Positions 1 through 46,983 of a DNA stretch of 46,983 bases are shown here, piece after piece. The notes beneath the pieces are model-generated. The model saw only the letters and a list, made by a program, of their open reading frames with translations. It was not told the origin of the DNA and did no database searches. Both the position numbers and the translations under genes were made by a program. The stretch covers positions 239,997-286,979 of the forward strand of contig NZ_LR734883.1 in the NCBI RefSeq assembly GCF_900010725.2, read 5' to 3'. How positions within the stretch are numbered: position 1 is the stretch's first letter; each line of letters opens with the position of its first letter. The stretch comes from Planktothrix serta PCC 8927 (lineage in GTDB: Bacteria > Cyanobacteriota > Cyanobacteriia > Cyanobacteriales > Microcoleaceae).

Positions 1-1
1 T

Positions 2-1534
2 ACAATAGCGCCTTTATCCCCTCCAATTGTTGTACCCGATGATGAGTGTAATCTTTGTCCTCCGCTTCCTGAATTACCCACTGTGGTCTTTCCACAACGT
101 CCGGTTTTAGGATTAAGTTCTCCCAATATTGCCACAACAACTATTAACGGTACAAATGAGAATGATAATATAGTTGGAACTCCCGCCAATGATGACATCT
201 TCTCCTTTGGAGGGGATGATGTAATTGATGCGTTACCCGGAAATGACAATATTTATAGCGGTGAAGGCAATGATAGTATTGATGGAGGAGAAGGCACCGC
301 TTGGATGGAAGGCGGACTAGGGAATGATCAACTTCGGGGTAGTTTTGATAATGATACCCTTCAAGGTCAAGAAGGAAATGATAGCCTATTTGGAGGTATT
401 GATGATATTCCCCCGATATTCGGTCGTGATCTTACCGGACAAGACTGGCTAAGTGGAGGCTCAGGAGATGATTTTCTCTCCGCTAATGAAAATAATGATA
501 CCCTGCTGGGAGATGATGGTAATGATATCGGATATGGCGGGAAAAATAATGACCTGATCTTTGGCGATCAAGGCAATGATACCCTATATGGCGATGAGGG
601 CAATGACACCCTGATTGGCAGTGTAACCGATGGCAATGTCACCCCTCAAGGGGAAGAAGAAGATGTTCTCTATGGTTATGAAAATAATGATCTGATTCAA
701 GGCGGTATCGGTAACGATACGATTTATGCAGGGGAAGGAGATGATTTTATTTTTGGCGGTCAACAAGATGACCTACTGCGCGGTGAATTAGGCCGTGATA
801 CCGTTTATGGAGATGAAGGCAATGATACCCTATTTGGCGGTTACTTCCCCCAAGATATGATAGCTGATCCCTCCGAGGATCTGTTGTGGGGCGGATCAGG
901 GGATGATGTTATTTATAGCAACCTGTTTAACGATACTTTAATCGGGGGCGAAGGCAATGATACCCTCTATGGGGGGGAAGATGACGATATTCTCTATGGG
1001 GAGAATGGCGATGATTTGATGTATGGAGATCAAGGAAGTGATATTCTCTGCGGTGGGGACGGTGATGATACCCTCTATGGCGGTATAGGTGAGGTTGTGA
1101 ATGTTACAGATACCTCCGAATTAGAACAATTAGAGGGGGGTGCAGGAAATGATATTCTGTCCGCTAATGAAGGTATCGGTCAACTGTGTGGGGGTGAAGG
1201 TAATGATACCCTCTATGGCGGTAAAGAAGCGGATACCCTCAAAGGAGGTGCGAATGATGACTGGTTGTTTAGTGATTTAGGTAATGATAGTCTAATTGGG
1301 GGGAGTGGAAGCGATCGCTTTGTAATTGCTGCGGATACAGGATTAGATCAAATCACTGATTTTCAACTTGGACAAGATTTGATTCTCTTGAGTCAGGGTT
1401 TAACCTTCGATCAACTCACCCTAACTCAAGAAGGAACATCAACTTTAGTTTATTTTGGAAATCAACCTTTACTGATGCTGAATGGGATACAAGCCGAGTT
1501 GATTTCTAATAATGCCTTTGAGATGTTTATTTAA
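2..1534 (+). CDS. RTX-type calcium-binding repeat protein, 5' end outside the window
   Basis: The reading frame is open from base 2 without a stop, so the gene very likely starts upstream; the GTG at 83 is only the first start codon inside the window. From about residue 20 of the 483-residue part the protein consists of nonapeptides of the GGxGxDxLx type (GNDTLYGG, GDDVIYSN), broken by short spacers near PPIFGRD, VTPQGEEED and VVNVTD. Such repeats bind Ca2+ in parallel beta-rolls in type I secretion substrates. The last 75 residues (SDRFVIAADTGLDQITDF onward) match the usual C-terminal cap and secretion region of cyanobacterial RTX proteins. No catalytic domain is visible, and one could lie in the missing N-terminus. 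It is probably secreted or surface-bound; its role is unknown. The product class is secure. Confidence 0.88.
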   Translation, partial: TIAPLSPPIVVPDDECNLCPPLPELPTVVFPQRPVLGLSSPNIATTTINGTNENDNIVGTPANDDIFSFGGDDVIDALPGNDNIYSGEGNDSIDGGEGTAWMEGGLGNDQLRGSFDNDTLQGQEGNDSLFGGIDDIPPIFGRDLTGQDWLSGGSGDDFLSANENNDTLLGDDGNDIGYGGKNNDLIFGDQGNDTLYGDEGNDTLIGSVTDGNVTPQGEEEDVLYGYENNDLIQGGIGNDTIYAGEGDDFIFGGQQDDLLRGELGRDTVYGDEGNDTLFGGYFPQDMIADPSEDLLWGGSGDDVIYSNLFNDTLIGGEGNDTLYGGEDDDILYGENGDDLMYGDQGSDILCGGDGDDTLYGGIGEVVNVTDTSELEQLEGGAGNDILSANEGIGQLCGGEGNDTLYGGKEADTLKGGANDDWLFSDLGNDSLIGGSGSDRFVIAADTGLDQITDFQLGQDLILLSQGLTFDQLTLTQEGTSTLVYFGNQPLLMLNGIQAELISNNAFEMFI

Positions 1535-1548
1535 CGCGGAGCAAGGCT

Positions 1549-1666
1549 TATAGCAGTCGATCCTGGGGTGTTAGGACATAGACTGATGCTCCAACCTAAA
1601 CTTATGTCCCTCTTTTCCTGCGGTGTTCCCTGTTCCCTGTTCCCTGTTCCCTGTTCCCTGCTATAT
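1549..1666. repeat. Dispersed repeat, copy 1, with GTTCCCT heptamer tract
   Basis: A core at 1562-1590 (CCTGGGGT, one variable base, TTAGGACATAGACTGATGCT) is followed after about 35 bases by five tandem GTTCCCT heptamers (about 1624-1659) and CTGCTATAT. The same arrangement recurs at 20319-20430 with the core 28/29 identical. The tract lies directly upstream of the zur start, so it may form part of that gene's leader. No ORF in it looks real. Confidence 0.75.
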
Positions 1667-1724
1667 CTGTTGTATCCTGGTAGAATAGCCCTGAAACAGG
1701 CAACAGACTTGCACAACATTGATA

Positions 1725-2117
1725 ATGAAACCTCGTCGCACCCGGAGTCAAGACCGAATTCTCGTCGAACTCAAAACCCTAAAACGATCCATTTCTGCTC
1801 AAGAGCTTTATTTAGAGTTGCGTAAAACCAACCAAACGATGGGGTTAGCAACGGTTTATCGCTCTTTAGACGCTTTAAAACGCGAAGGGTTAATTCATGT
1901 CCGCACCTTAACAACCGGGGAGGCGGTGTACAGTTGTATGCAGCAGGATGAACATCACCTCACCTGTGTTGAATGTGGACGTTCTATTCCCCTGGATGAA
2001 TGTCCTGTCCACCACCTAGAAACCCAACTTCAACAATCCCACAATTTTAAAATTTATTACCACACCCTAGAGTTTTTTGGGTTATGCGATCGCTGCGCTC
2101 TAGCTCAACAAATGTAA
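1725..2117 (+). CDS. zur: Fur-family regulator, FurB/Zur type
   Basis: A 130-residue protein from the ATG at 1725 (an in-frame TTG lies 6 bases upstream). The N-terminal winged helix includes the recognition region MGLATVYRSLDALKREG, characteristic of Fur proteins. The C-terminal dimerisation half carries two CxxC pairs (CVEC and CDRC) that form the structural zinc site, plus the histidines HH of DEHHL and HH of CPVHHLE for regulatory metal. The short N-terminus (MKPRRTRSQDRIL) and TLEFFGLCDRC ending match Anabaena FurB/Zur as I remember it rather than the longer FurA or PerR. It would repress zinc-uptake and paralogue genes when zinc is replete. The repeat-filled upstream region contains no Zur box I can identify. 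Confidence 0.87.
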   Translation: MKPRRTRSQDRILVELKTLKRSISAQELYLELRKTNQTMGLATVYRSLDALKREGLIHVRTLTTGEAVYSCMQQDEHHLTCVECGRSIPLDECPVHHLETQLQQSHNFKIYYHTLEFFGLCDRCALAQQM

Positions 2118-2145
2118 CTCAGGGAACAGGGAACAGGGAGGAAAA
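2118..2145. repeat. CAGGGAA heptamer repeat after zur
   Basis: Roughly three copies of the heptamer CAGGGAA follow the zur stop, the reverse complement of the TTCCCTG tract found upstream of zur. The gene is therefore bracketed by inverted heptamer tracts, which could pair in DNA or RNA. It belongs to the short tandemly repeated repetitive sequences known in cyanobacteria. Confidence 0.6.
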
Positions 2146-2207
2146 GAGTTAAGCGTCTAGGTTTCAGTGTCAGTCTGGGAAACAGCCAAAACCTCCTCCC
2201 CTTGTTC

Positions 2208-3740
2208 CTACCTCGGTCTGCCTAATGTGGTAATATAAAGCACAGCTTCATCTGTAGGAATACCCAAAACTTCGTTAACTTGGTCGTCAAAAAATCCTCC
2301 AATTCCACTTACCCCTAAACGCAGATGAATGGCAGCTAAATTCAAGCGTTGTCCGAGATGACCTGCATCTAAATGTAAATAACGGTAAACTCGATCTCCA
2401 TAATTAGCGATCGCTTTTTTCAAATCTGCCGTATGAAATAAGACTACCGACGCATCTCGGCCTAAATCTTGTTGTAAACACAAATAATACAACTCCCGGC
2501 GAAAATTTTTAAAGCGAATTTGCCTTAATTCCTGAGCTTTGGGAGCATAATAATAACAGCCATCCTCCAAACCATTAACCCCAGATACAGCAATAAACGT
2601 TTCAATTAAACTCAGATCAAAATAATCGGGAGAACCATCTAACCCTTGATGAATATAATGGTAAGGTTGATAGGTAAAATCTAAAAGGGCTAAAAGTTCA
2701 TTTAACATTAATTCTGAACCTTTATAAGCCCGTGTAGATCGCCGTTTCAAAACCGTTTTTTCCAAACCCGATAAATTTTTACCCCAATCTATTGAACTCG
2801 TCACCGTTGAAATTTTGGTACAAAACGGGAAGTTATATTTATCTTCCAAAATTCCATCTGTTTGAGTCGGTTTCCAACCTTGACTTCCAGAAGAATCCGT
2901 TTCTAACTTAGTAGCTTGATGCAAATACGCTAACAGTTCTCCCTCTGGAATATTAGGATAATCCGTTTGAGTTGCAGAGGGTAAAGCAGTTCTTGAAAGG
3001 GGTAAATTTTCGTCAATTTCCAGTAAGTTTGCTAAAGCTAAAACAGCGATCGCTCCTTCAGATTCTCCATCTAAATATAACAATTGATTCAGGATATCAT
3101 CGGCAAATCCTCCAATTAAATGAGGTCGATAATCATTCATCGTCGCCATTAATTCAATATTGCCTAATAAATGACCTGTATCTAAACAAATTCGCCGATA
3201 AGCCCGATCTTGATAACGCCAGAAAGAACGGAAAAAAACCGCCGTTGTTACCAAGGTTAAATGGGTATTTGCTAACGCAGGATGCCAAAAACAAGCGTCC
3301 TGTAACTCATGCCAAACTTGATTTTCCCAAAATTGTACTAAAGAATGGGTTTGTGTTTGGTAATGATACAATCCCGGTGGGAGAATTGCAGTTCCCCTAG
3401 AAATTAAATAAATTTCCGCCGGATACAACCCCCCCGCCGAAGGTGCCGCTCTAAGATAATGAACTCCGGCCATCGTGGGGAGTTTGGCGGTTAAACCATA
3501 ACTATGCAGCAAAAAATGGGACAAACGTTGCCAAAGTCGGATTTTAGGGTCACTAGAGGGAGCTTCGTCTGTATCCCGCAGGTAGGGTTTGAGATCAAAG
3601 ACTGTGCCGATTTTATACTCTTTAAAGGGAATAGGCTGTTTTTCCCAGTCCAGGGTTTGGCTTTTCAACGCCAGGGTTTCGGGGTCATATTTCGTGCGTT
3701 CATGGTAGTGTTGGGCAATCGATTTTAGAGATTCTGACAT
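2208..3740 (-). CDS. SagB/ThcOx-family dehydrogenase with two nitroreductase domains
   Basis: A 510-residue protein if read from ATG 3740 (MSESLKSIAQHYHERTKYDPE); ATG 3755 in the same frame is an alternative. Two nitroreductase-like flavin domains are visible. The first, about residues 70-245, has GVHYLRAAPSAGGLYPAEIY and DTGHLLGNIELMA; the second, about 330-505, has LKRRSTRAYKG and YLHLDAGHLGQRLNLAAI, with GIGGFFDDQVNEVLGIP at its end. Members of SagB/ThcOx oxidise azolines to azoles using FMN in peptide natural-product pathways, but duplicated-domain versions are common in cyanobacteria as stand-alone genes. No cyclodehydratase, precursor peptide or transporter lies nearby, so a RiPP role is not supported here. 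Family is secure, substrate unknown. Confidence 0.85.
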   Translation of the reverse strand: MSESLKSIAQHYHERTKYDPETLALKSQTLDWEKQPIPFKEYKIGTVFDLKPYLRDTDEAPSSDPKIRLWQRLSHFLLHSYGLTAKLPTMAGVHYLRAAPSAGGLYPAEIYLISRGTAILPPGLYHYQTQTHSLVQFWENQVWHELQDACFWHPALANTHLTLVTTAVFFRSFWRYQDRAYRRICLDTGHLLGNIELMATMNDYRPHLIGGFADDILNQLLYLDGESEGAIAVLALANLLEIDENLPLSRTALPSATQTDYPNIPEGELLAYLHQATKLETDSSGSQGWKPTQTDGILEDKYNFPFCTKISTVTSSIDWGKNLSGLEKTVLKRRSTRAYKGSELMLNELLALLDFTYQPYHYIHQGLDGSPDYFDLSLIETFIAVSGVNGLEDGCYYYAPKAQELRQIRFKNFRRELYYLCLQQDLGRDASVVLFHTADLKKAIANYGDRVYRYLHLDAGHLGQRLNLAAIHLRLGVSGIGGFFDDQVNEVLGIPTDEAVLYITTLGRPR

Positions 3741-3997
3741 AAGATTAACAGTCATGCAGAACAATAATGCTTCTATCCTTTAGTGTAGACTTTTCTTTTC
3801 GGTTTCTTCCTATTTCCTAAAGTGGGTTTTTACCCATCGGAACATTTGGGTGTCTCATCCCCAATACCTGACACCCAACATCAATCCTGATCATCGCGTT
3901 TAAATTTGTAACTCTTTCATCACATTTTGGATGGGTGTTAATATAACATATTAACAACAAGACTTATAGTTTAGTCAAAAATAAAGGGTTCCTGATT

Positions 3998-4216
3998 GTG
4001 GATATTCTAATTGAATCAACCAAATCTTTTGAGGAAGATATCGCTAAACTCGATGAAAGAGATAGAGTTGCAGTGATTGAGAAAATTAATCACTATGCTA
4101 GTCTGTATTTACAATCTATTCCAGGTTTTGTGTCCTCAATCAAAAAAGCTGAACAGTCAAATGATTGGGTATCGGAAGAAGAGTTTATGAGGGCGTTAGA
4201 TGCTTTGGAAGATTGA
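3998..4216 (+). pseudogene. Chimeric toxin-antitoxin remnant (RelE/ParE-like N-terminus joined to antitoxin-like C-terminus)
   Basis: A 72-residue frame with a GTG start, preceded by AAAGGG. Residues 1-38 (ILIESTKSFEEDIAKLDE, then IEKINHYASLYLQ) resemble the start of a RelE-superfamily toxin, but the central and catalytic parts are missing. Residues 45-72 (SIKKAEQSNDWVSEEEF, then MRALDALED) resemble the acidic tail of an antitoxin. I infer a deletion between neighbouring toxin-antitoxin modules that fused the two. The truncated toxin start at 4200-4265, overlapping its 3' end, supports this. It may still be translated, but it is unlikely to be an active toxin. Alternatively it is a short unknown gene. 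Confidence 0.5.
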
Positions 4217-4265
4217 ATTTAGCCATGATTCTCTTAAGAATATCAAAAAGTTGAAGTTTATTTAA
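4200..4265 (+). pseudogene. Truncated RelE/ParE-type toxin start
   Basis: A 21-codon frame from ATG 4200 reads MLWKIEFSHDSLKNIKKLKF, then I and a stop. The pattern 'KIEFSxxxLKxIKKL' is the usual first strand and helix of RelE/ParE/HigB toxins. It overlaps the end of the antitoxin-like frame by 17 bases, as an intact antitoxin-toxin pair would, then stops before any catalytic residue. I read it as the stub of a deleted toxin gene. The short length makes this suggestive only. Confidence 0.42.
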
Positions 4266-4289
4266 TTCGAGGGGAGTAAAAGATTTCAA

Positions 4290-4763
4290 ATGGTAGATCC
4301 TATTACTTTAATTCCAACCGCAATTCAAGGTTATAATTGGATTCGGATGTGGCATGAAAAACAAGCTAATCCACCCCATCTTCCTGATAATGCGCTCTTG
4401 CTATTTAAGCGATTTAAAGAGGCTTATGATACAAAAAATATTATCAAACTCGGTTTTACTATCTCAGATCATTACCAAGGAGATTTATATGGAGTTTCTA
4501 CTAAGCAGGAATTTCTTCGTAGCCAAAAACGAGCCTTTGATAATTTATCTTTAGTATCTCCTTGCTTATCGATTAATGTTTATAGTATTATCGAAAATAG
4601 TAACGATGTATTTTCTGCAATTATTGGTACTCAATCCCAAGCATCGATTTTAGGTATTCCCCTAACAAATTATGATTCTGCTCCCATTCGTTGTGAAATT
4701 CGTCCTGAACAGGGGTTATGGGTGATTACTAAGATGTTTATTGAATGGCGATTAATTCCATAG
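4290..4763 (+). CDS. Hypothetical protein, 157 residues
   Basis: An ATG start with GAGGGGAG about 14 bases upstream. I do not recognise a named family. The N-terminus (VDPITLIPTAIQGYNWIRMW) is hydrophobic but has no signal peptide cleavage pattern. The region from LLFKRFKEAYDTKNI to the C-terminal beta-rich part (ISDHYQGDLYG, SINVYSIIENSNDVFSAIIG, WVITKMFIEWRLI) has the helix-then-curved-sheet look of an NTF2/SnoaL-like fold, which is inference from pattern only. It follows the broken toxin-antitoxin locus on the same strand and precedes a hairpin-rich repeat. It could be cargo of that accessory segment. Confidence 0.6.
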   Translation: MVDPITLIPTAIQGYNWIRMWHEKQANPPHLPDNALLLFKRFKEAYDTKNIIKLGFTISDHYQGDLYGVSTKQEFLRSQKRAFDNLSLVSPCLSINVYSIIENSNDVFSAIIGTQSQASILGIPLTNYDSAPIRCEIRPEQGLWVITKMFIEWRLIP

Positions 4764-4831
4764 TGTAATAGTACAGAGCACTTTAAAATAGATGTTATTT
4801 CAGAATGATAATATTATTACCCTAAAAAATA

Positions 4832-4957
4832 GCCCTGAACTAAAGTTCGGGCTAAAAGCTAAAGTCATCTAAAGATGACTAAATACTAATATTCACGAAC
4901 CCGTTTTAACGGGTTTCAGCTTTGAGCCTGAAATTTATTTCAAGGCTGTTTTTAGCA
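4832..4957. repeat. Hairpin-rich interspersed repeat (MITE-like), copy 1
   Basis: Four consecutive imperfect palindromes lie between converging genes: 4832-4852 (CCTGAAC...GTTCGGG), 4863-4880 (AGTCATCT/AGATGACT), 4898-4915 (AACCCG...CGGGTT) and 4926-4946 (GCCTGAAAT...ATTTCAAGGC). The segment TTCGGGCTAAAAGCTAAAGT plus the ATCTAAAGAT palindrome recurs at 37844-37877, where the palindrome carries two compensatory changes. The compensated stem suggests that structure is conserved. It may also terminate transcription from both sides. Confidence 0.7.
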
Positions 4958-4990
4958 TAATTGTTGAGTTAAAACTATTACTAACTGTTG

Positions 4991-5905
4991 TTATAAATCA
5001 ATTTGAACCTCAATCTTAACAAACTTCTGAAACGCTAATTTTGCTGCCCCAATCATTCCCGCTTGGTTTCCTAATTCCGCAATTAATATTTCTAACCCCT
5101 CTCTACAAATCAATAAAACCCGTTGTTCTAATTCCGCTTTTAGGGAAGGTAAAAATAAATCAGCCCCCGCACTAATTCCCCCGCCTAAAATTATCGCCTG
5201 TGGAGTTAAGACATAAATTAAATTCGCTAATCCTATTCCTAATAATTTACCGTATTGTTGCCAATAAGCGATCGCATTTTCATCTCCTGCTAAAGCCTTT
5301 TCCGCTAATTCTGCGGGTTCTAATCCCGTCTCTCGACGAATAGCTTGAACTGAAGTATATTGTTCTAAAGAACCTCGATTTCCACTATTACAAACCGGGC
5401 CATCAAAATTAATACTAATTAACCCTAATTCTGCCGCCGCACCCTGATGTCCAACGAATAATTCTCCATTTAAAATAATCGCCCCACCAACCCCTGTTCC
5501 TAATGTTAATAAAATTAAATTTTGAAACCGTCGCCCCGCCCCTAACCAAGCTTCTCCTAACCCCGCACAGTTGGCATCATTGGCTAAAATTACAGGTAAA
5601 CCCGTTTTTTCTTCTAACCTCAAACCTAACGGAACATCCCGCCATCCGGCTAAATTAATCGCTACTTTGGCAATTTTTCCCGTCCCATCCACAGGGCCCG
5701 GTGTTCCCAATCCAATTGCTACAATACTATTGACATTTTCTCTAAGTTGTGCTATTGCATTTGCGATCGCATCAATGACCGCATCAGGAGTAGCGGGTTG
5801 AGGCGTAGGAACAGTCAAGGATTGATGACAAGTGCCATCAGCCCCAAACCGTCCCAACTTAATCGCCGTTCCACCGAGATCAATTCCAATTACTTCAACA
5901 TTCAT
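4991..5905 (-). CDS. ROK-family sugar kinase, glucokinase-like
   Basis: A 304-residue protein from ATG 5905 (GTG 5908 is directly upstream). The phosphate-1 loop VIGIDLGGTAIKLG is at the N-terminus, the adenosine/phosphate-2 region LLTLGTGVGGAIILNG is near residue 138, and the ROK signature region GHQGAAAELGLISINFDG comes next. Catalytic Asp is in LANDANCAGLGEAWLG. The zinc motif CxCGxxGC of many ROK proteins is reduced to PVCNSGNRGSLEQY, with only one cysteine; the SLEQY context is usual for this group. It most likely phosphorylates glucose or a related hexose with ATP. It is not obviously in an operon; a CAGTCAA tandem repeat lies just upstream. Confidence 0.85.
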   Translation of the reverse strand: MNVEVIGIDLGGTAIKLGRFGADGTCHQSLTVPTPQPATPDAVIDAIANAIAQLRENVNSIVAIGLGTPGPVDGTGKIAKVAINLAGWRDVPLGLRLEEKTGLPVILANDANCAGLGEAWLGAGRRFQNLILLTLGTGVGGAIILNGELFVGHQGAAAELGLISINFDGPVCNSGNRGSLEQYTSVQAIRRETGLEPAELAEKALAGDENAIAYWQQYGKLLGIGLANLIYVLTPQAIILGGGISAGADLFLPSLKAELEQRVLLICREGLEILIAELGNQAGMIGAAKLAFQKFVKIEVQIDL

Positions 5906-5921
5906 CACTTAAGAGTTCTTG

Positions 5922-5952
5922 CAGTCAACAGTCAACAGTCAACAGTCAACAA
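5922..5952. repeat. CAGTCAA heptamer tandem repeat
   Basis: Four head-to-tail CAGTCAA heptamers lie in the 50-base gap between the starts or ends of two minus-strand genes. Related copies occur near 11066-11099. This is the short tandem repeat class typical of filamentous cyanobacteria. Confidence 0.7.
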
Positions 5953-5955
5953 TTT

Positions 5956-6243
5956 TTAAATATCAGGTTCATCGACCATGCGACGGTCAAGACTGGAATT
6001 GAACACAGGTTCAACTCGAATCGCTTTAATAGCATTGGGACGAATAACCATATATTCTTTAGAAGTGTTATCTTCTGCCCGTTGTTTGATAGGAACATTG
6101 ACAAATTCACTACTATCAAATTTTGGCAGTAAAACTTTGTTGTACCACACTTGAAACTCTTGCATTGTGGGAAACTTAATTTCTTCTCGATGGCCTCCCT
6201 CAATCATGAGGTGAACCACATATTCATCGGGCATTCTAGGCAT
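5956..6243 (-). CDS. Conserved small protein, 95 residues, unknown function
   Basis: ATG at 6243. The sequence (MPRMPDEYVVHLMIEGG, FPTMQEFQVWYNKVLLPKF, VPIKQRAEDNTSKEYMVIRP) is soluble and mixed alpha/beta, without cysteines or membrane segments. The pattern of an initial strand pair, a tryptophan-containing helix and a final strand ending EYMVIRPNAIKAIRVEP looks like a well-constrained real gene; I believe similar proteins are common in cyanobacteria but cannot assign a function. It lies just beyond the right end of the TnpB element, so a TnpB guide copied from the flank would match the sequence just past its start codon side. Confidence 0.65.
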   Translation of the reverse strand: MPRMPDEYVVHLMIEGGHREEIKFPTMQEFQVWYNKVLLPKFDSSEFVNVPIKQRAEDNTSKEYMVIRPNAIKAIRVEPVFNSSLDRRMVDEPDI

Positions 6244-6286
6244 AATGACTCGCAGCTAAAAACAAGTTGGCTAAACTGACAAGACG

Positions 6287-6420
6287 GTGAACTACCCACA
6301 CTTCTCTACGAGTAAGTGTGGGCTTCTAGCATCAATGGGGATAGCATCTGAAGAAACAGAAATTTCATCAGATGACTGACATCCCCTCAGACTAGCAGTG
6401 TCGCTAGTTCCTAACGACAG
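6287..6420 (-). ncRNA. Candidate TnpB guide RNA (omega/reRNA) scaffold
   Basis: Known TnpB guide RNAs arise from the 3' end of tnpB and the right end of the element. Here the last codons of tnpB form the stem CCCACACTT/AAGTGTGGG (6295-6303 with 6314-6322), followed on the minus strand by GTAGTTCAC. The guide would begin at 6286 and read CGTCTTGTCAGTTTAGCC into flanking DNA. The 5' limit at 6420 is only a nominal length. This rests on analogy; no transcript evidence is available. Confidence 0.42.
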
Positions 6421-7524
6421 TATCCGCAAGGCTTCATTTTTGATATTAATTGAAGCATTAATATCACGGTCATGGGTTGTTTGACAATGTTCACAAGTCC
6501 AACTTCTAACATCAAGTGGTAAACTACCTAGTTGATTTAGACAGACATGACAAGTTTTAGAAGAAGGGAAAAATCTATCAACTTCAAGATAGGTTTTCCC
6601 TTCTTTTTCGGCTTTGTACTTCAACATTGTACAGAACATTCCCCAGCCACAATCGCTAATCGCCTTAGCTAATTTATGATTTCTCACCAAATTCTTAACT
6701 GCTAGATCTTCTACAGCAATCACTTGGTTTTCGTTGACTATCTTGCGGGATAGCTTGTGTAGAAAATCTTCTCGACAGCGAGAGATTTTAGCGTGGACTT
6801 TGGCTACTTTTAATCTAGCTTTTTGTCTACTCTTACTTCCACTTCGACTACGCTCAGTGCAAGCTTTCTGTTTTCGAGAAAGTTTTTGTTGTTTCCGTTT
6901 TAAGTTGCGTTGATGTTTAACAAAGTGTTTGGGGTTGCTATATTTGTCCCCATCACTGGTAATTGCAAAATGGGTTAATCCTAAATCAATCCCAATCGCT
7001 TTTCCATTGGTTGATAGGTTGGGTGTTTCCTTGCCGTCATCAACTAACACAGAAGCATAGTATTTCCCGTCAGAATTTTGGGAAACAGTAACAGTTTTGA
7101 TTTTACCTTCATAAGGACGATGGCGCAAACAATAAACTAACCCCACTTTGCCGGGTAATTTCAGGTAATCCCCTTCAAACTTAACATTTTGGGGATAACT
7201 GATTGATTGTCTGCTATGTTTGGATTTGAACCGAGGTAATCTTGCCCGTTTCTCAAAGAAGTTTTTGTAAGCGGTAGATAAGTTGAGAGCGACAACTTGT
7301 AAACATTGAGAATAGGCATCTGTTAGCCAAGGATATTCCTGCTTCAGTTGAGGTAACAATCCTTGAATAGCTTTTCTTGAACACCCTTTTCCTGTTGTTT
7401 TATAGGTTTCTTGGCACAAGTTTAGGGCATAATTCCAATACCAACGGCAACAACCAAAGCTTTTCGCTAATGCTGTTTGCTGTTCGGTTGTTGGATAGAT
7501 GCGATACTTATATGCCTGAAACAT
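6292..7524 (-). CDS. tnpB: TnpB RNA-guided endonuclease (IS200/IS605 OrfB)
   Basis: A 410-residue protein from ATG 7524 (an in-frame TTG lies at 7536). The RuvC-like triad is intact: D180 in IGIDLG, E272 in AVEDL and D354 in HDRDINAS. The zinc finger between RuvC motifs is intact: C325/C328 (CHVC) and C344/C347 (CEHC). The N-terminus YKYRIYPTTEQQ and the WYWNYALNLCQ helix are standard for the family. TnpB cuts DNA next to a target-adjacent motif using the element's own guide RNA and helps retain the element after excision. One oddity is residues 222-228 (CTERSRS), encoded by a copy of a cyanobacterial interspersed repeat inserted in frame in the basic linker after RuvC-I. The protein otherwise looks functional. 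Confidence 0.93.
   Translation of the reverse strand: MFQAYKYRIYPTTEQQTALAKSFGCCRWYWNYALNLCQETYKTTGKGCSRKAIQGLLPQLKQEYPWLTDAYSQCLQVVALNLSTAYKNFFEKRARLPRFKSKHSRQSISYPQNVKFEGDYLKLPGKVGLVYCLRHRPYEGKIKTVTVSQNSDGKYYASVLVDDGKETPNLSTNGKAIGIDLGLTHFAITSDGDKYSNPKHFVKHQRNLKRKQQKLSRKQKACTERSRSGSKSRQKARLKVAKVHAKISRCREDFLHKLSRKIVNENQVIAVEDLAVKNLVRNHKLAKAISDCGWGMFCTMLKYKAEKEGKTYLEVDRFFPSSKTCHVCLNQLGSLPLDVRSWTCEHCQTTHDRDINASINIKNEALRILSLGTSDTASLRGCQSSDEISVSSDAIPIDARSPHLLVEKCG
6839..6864. repeat. Short interspersed repeat inside tnpB
   Basis: The sequence ACTTCGACTACGCTCAGTGC belongs to a repeat seen throughout cyanobacterial genomes (general form ACTGAGC...GTCGAAGT). A shorter relative, ACTGAGCCTGTCGAAGT, is at 7622-7638 just outside the element. 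Inside tnpB it adds the residues TERSRS without breaking the frame. Confidence 0.65.
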
Positions 7525-7565
7525 TGTTATTTTCAAAACCCTTTGATAAATTCTAACATGGTATT

Positions 7566-7601
7566 GTTAATTTTGTCGGGATTGGGACATACAAAATTAA
7601 C
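7566..7601. repeat. Perfect 11-bp inverted repeat, likely left-end hairpin of the TnpB element
   Basis: GTTAATTTTGT at 7566-7576 pairs exactly with ACAAAATTAAC at 7591-7601 across a 14-base loop. It sits 42 bases upstream of the tnpB start, where the left-end hairpin recognised by Y1 transposases would be expected. Confidence 0.5.
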
Positions 7602-7635
7602 TTGAGGGAGTCCATGTTGTTACTGAGCCTGTCGA

Positions 7636-7693
7636 AGTATCCCACGCTGATTTCTGGTTATTTTTTTGAGGGCAGTAGAAATTCAGTGTGGGA
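7636..7693. repeat. Imperfect inverted repeat upstream of carB
   Basis: TCCCACGCTGATTT (from 7638) pairs with AAATTCAGTGTGGGA (7678-7692) with one mismatch and a bulge. The loop contains TTTTTTT. It may be a terminator-like hairpin, a repeat, or part of the mobile element's outer end. Further on, at 7771-7794, the short repeat ACAGGCAAGATGCCTGTCCC occurs, and a close copy is at 32834-32857. Confidence 0.45.
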
Positions 7694-7813
7694 CTTACCG
7701 CTCCCCCAAACCCCCTCGTAAGTTGAAATGTTCAACAGATTTACGAGTAAGCTATATACTCAATCACGCACAGGCAAGATGCCTGTCCCACAACTCATAT
7801 ACTGGAATTCATA

Positions 7814-10800
7814 ATGCCGAAACGTACCGACATAAAGAAAATTTTGCTGTTAGGGTCTGGGCCAATTGTAATTGGACAAGCTTGCGAGTTTGACTATTCG
7901 GGAACTCAAGCCTGTAAAGCCCTACGCGAAGAAGGTTATGAGGTGGTGTTAGTCAACTCTAACCCCGCAACAATTATGACTGACCCAGAGACGGCGGAAC
8001 GCACCTACATAGAACCCCTCGTTCCTGAAGTCGTCGCCAAGGTGATCGAAAAAGAACGTCCCGATGCTTTATTACCCACAATGGGAGGTCAAACCGCCCT
8101 TAATTTAGCCGTTGCTCTAGCGAGAAATGGCACCTTAGAAAAATATGGAGTCGAACTGATTGGTGCTAAATTAGAAGCCATTGAAAAAGCCGAAGATCGG
8201 CAACTGTTTAAAGAAGCAATGGAACGAATTGGTGTCGCTTGTTGCCCTTCAGGAATTGCCAATACCATGAATGAAGCGCGAGATGTAGCGCGTCAAATTG
8301 GCACTTATCCATTAATTATTCGTCCTGCCTTTACGATGGGAGGAACCGGAGGCGGCATTGCCTATAATCAAGAAGAATTTGAAGAAATTTCTCAATCCGG
8401 TTTAGATGCGTCTCCCAATTCTCAAATTTTAATCGAACAATCCCTCATTGGTTGGAAAGAATACGAATTAGAAGTGATGCGGGATCTCGCTGATAACGTG
8501 GTGATTATTTGTTCGATTGAAAATATTGATCCGATGGGGGTACATACAGGGGATTCAATTACCGTTGCTCCCGCCCAAACCTTAACCGATAAAGAATATC
8601 AACGACTGCGGGATGCTTCGATTAAAATTATCCGAGAAATTGGGGTAGAAACGGGAGGATCTAATATTCAATTTGCCGTTAATCCCATGACCGGAGATGT
8701 GATTGTCATTGAGATGAATCCCCGTGTTAGTCGGTCTTCTGCCTTGGCTTCTAAAGCAACGGGATTCCCGATCGCTAAATTTGCGGCGAAATTATCAGTG
8801 GGATATACCTTAGATGAAATTAACAACGATATTACTAAGAAAACCCCCGCTTCCTTTGAACCCACGATTGATTATGTGGTGACAAAAATTCCCCGGTTTG
8901 CCTTTGAAAAATTCCCCGGTTCTGAACCTGTTTTAACCACTCAAATGAAGTCTGTTGGGGAAGCGATGGCAATTGGAGGAACCTTCTGTGAATCCTTCCA
9001 AAAAGCTCTACGATCTTTGGAAACCGGGTTAGCAGGTTGGGGATGCGATCGCTCAGAAAAACTCTCCAGTTTAGATCATATTCGCTCTGGTTTACGCACG
9101 CCTAACCCCGAACGAATTTTAACCGTTCGTAACGCGATGATCTTGGGAATGACGGTTGAAGAAATCTATGAACTCACGGGAATTGATCCTTGGTTTTTAG
9201 ATAAAATGCAGGAATTATTAGAAACAGAAAAATTCCTCAAACGCACAAGTTTAAAACAGTTAACCGCAGATAAATTGTTGGCGGTAAAACGGAAAGGATT
9301 TAGCGATCGCCAAATTGCCTTTGCGACTAAAACGACTGAAGATGAAGTCCGGGAATATCGCCAAGAATTAGGCGTAAAACCCGTTTATAAAATGGTCGAT
9401 ACCTGTGCGGCCGAATTTGAATCGACAACACCTTATTATTATTCAACCTATTGGGAAGAAGACGAAATTTTACCGTCTACAAAACCCAAAGTGATGATTT
9501 TAGGCGGTGGCCCCAACCGTATCGGACAGGGAATTGAATTTGATTATTGTTGTTGTCATGCCTCCTATTCTTTACGGGCGGATGGCTATGAAACAATTAT
9601 GGTGAATTCTAACCCAGAAACCGTTTCCACAGATTATGATACCAGCGATCGCTTATATTTTGAACCCTTAACCAAAGAGGATGTTCTGAATATTATTGAA
9701 GCGGAAGAACCCGAAGGAATTATTATTCAATTCGGCGGTCAAACCCCTTTGAAGTTGGCATTACCGCTACAACGGGCTTTAGAAAAAATGGGAACCATCA
9801 AAACCAAAATTTGGGGTACCTCTCCCGACTCCATTGATATTGCCGAAGACCGAGAACGGTTTGAAAAGATTTTGCGGGAATTAGATATTTTACAAGCCGA
9901 AAACGGCATGGCTCGCAGTTTTAAAGAAGCCTTAAAAGTAGCAAAACGCATCGGATATCCAGTGGTTGTGCGTCCTTCTTATGTATTAGGAGGACGGGCG
10001 ATGGAAATCGTTTATTCTGATGAAGAATTAGAACGATATATGATGTTTGCCGTTCACGTCGAACCGGATCACCCGATTTTAGTCGATCAGTTCTTACAAA
10101 ATGCGGTGGAAGTGGATGTGGATGCGATCGCCGATCAACAAGGAAACGTTGTCATCGGTGGCATTATGGAACACATCGAACAAGCCGGAATTCACTCTGG
10201 GGACTCCGCCTGTTCCATTCCCTACCAAACCTTATCAGAAGCCGCCCTGACCACCATTCGCCGCCAAACTATTGAACTCGCCAAAGCCTTAAATGTGGTC
10301 GGGTTAATGAATATTCAGTTTGCCGTCCAAGGGGAAAAGGTCTATATTTTAGAAGCCAATCCCCGTGCGTCTCGGACAGTTCCCTTTGTTTCTAAAGCCA
10401 TTGGGGTTCCCTTAGCCAAAATTGCCTCACGGGTGATGTCGGGTAAAACCTTAACAGAATTAGGCTTTACCGAAGAAAAACTCCCCACTTACGTTTCTGT
10501 CAAAGAGGCGGTGTTACCCTTTGCCAAATTCCCTGGAACAGATGTGCTACTAGGGCCGGAAATGCGGTCTACCGGGGAAGTCATGGGCATTGATATCGAA
10601 TTCGGTAAAGCCTTTGCGAAGGCAGAACTCGCCGCCGGACAAGTGCTACCCTTATCAGGAACGGTGTTTGTCTCCATGAATGATCGGGATAAACAGGCCA
10701 TTGTACCTGTGGTTCAGGATTTCTTGGCGTTAGGGTTCAAAGTCACTGCAACCATTGGGACTCGCAAAGTCCTCTGGGAAAATGGCGTGAAAGTGGATAT

Positions 10801-11050
10801 GGAGTTGAAACTCCATGAAGGACGACCGAATATTTTGGATGCGATTAAAAATCAGGCGGTGCAATTGGCAATCATTACGCCTTCCGGGGAAGAGTCCCGC
10901 AGCGATGGGATTCTGATCCGTCGTTCTGCTTTAGGGTATAAAATCCCGATTATTACAACAATTGCTGGAGCTAAAGCAACGGTTGCTGCTATTCGTTCCT
11001 TAAAGTCTACTCCGATTGAAGTCAAAGCCATTCAAGATTATTACGTCTAA
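7814..11050 (+). CDS. carB: Carbamoyl-phosphate synthase large chain
   Basis: A 1078-residue protein, the normal bacterial length. It is two homologous halves, each an ATP-grasp synthetase unit: the first begins [15 protein letters not shown] and has [20 protein letters not shown]; the second begins [14 protein letters not shown] and has [20 protein letters not shown]. The oligomerisation region is about 400-550 and the C-terminal MGS-like allosteric domain covers the last 140 residues ([20 protein letters not shown]). It makes carbamoyl phosphate from bicarbonate, ATP and ammonia delivered by CarA, feeding arginine and pyrimidines. carA is not in the window. The TnpB element sits less than 300 bases upstream, so the promoter region may include element-derived sequence. 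No strong Shine-Dalgarno precedes the ATG. Confidence 0.97.
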
Positions 11051-11065
11051 CAGATAGTGTTGGGT

Positions 11066-11099
11066 GTTGACAGTTGACAGTTAGCTGTTGACTGTCAAC
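11066..11099. repeat. Heptamer-derived hairpin after carB
   Basis: GTTGACAGT at 11066-11074 pairs with ACTGTCAAC at 11091-11099, built from TTGACAG heptamers in opposite orientations. It separates carB from a converging gene. It lacks a T-tract, so it is a repeat first and a terminator only possibly. Confidence 0.6.
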
Positions 11100-11143
11100 C
11101 CCACCCATCTTTATTCCGGTTTCCAGTTTCGATGCCAATCATT

Positions 11144-11530
11144 TCAAAAATGAGTTGTTCTTTTGGATAATAACTGTTCTTCTAGGGCTGCAATTCGGTT
11201 GTAGGCGGCCGTTAGCTGTGCGGTGAGTCGTTGAATTTGAATATCGGCGGTGAGGGTGGGCTCTCGACTGTAGTAACTCGTTTCTATATATTCGTCATCG
11301 ATTAGGATGTCTTTATGTTCTTGTACCGATGTACTTTGTCGGGTTTGGGGGGGATTTGAGAGGGAAGCCGAAAAACCGTACTCAAGAAGGCTAGGGGTGG
11401 CTTTGACGAGTTCGGTGGATTCGTCCTGAGATAAATGGTCAGAGACTTGATTGGTCAGATGTTTAATCATTTCGTATAAGGAATCTACCTTATCACTCAA
11501 AGCGATGACTTGTTGAGTTAGCCTATCCAT
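11144..11530 (-). CDS. Coiled-coil protein, 128 residues, unknown function
   Basis: ATG at 11530 with AGGAG nine bases upstream. Residues 1-32 (LTQQVIALSDKVDSLYEMI, then KHLTNQV) and 95-122 (IQIQRLTAQLTAAYNRIAAL) have hydrophobic heptads typical of coiled coils. They are joined by a polar linker (QTRQSTSVQEHKDIL) and an acidic, tyrosine-rich patch (DDEYIETSYYSREP). No signal peptide or membrane segment is visible. It converges on carB. An oligomeric scaffold or adaptor is plausible; I do not recognise a family. Confidence 0.65.
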   Translation of the reverse strand: MDRLTQQVIALSDKVDSLYEMIKHLTNQVSDHLSQDESTELVKATPSLLEYGFSASLSNPPQTRQSTSVQEHKDILIDDEYIETSYYSREPTLTADIQIQRLTAQLTAAYNRIAALEEQLLSKRTTHF

Positions 11531-12384
11531 AGAAATACTCCTGTTTAAGTAAAAAATCTCCTAAGCTAATACTAGACAGCAAATCAGCCAAGACCCAATT
11601 ATTTACTAAATTATTTAACCTTTTGCTGAAGTTTTCTGTTAAGTATTTTTGCAGACTCAAAGAAATTCACCTTTTCATGCGGATGATCTATCCTATTGTT
11701 TCGTTATATTCAAGTTATTTGGGTTAGGATGGGGATATACCATTGTAGAAGACTCAAGGCAATTGCTCGTTTTTTGGGATTGATCGTTAAACAAGTGATA
11801 AAAATAGAACTTTAAGATGGAATTATTTTTAATCAAATTTCAGATTTTTTGAGAATCAGCAATATCAAATATAATTCATTCTTATGGTTAAGATAAGGCG
11901 GGCTTAAGCTAATTAACAATAGTTGACTAAATTGCTCAAAAATTAATTCATTATTAAAAATTAATTAACATAAATTAATTTTATGTCATTGATAATGCTT
12001 TCAATTTTACTCAAATTCAAAAATTAACTTAAAATTCCCTGGCTCTCAGACAAAAAACCGCATTTCTCAAAAATCGTCCTGTTGTCCTCATTTTCTAAAG
12101 CCCGCAAAATCGCTAAATTTTAAAGTTTTGTCAGGGAATTTTGATTTTTTATCACCGGGAACTTGAAAAATAGAGATACTTAGTGTATTTCTAACGTAAT
12201 TCTGCTTTCCGATAGATATTACCAACCGAGGGATTCTACTTTATGTAGATTTTTCACCGAAGCAGAAGAAAATCATTGTCAGTTTGAGTTTGTTATGATT
12301 ATATTAAGAATTGTAACAAAAGTTCTACTTTTGTCCCTCCTGTGAGGGGATTCCATCAGTTAATCTCGTGTTTAGGAGCAGCCC
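11531..12384. other. 854-base AT-rich intergenic region
   Basis: No credible coding frame, tRNA or long repeat was found. The stretch 11930-12010 is very AT-rich, with several interleaved TTAATTAA-type words, and could be a low-melting or curved segment. The last 90 bases (TTGTAACAAAAGTTCTAC, TGTGAGGGG, then AGGAG before the ATG at 12385) probably hold the promoter and leader of the downstream lyase gene. An unrecognised small RNA is possible. Confidence 0.4.
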
Positions 12385-12924
12385 ATGACAGCCCTGATAC
12401 AACAAAACCCTTCTGATCTAGCATCCCAAGTGGCGGAGTATTTTCGTCGCAGTGTTGGAAATTGGCATTCAGAACGGCGCTACTATACACTTCCAGAGGG
12501 AGATACCCAAGAAGTTGCCAGCGAGATTACCATAGAATTTTTAGACCAAGGTTGTCCTGACCTGATCAATATTGCTCAATTACACGAATTAGAGGATTCG
12601 ATCATCCTCACCTGTGGGTCAAAGGTCAACTGGAAAAGTTCTAATTCCGTCTCAGGAAAGAAATTGTCGAAAGGAGCAACGGTTTTTGGTGTTTCTGAAA
12701 CCCTACTCTATCGAGATCAGGGGTTTATGACGCCTAAACCCGTTGTCGCCCAATATTATCTGGTTGATGCTAATACGTTATGCCTCAGAACCGAGTACAA
12801 TGGTTCTGTATTTGAAGAAGAAATTAAACTGGTAGGTCAACGATACCGCACCCGACAAACGATTATTTCACGGGCTGGGGAACAAACCATGATCGGCCAG
12901 TATTTAGAGAAACGGATTGAGTAG
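12385..12924 (+). CDS. Phycobiliprotein lyase, CpcS/CpeS-like
   Basis: A 179-residue protein with AGGAGCAGCCC directly before ATG 12385. The opening EYFRRSVGNWHSERRYYTL and the strand containing EVASEITIEFL fit the CpcS/CpeS/CpcU lipocalin-like beta-barrel. So do the later strand pairs MTPKPVVAQYYLVDANTLCL and TEYNGSVFEEEIKLVG ending in RYRTRQTIISRAGEQTMIGQ. These proteins attach phycocyanobilin or related bilins to cysteines of phycobiliproteins. The subfamily (S, U, T or V) cannot be decided from memory. The next gene begins six bases after its stop, so they are probably cotranscribed although a functional link is not obvious. Confidence 0.75.
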   Translation: MTALIQQNPSDLASQVAEYFRRSVGNWHSERRYYTLPEGDTQEVASEITIEFLDQGCPDLINIAQLHELEDSIILTCGSKVNWKSSNSVSGKKLSKGATVFGVSETLLYRDQGFMTPKPVVAQYYLVDANTLCLRTEYNGSVFEEEIKLVGQRYRTRQTIISRAGEQTMIGQYLEKRIE

Positions 12925-12929
12925 CGACC

Positions 12930-14045
12930 GTGAAGCGAAGGTTTTTTCTCCAAGGAATCAGTACCTTAACCTTGAGTAGTGTCGTAGTGGGATGTAAACA
13001 AGCTACGGCACTCATGGTTCAAATTCTCAGAGGTTCTGTTCCGGTGCAAATGGTGAGCAAATTTCGACAACAATCTGATCAAGGTGTGATTGATTTTGTT
13101 CCCCAACTGCAACTGCAAGATTTATTTGGATTATTACAAAAATGGAAGTCTCAACCCCCAACTCAGCAGTCACCTCAAACTGAGTTAGTGATGATTGGAG
13201 ACTATTGGTTAAATTCTGCCATTCAACAACAACTGATTCAACCCCTCGACCCGAAATTATGGCCGCAGTGGTCACAACTTCCCTCCCCTTGGCAAAATAT
13301 TGTTCGGCGGAATTCTGAAGGTAAATATGATTCTAAGGGGAAAATTTGGGCGGCGCCTTATCGTTCAGGAAGTACGGTGATTATTTATCGGGTTGATAAG
13401 TTTAAGGCGTTGGGATGGACGCCTGAAGACTGGAGTGATTTATGGCGGCCAGAATTGCGTCATCGGATTTCTTTACCCAATCAAGCGCGGGAAGTGATTG
13501 GTTTAACGTTAAAAAAATTAGGCTATTCCTATAATACTGCCGATTTAAGCAAAGTTAAAAACCTAGAAGCTGAACTGCTTAAACTGCATCAAAATGTTAG
13601 ACTTTATGATTCTAATAGTTATCTGAAACCGTTAATTTTAGGTGATACTTGGTTAGCAGTGGGTTGGTCTACGGATATTCCTCCAGAGGTTCAATATCAA
13701 AATGAATTAGCCGCCGTTGTTCCTAAATCTGGTACGGCGTTATGGTTAGATTTGTGGGTGAAACCTGCGGGAGTTCAAGCGTCTCCTACGGCAACTTTAG
13801 CAGATAATTGGATCGATTTTTGTTGGTCGCCCCAAGTTGCAACTCAACTCTCCTTATTAACGGGAACAACATCCCCAATTATTCTAGGAATGAACCCCCA
13901 AGAGTTACCCCAATCTTTAAGAGAAAATCCCCTATTATTTCCGAAAGCTTCTATTTTAGAAAACAGTGATTTTCTCCAACCGCTTTCGGCAAATTCTATT
14001 AAACAGTATCAACAGTTATGGGAAAAAATTAGACTGGGAAGGTAA
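12930..14045 (+). CDS. Extracellular solute-binding lipoprotein, PotD-like
   Basis: A 371-residue protein with a GTG start at 12930. The N-terminus KRRFFLQGISTLTLSSVVVG followed by Cys is a lipoprotein signal with RR-like start, so it is probably exported and anchored by Cys22. The body resembles polyamine/iron-type periplasmic binding proteins: KIWAAPYRSGSTVIIYRVD, LGWTPEDWSDLWRPELRHRI, LKPLILGDTWLAVGWSTDI and ELAAVVPKSGTALWLDLWV. No permease or ATPase gene is adjacent, so it is an orphan binding protein or works with a distant ABC transporter. Ligand unknown. Confidence 0.8.
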   Translation: MKRRFFLQGISTLTLSSVVVGCKQATALMVQILRGSVPVQMVSKFRQQSDQGVIDFVPQLQLQDLFGLLQKWKSQPPTQQSPQTELVMIGDYWLNSAIQQQLIQPLDPKLWPQWSQLPSPWQNIVRRNSEGKYDSKGKIWAAPYRSGSTVIIYRVDKFKALGWTPEDWSDLWRPELRHRISLPNQAREVIGLTLKKLGYSYNTADLSKVKNLEAELLKLHQNVRLYDSNSYLKPLILGDTWLAVGWSTDIPPEVQYQNELAAVVPKSGTALWLDLWVKPAGVQASPTATLADNWIDFCWSPQVATQLSLLTGTTSPIILGMNPQELPQSLRENPLLFPKASILENSDFLQPLSANSIKQYQQLWEKIRLGR

Positions 14046-14378
14046 GCATCCAGAAACAAATATGTAAAGGACTATAGCACTACGCACTTTTAGAACAGGA
14101 AACAGGGAACAGTAAGCAGTGACTGAATGAGTTTCAGAATTTAGAAGTGTCCTAACTGTGAGGACGCTCGCACGACAGGAATTGTAATTTATTAGCTGTC
14201 CCATTTTTATACACATTTAAGCCATACCGTCAAGTAGAAATTTATATGTGATTACTCTATCTTTGATTGGCTCTATGAACAAAAGCTGCTATTATGATTT
14301 TAAACTCAGACGGTTTTGTTTTGACTGTCTTGCGATCGCCAATTTAATTATCAATTTCCCAAAAAACGATTAGACATT
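14046..14378. other. 333-base intergenic region before the McrBC-like operon
   Basis: It contains a degenerate GGAACAGG heptamer tract at about 14092-14113 and a short inverted pair GTCCT/AGGAC at 14151-14166. No gene was seen. A HIP1-like GCGATCGC lies at 14333-14340. The last 120 bases contain a plausible promoter (listed separately) for the defence operon. Confidence 0.4.
14267..14295 (+). promoter_or_regulatory. Candidate sigma-70-type promoter for the McrBC-like operon
   Basis: TTGGCT at 14267-14272 and TATTAT at 14290-14295 are separated by 17 bases, a good fit to a -35/-10 pair. The operon start codon is 84 bases downstream of the -10. It is a sequence match only. Confidence 0.35.
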
Positions 14379-15575
14379 ATGTCCAGCAGTCCCATTCAAA
14401 AAATCCTATTCGGAAGTCCTGGAACCGGAAAAAGCTATAGAGTTGAAAATAAAATAATTCCTGATGAGTTGAAGATAACTGACCAATCAAATGTTATTCC
14501 AACTGTGTTTCACCCAGAATACACTTATGGTGATTTTATGGGTAAACTGATGCCATTAACTGACGATAGTGGCAAGGTCGAGTATAAATACTACTCAGGA
14601 CATTTTTTAAAAGCACTAGCTAAAGCATACAAAAATATCATAAAAAGCTGTATTAAGTTTGAGCAAGACAAGAAAGAACTAACAGAGGAATACAAGAAAG
14701 AAATAGGGAAAACTCGTCAAGACGCTTTCTCTAGCGAAGAAATGTCTATTCTGAAAGAAAAGCACAGTAAGATCATAAAACAACCTGAAAATGTTGTTTT
14801 GATAATTGATGAACTTAATAGAGGTAATTCAGCAGCAATTTTTGGTACTGTATTTCAACTTCTTGATAGAAACAAAAACGGTTGGTCACAATATCCAATA
14901 ACAATTTCAGATTTAGAAAAAACTGGATTGTTGCAAGCAATAAGCTTTAAACAATATTTTCTTTCTAAAGAAAAGGGATACTCATTTGAGTATGATGGAA
15001 ATTCTTGTAAAGATGAAAATGAATACAATAAATATCTTGACTATATTTTCAGCGATTTAAGCAAAGAAGAAAGGGTTAGACTTCAAGAGTGCAAAATTAA
15101 ATTGCCCCCAAATCTATCATTCTTGGCTACCATGAATACTTCTGACAACTCTATCTACTTCATGGATAGTGCCTTTAAACGCCGTTGGGATTGGGAGTTT
15201 GTAAATATTGAAGATGATGGACAAAGAAACGTAGTGTCCGGCCGAAAAATAAAACTTTACAACAATGATACTTGTGCATGGAATAATTTTGTTGATAAGT
15301 TAAATGAATTCATCCGCAGTCATTACAAGACAGTTAGGAAAATTGAGGATAAACAGATTGGTTACTTCTTTATTAATGAAGAAACTATAACGGAAGAACA
15401 CATCAAAAATAAATTGATGTTCTTTATCTGGGATAGTGTTTTTAGTAACAATCGTAAGCCTTTGACTGAACTTTTAGAAATGACTGAAAGAGATTTAGTT
15501 ACATTTGGACAGTTTACCCAAAAAGAGGTTGTTCAAAAATTTGTTAAAAAAATAATTGGATTTGTAAATGTTTGA
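14379..15575 (+). CDS. McrB-like AAA+ NTPase without an N-terminal recognition domain
   Basis: A 398-residue AAA+ protein. Walker A GSPGTGKS is at residues 12-19, followed by the McrB-type motif FHPEYTYGDFMG (44-55). Walker B LIIDELNRGN (141-150) continues into SAAIFGTVFQLLD. The sensor is FLATMNTSDNSI (248-259) and the arginine finger region AFKRRWDWEF (265-274). A charged, probably coiled-coil insertion spans about 85-135, and another segment (about 185-238) precedes the sensor strand. Because the ATPase starts at the very N-terminus, the modified-DNA reader of classical McrB is absent. It overlaps the nuclease gene by eight bases. The likely role is the motor of a McrBC/LlaJI-type restriction complex that translocates DNA and activates the nuclease. 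Whether it uses GTP or ATP cannot be read here. Confidence 0.85.
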   Translation: MSSSPIQKILFGSPGTGKSYRVENKIIPDELKITDQSNVIPTVFHPEYTYGDFMGKLMPLTDDSGKVEYKYYSGHFLKALAKAYKNIIKSCIKFEQDKKELTEEYKKEIGKTRQDAFSSEEMSILKEKHSKIIKQPENVVLIIDELNRGNSAAIFGTVFQLLDRNKNGWSQYPITISDLEKTGLLQAISFKQYFLSKEKGYSFEYDGNSCKDENEYNKYLDYIFSDLSKEERVRLQECKIKLPPNLSFLATMNTSDNSIYFMDSAFKRRWDWEFVNIEDDGQRNVVSGRKIKLYNNDTCAWNNFVDKLNEFIRSHYKTVRKIEDKQIGYFFINEETITEEHIKNKLMFFIWDSVFSNNRKPLTELLEMTERDLVTFGQFTQKEVVQKFVKKIIGFVNV

Positions 15576-17169
15576 CCTCAGTAATATAGATATTATTAAA
15601 ACAGATCAAAAACGTGGCTACAGTAGCTATTCGTTTGTTGGTCTTCAGAGAAATAAGGAAACTGATCGCTTAGAGTTTTGGCTTCCGTTAGGATTCGATG
15701 ATTTTGATCATACAGATTTTAACTTAGTCAAAGGTTTCTTCTTCAAGATGTACCGAACTTTCAAAACGTATCTGCAAAGAAAACAGAATTATATGCAGAG
15801 CAAAGACATAACCATTGATCGAGACGGAATTATTGAAAATGAAAACGGATTTAGTTTTATTAATGAAAATAATGAACAGGTAGTTTTTTATGGCAAACTC
15901 AATTCGTTAGATAAAATAATAGAGGGTTACGATGAATTGCGAATTTCATCTTTAGAAAAAAAACAAATGAGAAGCCCAGAAATTGACTACTCAAAGATTC
16001 ATCGGTATATGCACCAAGCTGTCTATCTTGATCATGATGTGATTTATATTGACGAAATGAATATAGCCAAAAATATCTTAGTCAAAGAAAGTCCGCCAAT
16101 TTTACAACTTTTTTGTTTTATTTATACCGAAATCAAAAGAGAGTTGGAAGAATTAGAAAATATTTCCGATAGGGCTGCCGAGCTTGCCGAGGAGTTTAAA
16201 GAAAACTATTTGCAACCTAATAGTAGTTTATTTGGCGAAGATACATTTGCCGAAACCGTAGATATTTTGAGGGAAACACTGGAAGATCTTGACACTAAAA
16301 CAGCCTATAAAGATGATGATTATTGGCATTTTTTTGAAGCAGTAGAGGCGTTTTTATACGGAGAGCGACAAGAAGATAATAAAGGTATTTACTGGGGTTT
16401 TAGCAGTTTCTATGATATATGGGAGGATATGTGCCAAACTTATGTACTCAATACACCTGAATACAAAGAAAGAGCAATCTTTGCAGATATTGAAGGAAAA
16501 CTTAAACCATTAATTAATGTCACTCTCAATCCATTTGAATTGACATTAAATGATTTGACAAAAATACGTTATTTACGACCTGATTTAGTATTAAAAGAAA
16601 AAGAATACGGAATAGAAGACTTTTATAAAATCAATCAAAGAATTTATAGGCAAGAAAAATCTGCCTATGGTATATTTCTTGTTAATTATCCAAGTTTACA
16701 GGCTAATCATCCTAAAATTCTTGATAAATTTTATGAGCTTCGTGAAAAAGAAACTAATGAGCAAACAGGGAAAACGTTTAGCTATATGTTTGAACAAAAT
16801 TTAGAAAAATTTAGACTATTTATTATTAATTATATACGCTATAAATCATTTTCTTTCCTCACAATTGTTGATTATAAATATATGGGTATTTGGGATTATG
16901 AAAGGTACTCACCTGATAAAAATGGAGAAAACAAAGTAAAAGATGATATACAGAAACAGTTAGTCTATGAATGGACAATACAGCAAAATTGGAATGCAAA
17001 AACTGAAAGTGAGTTTTGGATACCTTATTTTTCTAATAACCCGCTAGAGTTTGAAAAGATACCTCCAGTAAAAGTAGATAATACTGACTTTAACAAAAGC
17101 AAGATTAAACTGGTTGAAATTAATTTCAAAACACTTCAAGATTTTTATATTAAGCAAGGATTGGTATGA
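15568..17169 (+). CDS. McrC/LlaJI-like PD-(D/E)xK restriction nuclease subunit
   Basis: A 533-residue protein. The C-terminal half has the McrC-type nuclease pattern: a Glu in FYDIWEDMC (E286), LRPDLVL with D339, FLTIVDYKYM with D435 and K437, then DDIQKQLVYEW (459-469), equivalent to the 'QlyaY' helix after the catalytic lysine. The N-terminal 330 residues hold an initial strand-rich module (about 1-110), a short HDVIYIDEMNIAKNIL motif (156-171) and helical segments, and probably contact the ATPase ring and perhaps DNA. It resembles LlaJI-type enzymes, but which subfamily is uncertain. Its start overlaps the ATPase end and its stop overlaps the next start as ATGA, so the three proteins are probably made in fixed ratio. 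Confidence 0.75.
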   Translation: MFDLSNIDIIKTDQKRGYSSYSFVGLQRNKETDRLEFWLPLGFDDFDHTDFNLVKGFFFKMYRTFKTYLQRKQNYMQSKDITIDRDGIIENENGFSFINENNEQVVFYGKLNSLDKIIEGYDELRISSLEKKQMRSPEIDYSKIHRYMHQAVYLDHDVIYIDEMNIAKNILVKESPPILQLFCFIYTEIKRELEELENISDRAAELAEEFKENYLQPNSSLFGEDTFAETVDILRETLEDLDTKTAYKDDDYWHFFEAVEAFLYGERQEDNKGIYWGFSSFYDIWEDMCQTYVLNTPEYKERAIFADIEGKLKPLINVTLNPFELTLNDLTKIRYLRPDLVLKEKEYGIEDFYKINQRIYRQEKSAYGIFLVNYPSLQANHPKILDKFYELREKETNEQTGKTFSYMFEQNLEKFRLFIINYIRYKSFSFLTIVDYKYMGIWDYERYSPDKNGENKVKDDIQKQLVYEWTIQQNWNAKTESEFWIPYFSNNPLEFEKIPPVKVDNTDFNKSKIKLVEINFKTLQDFYIKQGLV

Positions 17170-17615
17170 TTAAACATGATTCTGCGGATACCGTTATTAG
17201 CCTTTTTAATCCTGTTGTTTCACTAAGTTCGCAAGTTCGTCAGAGAGTGAATGAAGAATTTATTTATCCAATTTTAGAGGATTTTTTTAAAGATAAAGGA
17301 GGGATTAATTCTTATGAAGAGTTAGATCCTGATCAGATTAAAACTGAAATTGAGTTTTCAAAAAAAGATACGATAGAAAGCTATGTACAATCCTATGTTT
17401 ACAAAGAAGTGATGAATACAATAAGTAAAAATGATGATGGCACGATAAATTTTAAGCCCAGATATGTTGTTTCTTTTGACCAAGACTTAACAAACTTTCA
17501 AGAAGAATGGGGGATCAAATACGGTGAATTGAGACTAGGAGACGCGGCTATTTTATATTTTATTTATATTGATTTACAGGAAGTTATTCGGTTTATTAAA
17601 AAAATTAATAGGTAA
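17166..17615 (+). CDS. Unrecognised third protein of the McrBC-like operon
   Basis: A 149-residue protein whose ATG overlaps the preceding stop (ATGA), strong evidence for translational coupling. I recognise no family. It is rich in acidic and aromatic residues, with predicted helices around SSQVRQRVNEEFIYPILEDF and DTIESYVQSYVYKEVMN. The strand-like segment PRYVVSFDQDLTNF follows, and a hydrophobic tail DAAILYFIYIDLQEVIRF closes the protein; the tail is not long enough for a confident membrane helix. Since the ATPase lacks a recognition domain, this protein could supply specificity, regulation or an immunity or assembly function. All of that is inference from position. Low GC like its two partners, it looks acquired together with them. 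Confidence 0.65.
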   Translation: MIKHDSADTVISLFNPVVSLSSQVRQRVNEEFIYPILEDFFKDKGGINSYEELDPDQIKTEIEFSKKDTIESYVQSYVYKEVMNTISKNDDGTINFKPRYVVSFDQDLTNFQEEWGIKYGELRLGDAAILYFIYIDLQEVIRFIKKINR

Positions 17616-17737
17616 ATCAGAAGTTTTGAGTCAATAGACAGGCTCGCTGGTATCTATATTCATCATTGGCATCTTGTTCATTTTTTTGTATAATTAATTT
17701 ACCCTTACTATAAATCACTAAATTAAATAATGAAATT

Positions 17738-18310
17738 ATGATTCAAACTGAAGATAAACCCCAAATTCAATCTCTCTCCCTAGAGGAATTTTTAACCCAA
17801 CCGGAAACCAAACCCGCCCAAGAATATATTAACGGAGTTGTTTATCAAAAACCAATGCCAAAAGGAAAACATAGTCGCATTCAAAAATGTCTCATTGATT
17901 CTATTAGCCAAGTCGCTGAAACCAAACATTTAGCTTGTGCTTTTCCTGAATTACGCTGTAGTTTTGGCGGGCGTTCTATTGTTCCTGATATAGTTGTATT
18001 AGAATGGCAGAATATCCCCCTAGATGAACAAGGGGAAATCGCTAATGATGTTAATATTGCCCCAGATTGGACAATTGAAATATTATCCCCAGACCAAAAT
18101 ACAACCCGTGTGATTAATAATATTTTATTCTGTTTAAAACATCAAACACAATTAGGTTGGTTAATTGAACCGCAGGAAAGATTAGTATTAGTATTTAAAC
18201 CCAAACAACAACCCGAAGTATTTGAAGGAGAACAAATTTTACCCGTTTTAGATATATTAAAAGATTACCAATTATCGGTTAATGAATTATTCAATTGTTT
18301 AAAACCGTAG
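17738..18310 (+). CDS. Uma2-family putative PD-(D/E)xK nuclease (DUF820)
   Basis: A 190-residue protein from ATG 17738. The family core is visible: SLEEFLTQPETKPAQEYING at the start, GRSIVPDIVVLEW (about 88-100, putative catalytic Asp) and PDWTIEILSPDQ (about 119-130, catalytic Glu), then KHQTQLGWLIEP. Uma2 proteins are extremely abundant in cyanobacteria and their role is mostly unknown; nuclease activity is predicted from fold. There are 122 bases after the McrBC-like operon with different base composition, so I treat it as a separate gene. Confidence 0.85.
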   Translation: MIQTEDKPQIQSLSLEEFLTQPETKPAQEYINGVVYQKPMPKGKHSRIQKCLIDSISQVAETKHLACAFPELRCSFGGRSIVPDIVVLEWQNIPLDEQGEIANDVNIAPDWTIEILSPDQNTTRVINNILFCLKHQTQLGWLIEPQERLVLVFKPKQQPEVFEGEQILPVLDILKDYQLSVNELFNCLKP

Positions 18311-18668
18311 GGTGCGTAAGCGCAGCGCACGCACCATAATTTAATGTTATCAACAAAATCATAAAATTTTAATTATTTACCTATAGCAATGAGCAGGTTA
18401 ATGTTGACAACAACTTCTTTGTGTCTTTGTGTCTTGGTGGTAACATTCAAGGCTTGACCCTTGTAAACAAACCAGCGCGACCTGCTATAACTAATATGAC
18501 GGTTATTTATCTAAATAATTGATGGTTATTTATCTAAATAATTGATGGTTATTTACCTAAATAATTGATGGTTATTTATCTAAATAATTGATGGTTATTT
18601 ACCTAAATAATATGAGGGTTATTTACCTAAATAATTGATGGTGCGTGCGCTTTGCTTACGCACCCTAC
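18309..18668. repeat. Repeat block: 23-bp tandem array between inverted GGTGCGT palindromes
   Basis: The palindromic unit GTAGGGTGCGTAAGCG...CGCACGCACCAT at 18308-18338 recurs inverted at 18638-18668 (about 29 of 31 positions equal). Between them, 18496-18640 holds six copies of a 23-bp unit (GATGGTTATTTAYCTAAATA plus ATT) with starts at 18501, 18524, 18547, 18570, 18593 and 18617. The region 18345-18495 has no gene. A related GGTGCGT...ACGCACC hairpin is at 39613-39643. The whole may be one MITE-like element or two insertions around an expanded microsatellite. Confidence 0.75.
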
Positions 18669-20276
18669 AGAGTCGGCGAGGTGTTTTTTTAGGGTAGCGA
18701 CGGGTAAAGGGCCTTGAAGATGTTGCCAAGGTAATACTTGATCTAAATCCCAATTTTGGTTAACATAATATTCCATAGTGGGTAATTGTCCGCGTAATTC
18801 TTTGAAGGCTCGGCGATAACTTCCTAATGAGTCTCCATAGTTTCTAACTAATTCTAATAGATGGGAAATCCGCCGATCGCCCCTAGAAAGTAGAGATTGA
18901 ATTACTGACCATTTATAACTTTCCGGTCTAAAATCAATGTTATTTGATTTTAATTGTTTTTCTAATAATTTTAGTCGTTTTTCTGCATTGGGATTTACCC
19001 CAAACCATTGAAAGGGTGTATGAGATTTGGGAACAAAGGTACTACAACCGAGGGTTAATTTAAAGCCCGGTGCTGCTTTTTTTAAGGCTGTCATCAAGTC
19101 TACAGTGGCTTCTACATCCTCTAATTCTTCCCCAGGAATTCCTACCATCCCATAGATTTTCATCCCCTGTAAACCGCCATTTTTTGCGTTAATAATGGCT
19201 TGTAAAATTTCCTCGTTTTCTAATTTTTTATTAATAATTTTTCTGAGGCGATCGCTACCACTTTCTACAGCAATTGTCAAGGTGCGAGTCTCTCTTTTTG
19301 CTAAGGTTTTTGCTAATTTTTCTGTAACGGTATTTGTTCTAACTGAAGCAATACTTAAACGCACATCATCATATTTCGGTTGAGTTAAATAATTCAATAA
19401 CTCATCAAATTCGGGGTGTTGTGTTACCGACGCGCCTAATAAACCTAAACGCCGGGTTACTTGGAGTCCCTGTTCAATAGCTGGAATTAAAGAGGCTTCT
19501 AAACTCGCTGTTCTAAAGGGTAAAGTTAAATAACTGGCTAAACAAAAACGGCACATTTCAGGACAACTGCGAACCACTTCTACCATATAGATATTTTCCC
19601 AAGCGGCTTTTTCTGTTACAACCGTTGAAGCGGATAAAATATTGCCTCGATAGGTTTGTTTTTGGACTTGGGAAGGAATACTCGAATCTACAGGTTTAAT
19701 CTCTTGAATTTCACCTTCTAAACTGTGATAAGATATTTCATATAAACTGGGAATATAAATTCCTGGAATTTGGGCTAAATGTCGTAATTGAGTTGAACGA
19801 GATTCGTGACGAACCTGTTGATAAGCGTCTATGAAATCGCCTAATAAGTTTTCGCCATCACCGAGTAAAATAATATCAAAAAAATCGGCAAAGGGTTCTG
19901 GATTAGCGGTTAATACGGGGCCACCGCCAAAAAGTAAGGGATGTTGATCTGTGCGATGAACCGAACGCAGGGGAATATTTAAGAATTCTAAACGCTCAAA
20001 AATATTGACATAATCGAGTTCCCAAGAAAAGGAAAAACCCACCAGTTCAGGATGTTGAGGTAAGGGTTCGTGTAAATCGGTAAATAGACGACTGACTTCT
20101 ACATCTGAACGCATTGCTAAAGTAGACCAAACCAGTTGATAACCTAAACTGGTAATGCCAACGGTATATTCATTGGGAAAAGCAAAAATAATCGGAATCG
20201 CATCTAAATTAGATGGCGTCGGAGTAAAGAGTAAACGTTCAGCATCAAAGACAGAAGCACTCACAGAATTAATCAA
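18627..20276 (-). CDS. B12-binding-domain radical SAM protein
   Basis: A 549-residue protein. The start is TTG 20276, preceded by AAGGAG at a seven-base spacing; GTG 20264 is possible but badly spaced. Residues about 30-180 form the cobalamin-binding-like Rossmann domain (IPIIFAFPNEYTVGITSLGY, LLFGGGPVLTANPEPFADFF, IILLGDGE). The radical SAM cluster motif CPEMCRFC is at about 238-245, followed by the TIM-barrel strands TLTIAVESGSDRLRKIINKK and GMKIYGMVGIPGEELEDVEA. It fits the TIGR03960-like family, whose substrate is unknown. The last dozen residues (CVSKAHAPSII) are encoded by the downstream palindromic repeat, so the natural C-terminus has probably been replaced or extended. Confidence 0.85.
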   Translation of the reverse strand: MINSVSASVFDAERLLFTPTPSNLDAIPIIFAFPNEYTVGITSLGYQLVWSTLAMRSDVEVSRLFTDLHEPLPQHPELVGFSFSWELDYVNIFERLEFLNIPLRSVHRTDQHPLLFGGGPVLTANPEPFADFFDIILLGDGENLLGDFIDAYQQVRHESRSTQLRHLAQIPGIYIPSLYEISYHSLEGEIQEIKPVDSSIPSQVQKQTYRGNILSASTVVTEKAAWENIYMVEVVRSCPEMCRFCLASYLTLPFRTASLEASLIPAIEQGLQVTRRLGLLGASVTQHPEFDELLNYLTQPKYDDVRLSIASVRTNTVTEKLAKTLAKRETRTLTIAVESGSDRLRKIINKKLENEEILQAIINAKNGGLQGMKIYGMVGIPGEELEDVEATVDLMTALKKAAPGFKLTLGCSTFVPKSHTPFQWFGVNPNAEKRLKLLEKQLKSNNIDFRPESYKWSVIQSLLSRGDRRISHLLELVRNYGDSLGSYRRAFKELRGQLPTMEYYVNQNWDLDQVLPWQHLQGPLPVATLKKHLADSVGCVSKAHAPSII

Positions 20277-20318
20277 TAAAAAACTCCTTGGAATCTATTT
20301 TTATTGTAGCTTAACCTG

Positions 20319-20430
20319 CTATAACAGTCGCGCCTGGGGTCTTAGGACATAGACTGATGCTAAAACCGTGCGCCGTACACCCCTATGAACCTACCTGTTC
20401 CCTGTTCCCTGTTCCCTGTTCCCTGCTATA
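20319..20430. repeat. Dispersed repeat, copy 2, with GTTCCCT heptamer tract
   Basis: The core at 20333-20361 matches the copy at 1562-1590 in 28 of 29 bases and is again followed by four or five GTTCCCT heptamers (about 20396-20425) and CTGCTATAT. It lies in the divergent-free gap downstream of psbJ and upstream of the radical-SAM gene. Confidence 0.75.
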
Positions 20431-20431
20431 T

Positions 20432-20471
20432 AACAAAAATCCCACTCAACCAAAGGGAGCGGGATTTTGTT
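20432..20471. terminator. Factor-independent terminator after psbEFLJ
   Basis: AACAAAAATCCCACTC (20432-20447) pairs with GGAGCGGGATTTTGTT (20455-20470) with few mismatches around an eight-base loop. On the minus strand the stem ends in a T-rich run, placed 66 bases after the psbJ stop. It is nearly symmetrical and could work in both directions. Confidence 0.7.
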
Positions 20472-20536
20472 ATGAATATGAGGGTTTTAGGAGGATTGCT
20501 GCTAAAAATAAGCTTGCTGATCCCCCTACATCGGTC

Positions 20537-20656
20537 TTAGAAGGAAGAACCTATACCCACATAGGAACCATAGAAAAACAAACCAACTACCACTAAAACA
20601 CCAGTTCCAGCAACAGTGGCAACTAACCACAATGGAATTTTGCCTGATTGCAACAC
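20537..20656 (-). CDS. psbJ: Photosystem II protein J
   Basis: A 39-residue single-span membrane protein read from GTG 20656, with GAGG eight bases upstream; there is no in-frame ATG. Residues after the start read [18 protein letters not shown], then a hydrophobic span to [15 protein letters not shown]. The segment [11 protein letters not shown] and the FFYG ending are diagnostic for PsbJ. It helps electron flow from QA to the plastoquinone pool and assembly of the complex. It is the last gene of the psbEFLJ cluster, 137 bases after psbL. Confidence 0.9.
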
Positions 20657-20793
20657 AGTTATGACCTCGTTAATTCAAAGCTTAATTGACAAGGGATTTT
20701 AGATTTTGGATATTAGATTTAGGATAAATATTTTGTCAAAAAATACGTTTCCGATTGGCAAGATCCAAAATCGTTAAATCGAGAAAAATCCAG

Positions 20794-20913
20794 TTAGTTA
20801 AAGAAATAACTGGAGAATAAAATACCGAGAACAAAAATCAACAGCAAACCCAAATAGAGTGAAGTTCTGTTCAACTCAACAGGTTGCCGATTAGGATTAT
20901 TACTCCGATCCAT
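20794..20913 (-). CDS. psbL: Photosystem II protein L
   Basis: A 39-residue protein ([20 protein letters not shown], then [19 protein letters not shown]) matching PsbL nearly residue for residue as I recall it, including the [20 protein letters not shown] core. It has one membrane span, sits at the monomer interface near the QA side and is needed for PSII dimer formation and QA function. GGAGACTC lies just upstream of the ATG. It starts 10 bases after psbF stops. Confidence 0.95.
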
Positions 20914-20923
20914 TGTGAGTCTC

Positions 20924-21082
<159 letters not shown>

Positions 21083-21331
21083 CTATTTACTCGTAAAATC
21101 GCCAATTTGTGATTTGCTATTAAAGCGATCGCTTACAATCGGAATTTCCTGCCGTTGCTGAGTAAAATACTCATCGGGGCGAGGGGTACCAAAAGCATCG
21201 TAAGCTAAACCCGTGCTGACAAACAGCCAACCTGCAACAAATAAAGCCGGAATTGTAATACTGTGAATCACCCAATACCGGATACTGGTAATAATATCGC
21301 CAAAAGGACGCTCTCCAGTTGTTCCTGACAT
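21083..21331 (-). CDS. psbE: Cytochrome b559 subunit alpha
   Basis: An 82-residue protein, full length. [20 protein letters not shown] precedes the heme-ligand segment [20 protein letters not shown] (His in WVIHS), then the conserved lumenal tail [16 protein letters not shown] and [10 protein letters not shown]. It forms the core heme site of photosystem II with PsbF. The gene heads the psbEFLJ cluster and lies 99 bases downstream of ycf48, so one long transcript from rubA is possible in addition to a local promoter. Confidence 0.97.
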
Positions 21332-21430
21332 CGTTAAATCTCCTCAAGCAACGGTTGAACACTCAAATCTAATGATACGGGAGCAGGGAGTGTGGAACAA
21401 GCCTACTCGATTGATTTACCGATTATTGTT

Positions 21431-22438
21431 TTAAACTGCTTGTGGGGCCGACCCTTTATAGCGAAGTAACGTTCCTCTCTGACCCAGGACAAAACCCTGT
21501 TCCGGGCCGAGAAACTTAATTCGATAAAGGTTAGACGGGATATTTTCCACTTCCCGATCTTTTTGCCAAGTTTGGCCTCCGTCAAAACTACACAGGAGGT
21601 TACCACTACCACCACTGACCCAAATTTCTTCCGGGGTGCGATAGGCTAAATCCAAAAATCCCCAACTTGTGGAAGATTCGGGGTTAATCGGATCACCCCA
21701 CTCCAAGAGATTCTCAGGATCAGTAAACCGTAATTCACCCCCACGCGCAATCATCCACAGACGGCCATCTTGACCAAAGCCAATTTTCTCTAACCGTTTA
21801 GAACTGTAACGATTATGGGGTTCCCAAGCCTTAGATCCCGGTTCCCAAGTAGAATAAAAATTCCCCTTGGAAGAAACGCTAATATAGCGACCATCCTCAG
21901 CACGGGAGAGATTTCTGACAAAACCCACCGCATCTTCAACCAAGGATTTCCAGGTTTTCCCGCCATCTTGAGTTTGGTAAATTGCCCCCAAATCCGTTAT
22001 CATCTCGGCGGTATTGGGACTTAGAGCCACAATACTATAAGGCGCACCGGGTAACTTGGCATTTAAGGGAATTCGATCCCAGGTTTTGCCTTCATTGGTG
22101 GTGTGCAACAAAATTGAGGGGAGTCCCACAATCCAACCCTCAGAGCCGTTAAAGCTAACCGAGTTGAATCGAACTTTTTCTTCCCCTAAATCCAGTTGCT
22201 TTACTTGCCAATGGTCGCCCCCATCGGTGGTTTCCAGCAGCGTCGCGTCACTCCCGACAATCCAACCCTGTTTCGGGTTCGTTCCTGTAAAGGCAATATC
22301 GGCTAAATTCCCTTGAGTTTCTGTAGGAACCAGTTCCCAAGGGTTGTAACTGAGTTGGGGTAGGTAACGACAGCTAGCACAAATTAGAGCAACTGTCAAG
22401 ATTATAACGATTTTTTGCAGAAATTTAACAATGTGCAT
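21431..22438 (-). CDS. ycf48: Photosystem II assembly factor Ycf48/HCF136
   Basis: A 335-residue protein. The N-terminus ends in the lipobox LICASC, so the mature protein is a lumen-facing lipoprotein, as in cyanobacterial Ycf48. The body is a seven-bladed beta-propeller with BNR-like blades: TTDGGDHWQV, TTNEGKTWDRI, TQDGGKTWKSL and SFDGGQTWQKD. Ycf48 binds precursor and partially assembled D1 and aids early PSII reaction centre assembly. The arrangement rubA-ycf48-psbEFLJ is strongly conserved and matches that role. Confidence 0.95.
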   Translation of the reverse strand: MHIVKFLQKIVIILTVALICASCRYLPQLSYNPWELVPTETQGNLADIAFTGTNPKQGWIVGSDATLLETTDGGDHWQVKQLDLGEEKVRFNSVSFNGSEGWIVGLPSILLHTTNEGKTWDRIPLNAKLPGAPYSIVALSPNTAEMITDLGAIYQTQDGGKTWKSLVEDAVGFVRNLSRAEDGRYISVSSKGNFYSTWEPGSKAWEPHNRYSSKRLEKIGFGQDGRLWMIARGGELRFTDPENLLEWGDPINPESSTSWGFLDLAYRTPEEIWVSGGSGNLLCSFDGGQTWQKDREVENIPSNLYRIKFLGPEQGFVLGQRGTLLRYKGSAPQAV

Positions 22439-22462
22439 CAGATTTAATGAAATTTTAATTCC

Positions 22463-22786
22463 TCAATTCAGGCCATATAAGCTGATAAAGAACAAAAACC
22501 CTAAGGCCAATCCCCCAAAAATCAGGAGATTCTTTTGCTGGGCGGTTAAGGTATTCACCCCAAAGCCATAGCCTCTGTTCTCCTCAAACCCAGAAGGGTT
22601 TTCCACAGAACCAATATTGACAAACTGGCTTGAGGGAGCGCCACAGACCGGACAACGCCATTTTTGGGGTAAATCAGTAAAGGCTGTCCCCGCAGGAACA
22701 TTAGAACTCCCTTTTGCCGGCTCATAGACATAGCCACAAGCCTTACACTCATGACGATCAAGGGCTGTAACTTCAGTTGCTGGCAT
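22463..22786 (-). CDS. rubA: Membrane-anchored rubredoxin RubA
   Basis: A 107-residue protein. The iron site is made by CKACGYVYEP and RCPVCGAPSSQF (two CxxCG pairs). The C-terminus has one membrane span, NLLIFGGLALGFLFFISLYG. This anchored form is specific to oxygenic phototrophs and is required for photosystem II (and, in some reports, photosystem I) assembly. It is the first gene of the rubA-ycf48-psbEFLJ group and starts divergently from ndhC. Confidence 0.96.
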   Translation of the reverse strand: MPATEVTALDRHECKACGYVYEPAKGSSNVPAGTAFTDLPQKWRCPVCGAPSSQFVNIGSVENPSGFEENRGYGFGVNTLTAQQKNLLIFGGLALGFLFFISLYGLN

Positions 22787-22970
22787 AACGAGTAACTTGA
22801 GCAGGGATGAGTTTGGGATTATTAGAATAACTATTAAATAATATTACAAAATTTGAGCAAATCACAACAGACATTCCGATATCAGGATTAACAACAGACG
22901 CACATTTGGGGTCGGGAGTATGTCAAAATGTAAAAAATCAGTTACAAAACTAGAGCGATACCGATTCATT
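22787..22970. promoter_or_regulatory. Divergent promoter region of rubA and ndhC
   Basis: The AT-rich 184 bases separate two divergent photosynthesis/NDH operons, so both promoters must lie here. TATTAAATAATATTACAAA (about 22832-22850) is the most AT-rich part. No exact boxes can be assigned with confidence. ATG 22920 gives a 17-codon extension of ndhC that I consider untranslated leader. Confidence 0.4.
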
Positions 22971-23333
22971 GTGTTTGTTCTCAATGGCTACGAATACTTT
23001 TTAGGCTTCTTAATCATCAGTAGCCTAGTTCCTATCCTGGCTTTGGTTGTCTCCAAAGTCTTACGGCCAAAAAGCCGTGGTGGTGCCCGTCGCACCACCT
23101 ACGAGTCCGGGAACGAACCCATCGGTGGAGCATGGATTCAATTCAACATCCGATACTATATGTTCGCCTTGGTGTTTGTGATCTTCGATGTTGAAACCGT
23201 GTTTCTCTACCCTTGGGCCGTTGCCTTCCACAATTTGGGACTATTGGCTTTTATTGAAGCCTTGATTTTTATTGCAATTCTTGTCATTGCACTGGTTTAC
23301 GCTTGGCGTAAAGGTGCCTTGGAATGGTCATAA
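22971..23333 (+). CDS. ndhC: NAD(P)H-quinone oxidoreductase subunit 3
   Basis: I chose GTG 22971 ([20 protein letters not shown]), giving 120 residues, the family length; an ATG at 22920 would add 17 polar residues not found in the family. Three membrane spans are clear, and the conserved loop is [20 protein letters not shown]. NdhC is part of the hydrophobic arm of thylakoid NDH-1, used in cyclic electron flow, respiration and CO2 uptake. It is followed directly by ndhK and ndhJ. Confidence 0.95.
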
Positions 23334-23347
23334 CAGGTGATAAAACC

Positions 23348-24070
23348 ATGACTCAAAGCGTTTCACCCAACAAAGAAACCCTGATTAATCCAGTTGAGCG
23401 GCCCCAAGTCACTCAGGAACTCTCGGAAAACGTGATCCTGACAACAGTGGATGACCTCTACAACTGGGCTAGGCTGTCAAGCTTATGGCCGCTTTTATAC
23501 GGGACAGCCTGTTGTTTTATTGAATTTGCGGGTTTAATCGGTTCTCGGTTTGACTTTGACCGTTTTGGTCTAGTTCCCCGGTCGAGTCCTCGACAAGCGG
23601 ATTTACTGATTACCGCCGGAACCATTACCATGAAATATGCTCCGATTCTGGTGCGTTTGTACGAACAAATGCCCGAACCGAAGTATGTGATTGCCATGGG
23701 AGCTTGTACCGTCACCGGAGGAATGTTTAGCATGGACTCCACAACGGCGGTGCGCGGTGTGGATAAATTAATTCCTGTGGATGTTTATATCCCCGGCTGT
23801 CCTCCTCGTCCAGAGGCGATTATCGACGCGGTGATCAAACTTCGTAAGAAAATTGCCGACGATTCTTTACAAGAACGGGCTAATCTTCAACAAACCCATC
23901 GCTATTACACCCGCCCTCACAATATGAAACCCGTTGAACCGATTTTAACGGGCCAATATTTAGTTACTGAATCTCGTCAAGTTCCCCCTAAACAGTTAAC
24001 GCAAGCGATGGGAATGGCTGTTCCTCCCGCTTTAATTGCCGAACGGACAAAGGAGGAAAAACGTGGCTAA
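23348..24070 (+). CDS. ndhK: NAD(P)H-quinone oxidoreductase subunit K
   Basis: A 240-residue protein from ATG 23348, preceded by AGGTGATAAAACC; ATG 23324 in the same frame overlaps ndhC and lacks a good ribosome binding site. The N2 iron-sulfur cluster ligands are in [12 protein letters not shown] (adjacent cysteines), [11 protein letters not shown] and [11 protein letters not shown]. It is the NuoB-equivalent that passes electrons to plastoquinone. It lies between ndhC and ndhJ and overlaps ndhJ by eight bases. Confidence 0.95.
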
Positions 24071-24572
24071 CTCAGAAGCAGAAGCACCCCTGGTTGAAGC
24101 CGGGAAAGTCTCTCAATGGTTGAGTGAAAACGGCTTTGAACATGAATCTCTAGGCCCTAATGCCTCATCCGTAGAAATGATTAAAGTGGATCGAGAGTAT
24201 TTGATCCCCTTATCTACCGCTTTGTATGCCTACGGCTTCAACTGCTTGCGCTGTCAATGTGCCTATGACGCAGGCCCAGGAGATGCCTTAGTTAGTGTTT
24301 ATCATTTAGTCAAAATTGATGACAACGTGGAACAACCGCAGGAAATCTGCGTCAAAGTCTTCGTTCCACGGGATGATCCCAGAGTCCCTTCAGTTTACTG
24401 GATTTGGAAAGCAGCCGATTTTCAGGAGCGAGAATCCTACGATATGTATGGTATCGTCTACGAAGGTCATCCCAATCTGAAACGGATTCTAATGCCTGAA
24501 GATTGGGTGGGTTGGCCTTTAAGAAAAGATTATATCTCCCCTGATTTTCATGAATTGCAAGATGCTTATTAA
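24063..24572 (+). CDS. ndhJ: NAD(P)H-quinone oxidoreductase subunit J
   Basis: A 169-residue protein from GTG 24063, chosen because AGGAGG lies just upstream at good spacing; ATG 24036 would sit within ndhK without such a site. The conserved segments are [40 protein letters not shown] and the end [20 protein letters not shown]. It is the NuoC-like 30-kDa subunit of the peripheral arm. Overlap with ndhK suggests coupled translation. Confidence 0.95.
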
Positions 24573-24941
24573 TATTAATAGCAAAATCAACCCTGAGAAT
24601 TGATGAACCGACTGCACCCCAATTTGTTCACAGACAAGCCAATAGCCTTCGCTATGACTGTCTCTGGTTATGCGTCTCTAGGGTGCTGGTGTTGATCAAA
24701 CCTAATTCTAAGGGGAAGATGCAATTCAATTGGGCGATCCAAATTGCCAGATCTCCAGGAAGTCTGATATAGTTGCCTACGATAATGTAGAATTCATATC
24801 TGGCTTGGACTTGATACACTCGCTTATTCCGATAAAACGGTGTAGTTAAAAAGTTAAGCAACGGGTTCTACCCGAAGTCAAACGGAATCAGTCTAGGTCT
24901 TCGATGCGTTTCGCAATACACTTTGGTGGAGGAGTCAAATC
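24573..24941. other. 369-base intergenic region upstream of the SdrD_B-repeat gene
   Basis: No convincing gene is present; the minus-strand frame at 24652-24861 lacks a ribosome binding site and has no protein-like pattern. The last part ends GGTGGAGGAG, a strong ribosome binding site for GTG 24942. The short inverted pair GGGT/ACCC occurs near 24862-24875. Promoter elements could not be located reliably. Confidence 0.4.
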
Positions 24942-26465
24942 GTGAGCACTCTCAACGGTACAACATTTAATGATATTAATTTCAACGGCATCTTCGATGC
25001 TGGTGATATAGCACTTCCCAATGTCACCGTATTTTTAGATACTAATGGCAATGGTTTACCTGAAAGCTTAGAACAAGTTGATGTCACCGACATTAACGGT
25101 TTTTATGATTTCCCTAACCTAGTAGCGGGAAGTTATCAGGTTGGACAAGTTGTCCCTACCGGGTTCACCCGGACAACTCCAGCATCCGCAGTCACCCTGA
25201 CGGGAACTGCGGCGGAGGTAGCTACATTTAACATTGCCAATACTGGAGCCGTTACCCCGGTTGTTCCGTCTCTGAGCGGTAACATTTCTGGAGTTGTCTT
25301 TGTAGATAATAACTTACAGGGTATCTACAACTACATCTACGACGATAACGGCAATATCGTTGTCGATCCCAATGGGTTTGTCCCGGAGAATCAGCTATAC
25401 GATCCCTTTGTGGATGCCACCTTACCGAATATTCCGGTCTACATTGACCTGAACAACGATGGTTTCCTCAGTTCCAACGAACCGAGCACCTTTACCAATG
25501 AAGCCGGGTTTTATAACTTCAATGTTTTACCTGCTGGTTCCTACCTGTTAAGAGTTGCTCAACCTTTTGAGGTGACAGGAGAAAACTCGATTCTGGGTGA
25601 TCTGTTAGAAACAACTAATACTCCCTTAGTGGTTGATGTCTTTGCCGGATCAACCGTCAGAGGCGATCTGGGTGTTGTTGCTCCCAATAGTGTTTACGGT
25701 AAAGTCATTAATGACCTGAATGGTAATGGCTTCCCAGAAGCTACAGAACCTGGAATTCAAGGCGTTACGGTCTTTATTGATTCTAATGGCAATAACTTCT
25801 TTGACTTAGGCGAAAAGTCCACGGTCAGTGGTACCGATGGAGCCTACATTATCAAAGGCTTAGATACTAACGTTGGCCAGGAATCTAGCCAGACTTTGGC
25901 TCAAAATCCCTATCTCGCCTACCAGCTTTTAGTTGATCCTCTGTCTGTCGCCAACACCTTCCCGGTGACTTCGGTTCCTCCCACCGCAGCCTACGTTAGA
26001 ACTTCACCTCTACCGGGAGCTACAGTTGATGCTCCTGTGATTCCCGAAGGTTCTGCTCAGGCTAATTTCTTGTATGCTTTTGCTCCTACAGCAACAGCCG
26101 TACTACCTGATAGCATTACCGGATTTGTTTTCAATGATTTGAATGGTGATGGCGTAGTTCAAACGGGTGAACCGAATCTGCCCGGTGCCGAAATCTATCT
26201 CGATTTGAACAACAACAACGAGTTCGATTCCGGTGAGCCGTCTTCAATTACTGATGCAGCCGGTTCCTTTGGTTTCTTGGCTCTTTCGACCCCCGGTGAT
26301 TTCATTGTTCGGACAACAGATGAGTTCCTCACCACCGCCGTTCCCAATGTCATCTTAGGGGTAGGTCAAGCCTCACAAGTTGCGATTGGTCTGGCTAGTT
26401 TTGAACCGAGTCCAGCCATTAACCAAGAGGCTTTGATTCCGATCATCGGAACCACCGTCGTTTAA
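24942..26465 (+). CDS. SdrD_B-like repeat protein, four Ca-binding-type domains
   Basis: A 507-residue protein with a GTG start directly after GGAGGAG. Four B-type domains can be seen, about residues 1-105, 112-245, 250-350 and 388-500. Each has 'VfxDxNxNGxxdxGE' (VFLDTNGNGLPESLE, VYIDLNNDGFLSSNE, VFIDSNGNNFFDLGE, IYLDLNNNNEFDSGE) followed by a GxYxF strand. This Ig-like fold is common in surface adhesins and often binds Ca2+. No Sec signal peptide, anchor or LPXTG motif is visible, so export would need another route such as type I secretion. It is followed by a strong terminator, so it is monocistronic. The domain call is secure; function is not known. Confidence 0.8.
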   Translation: MSTLNGTTFNDINFNGIFDAGDIALPNVTVFLDTNGNGLPESLEQVDVTDINGFYDFPNLVAGSYQVGQVVPTGFTRTTPASAVTLTGTAAEVATFNIANTGAVTPVVPSLSGNISGVVFVDNNLQGIYNYIYDDNGNIVVDPNGFVPENQLYDPFVDATLPNIPVYIDLNNDGFLSSNEPSTFTNEAGFYNFNVLPAGSYLLRVAQPFEVTGENSILGDLLETTNTPLVVDVFAGSTVRGDLGVVAPNSVYGKVINDLNGNGFPEATEPGIQGVTVFIDSNGNNFFDLGEKSTVSGTDGAYIIKGLDTNVGQESSQTLAQNPYLAYQLLVDPLSVANTFPVTSVPPTAAYVRTSPLPGATVDAPVIPEGSAQANFLYAFAPTATAVLPDSITGFVFNDLNGDGVVQTGEPNLPGAEIYLDLNNNNEFDSGEPSSITDAAGSFGFLALSTPGDFIVRTTDEFLTTAVPNVILGVGQASQVAIGLASFEPSPAINQEALIPIIGTTVV

Positions 26466-26504
26466 AACGGACGCAGAATTAATCCTGCTATCTGTTTAAC
26501 CCAA

Positions 26505-26570
26505 ATATCATCCGAGAGCAGCAGTCAGGCTCAAATTTAGCTGATTTCTTCTCTCGGATGATATTTTTTG
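26505..26570 (+). terminator. Factor-independent terminator of the SdrD_B-repeat gene
   Basis: ATATCATCCGAGAG (26505-26518) pairs perfectly over 14 bases with CTCTCGGATGATAT (26551-26564) and is followed by TTTTTT. The 32-base loop is long but the stem is strong. It lies 40 bases after the stop codon. Confidence 0.85.
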
Positions 26571-26702
26571 GGGATGATCGGGTTCTCCCTCAGAAACCGG
26601 ATTTCTTCAGTCCTAAATTTGTATCAACATACTCAGATTTTCTCGGTTCCTCCTGATTAATTTAGAGTAGGCTAGATTAAGTGGAGTTTAATACTTAACA
26701 AT

Positions 26703-27965
26703 TTGTCTCAAGTTTTAGCAGCTTCAACCTTTCCCGCCAGCACGTTTAAGCTGAACAATGGTCTAACGGTTATTCATCAACAGATGACCGCAACCCCAGT
26801 TGTCGTTGTTGATGTTTGGGTACGGGCTGGTGCCATTTATGAGCCGGATATGTGGTCAGGAATGGCCCACTTTTTGGAACACATGATTTTTAAAGGCACA
26901 GATTGGATTGGGCCAGGTGTGTTCGATCAAGTGATTGAAAGTTGCGGGGGTGTGGCGAATGCTGCTACCAGCCATGATTATGCTCATTTTTACATTACCA
27001 CTGCCGTTCACTATTTAGAGGAAACCTTGCACGCTTTGGGAGATTTATTGCTACACGCAACAATCCCCGATGGTGAGTTTAATCGAGAACGGGATGTGGT
27101 TTTAGAAGAAATTCGTCAAGCGACGGATGATCCCGATTGGCTGAGTTTTCAAGCCTTAATGGAAACAGTGTATGCACGGCATCCCTACAGCCGTTCTGTT
27201 TTAGGAACAGAAGCGAAAATAAGGTCGCACTCGCCCCAGGAAATGCGCCGTTTCCATCAAAGTCGCTATCAACCTGAAAACATGGTGGTTGTGATTGTTG
27301 GCGGTGTGGAAGAACAACAAGCGTTGGATTTGATTAATCAAGCCTTTAGTCGTTTTTTACCGCCTACAACTTACACTCATTTGTATCAGGTGGTTCAACC
27401 CCAAATTCACGGAATTCATCGCCGGGAACTCCATTTACCTTATCTCGAAGAAGCACGATTAACCTTAGCTTGGACTGGGCCAGGAGTTGAACAATTAAGG
27501 CAAGCTTATGGGCTAGACTTACTGTCTTCGGTAATCGCGTCAGGACGTACCTCTCGATTAGTCCAAAAACTGCGGGAAAAACTTCAGCTTGTCCATGATA
27601 TTTGTAGCGATTTTTCCTTACAACAAGAGTCCAGTTTATTTACAATTAGTGCTTTATTAGAATATAAAGATTTAGAGAAGGTAGAAGCCTTAATTTGTGA
27701 GGAAATTCATGAGTTAATGATCGAGCCGATTTCAGAAGCAGAATTAAGGCGGAGTCAACGCTTTCTCTGTAATGATTATGCCTTTTCGACGGAGACCCCC
27801 GGACAGTTAGCCGGTTTATATGGATATTATTTCACCGTAGCGAAACCGGAATTAGCGGTTACTTATCCCGAACAAATTCAATCGTTTCAACCTTTAGAAC
27901 TCCAAAATATTGTTAAGGAACTGCTGAATTTAGAAAATTATGCAGTTATGGTTGTTCAGCCGTAG
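26703..27965 (+). CDS. M16-family zinc peptidase
   Basis: A 420-residue protein with a TTG start (no ATG before residue 28). The inverted zinc motif HFLEH is at about residues 56-60 in MAHFLEHMIFKGT, with the downstream glutamate in RERDVVLEEIRQATDDP. The second M16 domain (about 200-400) has HRRELHLPYLEEARLTLAWT and the R/Y region GRTSRLVQKLREKLQLVHDI. This is the active, PqqF/processing-peptidase-like subunit type; in cyanobacteria an inactive partner is often encoded next to it, but none is present downstream here. Likely a clearing or transit-peptide-type peptidase. Confidence 0.88.
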   Translation: MSQVLAASTFPASTFKLNNGLTVIHQQMTATPVVVVDVWVRAGAIYEPDMWSGMAHFLEHMIFKGTDWIGPGVFDQVIESCGGVANAATSHDYAHFYITTAVHYLEETLHALGDLLLHATIPDGEFNRERDVVLEEIRQATDDPDWLSFQALMETVYARHPYSRSVLGTEAKIRSHSPQEMRRFHQSRYQPENMVVVIVGGVEEQQALDLINQAFSRFLPPTTYTHLYQVVQPQIHGIHRRELHLPYLEEARLTLAWTGPGVEQLRQAYGLDLLSSVIASGRTSRLVQKLREKLQLVHDICSDFSLQQESSLFTISALLEYKDLEKVEALICEEIHELMIEPISEAELRRSQRFLCNDYAFSTETPGQLAGLYGYYFTVAKPELAVTYPEQIQSFQPLELQNIVKELLNLENYAVMVVQP

Positions 27966-28001
27966 GGTGGGGAACCCCGCCCCTACTGACTGCTAATATA
28001 T

Positions 28002-29168
28002 TTAAGGTTTAAGAACTACCTTAATACAGTTTTCTTGCTTATCGCGGAAAATTTTATAACCCTTCGGAGCATCATCTAAAGCCATTCGGTGAGTAATCAC
28101 AAAAGTTGGGTCAATGTCTCCCTTTTGAATGCGTTCTAAAAGCGGCTGCAAATATTTTTGAACATGGGTTTGACCCGATCGCAACGTTAACCCTTTATTA
28201 ACAATCGCCCCCATCGGCATCTTATCAATAAATCCGCCATAAACCCCAGGAACCGACACCGTACCCCCCTTGCGGCAAGTAACGATCGCTTGTCGCAGCA
28301 CAAAGGGGCGATCGGTTTCCAAGCGCACGGCCTGTTTCACCGTATCATAAAGCGCCATGGCATCGGTTCCGTGGGCTTCCATTCCCACCGCATCAATACA
28401 GGCATCTGGCCCCCGTCCTCCCGTCATCTCCTTCAGCGCTTCCCCCGGATCAACCTCTTCATAATTAATAATTTCTGCACCCGCATCCTTCGCCATCTGC
28501 AAGCGTTCAGGAAAGCGGTCAATGGCGATCACTCGTTCTGCACCTAACATAAAGGCACTGCGGATGGTAAATTGACCCACCGGGCCGCATCCCCAAATGG
28601 CGACGATATCCCCTGGTTGAATATTGCAGTTTTCCGCCGCCATGTAACCCGTTGGGAAAATATCGGTTAAAAATAGCACCTGTTCATCGGTTAACCCATC
28701 GGGAATTTTTATCGGCCCAACATCGGCAAAGGGGACACGGGCGTATTCCGCTTGTCCTCCGGCGTATCCCCCTAATAGATGGGAGTAGCCAAATAAGCCA
28801 GCAGGAGAATGACCATAAAACTTTTCAGCCATCCATTTGTTCGGGTTGGAATTATCGCACAGTGACCATAAATCTCGGTTACAAAAGAAACAATGACCGC
28901 AAGAAATGGTAAAGGGAACGACAACGCGATCGCCAATTTTTAAGTTTTTGACTTCGGGGCCAAGTTCTACGACTTCTCCCATAAATTCATGGCCGAGAAT
29001 ATCCCCTGATTTCATCGTCGGAATATAACCATCATAAAGATGTAAATCAGAGCCACAAATGGCAGTGGATGTAATCTTAATAATGGCATCACGGGGATTT
29101 AAAATTTTCGGATCAGGAACATTATCAACCCGAACATCATTGGAACCATGCCAACAAACTGCTCTCAT
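28002..29168 (-). CDS. Zinc-dependent alcohol dehydrogenase, formaldehyde-dehydrogenase-like
   Basis: A 388-residue MDR protein. Catalytic zinc residues are in [13 protein letters not shown] and [12 protein letters not shown]; the structural zinc site is [15 protein letters not shown]. The nucleotide-binding motif is [20 protein letters not shown] followed by [11 protein letters not shown]. It fits the glutathione-independent formaldehyde dehydrogenase or related 'threonine dehydrogenase' group; substrate not certain. A small SRPBCC protein gene sits 38 bases upstream on the same strand, suggesting one operon for a stress or detoxification function. Confidence 0.9.
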
Positions 29169-29206
29169 GTTTTATTCTCCACTATTAAATCGTTAATGTC
29201 AATGAT

Positions 29207-29905
29207 TTATTGATCAGTATTTCTAGCAATTTCTCCGGCTTCCATTAACTGTTTAAATCGGTTCAAATCATCCCCAATTTGTTGTTCAGGTTCTTCTCCA
29301 AATAGTTTAGCTAAAGTGGTTGTCACCACACCGCCAGGGGGGTTATATTCGATCACAACTTTAACTTCTGTGCCTCGGTCTGCGGGTGCTGGTTGAAACC
29401 GAACAAACCCCGAATTTTCAATATCTGCATTGTTGACGGAAGACCAAGCAATTAAATGATTGGGTTCATCTTTAATCACTTCCGCATCCCATTCAACGAT
29501 TGTTTCTAACGGTGCTTTTGCGACCCAATGGGAATGACGTTCATCATAAACAATGATAGATTTGATATGTTTCATAAATTTTGGCAAATTGTAAAAATTG
29601 TGCCAAAATTGATACAATTCTTCAGCAGATCGATTAATCGTAACGGTTTTTTCAACCCGAATATTTTGGTTAGTATTTAAGCCCAATGCTTCTTGAGCTT
29701 GATGAATTGTACTTTGATTTTGAGTGGCTTGATACATTAAACCACCCCCAGCAACCGCCATGAGAACGCCTTTTAAAGAGCGTTGTTGGAGTCCCATTAA
29801 CACTAACGCGCCTCCCCCAATTAAAGAACCCCATCGTTCTAAATCACTGGGATTTTCTTCTGAAGGAGACTGTTCATATTTTTGAGTTGAAGTGATTTCT
29901 TCCAT
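29207..29905 (-). CDS. SRPBCC (START/COQ10-like) protein with hydrophobic N-terminus
   Basis: A 232-residue protein from ATG 29905, with AGGAAAA upstream; GTG 29923 would add six residues. Residues about 25-60 hold a glycine-rich hydrophobic hairpin (GSLIGGGALVLMGLQQRSLK, GVLMAVAGGGLMYQA) that may insert in the membrane. From VEKTVTINRSAEELYQFWHN to the end the SRPBCC ligand-binding fold is clear (LPKFMKHIKSIIVYDERHSH, TEVKVVIEYNPPGG). Such proteins bind lipids or small hydrophobic ligands. It lies upstream of the alcohol dehydrogenase on the same strand and is probably cotranscribed. Confidence 0.82.
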   Translation of the reverse strand: MEEITSTQKYEQSPSEENPSDLERWGSLIGGGALVLMGLQQRSLKGVLMAVAGGGLMYQATQNQSTIHQAQEALGLNTNQNIRVEKTVTINRSAEELYQFWHNFYNLPKFMKHIKSIIVYDERHSHWVAKAPLETIVEWDAEVIKDEPNHLIAWSSVNNADIENSGFVRFQPAPADRGTEVKVVIEYNPPGGVVTTTLAKLFGEEPEQQIGDDLNRFKQLMEAGEIARNTDQ

Positions 29906-30105
29906 AAAATTTTCCTGACCCACCTTTTAACTCAGGATAGGAAGAATTGACTTGAATTTACCTCAATCAAAAGACATAAATAATGTTAAGTCAAATCAAT
30001 GATTAATTTATATCTTTTGATAGAGGTTTTAAGAGAAAATAGTGATTATTTTGATCTTTCTCTGTTTCTGAGTGACAAGAGTACCTTTGTGTTTCGCCTC
30101 ATCCC

Positions 30106-31590
30106 CTATGCTTTAAGTTCTTGGATAATCATATTAAAATCTCGTCCATAAACCGCTTGATTATATTCAGATAATTGCGTTTCTGACCATTGCAAACGTT
30201 CTATAGTTGCTTGTTGAATTTTCACCATAAAAGGACGACGAAATTGTTCATAAGTTTGAAAATATTTTTTAATTTTATCAAGCTGATTCCAATGATTATT
30301 TTTAGCTAATTGCTCAAGTAAAGTAACAATGACTAAAGCATCTTCAAACCCTTGATTAACACCTTGAGCCGCAAAAGGAGGCATTCCATGAATAGCATCC
30401 CCGACTAATACCACTCGTCCTTGACTCCAGAAAGGTTGAATTTCTACATCAGAATTAGGAGAATAAAGATGAGCCGATGAGGGGAATTTTAGCTGATTAG
30501 AAATCGTGACTCGATGAATATAATAGGGACGTTTGTATAGGGTTTCCAGAGAAGATAAACCCACTAACTGTTGAATACTATCGGGAAAATCAGCTTGTTT
30601 TAAATCGGATATCGCTAAATTAATTAATGAATTTCCTGAAGATTGTTCCAGAGTATCTAAAGGTAAAGCCGCATGGAGAAGATAGCCAATTTCACCCGTT
30701 GGTCTATTAATCAAAATAATTCTAGGATCTTCTAATTTCTGAGAATTTTGAGTAATTTCATCCTGAATTAAGGTGACAATTCGACAATCAGAAAAGAAGG
30801 TTTCTTCTAATTCTGTTCTTAAAGATTGAGGAATTTCAGCAATGTGGGTACATCCTATGGCTGAAAACCCCGAATATTCAGGTTGAGCGACAGGTTGGTA
30901 GGGAGTATTCTGATATAAAACTTGACGAATCTTAGAGTTAATTCCATCCGCAGCAATCACAATTTTAGCTCGAATAGATTTGATTTCACAGGCTTGAGTT
31001 TTAGTTTGTAAATTCTCAAGCTCTGGATGATTTTGAGGCTGTTCTTGTTCCCAATGAGCATAGGGATTAATCTCTGTTTTTTGATCACAAATACAGTCTA
31101 TTCTGACACAGCCTAATTCCGGTTCGTCTACAACATTAACACAACGATGATTAACTTTAACTTGATTTTCAGGAAGTAAATTTCTTAAGTGTGTTTGTAA
31201 GTCATACCAAGCGGTAGAAACTCGACCTTCTCCATATTGATTGAACCAATATTCAAAACTTAAGGGAATTGCTGAAATTCGCTCTCCGTTAGTATTTTTT
31301 TGTACCCATTCTGGCGAAATTTTAGGTTTATTATCTTGACTAGAACTCGCAGGAGAAAAACTCATCCCGTTAGCTGTTATCGCTTTATACGCTTGAGGTT
31401 CAATACAATTTAATGCTTTTAAACCGTTGGGAAGTAGATCTAAAACTTGACCGACCGGACGAAAATTATGAGTTTGATCAATGACTAAAATATTGTCAAT
31501 TCCTCGTTGAAGCAAACCGAGTGCGGTGGCTAATCCAACTGGCCCCGCACCGACAATCAAAACATCATAAATTTCAGCAGAAATTGTCAT
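30106..31590 (-). CDS. FAD-dependent monooxygenase, PHBH-like
   Basis: A 494-residue protein. AAGGAGAAAAAA precedes ATG 31590. The FAD Rossmann motif is VLIVGAGPVGLATALGLLQR at the N-terminus. The DG motif is in VIAADGINSKIRQVL and the GD motif in RVVLVGDAIHGMPPFAAQGV, followed by NQGFEDA. These identify a class A flavoprotein monooxygenase (salicylate/PHBH type). No biosynthetic neighbours reveal a substrate. It starts 36 bases after rlmN ends on the same strand, so cotranscription is possible. Confidence 0.85.
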   Translation of the reverse strand: MTISAEIYDVLIVGAGPVGLATALGLLQRGIDNILVIDQTHNFRPVGQVLDLLPNGLKALNCIEPQAYKAITANGMSFSPASSSQDNKPKISPEWVQKNTNGERISAIPLSFEYWFNQYGEGRVSTAWYDLQTHLRNLLPENQVKVNHRCVNVVDEPELGCVRIDCICDQKTEINPYAHWEQEQPQNHPELENLQTKTQACEIKSIRAKIVIAADGINSKIRQVLYQNTPYQPVAQPEYSGFSAIGCTHIAEIPQSLRTELEETFFSDCRIVTLIQDEITQNSQKLEDPRIILINRPTGEIGYLLHAALPLDTLEQSSGNSLINLAISDLKQADFPDSIQQLVGLSSLETLYKRPYYIHRVTISNQLKFPSSAHLYSPNSDVEIQPFWSQGRVVLVGDAIHGMPPFAAQGVNQGFEDALVIVTLLEQLAKNNHWNQLDKIKKYFQTYEQFRRPFMVKIQQATIERLQWSETQLSEYNQAVYGRDFNMIIQELKA

Positions 31591-31626
31591 TTTTTTCTCC
31601 TTTTATCTTTTTCAACCTGAATAATT

Positions 31627-32658
31627 TTAAGCTTTAGAAGCGCGTAATTGTCCACAGGCTGCATCCGCTTCTAACCCTCTGGAATACCGCACACTTACCG
31701 CAATATGGCGCTGTTTTAAGATATCCATAAACTCAGTAATCCGTTGGGTATCTGGTCGTTTATAGTTAACTTCTTGAATGGGGTTATAGGGAATTAAGTT
31801 AACATGACTTTGAAACCCTCTTAATTGACTGGCGAGTTCAATGGCGTGTTCGGGTAAATCATTTAATCCTGCTAACAGGATATATTCAAAACTAATTCGT
31901 CTTCCCGTTAATTTAACATAATCTCGACATTCGGCAAATAATTCAGATAGAGGATAAGTTTTGGCGCTGGGAATTAATTCTTCTCGAATATTTTGATAGG
32001 AAGCGTGTAAACTAACGGCTAATGTGACTTGTAAATCATATTCTGCTAATTCTCGAATTTTCCCTCGTAAACCAACGGTAGAAACGGTAATCATTCGTTG
32101 TCCAATTCCCACATCTTGATTTAGGGATTTAACCGCTGCAATTACATTATCTATATTTAATAAAGGTTCTCCCATTCCCATAAACACAATATGACTAACT
32201 CGCCGTTGAAAATCTTCCTGGACGGTTAACACTTGATCAATAATTTCATAAGCTTCTAAATTGCGGGTAAACCCTCCTTTTCCCGTCGCACAAAAATCAC
32301 AAGCCATTGGACAACCGACTTGGGAAGAAACACAAACTGTTAAGCGTTTTTCGGTGGGAATTCCAACGGTTTCAATAATTTGACCATCGGCTAATTTTAA
32401 TAAATATTTAATGGTTTTATCGGGAGCGATCGCTTTATAATGAATACTAGATCGACCAATCTCAACATCCCCAACAGTTTCTCGCCATTGTTTCGGAAAT
32501 ACGGTGATTTCTCCTAAAGATTTCGCGCCTTTGTGATAAATCCAATCATATAATTGCTTACCCCGATAGGCAGGTTGTCCCTGTTGTTGTACCCAGTCGG
32601 TGAGTTGTTCTAAAGACAAGCCGAGTAGGGGAGTTGATACGGAGTGTACAGTTACCAT
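31627..32658 (-). CDS. rlmN: Dual-specificity 23S rRNA/tRNA adenine-C2 methyltransferase RlmN
   Basis: A 343-residue radical SAM enzyme of the usual length. The cluster motif is CPMACDFC in the segment [20 protein letters not shown]. The GEPLLN region is [16 protein letters not shown], and the methyl-carrying cysteine near the C-terminus is in [11 protein letters not shown]. The N-terminal RNA-binding domain begins [20 protein letters not shown]. It methylates A2503 of 23S rRNA and A37 of some tRNAs. Confidence 0.96.
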
Positions 32659-32829
32659 AAAATTTGAGGATAATAACAGTTATTGGCTAAGAAATGCTCC
32701 AGCTAACTCAAAAGAGTTGCTAAAGCTTTGCACCTCTATATTATATCTAATTTGTTAATCTGTAACCTACTGAGTTAAGATATTAATAGTGCTGAAGAAT
32801 AGGGAAAATGGTTATTAGAAAGGTTTAGT

Positions 32830-32858
32830 TAACAGGTAAGATGCCTGTTCCACATTTG
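32830..32858. repeat. Short palindromic repeat ACAGGTAAGATGCCTGT
   Basis: The sequence ACAGGTAAGATGCCTGTTCC next to the NACHT gene stop matches ACAGGCAAGATGCCTGTCCC at 7771-7790 except for two bases. A looser relative (GGGATGGGCATCCTGCCCGT) lies near 39541-39560. It forms a short hairpin with ACAGG/CCTGT arms. Confidence 0.55.
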
Positions 32859-35800
32859 TTAATATTCTTTAACCCAACTTTCAATTGCTTCTAATAAATT
32901 GTCCTGTGATGTCACAAAGGAACGTTGCGGGAATGGTAACGGGAGGGGGTCGGGAGTTATCCAACCGAGGTGTAAGACGTCCGTGAGATAGTCGCAACAG
33001 TCGATGACTTCGGGGGTGGGTGTCCCATCTGCGAGTAACAGAATGAACAGATAGGTTTGGAGTTGCTGTTTCAGGTGGATAATTTTGGTTTCTAGGTTAG
33101 CAGGGGTCTGCACGTCGGGGGGAGTTTCATCGGGTAAGAGTTTTTGATAAAGACGGTTACAAAATGCTTGGATAAATTCGTTTTTGGTGTTGAGGGTTAG
33201 TAGTTTGTTGATGTTAATACAGTGGACGGGGAGGTGAGGAAGTTGGCTACAAATATCGGTGAATTGTTGTTCTAATTGTCGCACTGTTGGGGTATTGCCT
33301 ACGGGGGTATTATTGGTAATTTCAGGATGGGGGGTGATGGTGTTGTGATGCCATGCTTGATAAAATTTGGGATAAGGTAGATTTTGAGCGTATTGCCAGA
33401 GGAGTTTATAGCAGCTTTCAAAGAGATCAAAATTATTGTTGTAAACTTCATTAATTAGGTTATGTTTGAGGGCAAAAACCACATCTGAATACTGTTTTTC
33501 GGTTTTGATTATTTCCCCTAAAGTCTTAGCAACATTCCCGCGAGTATATTTATCTTCAGTAGTTTCTAAAACCTGAATTAACGCCTGTATTACTAACTCA
33601 TTTCCAGGGTCAATTTCCCCTAAACTCTCGGCAACCCTCCTGCGATTATCTTCATTATCAGTAGTATTTAAGATCTGAATTAATGCCTGTATTGCTAACT
33701 CATTTCCAGGGTCAATTTCCCCTAAACTCTCGGCAATCATCCTGCGATTATCTTCATTCTCAGTAGTATTTAAGATCTGAATTAATGCCTGTATTGCTAA
33801 CTCATTTCCAGGGTCAATTTCCCCTAAACTCTCGGCAACAATCCTGCGATTATCTTCATTCTCAGTAGTTTCTAAAACCTGAATTAACGCCTGTATTACT
33901 AACTCATTTCCAGGGTTGATTTTCCATAAAATCTTGGCAACCCAACTGCGATTATCTTCATTCTCAGTAGTATTTAAAATCTGAATTAACGCCTGTATTG
34001 CCAACTCATTTCCAGGGTCAATTTTCCATAAGATTTCAGCAAAAATCTGGCGAACATTTTTATTATTAGTAATTTCTAATACCTGAATTAATTCTCGTAT
34101 TATAAATTTATTTCCGACAGCATTTTCTAAAAAAAAATTGTACGGTAAAAAAATATCTGCTTCTATATCAGCTACCAATATTTTAATTAATTCAGATATT
34201 CCTACTTCATTTTTAATGATACATTTAGCAAAAATATCGATGATAATTTGCCTAATGTACCATTTTGAAAAGTCGGTTTTTAATAATCGAATTAATTCAA
34301 ATAAAAATGACTGGTTGACAGATGCCAATCTTGTTAATAAACAGCAAATACTTATGACATTCATAATATTTTGGGCTGTTTTTAATACTTGAATCAACAT
34401 CTTTATAACTCTATTGTTAAAAAGATCAATCCTGCTTAAATCCTGAGTGACAAAACTGTCATCGTTTTTATGATCAGTTGTTTCTAAAGTCTCAATCAAA
34501 ACTTGTAATTCATTTTTTGAGAAAAGGACATTTGAGCATAAATTTCCGGCAATTTCTTCACATATATTTTTGTTTTCATTCATTTCTAATAACCGGATTA
34601 GCTCTCCTATTACTATCTTATTTCCAGGTGCATTTTCCCCCAAGATAAGGGCAATTTTGCAGCATTCATCTTCAGATTCAGTAGTTTCCAATAATCGAAC
34701 TAACTCCTTTACTAATACTTTATTGCCAGGATTTATTTGAAATAAAAAATTAGCAACCTTAATAGCCAAATCTTGATTTTTATTTGTTTTTAAAACTTGA
34801 AGTAATTTAGTATTGATTTTTTCTAAAGCTTTGCATATTAAAGAATTATTTGTGTATGCCAATACTTCTTTGCCTACTTCTTCAATTGGATAAAGAAAAG
34901 TTATCCATTCTTGCTTCTCAATATTAAAATAACCATAACCCAATTTAACAATCTGTTCTATAATTTCATCCGATAAACTACATTCTTTAAACTCAACTAT
35001 TCCTACAGATGCTAAACAATAGGCAAAGTATTCATACAACCATCTATCTGCTTTTTCATAACTCCACTCTCCACAGCCATCATCAAAACTAACTAACTTC
35101 TGAATAAACGACTCTTTCTCCCTTGCCTCCACATCATCCCGCCCCAACCATAATAAAATTATCTGTATCCATTGAGGTTGAAAAATGCGATACTCTTTCC
35201 CCTCCACCGGACAATTAACATGATTTCGAGGTAAAAAATAATCCCAATCGTTAATCGCTAAAGCTGCAAAATATTCCTGAAACGTGGGATGAAAAAAGGC
35301 ATAAACCGCTTGGTCTGAATCTTTTTCCTCAACGGAAGCTAACCCCACCCGATTTAACCATCCTAATTTTAACGCCCAATCAAATAGAGTATTTTCCCGT
35401 TGCGGTTTTCCTAAATACTGTTGAACAAATTTTTCCTCTAAACGAAACCGAAATTGTTCACGATTTATCGCTGTTTTCGCTAATTCTCCTAACTGTTGAT
35501 GGAGACATTCTTGCACATCTTCAGGAATTTGAAACGGTTTCTGTTCATCTTTCCATTGATAATGACTCTTAACCAACCGTTGATAAAGTCCCGCTTGGGT
35601 TTCCGGTAATTTTTCCCCTAGTGTCCAAGTCCGACATAATAACGCTAACCGCAGGGGATTTTTAATTAAATCATTAATCCGGTTTTGGTTGGATTCATTT
35701 AACTGTTTTAATAATTCCTGACTCTGGGTTTTATCGTTAAACCATTGTTCAATAAATTCCTGAATCTGTTGGGAATTAAAATCTAAATTGCGATAAACAT

Positions 35801-37025
35801 CAAAATCCCTTAAAGCGTTTTTCTCCCCCTCCCAAACATTCAACCGACAGGTTAACACCACCCGTAACCCCTGCGTCCATCCTTCCGCCAACTGTTGATT
35901 AATTGTTACCAAAGGTGACGTTATCCCCATTTCATCAACGGCGTCGAGGAGTAAGTAAACCTGTTGGGAAAATGGCACAATTTGCGAACCCGCGCAGGCG
36001 GGTTTTGTCTGTGTAGACGCGGTTTCAACCGCCGAAATATCCGCCGAAGAAGGCGAAGAAGAAGGCGAATAAGTATCCGGCGAATGGAATTCGCTGCTAT
36101 ACAAACGATGTCCGCCTTCGCGGACAGATGAGAAATCCAACGGCTCACAACCCGCGACGGCGGGTTTTGTCTGTGTAGACGCGGTTTCAACCACCGAAAT
36201 ATCCGCCGAATAATCCGCCGAATAATTTTGTTTTTTTGTAATCAACCTCTCAAACCCAGAAACCCATTCCGGCGAAACCCCCGTTAAACTTCCCGTCGCA
36301 TCGCGTAACCAATTTTGAGTTAAATAATCTCGTATGGGTTTATCAACATCCGCCAACCGAATTAAAATCGGATAACCTAAATTTTCCTGTAAAATCCATC
36401 GAGCAATTTGATATAATAACGTTGTTTTTCCCGCCCCAGGTTCCCCAATAACCGCCAACCGTTGACCTTTACTTTTACTATTTCCTTGTCGTAATACTTC
36501 CTCAAAAAATTGATTCGGTTCGCTGTAGGTTTTTGTTATTTCCGTTTCTGGTAATTGATAAAATTCTGACCCGTCCTCTGGGTTCACTTCCTGTTTGTGT
36601 CGTTTTTCCTGTTCCCGTTTCGGTTCCACTAACCCCAAAGGAACATAAAAATTAATCCCCGTTAACGGGTTATTCTTGAAAAAGCGTTCTTCGTAGGCGT
36701 CGAGGCGAGATTCACAAATTTGATACCAGTTAATAGTATTAGGTGGTGGTGGTTCGGGTTCAGGTTTGGGGAGATTGACAATATCTGCTAATTCTAAGTT
36801 TAACGCTTTTACAATTGCGATCGCATAACCGATATCAATAGCAGTTCCTTTCAAAAAGCGTTTAACCGTGTCTAAACTAACGTTAGCTTGTTTCGCTAAA
36901 TACTCTTGTGTCCAGCAATTTTTTCCCGTTTTTCCTTCGAGAATTGGTTTTTCCAGTTCAGCCATCCTCGCTTTAATTTTAGCGATTCCCTCAGAAGTAG
37001 CTTTAACACTGCGAGATTGAGGCAT
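32859..37025 (-). CDS. HTH-NACHT-HEAT-repeat STAND NTPase, probable defence protein
   Basis: A 1388-residue protein. Residues about 35-85 are an XRE-like helix-turn-helix (TQEYLAKQANVSLDTVKRFL). Walker A GEPGAGKT is at 194-201 and Walker B VYLLLDAVDEMG at 356-367. The helical NACHT tail follows (LIKNPLRLALLCRTWTLGEK, FFHPTFQEYFAALAI). From about residue 740 come HEAT-like repeats of 34 residues, the last six in perfect 34-residue register. The C-terminal 150 residues form another helical domain (LKQQLQTYLFILLLADGTPT). Bacterial NACHT proteins sense phage components and act by toxic effectors, but here the N-terminus is a DNA-binding domain. Residues 266-347 are a low-complexity insertion derived from interspersed repeats. 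Divergent from parDE. Defence role is inference. Confidence 0.82.
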   Translation of the reverse strand: MPQSRSVKATSEGIAKIKARMAELEKPILEGKTGKNCWTQEYLAKQANVSLDTVKRFLKGTAIDIGYAIAIVKALNLELADIVNLPKPEPEPPPPNTINWYQICESRLDAYEERFFKNNPLTGINFYVPLGLVEPKREQEKRHKQEVNPEDGSEFYQLPETEITKTYSEPNQFFEEVLRQGNSKSKGQRLAVIGEPGAGKTTLLYQIARWILQENLGYPILIRLADVDKPIRDYLTQNWLRDATGSLTGVSPEWVSGFERLITKKQNYSADYSADISVVETASTQTKPAVAGCEPLDFSSVREGGHRLYSSEFHSPDTYSPSSSPSSADISAVETASTQTKPACAGSQIVPFSQQVYLLLDAVDEMGITSPLVTINQQLAEGWTQGLRVVLTCRLNVWEGEKNALRDFDVYRNLDFNSQQIQEFIEQWFNDKTQSQELLKQLNESNQNRINDLIKNPLRLALLCRTWTLGEKLPETQAGLYQRLVKSHYQWKDEQKPFQIPEDVQECLHQQLGELAKTAINREQFRFRLEEKFVQQYLGKPQRENTLFDWALKLGWLNRVGLASVEEKDSDQAVYAFFHPTFQEYFAALAINDWDYFLPRNHVNCPVEGKEYRIFQPQWIQIILLWLGRDDVEAREKESFIQKLVSFDDGCGEWSYEKADRWLYEYFAYCLASVGIVEFKECSLSDEIIEQIVKLGYGYFNIEKQEWITFLYPIEEVGKEVLAYTNNSLICKALEKINTKLLQVLKTNKNQDLAIKVANFLFQINPGNKVLVKELVRLLETTESEDECCKIALILGENAPGNKIVIGELIRLLEMNENKNICEEIAGNLCSNVLFSKNELQVLIETLETTDHKNDDSFVTQDLSRIDLFNNRVIKMLIQVLKTAQNIMNVISICCLLTRLASVNQSFLFELIRLLKTDFSKWYIRQIIIDIFAKCIIKNEVGISELIKILVADIEADIFLPYNFFLENAVGNKFIIRELIQVLEITNNKNVRQIFAEILWKIDPGNELAIQALIQILNTTENEDNRSWVAKILWKINPGNELVIQALIQVLETTENEDNRRIVAESLGEIDPGNELAIQALIQILNTTENEDNRRMIAESLGEIDPGNELAIQALIQILNTTDNEDNRRRVAESLGEIDPGNELVIQALIQVLETTEDKYTRGNVAKTLGEIIKTEKQYSDVVFALKHNLINEVYNNNFDLFESCYKLLWQYAQNLPYPKFYQAWHHNTITPHPEITNNTPVGNTPTVRQLEQQFTDICSQLPHLPVHCININKLLTLNTKNEFIQAFCNRLYQKLLPDETPPDVQTPANLETKIIHLKQQLQTYLFILLLADGTPTPEVIDCCDYLTDVLHLGWITPDPLPLPFPQRSFVTSQDNLLEAIESWVKEY
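33505..34111 (-). repeat. 102-bp tandem repeats coding for HEAT units
   Basis: The boundary TTTCCAGGGT or a close variant recurs at 33601, 33703, 33805, 33907, 34009 and 34111, exactly every 102 bases. Some neighbouring units are identical over more than 70 bases. Each codes for GNELAIQALIQILNTTENED and 14 further residues. Older, degenerate units continue to about 34800. Confidence 0.9.
35985..36230. repeat. Interspersed-repeat insertion inside the NACHT domain
   Basis: Two direct copies of CGGGTTTTGTCTGTGTAGAC (near 35999 and 36160), each continuing GCGGTTTCAACC and ATATCCGCCGAA, flank a segment with GAATGGAATTCGCTGCTATA and a CCGCC/GGCGG-type short palindrome (CCGCCTTCGCGGAC). These words are typical of a repeat family widespread in cyanobacterial intergenic DNA. 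All three stop-free codon phases needed are preserved, adding ADISVVETASTQTKPA and similar residues twice. Confidence 0.75.
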
Positions 37026-37112
37026 TTTTCAACAAGCCTGATATTTTGTAGCTGTTTTTAATATTACCTCAAATCTGTTTAATTATCAAGCGGTATAAAT
37101 AAGAGATTTAGG

Positions 37113-37142
37113 ATGACATTTTATATGATTATCTGCCATAAT
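37113..37142 (+). promoter_or_regulatory. Candidate promoter of parDE
   Basis: ATGACA at 37113-37118 and CATAAT at 37137-37142 are separated by 18 bases, 29 bases before the parD start. The whole 146-base gap is AT-rich and must also hold the promoter of the divergent NACHT gene. Weak match only. Confidence 0.3.
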
Positions 37143-37171
37143 GAAAAAAAGAAATTGAGCCAGTCAAGCCG

Positions 37172-37444
37172 ATGAAAAGCATTAATATCTCTCTGCCTGA
37201 ATCGATGCAGGCTTATATTGAAGAACAGTTAGCTAGTGGTGCTTACGGTACAGCCAGCGAGTATTTCTCGGAGTTGGTGCGTCAAGACCAAAAGCGTAAA
37301 GAACAAGCCCGGTTAGAAACTTTATTATTAGAAGGTTTGGACTCTGGGGAAGTAACACCAATGACGGCGGAAGATTGGTCTGATATTCGTCAAGCTGTGC
37401 GGGAACGAGTCGCTAAAAATAATGATGCGGGTCAAGGTGAATGA
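37172..37444 (+). CDS. parD: ParD-family antitoxin
   Basis: A 90-residue protein. The N-terminal ribbon-helix-helix is evident: SINISLPESMQAYIEEQLAS and GAYGTASEYFSELVRQDQKR, matching ParD/CopG antitoxins. The C-terminal half (LETLLLEGLDSGEVTPMTAE) is the toxin-wrapping region. It binds ParE and represses its own operon. Its stop overlaps the toxin start as ATGA. It is divergent from the NACHT gene, so ParD-dependent autoregulation could also touch that promoter. Confidence 0.92.
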   Translation: MKSINISLPESMQAYIEEQLASGAYGTASEYFSELVRQDQKRKEQARLETLLLEGLDSGEVTPMTAEDWSDIRQAVRERVAKNNDAGQGE

Positions 37445-37767
37445 GCAATATTAATAAACGACCGCAAGTTATTCGTGATTTGTTGGAATTAGCCACCTAT
37501 ATTGCTTTAAATAATTTAGATGCTTCCGATCTATTTTTATCAGCAGCCGAGACAACTTTTCAACAACTTGCACAGATGCCAAACATGGGAAAATTGAGCC
37601 AACTTTCCCACCCCAGGTTAGCTAATGTTCGACAGCAAGCGATTAAAGGATTTAGAAAGTATCTCGTTTTTTACCAAATTACAAATACGGGAATTGAGAT
37701 TTTACGAGTTATTCACGGAGCTAGAGATATAGAAGGGATACTATATGAAAGTTTAGAAGAAGAATAA
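37441..37767 (+). CDS. parE: ParE/RelE-family toxin
   Basis: A 108-residue protein. The segments RPQVIRDLLELATYIALNNL, FQQLAQMPNMGKLSQ, IKGFRKYLVFYQI and IEILRVIHGARDIEGIL are the standard ParE fold with the conserved Tyr in YLVFY and the final RVIHGARD strand. ParE toxins poison DNA gyrase; exact target here is unproved. The ATG overlaps the antitoxin stop, giving the usual coupled antitoxin-first order. Confidence 0.92.
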   Translation: MSNINKRPQVIRDLLELATYIALNNLDASDLFLSAAETTFQQLAQMPNMGKLSQLSHPRLANVRQQAIKGFRKYLVFYQITNTGIEILRVIHGARDIEGILYESLEEE

Positions 37768-37828
37768 TAGATCTTTCGATACGGGTATGGGTAAATAATA
37801 CCCATTGGTGTCAACGGAAGAACCCCGC

Positions 37829-37902
37829 GCCCGGAAATAAATTTCGGGCTAAAAGCTAAAGTTATCTAAAGATAACTCAAGAGTTAAGGCTTTTAGGCTT
37901 AA
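37829..37902. repeat. Hairpin-rich interspersed repeat (MITE-like), copy 2
   Basis: CCCGGAAAT/ATTTCGGG (37829-37848), the segment TTCGGGCTAAAAGCTAAAGT and the palindrome AGTTATCT/AGATAACT (37860-37877) parallel the copy at 4832-4880. A further hairpin GTTAAG...CTTAAC closes it at 37883-37902. It separates parE from a converging gene. Confidence 0.7.
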
Positions 37903-37919
37903 CGGTATCATTAACAATA

Positions 37920-38183
37920 TTATTCTAACAAGTCCGAATCAGGCAACTGTTCTAATTCTTCTGCAATTAAAGTTTGCAAATCTTCGCCACAATGGGTTTG
38001 CAGATGAATGATTGCTGCTAATAACTCTGCTAAACTATCCAGTTTTTCACTATCACTTAATGAGTTTCGTGTCTGAATTTTATCTAAAAGCTGAATAACG
38101 GTTTGACATTCTTCACCAAGTTCTGTTATCAAAGTTTGTAAGGTTGAACTTTTAATAAAAGATGTGCGATCGCTAATATCCAT
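37920..38183 (-). CDS. Small helical protein, 87 residues, unknown function
   Basis: ATG at 38183. The protein is acidic and almost entirely helical in appearance (SSTLQTLITELGEECQTVIQ, SLAELLAAIIHLQTHCGEDL, LIAEELEQLPDSDLLE), with two cysteines. No membrane segment or known motif. It converges on parE across a repeat. Possibly an adaptor; I do not recognise it. Confidence 0.6.
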   Translation of the reverse strand: MDISDRTSFIKSSTLQTLITELGEECQTVIQLLDKIQTRNSLSDSEKLDSLAELLAAIIHLQTHCGEDLQTLIAEELEQLPDSDLLE

Positions 38184-38314
38184 GATGGTTTCCTCATCGG
38201 TTTATCGTTAAATCTGAAGGGTGCAGAATGGTGCAGTTAAACTGCGTGGTTTTGCGCTGTTGCTGCACTAATGATTTTACCTAGCGTGGTTTCAGAGTTC
38301 AAGAGAAACCCGCT

Positions 38315-39196
38315 ATGCGACAGAAATCAATAGGCATTTCCTTTGCCATTATCGCTTCTTCCTTTTATGGTTTACTGCCCTTATGTTGGCGGTATGTACC
38401 CCTCCCAACACTGCTTTTAATTCTCGATCGCTGCTTATTCACCTTTGTCATTTCAGGAGTGATTTTATTAATCATAGGTGAATGGGAAACAGTCCGTAAC
38501 TTCAGCTTAAATGTCATTGCAAAAGTCGCTAAACCTGCTTTTTATTTAGCGTTACATTTAGGCTTTTTTATGGGTGCGATCGCTCTGGGACATCAAGTAG
38601 AAGCCGCCATTGGAATGTTCCTTGCTCCCGCAGCAACAGCCGTTTTATCAACAATTTTATTAGGAGAAAAGCTTAACACAATTAAACGGTTTTGTGTGGG
38701 AATTTCCGTATTTTCAGCGATTATTTTCTTCTATGAAGCTCAAGAAATCCCTTATTTTGCAGTATTGATCGCGTTAACTTGGGGGCTGTATTTGTGTGAA
38801 CGTAAACACGCTTTAAAAATGGTCAGTAACCCTCTCGCCTATAGTTGGTTGGAACAAAGCTTAATTGTAGTGGTTTTAATTGTAATTGTAATTTTCAATA
38901 GCGTTTTTCCGGCTAATGTTCAACCCTTAACGGCTGTTAATTCCAGTGCTTTCTTAGTATTGGCTGGCGGATGTGCCTTAGCCACAATTGCTAGTTTTTT
39001 ACAATCAAAAGCCTCTCAAATGATTGACTGTTCCCAAGTGGGAATGTTGGGGGTACTTTCTCCCGTTGTGCAGTTTATTGTTGCAGTTTTAGTGGATCAA
39101 AAACCAGTAACTATTTTACAACTCTGTGCGATGACACTGTTATTAACTGCCGTTTTATTGTATAACTGTCCTCCCCTCAAAAAAACAACGTTATGA
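38315..39196 (+). CDS. DMT-superfamily (EamA/RarD-like) transporter
   Basis: A 293-residue integral membrane protein with about ten hydrophobic spans, the normal size. The first EamA half begins IGISFAIIASSFYGLLPLCW, and conserved features include LDRCLFTFVISG and IGMFLAPAATAVLSTILLGE at the end of the first half. The second half ends with MIDCSQVGMLGVLSPVVQFI. The RarD-type start (FAIIASSFYGLLPLCWRYVP) suggests export of a small metabolite. Substrate unknown. Confidence 0.82.
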   Translation: MRQKSIGISFAIIASSFYGLLPLCWRYVPLPTLLLILDRCLFTFVISGVILLIIGEWETVRNFSLNVIAKVAKPAFYLALHLGFFMGAIALGHQVEAAIGMFLAPAATAVLSTILLGEKLNTIKRFCVGISVFSAIIFFYEAQEIPYFAVLIALTWGLYLCERKHALKMVSNPLAYSWLEQSLIVVVLIVIVIFNSVFPANVQPLTAVNSSAFLVLAGGCALATIASFLQSKASQMIDCSQVGMLGVLSPVVQFIVAVLVDQKPVTILQLCAMTLLLTAVLLYNCPPLKKTTL

Positions 39197-39199
39197 CAC

Positions 39200-39267
39200 A
39201 GAAACCGGGTTTCAGAATCAAAACTCTTGATTTTCACAACAAAACCTGAACGAGAAACCCGGTTTCT
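39200..39267. terminator. Palindromic AGAAACCCGGTTTCT repeat pair, terminator-like
   Basis: AGAAACCGGGTTTC (39200-39213) pairs perfectly with GAAACCCGGTTTCT (39254-39267). Each arm is itself nearly palindromic, so either hairpin or cruciform can form. It follows the transporter stop by three bases. The same unit occurs at 42591-42652 and, in diverged form, 44859-44896 and 26591-26604. Confidence 0.65.
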
Positions 39268-39306
39268 TGGATCTCTTGAAAAATCATCTAAATAGGAGTT
39301 AATATT

Positions 39307-39486
39307 ATGTCCTGTCCTCAAGTCGGTTGCAAGCTCAGAAAAACGTCTGAAAATCAAGCGGTTTGTTTAAAAAATGGTTGTGTTTTTAGGTTAGAAAAAC
39401 AGCAAACCGTTGATAATGGAGAGGGGATTTTATGGTTTTTATTAATCGGGTTGTTTGTGTTTATTTTTGTAGTTGTTACGGGATGA
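39307..39486 (+). CDS. 59-residue Cys-rich single-span membrane peptide
   Basis: ATG 39307 has AGGAG at a seven-base spacing. The N-terminal part MSCPQVGCKL, then AVCLKNGCVFRLE, contains four cysteines in two CxxxxC-like pairs (positions 3/8 and 20/25), suggesting a metal or disulfide site. The C-terminus GILWFLLIGLFVFIFVVV is one membrane span. No known family is recognised. The good ribosome binding site and the layout of a metal-knuckle head plus anchor argue for a real gene. No clear partner; it stands alone between repeats. Confidence 0.6.
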   Translation: MSCPQVGCKLRKTSENQAVCLKNGCVFRLEKQQTVDNGEGILWFLLIGLFVFIFVVVTG

Positions 39487-39612
39487 TGAGTTAAGCTGAT
39501 ACGCATTTTATTTGACAGTCAGTTTTTCGGATATTCTTGTGGGATGGGCATCCTGCCCGTCTTAGTATTAGATTTAGATTCGTAATAGCTTAGGAAAAAT
39601 TGAGCCAGGAGT

Positions 39613-39646
39613 GGTGCGTGTGCTGAAAGCTTACTTACGCACCTTA
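39613..39646. repeat. GGTGCGT...ACGCACC palindromic repeat
   Basis: GGTGCGTGTGCTGAAAGC followed by TTACTTACGCACC forms a hairpin of the same family as the palindromes at 18308 and 18638. The gap 39487-39661 holds nothing else recognisable apart from a GGGATGGGCATCCTGCCCG hairpin. Confidence 0.6.
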
Positions 39647-39661
39647 CTGTTATCAACAATA

Positions 39662-40279
39662 TTAAAAAGAAGAATCGGAGGATTTAATCGATTTCTGGGA
39701 ATGCAGTTGAGGATGGCTATGGATATTATTCTTAATAGCAGATTTAGCGGCTTTGTGGGCTTGATAAGCTTGCCATTGAGTCAACAGATTATACAAAACA
39801 GCAGATAGGAGCAATTCATATAAAATGGGGATAAAATGACTCCGATCAAACAATCCTTTAGAATAATGAATACCGGGAAATAACAGAATGGGGGATTTAA
39901 AAAACTGATCTAAAAAGGGTAAAAAGAGTTTGATTCCTCGTCCTTCGGCGAAAAAATCTAGGATTAAATGAGAACTGTAAAGAATTAAGGTAAATCGCAA
40001 TAATTTTTGATAAGAAATTTTCCAAATTTTACTAGCAATCCCAGCTACAATTAAACTAAAACCCAACGTAAAAATTAAACTATGGCTAATTCCTCGATGA
40101 AACCCTGTTCCTGTTAAAATTTGGGGAATAAAATCAAAATCGGCACAGGTTGCGATCAAAACTGGATATAAAATATTGAAATCAAAACGGTGAAATTGAT
40201 AGGATCGGGGGATGATATTTCTCGGTAAATATTTACCCAGAAAATATCCAGTCGCTGCATGAAAGAGGGGGGATGGCAT
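39662..40279 (-). CDS. Membrane-bound metal-dependent hydrolase, YdjM-like
   Basis: A 205-residue protein with several membrane spans. The family's metal-binding-type residues are visible: MPSPLFHAATGYFLG, TCADFDFIPQIL, FHRGISHSLIFTLG and YSSHLILDFFAEGRG. The YdjM/LexA-repressed group has unknown activity; the His/Asp pattern suggests a metal hydrolase. The C-terminal tail (HSHPQLHSQKSIKSSD) is polar. It follows no operon partner. Confidence 0.8.
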   Translation of the reverse strand: MPSPLFHAATGYFLGKYLPRNIIPRSYQFHRFDFNILYPVLIATCADFDFIPQILTGTGFHRGISHSLIFTLGFSLIVAGIASKIWKISYQKLLRFTLILYSSHLILDFFAEGRGIKLFLPFLDQFFKSPILLFPGIHYSKGLFDRSHFIPILYELLLSAVLYNLLTQWQAYQAHKAAKSAIKNNIHSHPQLHSQKSIKSSDSSF

Positions 40280-40493
40280 CGGTAATAATTAGGTAACAGA
40301 TCTCGAACACCGCAACAGTGAAAATCCTAAAATCTAGGTGATTGATGGATTAACAGAGAACTGCTATATTATGACAAAATTATGTGAAAGTTGCAACAAA
40401 CCTCACCGTTCAAAAGATTAATCCTGATCAATTATAGCGGTATTCAGTCTGATTTCTTCAGCATTGTGTTCTCAATCGTTAAAAAATATCACT

Positions 40494-42344
40494 CTAAAAA
40501 AGACTCGATACCTCTAAATTCGGTGTTAATTTTGTTCCACATTGGGTACAACATTTATAATCAGCCAGGTTCATTTTTCCACAATTTGGACACACTAACG
40601 CTTCACTATTTGTTTCCAAAATAGCAGGTTTTAAACCCATCATATCCTCGTTACCGTGACCAGGAGCCACCATTGGGAAACAGTCTTCATTGCGCGTTAC
40701 CCGCACATCTAATAACATAGGGCCATCATTAGCTAATAATTCGCTGATGGCATTTTCTAACTCTTCCCGTCGAGAAATATTCAGCGCCCGAATATTATAA
40801 ACATCGGCTAATTTGGCAAAATTCGGACTCCCTTTTTCTAAATTTGTGGCTTCATAGCGATCATCATAAAATAAATGTTGCCACTGTCGTACCATTCCCA
40901 ACCAACCATTATTTAAAATAACAGCTTTGATGCCAATATTATATTGAGAAATTGTTCCCAATTCCTGCATATTCATTTGAAAACTTCCATCCCCACTAAT
41001 ACAAATTACCTGCTCATGGGGGAGGGCTATTTTTGCACCTACCGCCGCCGGAATTCCATATCCCATTGTTCCTAAACCGCCACTAGAAATCCAACGACGC
41101 GGCCCCGTTTTTAGAAATTGAGCCGACCACATTTGATGCTGTCCGACATCCGTTGTATAGAAGGCATGGGGGGCTTGACGAGAAATTTCTACAATTACTT
41201 CTTGCGGGGAAATACCTCCTTCCGGTTGGGGAATTTCCAAGGGATATTCTAAGCGCAATTGAGTTAAATGTTCGCACCAAGACCGAGTTTTTTCTCGATT
41301 AATACTATCCCCCAATTCATGAACATGACGCAACAAATCAATTAAAACTTGACGCACATCTCCAACAATGGGAACATCAGGCTGCCGTGTTTTTCCGATT
41401 TCTGCTGGATCAATATCAATATGAATCACTTTAGCATTTTTAGCAAAATCATTGCCTTGACCCGCTACTCGGTCATCAAACCGCACTCCTAAAGCAATTA
41501 ATACATCACATTCGGAAACGGCAAAATTAGAGTATGCTGTGCCGTGCATTCCCAACATTCCTAATGCTAAAGGATGATTTTCATCAAAGACTCCTTTCCC
41601 CATTAATGTTGTGGCAATCGGAATTTGAAATCGTTCAGCGAGTTCTTGAACTTCAGCGTGGGAATTGCTAATAATCGCTCCTCCTCCAACATATAACAAG
41701 GGTTTTTTTGCCTGCTGAATTAACGTTAACGCTTGGTGAATTTTGCGGGAATTTCCTTTAATTATAGGTCTATATCCCATCAGTTTAACTTGACCGGGTT
41801 CAACGGGATGATAATCAATTTTAGCAATACCAACATCCTTGGGAATATCAATTAAAACTGGCCCCGGTCGGCCACTATTTGCTAAATAAAATGCTTCTGC
41901 TACAATGCGAGGAATATCCGCCGGATTTCTCACTAAATAAGAATGTTTAACAATGGGTAAAGTAATCCCATAAATATCAATTTCTTGGAAAGCATCACTT
42001 CCTAAAGACCCTCGCGGCACCTGTCCGGTAATGGCCACCATCGGAACAGAGTCCATGTAAGCCGTAGCCAAGCCAGTGACAAGATTTGTGGCTCCGGGGC
42101 CAGAGGTGGCTAAACAGACGCCGACTTTACCCGTCGCCCTGGCGTAACCATCGGCGGCGTGGGCTGCGGCTTGTTCGTGGCGGACGAGAATATGTTGTAA
42201 ATCTCCCGCCTGTTCTGCTCGATAAAGTTCATCATAAAGGGGTAAATTTGCCCCCCCCGGATAGCCAAAAATATGTTTAACGCCGTGACGTTTGAGACTA
42301 TCAATTAAGGCAAAAGCGCCTGATACTTGTTGTTGATTCTGCAT
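40494..42344 (-). CDS. ilvB: Acetolactate synthase large subunit with C-terminal zinc ribbon
   Basis: A 616-residue protein from ATG 42344, chosen because AGGAGAAAAAT precedes it; an upstream in-frame ATG at 42410 has no such site. The domains are the N-terminal thiamine-diphosphate domain with the catalytic Glu in [19 protein letters not shown], the central FAD-type domain and the C-terminal ThDP site ([20 protein letters not shown]). It makes 2-acetolactate or 2-aceto-2-hydroxybutyrate in branched-chain amino-acid synthesis. The last 35 residues are an added zinc ribbon (C585/C588 and C599/C602: [19 protein letters not shown]). The regulatory subunit ilvN is not in the window. It is next to cimA. 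Confidence 0.95.
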
Positions 42345-42590
42345 ATTTTTCTCCTGAGAGTTAAACAATATTGTTTGGGGATTAACTTGGAGAACAAGAG
42401 GATGACTCAATAACAGATAATTGTTTTAATTGTTTACATTAATTTGTAATTGAGCTTCCTCTGGTGTTCAACTGTTGGTTTACATTTCCCTAATTAAAAC
42501 GGAATATTTCTACCTTTATAGTAGAGCAAATCTGGGAAATAAAAACTATATTTTTTATTAAATTTTAGAAAAAAATAGAATCAGAATTCA

Positions 42591-42660
42591 AGAAACCGAG
42601 TTTCTAGGTGATCTTTTGGCTATCAGGTAGGGCTGAAAGAAACCCGGTTTCTGGTTTTTT
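42591..42660. terminator. Palindromic repeat pair downstream of cimA
   Basis: AGAAACCGAGTTTCT (42591-42605) and AGAAACCCGGTTTCT (42638-42652) pair with each other with one mismatch; the second is itself a perfect palindrome and is followed by GGTTTTTT. It follows the cimA stop on the minus strand and likely serves as terminator. The rest of the 42411-42666 gap is AT-rich with no gene. Confidence 0.6.
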
Positions 42661-42666
42661 ACGAGG

Positions 42667-44286
42667 TTAAATCACCGTCACCACTGATACAGGAGTTTCC
42701 TGTTGTTTGAGCAATAAACCATATTCTAATCCTTCGACAACGGCTTGGTAGGAAGCATCAATAATATTAGTAGAAACTCCTACGGTTGTCCAGCGTTGCT
42801 GACCGTTACTTGACTCGACTAAAACACGAGTTTTTGCTGATGTTCCTGAGCCCCCATCGAGAATTCTGACTTTATAATCCCGCAATTGAAATTCAGCAAT
42901 CATCGGATAAAAATTCATCAATGCTTTTCTTAAAGCTGCGTCTAAAGCAGACACCGGGCCATTTCCCTCGGCAGCTTCTAAAATATCTTGACCCTTGACG
43001 GTCACTTTTACCGTTGCTAAAGCATGGCAAGTTTCATCACTGGATTTATCACAATGTACCTGAAATCCTTTGAGCGTAAAAAAGGTTTTACGAGTTCCTA
43101 ATGCTTCTCGCATTAATAAATCAAAACTCGCTTCCGCCGCTTCAAATTGATAGCCTTGATTTTCTAAATCCTTTAATTCTTGTAAAATTTTGCGACTGGT
43201 GGGATTATTTCGATCTAAATCAATTCCAAAGGTTCGCGCTTTCGCTAAAACATTACTTAATCCCGCTTGATCAGAAACGACAATTCGCCGTTGATTTCCA
43301 ATCGTTTCTGGGGGAATATGTTCATAAGTTAAAGGATTTCGCTGTACCGCAGAAACATGAATTCCTCCCTTATGGGAAAAGGCAGATAATCCTACAAAAG
43401 GCGCGTGATCATCGGGAGCTAAATTGGCAACTTCACTCACAAATCGACTAACTTCTGTGAGTTTTTTAATCTGTTCATCTCCAATACAATCATAGTCTAA
43501 TTTTAATTGTAAATTCGGAATTAAGGTACAAAGATTAGCATTTCCACAACGTTCGCCATAACCATTAATGGTTCCTTGTACCATCTTTACCCCTTCTAAT
43601 ACGGCTGCGATCGCATTGCCAATAGCTGTTCCCGAATCATTATGAGTATGAATTCCAAATTGCAGAGGAAAAGGCGTTTCTAAGTCTTTTGTGGCTTGAA
43701 TAACATCGCGCACAATTTGAGTAATTTCATGGGGTAAAGTTCCCCCATTCGTATCACAAAAGACTAACCATTCAGCCCCAGCTTTTGCCGCCGTTTTTAA
43801 CGTTTGTAAGGCATAATCAGGATTCTTTTTATACCCATCAAACCAGTGTTCAGCATCATAAATTACCCGTCTTCCATGACTGCGGAAAAACAGAATTGTA
43901 TCCTCAATCATCGCCAGGTTTTCCCTTGAGGTTGTTTGCAATCCTTCAGTAACGTGCAAATCCCAGGATTTCCCAAATAACGTGATCCAGCGCGTTCCTG
44001 CTGATAAAATTGCTTTTAAATGATCATCTTCTGCGGCTTTACTATTCGGTCGTCTTGTGGAACAAAAAGCAACAACTTCAGAATTAACTAACGGTTCTTC
44101 TTGCAACTTCCAAAAAAATTGAACATCTTTAGGATTAGCTCCCGGCCATCCTCCTTCAATAAAGGGAATTCCTAAACTATCTAATTGACGTGCAATTCGC
44201 AATTTATCATCAAGAGATAGCGATAATCCTTCCCGTTGTGCGCCGTCTCTTAATGTGGTATCGTAGATAAAAAGTGGATTAGTCAT
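42667..44286 (-). CDS. cimA: Citramalate synthase
   Basis: A 539-residue protein of the TIGR00977-like group. The HMGL-type TIM barrel begins FIYDTTLRDGAQREGLSLSL. The metal-binding and active region is GIHTHNDSGTAIGNAIAAVL, and GINGYGERCGNANL-type sequence (TINGYGERCGNANLCTLIPN) follows. The C-terminal LeuA-type allosteric domain covers about 400-525. It condenses pyruvate and acetyl-CoA into citramalate, giving 2-oxobutyrate for isoleucine without threonine deaminase. Its product feeds IlvB, encoded next to it on the same strand. ATG 44286 is unambiguous. Confidence 0.95.
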   Translation of the reverse strand: MTNPLFIYDTTLRDGAQREGLSLSLDDKLRIARQLDSLGIPFIEGGWPGANPKDVQFFWKLQEEPLVNSEVVAFCSTRRPNSKAAEDDHLKAILSAGTRWITLFGKSWDLHVTEGLQTTSRENLAMIEDTILFFRSHGRRVIYDAEHWFDGYKKNPDYALQTLKTAAKAGAEWLVFCDTNGGTLPHEITQIVRDVIQATKDLETPFPLQFGIHTHNDSGTAIGNAIAAVLEGVKMVQGTINGYGERCGNANLCTLIPNLQLKLDYDCIGDEQIKKLTEVSRFVSEVANLAPDDHAPFVGLSAFSHKGGIHVSAVQRNPLTYEHIPPETIGNQRRIVVSDQAGLSNVLAKARTFGIDLDRNNPTSRKILQELKDLENQGYQFEAAEASFDLLMREALGTRKTFFTLKGFQVHCDKSSDETCHALATVKVTVKGQDILEAAEGNGPVSALDAALRKALMNFYPMIAEFQLRDYKVRILDGGSGTSAKTRVLVESSNGQQRWTTVGVSTNIIDASYQAVVEGLEYGLLLKQQETPVSVVTVI

Positions 44287-44514
44287 AGGTTCTAAAATTT
44301 ATCGTTAACAATTAATTGATAGTGCCACAAATATCAACATTTGATTATATTTTACGGTTAGGGTTTAGTGGTGTGACCTCTATGGGCTTGTAATCATCCA
44401 TTCCAGCTAATTTTTTATTTTTCACTATGATTTTACTTTTAATCCTCTCGTTTGGGGCTTGAAAAAAGTAACAATTTAGTTAAGAATCATTGCATAACTT
44501 TTATTCAGGGAAAA

Positions 44515-44847
44515 ATGGTACAAATTCAAGCTCAAGGAAAAACCATCACTTGTGAACCGGGTGCGAATCTGCGTAAAGTCTTATTAGAGAATGGTGTTGA
44601 TCTCTATAATGGCCAAGCTTCTGTGATTAATTGTCATGGATTTGGCACTTGTGGGACTTGTTGCGTGGAAATTGAAGGGGAAGTTTCCGAACCCCAATGG
44701 AAAGAAAAAACCCGCCTTTCCCTTCCTCCCCATTCGTCCGGTAGCCAGCGCCGTTTAGCCTGTCAGGTTCAAGTGCTCGGAGATATCAAAGTTAAAAAAT
44801 ATGACGGGTTCTGGGGTCAGGGTTCCCAAACCGCTTGGACTCCATAA
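44515..44847 (+). CDS. Plant-type 2Fe-2S ferredoxin
   Basis: A 110-residue protein from ATG 44515 with CAGGGA upstream; in-frame starts further upstream add polar residues without family match. The beta-grasp fold starts VQIQAQGKTITCEPGANLRK. The cluster ligands are in INCHGFGTCGTCCVEIEG (Cys-x5-Cys-x2-Cys) and RLACQVQVLGD. Unlike PetF it has an elongated loop before the last cysteine (KTRLSLPPHSSGSQRRLACQ), as in the group encoded beside photosynthesis or assembly genes. It donates electrons to an unknown partner. Confidence 0.9.
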   Translation: MVQIQAQGKTITCEPGANLRKVLLENGVDLYNGQASVINCHGFGTCGTCCVEIEGEVSEPQWKEKTRLSLPPHSSGSQRRLACQVQVLGDIKVKKYDGFWGQGSQTAWTP

Positions 44848-44858
44848 TTCAAAAGTGA

Positions 44859-44900
44859 GAAACGGGGTTTCTTCAATTACAGAGAAACCCCATTTCTTTC
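44859..44900. terminator. Hairpin after ferredoxin gene
   Basis: GAAACGGGGTTTCT (44859-44872) pairs with AGAAACCCCATTTC (44883-44896) in 13 of 14 positions, followed by TTTC. It belongs to the AGAAACCCGGTTTCT repeat family and lies 12 bases after the stop. Confidence 0.6.
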
Positions 44901-44909
44901 TGGGTTTGG

Positions 44910-45101
44910 ATGGATATTGATCCTTTAAAACTACTCCGTCAGGCTCATAACTTTAATAAAAAAGGAGCAGTTAAAATACCCAAAATAGGTTATCGTGAAG
45001 ATGGTTCAGCCATTTATCGTAAAGGCAATGAATATTTAATTGTTCGTCCAGATCAATTTGGCATTGAAAAAATTGTTACCTATGGAGTTAATGATGACTA
45101 A
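44910..45101 (+). CDS. Small hypothetical protein, 63 residues
   Basis: ATG 44910. The sequence MDIDPLKLLRQAHNFNKKGA and GYREDGSAIYRKGNEYLIVR has no membrane segment or cysteine. The basic first half followed by a beta-strand pair could bind nucleic acid, but I recognise nothing. Its stop overlaps the next gene's start region, so the two are probably translated together. Confidence 0.5.
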   Translation: MDIDPLKLLRQAHNFNKKGAVKIPKIGYREDGSAIYRKGNEYLIVRPDQFGIEKIVTYGVNDD

Positions 45102-45522
45102 TACTACCCTTACCAATCAAAATCCTGAGTTAACTCAAAATTACATTATTCAACTCTTAGATCAACTAACGATTGATTATCAAAACACTAAATCAGAACG
45201 AAAAGCAATTGCTGCCGAATTTTCTACATCTGAAGAAGAATTTACGATTTTAGAAGAAATTGAACTTTTAACCACAGATATTAGAGGATATGCAAATCAA
45301 ATCAAAATTAGATTTTATATAGAAAACCCACAACAAGCGATTGAAAAATTACACAGAACCAGACTGTTTGATGTTCCTAGCATTGCTCAATTTTATCTTA
45401 ATACTTCTGATCAATATGAAAATCTTAAATCTTACTTGAGAATGTTAGATTACTTACGATTATTAATCTTAGAATATTTGAACCTATCCCAAATTAATCA
45501 CCCCACTTTACAAAATTTATAA
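45091..45522 (+). CDS. Helical hypothetical protein, 143 residues
   Basis: ATG 45091 (or the adjacent ATG 45094) follows GGAG and overlaps the stop of the preceding small gene. The protein is almost all helix: YIIQLLDQLTIDYQNTKSER, EEFTILEEIELLTTDIRGYA, YENLKSYLRMLDYLRLLILE. Unknown function; the coupling with a small basic protein suggests a two-protein module. Confidence 0.6.
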   Translation: MMTNTTLTNQNPELTQNYIIQLLDQLTIDYQNTKSERKAIAAEFSTSEEEFTILEEIELLTTDIRGYANQIKIRFYIENPQQAIEKLHRTRLFDVPSIAQFYLNTSDQYENLKSYLRMLDYLRLLILEYLNLSQINHPTLQNL

Positions 45523-45596
45523 TAATTAATCATCCGGTATCTGGAAAAATAGAGTCCTTCATTGTTATTAACTCTATAACCTTCATCTAGTTTTCT

Positions 45597-46091
45597 ATGC
45601 TAACGCTCTCAAAATTTTCCGTACTTTGCCTGCTGTCGGGTACTTTATTTTTTAATGCAACAATAGCAAATGCAATCCCCCAGCGTATTAATACTGAGTT
45701 AACCCAAGTTTATCGCCAAGCTCCTTCCGATTTAATTGATGAGTATACTGATCATTTCTTCTATCAAACTAATCCTGAATTGCAGGGTCGGAAACTCACA
45801 AATACAGATCAAGATTATATTCGAGAATGGCATAATTTACGCGCTGCAATTGCACCACTAATTAAACCATCTCAGGAAGCTTGTCCTTTGGAAAAATCTG
45901 ATGTTGGCTGGGACTTCGATCTTAATGGAATGCCTAAGTCTTACTCTAGTGTCTATGACTATTTAGCAGATACAATTTTTTATAGTCGCTATCCTGAAAT
46001 GCTTGGACAAAAACTTCAGCCTGGAACTGCTACCGCTCAGGAATGGTCAGTTATTAGAAGTAGACTTTTTGTGTCTACCTGTGGCTTATAA
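45597..46091 (+). CDS. Secreted protein with an internal duplication, 164 residues
   Basis: The signal peptide is SKFSVLCLLSGTLFFNATIA with likely cleavage after ANA. The mature part contains two copies of one motif: YTDHFFYQTNPELQGRKL, then EWHNLRAAI, and DTIFYSRYPEMLGQKL, then EWSVIRSRL, each about 36 residues. Two cysteines (EACPLE and the final CGL) may form a disulfide. No family is recognised. Followed by a lipoprotein gene with the same orientation. Confidence 0.65.
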   Translation: MLTLSKFSVLCLLSGTLFFNATIANAIPQRINTELTQVYRQAPSDLIDEYTDHFFYQTNPELQGRKLTNTDQDYIREWHNLRAAIAPLIKPSQEACPLEKSDVGWDFDLNGMPKSYSSVYDYLADTIFYSRYPEMLGQKLQPGTATAQEWSVIRSRLFVSTCGL

Positions 46092-46158
46092 AACGGTCTT
46101 AAATTGTATTTTCTCCTTCTCTTGATTTGACATAAACCTTCATTTTTGGCATCTTTCT

Positions 46159-46758
46159 ATGGTTATAAAATTTAGTCAATTTTCAACTTTACCCCCAGTT
46201 TTAACAATGACTATTCTGGTAAGCTGTATGGGATTGATCACAGGCTGTAGAAATTCTATGATCTCTAATTTATTACCGCCTGCTGACGCTCAAATTCAAC
46301 CGAAAGGGATGGTCACAGCGTCGAGTTTACCAGAATATTGTTCACCGGATGAATACAGAACTTTTTTTGAACATTTTGTCCGGGGTCAAGATTATCAAGG
46401 AAATGAAACACGCTTAACCTATACAGCCGATATTATTGAAGTTCGAGATTATAAAAATCCTAGTTATCTGATAGGAACTCTCAGAAAAAAAGATGATGAG
46501 TTTAGTATTGATTTAAGAGATTATCGTTGGGTACAACTTGTACCTTCTCCTGTAGATAATAGTCCTTATACTCGCTTGCAAATTGACTTAATCCGCATGA
46601 ATAATAATACTTTTCGAGTTAATTATATCAAGGCTCACTATGCTTATGATCCGAAGGGAGAAGGAGAAGAATATTTAGATTACACCTATGGAGAGCCAGG
46701 AGCTTATATTTTTGAACATCGGAATGGTTGTTGGAATCTCACCCAAAAGTTACAATAA
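46159..46758 (+). CDS. Putative lipoprotein, 199 residues
   Basis: The N-terminus has a hydrophobic stretch (PPVLTMTILVSCMGLITGC) ending in the lipobox-like LITGC, so Cys30 probably carries lipid. The mature domain (YCSPDEYRTFFEHFVRGQDY, FSIDLRDYRWVQLVPSP, LQIDLIRMNNNTFRVNYIKA, YIFEHRNGCWNLTQKLQ) is beta-rich with two cysteines. No known family is recognised. The same orientation as the preceding secreted protein suggests a shared envelope role. Confidence 0.65.
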   Translation: MVIKFSQFSTLPPVLTMTILVSCMGLITGCRNSMISNLLPPADAQIQPKGMVTASSLPEYCSPDEYRTFFEHFVRGQDYQGNETRLTYTADIIEVRDYKNPSYLIGTLRKKDDEFSIDLRDYRWVQLVPSPVDNSPYTRLQIDLIRMNNNTFRVNYIKAHYAYDPKGEGEEYLDYTYGEPGAYIFEHRNGCWNLTQKLQ

Positions 46759-46809
46759 ACATTTTTATAGTATAATTAGAAATAGCGATCGCACATTGAG
46801 ACTAACAGT

Positions 46810-46983
46810 ATGGTTATTAGTCCTGTGATATTAAACTTAGATAGCGTTCATCTTAGCGATGAACAATTCTATCAACTTTGTCAAAATAACCAAGAATTAA
46901 AATTTGAAAGAAATGCTCAAGGAGAATTAACAATTATGTCTCCAGTGGGGGGAGAAAGTGGAAATCGAGAAGCGGAATTAATC
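46810..46983 (+). CDS. Uma2-family (DUF820) protein, N-terminal part, cut by window end
   Basis: Starting at ATG 46810 after the HIP1 site at 46785-46792, the 58 visible residues (VILNLDSVHLSDEQFYQLCQ, NNQELKFERNAQGELTIMSP, VGGESGNREAELI) show the typical Uma2 opening, including ELTIMSPxGxxxGxxxxxI. The nuclease core lies beyond the window. A complete relative is at 17738-18310. Confidence 0.85.
   Translation, partial: MVISPVILNLDSVHLSDEQFYQLCQNNQELKFERNAQGELTIMSPVGGESGNREAELI

Follow-up and report, generated by a model that had tools for sequence, protein, structure and literature searches.

LlaJI-like restriction enzymes cut unmethylated DNA and hence need a methylase to spare their host, and BsuMI of B. 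subtilis likewise has linked m5C methylases and cuts unmethylated DNA. According to the excerpted text of PMC1459862, LlaJI (pNP40) has two m5C methylases, a specificity-determining R1 of 585 aa and no third restriction gene, and cleaves unmethylated DNA; the same text describes LlaI, a lactococcal plasmid cassette, and BsuMI (YdiR-YdiS-YdjA) as three-ORF cassettes with short McrB motors of 337 and 343 aa, which align with R1.LlaJI over full length. In E. coli McrBC, which consists of two genes, McrB bears an N-terminal methylcytosine-binding domain, while the CoCoNuTs form another McrBC branch that has extra genes and fused domains and carries the GTPase motif NxD, the NxxD branches being deferred to a later paper (PMC11090510, as excerpted). 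The locus studied here was classified in a preliminary description as an McrBC/LlaJI-like system with a third gene. The kinship of its McrB/McrC-like pair with LlaJI was borne out, but this framing was too narrow: since the excerpt of PMC1459862 already notes short motors in three-ORF cassettes, the system is a variant on the described LlaI/BsuMI short-motor cassettes, which it resembles in having three ORFs and a short McrB next to a nuclease of LlaJI-like type. The new parts are the third protein, referred to below as T3, the missing methylase and the domains swapped among relatives. In the titles and abstract openings listed by literature searches, no report was found of the T3 family, of a methylase-free arrangement across phyla, of a T3-nuclease fusion, or of McrB relatives with leucine-rich repeats (LRRs).

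The window, i.e., the whole analyzed stretch of 46,983 nucleotides, is part of the 6.27-Mb genome of Planktothrix serta PCC 8927 (G000, contig C63) and also holds a CpeS gene (Pfam). The operon spans positions 14379-17615 and consists of three head-to-tail overlapping genes on the plus strand, which encode an McrB-type AAA+ (GTPase-like) motor of 398 aa (14379..15575), an McrC-type nuclease of 533 aa that is similar to LlaJI R2 and BsuMI YdjA (15568..17169), and T3, a putative third subunit of 149 aa from an unnamed family (17166..17615), which profiles detect beside or fused to the nucleases of relatives. As claimed in the preliminary description, the motor and nuclease genes overlap by 8 bases and the nuclease and T3 genes by 4 bases (ATGA), which follows from the ORF coordinates, and the operon is richer in AT than its neighbors: its GC content is 31.2%, whereas the flanks have 40.3%, and not one of 745 equal-length stretches outside the operon (overlapping, step 50) reaches a value as low.

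The assignment of the first gene as an McrB-type AAA+ motor was confirmed by several lines of evidence. The protein contains a Walker A motif (GSPGTGKS, residues 12-19; 14412..14435, plus strand), a Walker B motif (VVLIIDELNR, residues 139-148; 14793..14822, plus strand), and the NxxD signature motif in the form NTSD (15135..15146, plus strand; MNTSD at residue 252), which sets it apart from the CoCoNuT motif NxD (PMC11090510, as excerpted). The suggested comparison with the Pfam AAA_5 profile gave 25.3 bits at a cut-off of 22, McrB proteins were the sole convincing relatives in PDB (best match 6ut3, E 2.3e-16), and REase_II was matched in PADLOC (E 2.6e-31), while the score against the NCBIfam McrB model (33.5 bits) lay far under its cut-off of 637. 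An AAA+ motor with NxxD next to an McrC-type PD-DxK nuclease is a feature shared with E. coli-type McrBC. However, with Walker A starting as early as residue 12 in a frame that measures just 416 aa from stop to stop, the motor cannot accommodate a DNA-binding domain at its N terminus; in this it differs from E. coli McrB with its methylcytosine-binding domain and from the LlaJI R1 motor with its N-terminal DNA-binding half. Of the McrBs linked to T3, 55 have a length of 300 aa or more and a recognizable Walker A, which begins no later than residue 45 in 34 of them (start codons assigned mechanically).

The nuclease had been described as retaining E286, D339, D435, K437, and a Q-motif, and all of these were found in place. 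E286 (16423..16425), P338-D339 (16579..16584), and the DxK motif D435-Y-K437 (16870..16878), all on the plus strand, were followed through an alignment of 74 nucleases that included the window protein and from which copies of up to 440 aa and duplicate loci had been dropped. E286, D435, K437, and K463 are invariant in all 74 proteins, so that the search for relatives with lost catalytic residues revealed none at E286, D435, or K437. All 74 sequences have a PD somewhere between E286 and the DxK motif, but since its spacing varies, the column aligned with D339 holds D in only 46; Q464 and Q472 are conserved in 70 and 60 proteins, respectively. The two curated profiles proposed for identification of the nuclease, PF10117 and PF09563, did not serve this purpose, as neither matched it at E values up to 1, and PF09563, the absence of which distinguishes the window protein from the LlaJI nuclease, matched none of 20 genomes (the host and 19 relatives), with the B. 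subtilis control matching as it should. Comparison with profiles of LlaJI-type R2 nucleases by hhalign gave an E value of 0.0005 over 322 columns with a listed probability of 31%. The best PDB match of the nuclease model was 9a5m_A from the integrative model of BsuMI YdjA-YdiS; we take this chain to be YdjA, because it is 465 aa long and the BsuMI motor has 343 aa.

T3 proved as unfamiliar as first thought. The window protein matched no Pfam family, no PADLOC family, and no PDB sequence, and its one NCBIfam match was at chance level (E 0.0042, 16 bits, cut-off 525); when 34 members of the T3 family were compared with Pfam, no family was matched by more than one of them. T3 is acidic, and its fold was predicted with a pLDDT of 76.6 and gave no match in structural comparison. 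In a model of the natural fusion L105, built on an alignment with only four fused rows, the T3 part had a pLDDT below 50 nearly throughout. The nearest named relatives of the operon are from Planktothricoides and Spirulina, and the nearest of all, L058 (Planktothricoides), shares 77%, 69%, and 68% identity with the window McrB, nuclease, and T3, respectively. Since its T3 (148 aa) is equally short, the short form looks stable, even though T3 of L057 has 345 aa; the idea that the window T3 is a truncated copy with its lost part downstream was rejected, as no remnant of the L057 C-terminal part was found (best E 0.88). Likewise, a search by hhalign for T3 hidden within the nucleases of T3-less relatives or within LlaJI-type nucleases gave no match. 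T3 was also compared with the two extra proteins (253 and 413 aa) of L154, a locus where additional ORFs accompany a LlaJI-family nuclease and a motor of 337 aa, a length by which we identify the locus as LlaI-like; no similarity was detected.

The preliminary description had asked if linkage of the third gene to the other two is universal; the answer is yes for most of the family and no for one clade. A nuclease-alignment scan of genome_contigs yielded 56 loci, of which 51 contain T3: 46 have it as an ORF of its own, 4 have a T3-nuclease fusion, and 1 (L063) has T3 split over two frames. Of the five without T3, L070 reaches a contig end about 120 bases past the nuclease match, L094 has a nuclease ORF of merely 333 aa, and L108, L109, and L111 belong to a T3-less clade. 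The greedy ORF caller had overlooked the L058 McrB and the L063 T3, both recovered by tblastn, and may have missed others. In 386 cyanobacterial genomes, the T3 profile found matches in at least 11, ten of which hold at least 11 confident T3 genes (T3 and nuclease counts in cyanobacteria are lower bounds, with up to nine and up to three candidates scored per genome, respectively); all 11 confident genes among the matches listed lie at the site of a nuclease of the same family, while the match in G088 (E 5.8e-4, 66 positions) is probably due to chance. A quickly built nuclease tree (78 rows, long outgroup branches) places the rows linked to T3 in three deep groups with supports of 87, 81, and 99. 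The rows with a T3-nuclease fusion cluster in a single clade of 6, and those that lack T3 in another of 15, each with support 100; the latter clade adjoins that of the window and has the McrB/McrC pair. The two other rows labeled 'none' are L063 and L070. The T3-less sister clade (L033, L042-L048, L050, L053-L055, L108, L109, and L111) also shows the longest distances from PD to DxK in its nucleases, 170-216 residues for the main PD. Both plasmids and scattered chromosomes carry the operon. One copy, in G383 (L035), is degraded, with about 3.5 kb between its pieces, and L041 and L094 are degraded or interrupted as well. Cyanobacterial-type copies are present in two metagenome bins, of Rickettsiales (L106) and Flavobacterium (L101, near-identical to L102 on the tree), which points to mis-binning or recent transfer. 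Searching viral_contigs with nuclease patterns matched 221 stretches and confirmed no relative among them; McrB-like matches in 14 phage records were at most 32.2% identical, and the two phage loci viewed were of the LlaJI type with methylases.

No methyltransferase was detected among the 51 predicted genes of the window, in agreement with the preliminary description, by means of two HMMs (an m5C model from nine proteins and an N6/N4 model from two) and two motif patterns, the best HMM match having an E value of 0.085; this sets the window apart from LlaJI and from the LlaI/BsuMI cassettes, of which BsuMI has linked m5C methylases. A set of 59 nonduplicate T3 loci from several phyla (51 from the genome_contigs scan and 8 from other searches) contained five with a methylase-like gene within about 8 kb, namely L093 (m5C), L082 (D12), L087 (HsdM), L099 (DUF1156 and a DPPY motif), and L096 (N6/N4 HMM, the match being cut by the end of the stretch), and L034 and L084 gave a motif match only. 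Some linked methylases could be missed owing to the small models and the many contigs that end within 8 kb; no methylase is consistently linked to T3 loci. Elsewhere, the host genome holds 8 m5C (PF00145) and 14 over-cut-off N6/N4 (PF01555) methylase matches, and the m5C match on the contig of the operon is about 200 kb off. For comparison, eight LlaJI-type loci were viewed among 54 plasmid and phage records with McrB matches. In six of them, methylase genes adjoin those for the motor and the nuclease; L154 shows no more than annotated fragments of an adenine methylase, and L155 has no methylase within 5 kb.

The relatives differ in the domains attached to McrB and T3. In 13 T3-linked McrBs, all from a Pseudomonadota (mostly Methylococcales) group, Walker A lies after residue 100, and of the ten of these that were scanned, seven have LRRs and three Mrr_N, with one carrying both; the L085 McrB gave only a weak LRR match under the cut-off. 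The N-terminal LRRs were seen in L071, L073, L080, L092, L093, L098, and L112, from Methylococcales and other Pseudomonadota bins. An Lcl_C domain is attached to T3 in L075 and L096, and T3 of L029, L057, L059, L061, and L062 has about 200 extra residues, for which a scan of L057, L059, and L062 gave no Pfam match over the cut-off; the T3 proteins of the window and L058 have neither addition. Some loci have further neighbors. In L076, L085, L093, L096, and L112, the nuclease and T3 genes are separated by two small genes; in L076 (9598-10231), these are a RelE toxin (Pfam) and a small partner gene, and judged by position and look, the toxin pair is also present in the other four. On a Nostoc plasmid (L030:10125-14035), T3 is closely followed by a HerA-type ATPase (DUF87) and a 704-aa unfamiliar protein, possibly forming a five-gene operon, and on a Hymenobacter plasmid (L029:3633-6638), a gene with an FtsK/SpoIIIE domain directly precedes McrB.

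A conserved three-gene form found in several phyla, with no linked methylase and, in the window, with a motor devoid of a DNA-binding domain, raises the question of how self is told from foreign. On balance, and with modest confidence, we regard the operon as encoding a motor-driven complex for restriction that belongs with LlaJI, LlaI, and BsuMI to one branch of the McrBC-like enzymes; T3 would be a nuclease-docked subunit that probably serves in target recognition or in licensing cleavage. The AAA+ ring, having no DNA-binding domain of its own, would assemble and bind the PD-DxK nuclease, and, by analogy with McrBC and LlaJI, nucleotide hydrolysis would drive motion on DNA and activate cleavage. 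T3 would dock on the C-terminal side of the nuclease, where it is fused in one clade, and would most probably take part in target recognition or cleavage licensing, i.e., the job of the McrB N-terminal domain in LlaJI and E. coli McrBC; self-discrimination would then need no linked methylase, and the complex would presumably act against phages or plasmids. As the motor lacks a DNA-binding domain, recognition should fall to T3, to inserts in the motor or the nuclease, or to the N terminus of the nuclease. Among these, T3 is the strongest candidate, given its linkage to the nuclease, their fusion in one clade, and the extra domains that it bears in some relatives, and it is small enough to test. 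However, the acidity of T3 and the existence of the T3-less sister clade disfavor a simple DNA-reader role and make a licensing or protein-sensing role nearly as likely.

The same small size and acidity, a start codon overlapping the nuclease stop, and the fusion to the nuclease C terminus could also be expected of an inhibitor or stabilizer of the nuclease, that is, an antidote or chaperone in place of a recognition subunit; we consider this somewhat unlikely, since a permanent fusion speaks against a releasable antidote and the extra domains of some T3 proteins are as in recognition subunits. The preliminary description had also offered a modification-dependent (type IV) system, in which an McrBC variant would cut foreign-modified DNA and the modified base would be read by T3 or by an inserted segment of McrB or McrC. 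The McrB/McrC architecture, the methylase-free window, and the scarcity of methylase-like genes near T3 agree with this, but the closest kin of the nuclease are LlaJI R2 and BsuMI YdjA, from enzymes that, as outlined above, cut unmethylated DNA, and Pfam matched no modified-base reader domain in the three window proteins. Moreover, a nuclease with broad dependence on methylation would endanger a host with so many m5C and N6/N4 methylase matches, and the m5C ones in particular make it improbable that the complex attacks m5C in general as E. coli McrBC does, so that we judge a type IV system unlikely. It seems still more doubtful that the operon is an ordinary LlaJI-kind type II system protected by a methylase encoded elsewhere in the genome: the host has candidates for this role and most of the LlaJI-type comparison loci bear methylase genes, yet none is consistently linked across T3 loci of several phyla, and a methylase acting in trans would be unreliable for an operon that occurs on plasmids and scattered chromosomes. 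Little credence is also given by us to the idea that T3 and the swappable McrB N terminus serve a single motor nuclease as two sockets for sensors, with which it could recognize a phage protein or a DNA-bound structure and not a base modification or sequence. It is based on the LRRs, Mrr_N, Lcl_C, or unnamed C-terminal domain present at these sites in some relatives; if true, it would mean a restriction motor turned on by protein sensing, for which a methylase is unnecessary, and the LRR-bearing McrBs would connect restriction motors with protein-sensing immunity.

Acquired defense genes are often located at synteny breaks. The operon of the window is located at such a break within the genus: a block upstream of it is conserved in nine congeners, and all nine alignments stop at positions 14040-14049 (about 14046). 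The radical-SAM gene that follows in the window is present in all ten genus genomes, host included. It is absent from all nine fetched congener stretches, two of which soon reach a contig end, and in G253, it is found about 0.8 Mb from the upstream block. A gene for a Uma2-family putative nuclease (17738-18310) starts 122 bases past T3 and was considered as a component of the system; on the basis of its Pfam family (Uma2), it was taken to lie outside it. Farther downstream, positions 20394-20425 match some congener loci repeatedly at offsets of about 7 bases, as expected of a heptamer-like tandem repeat.
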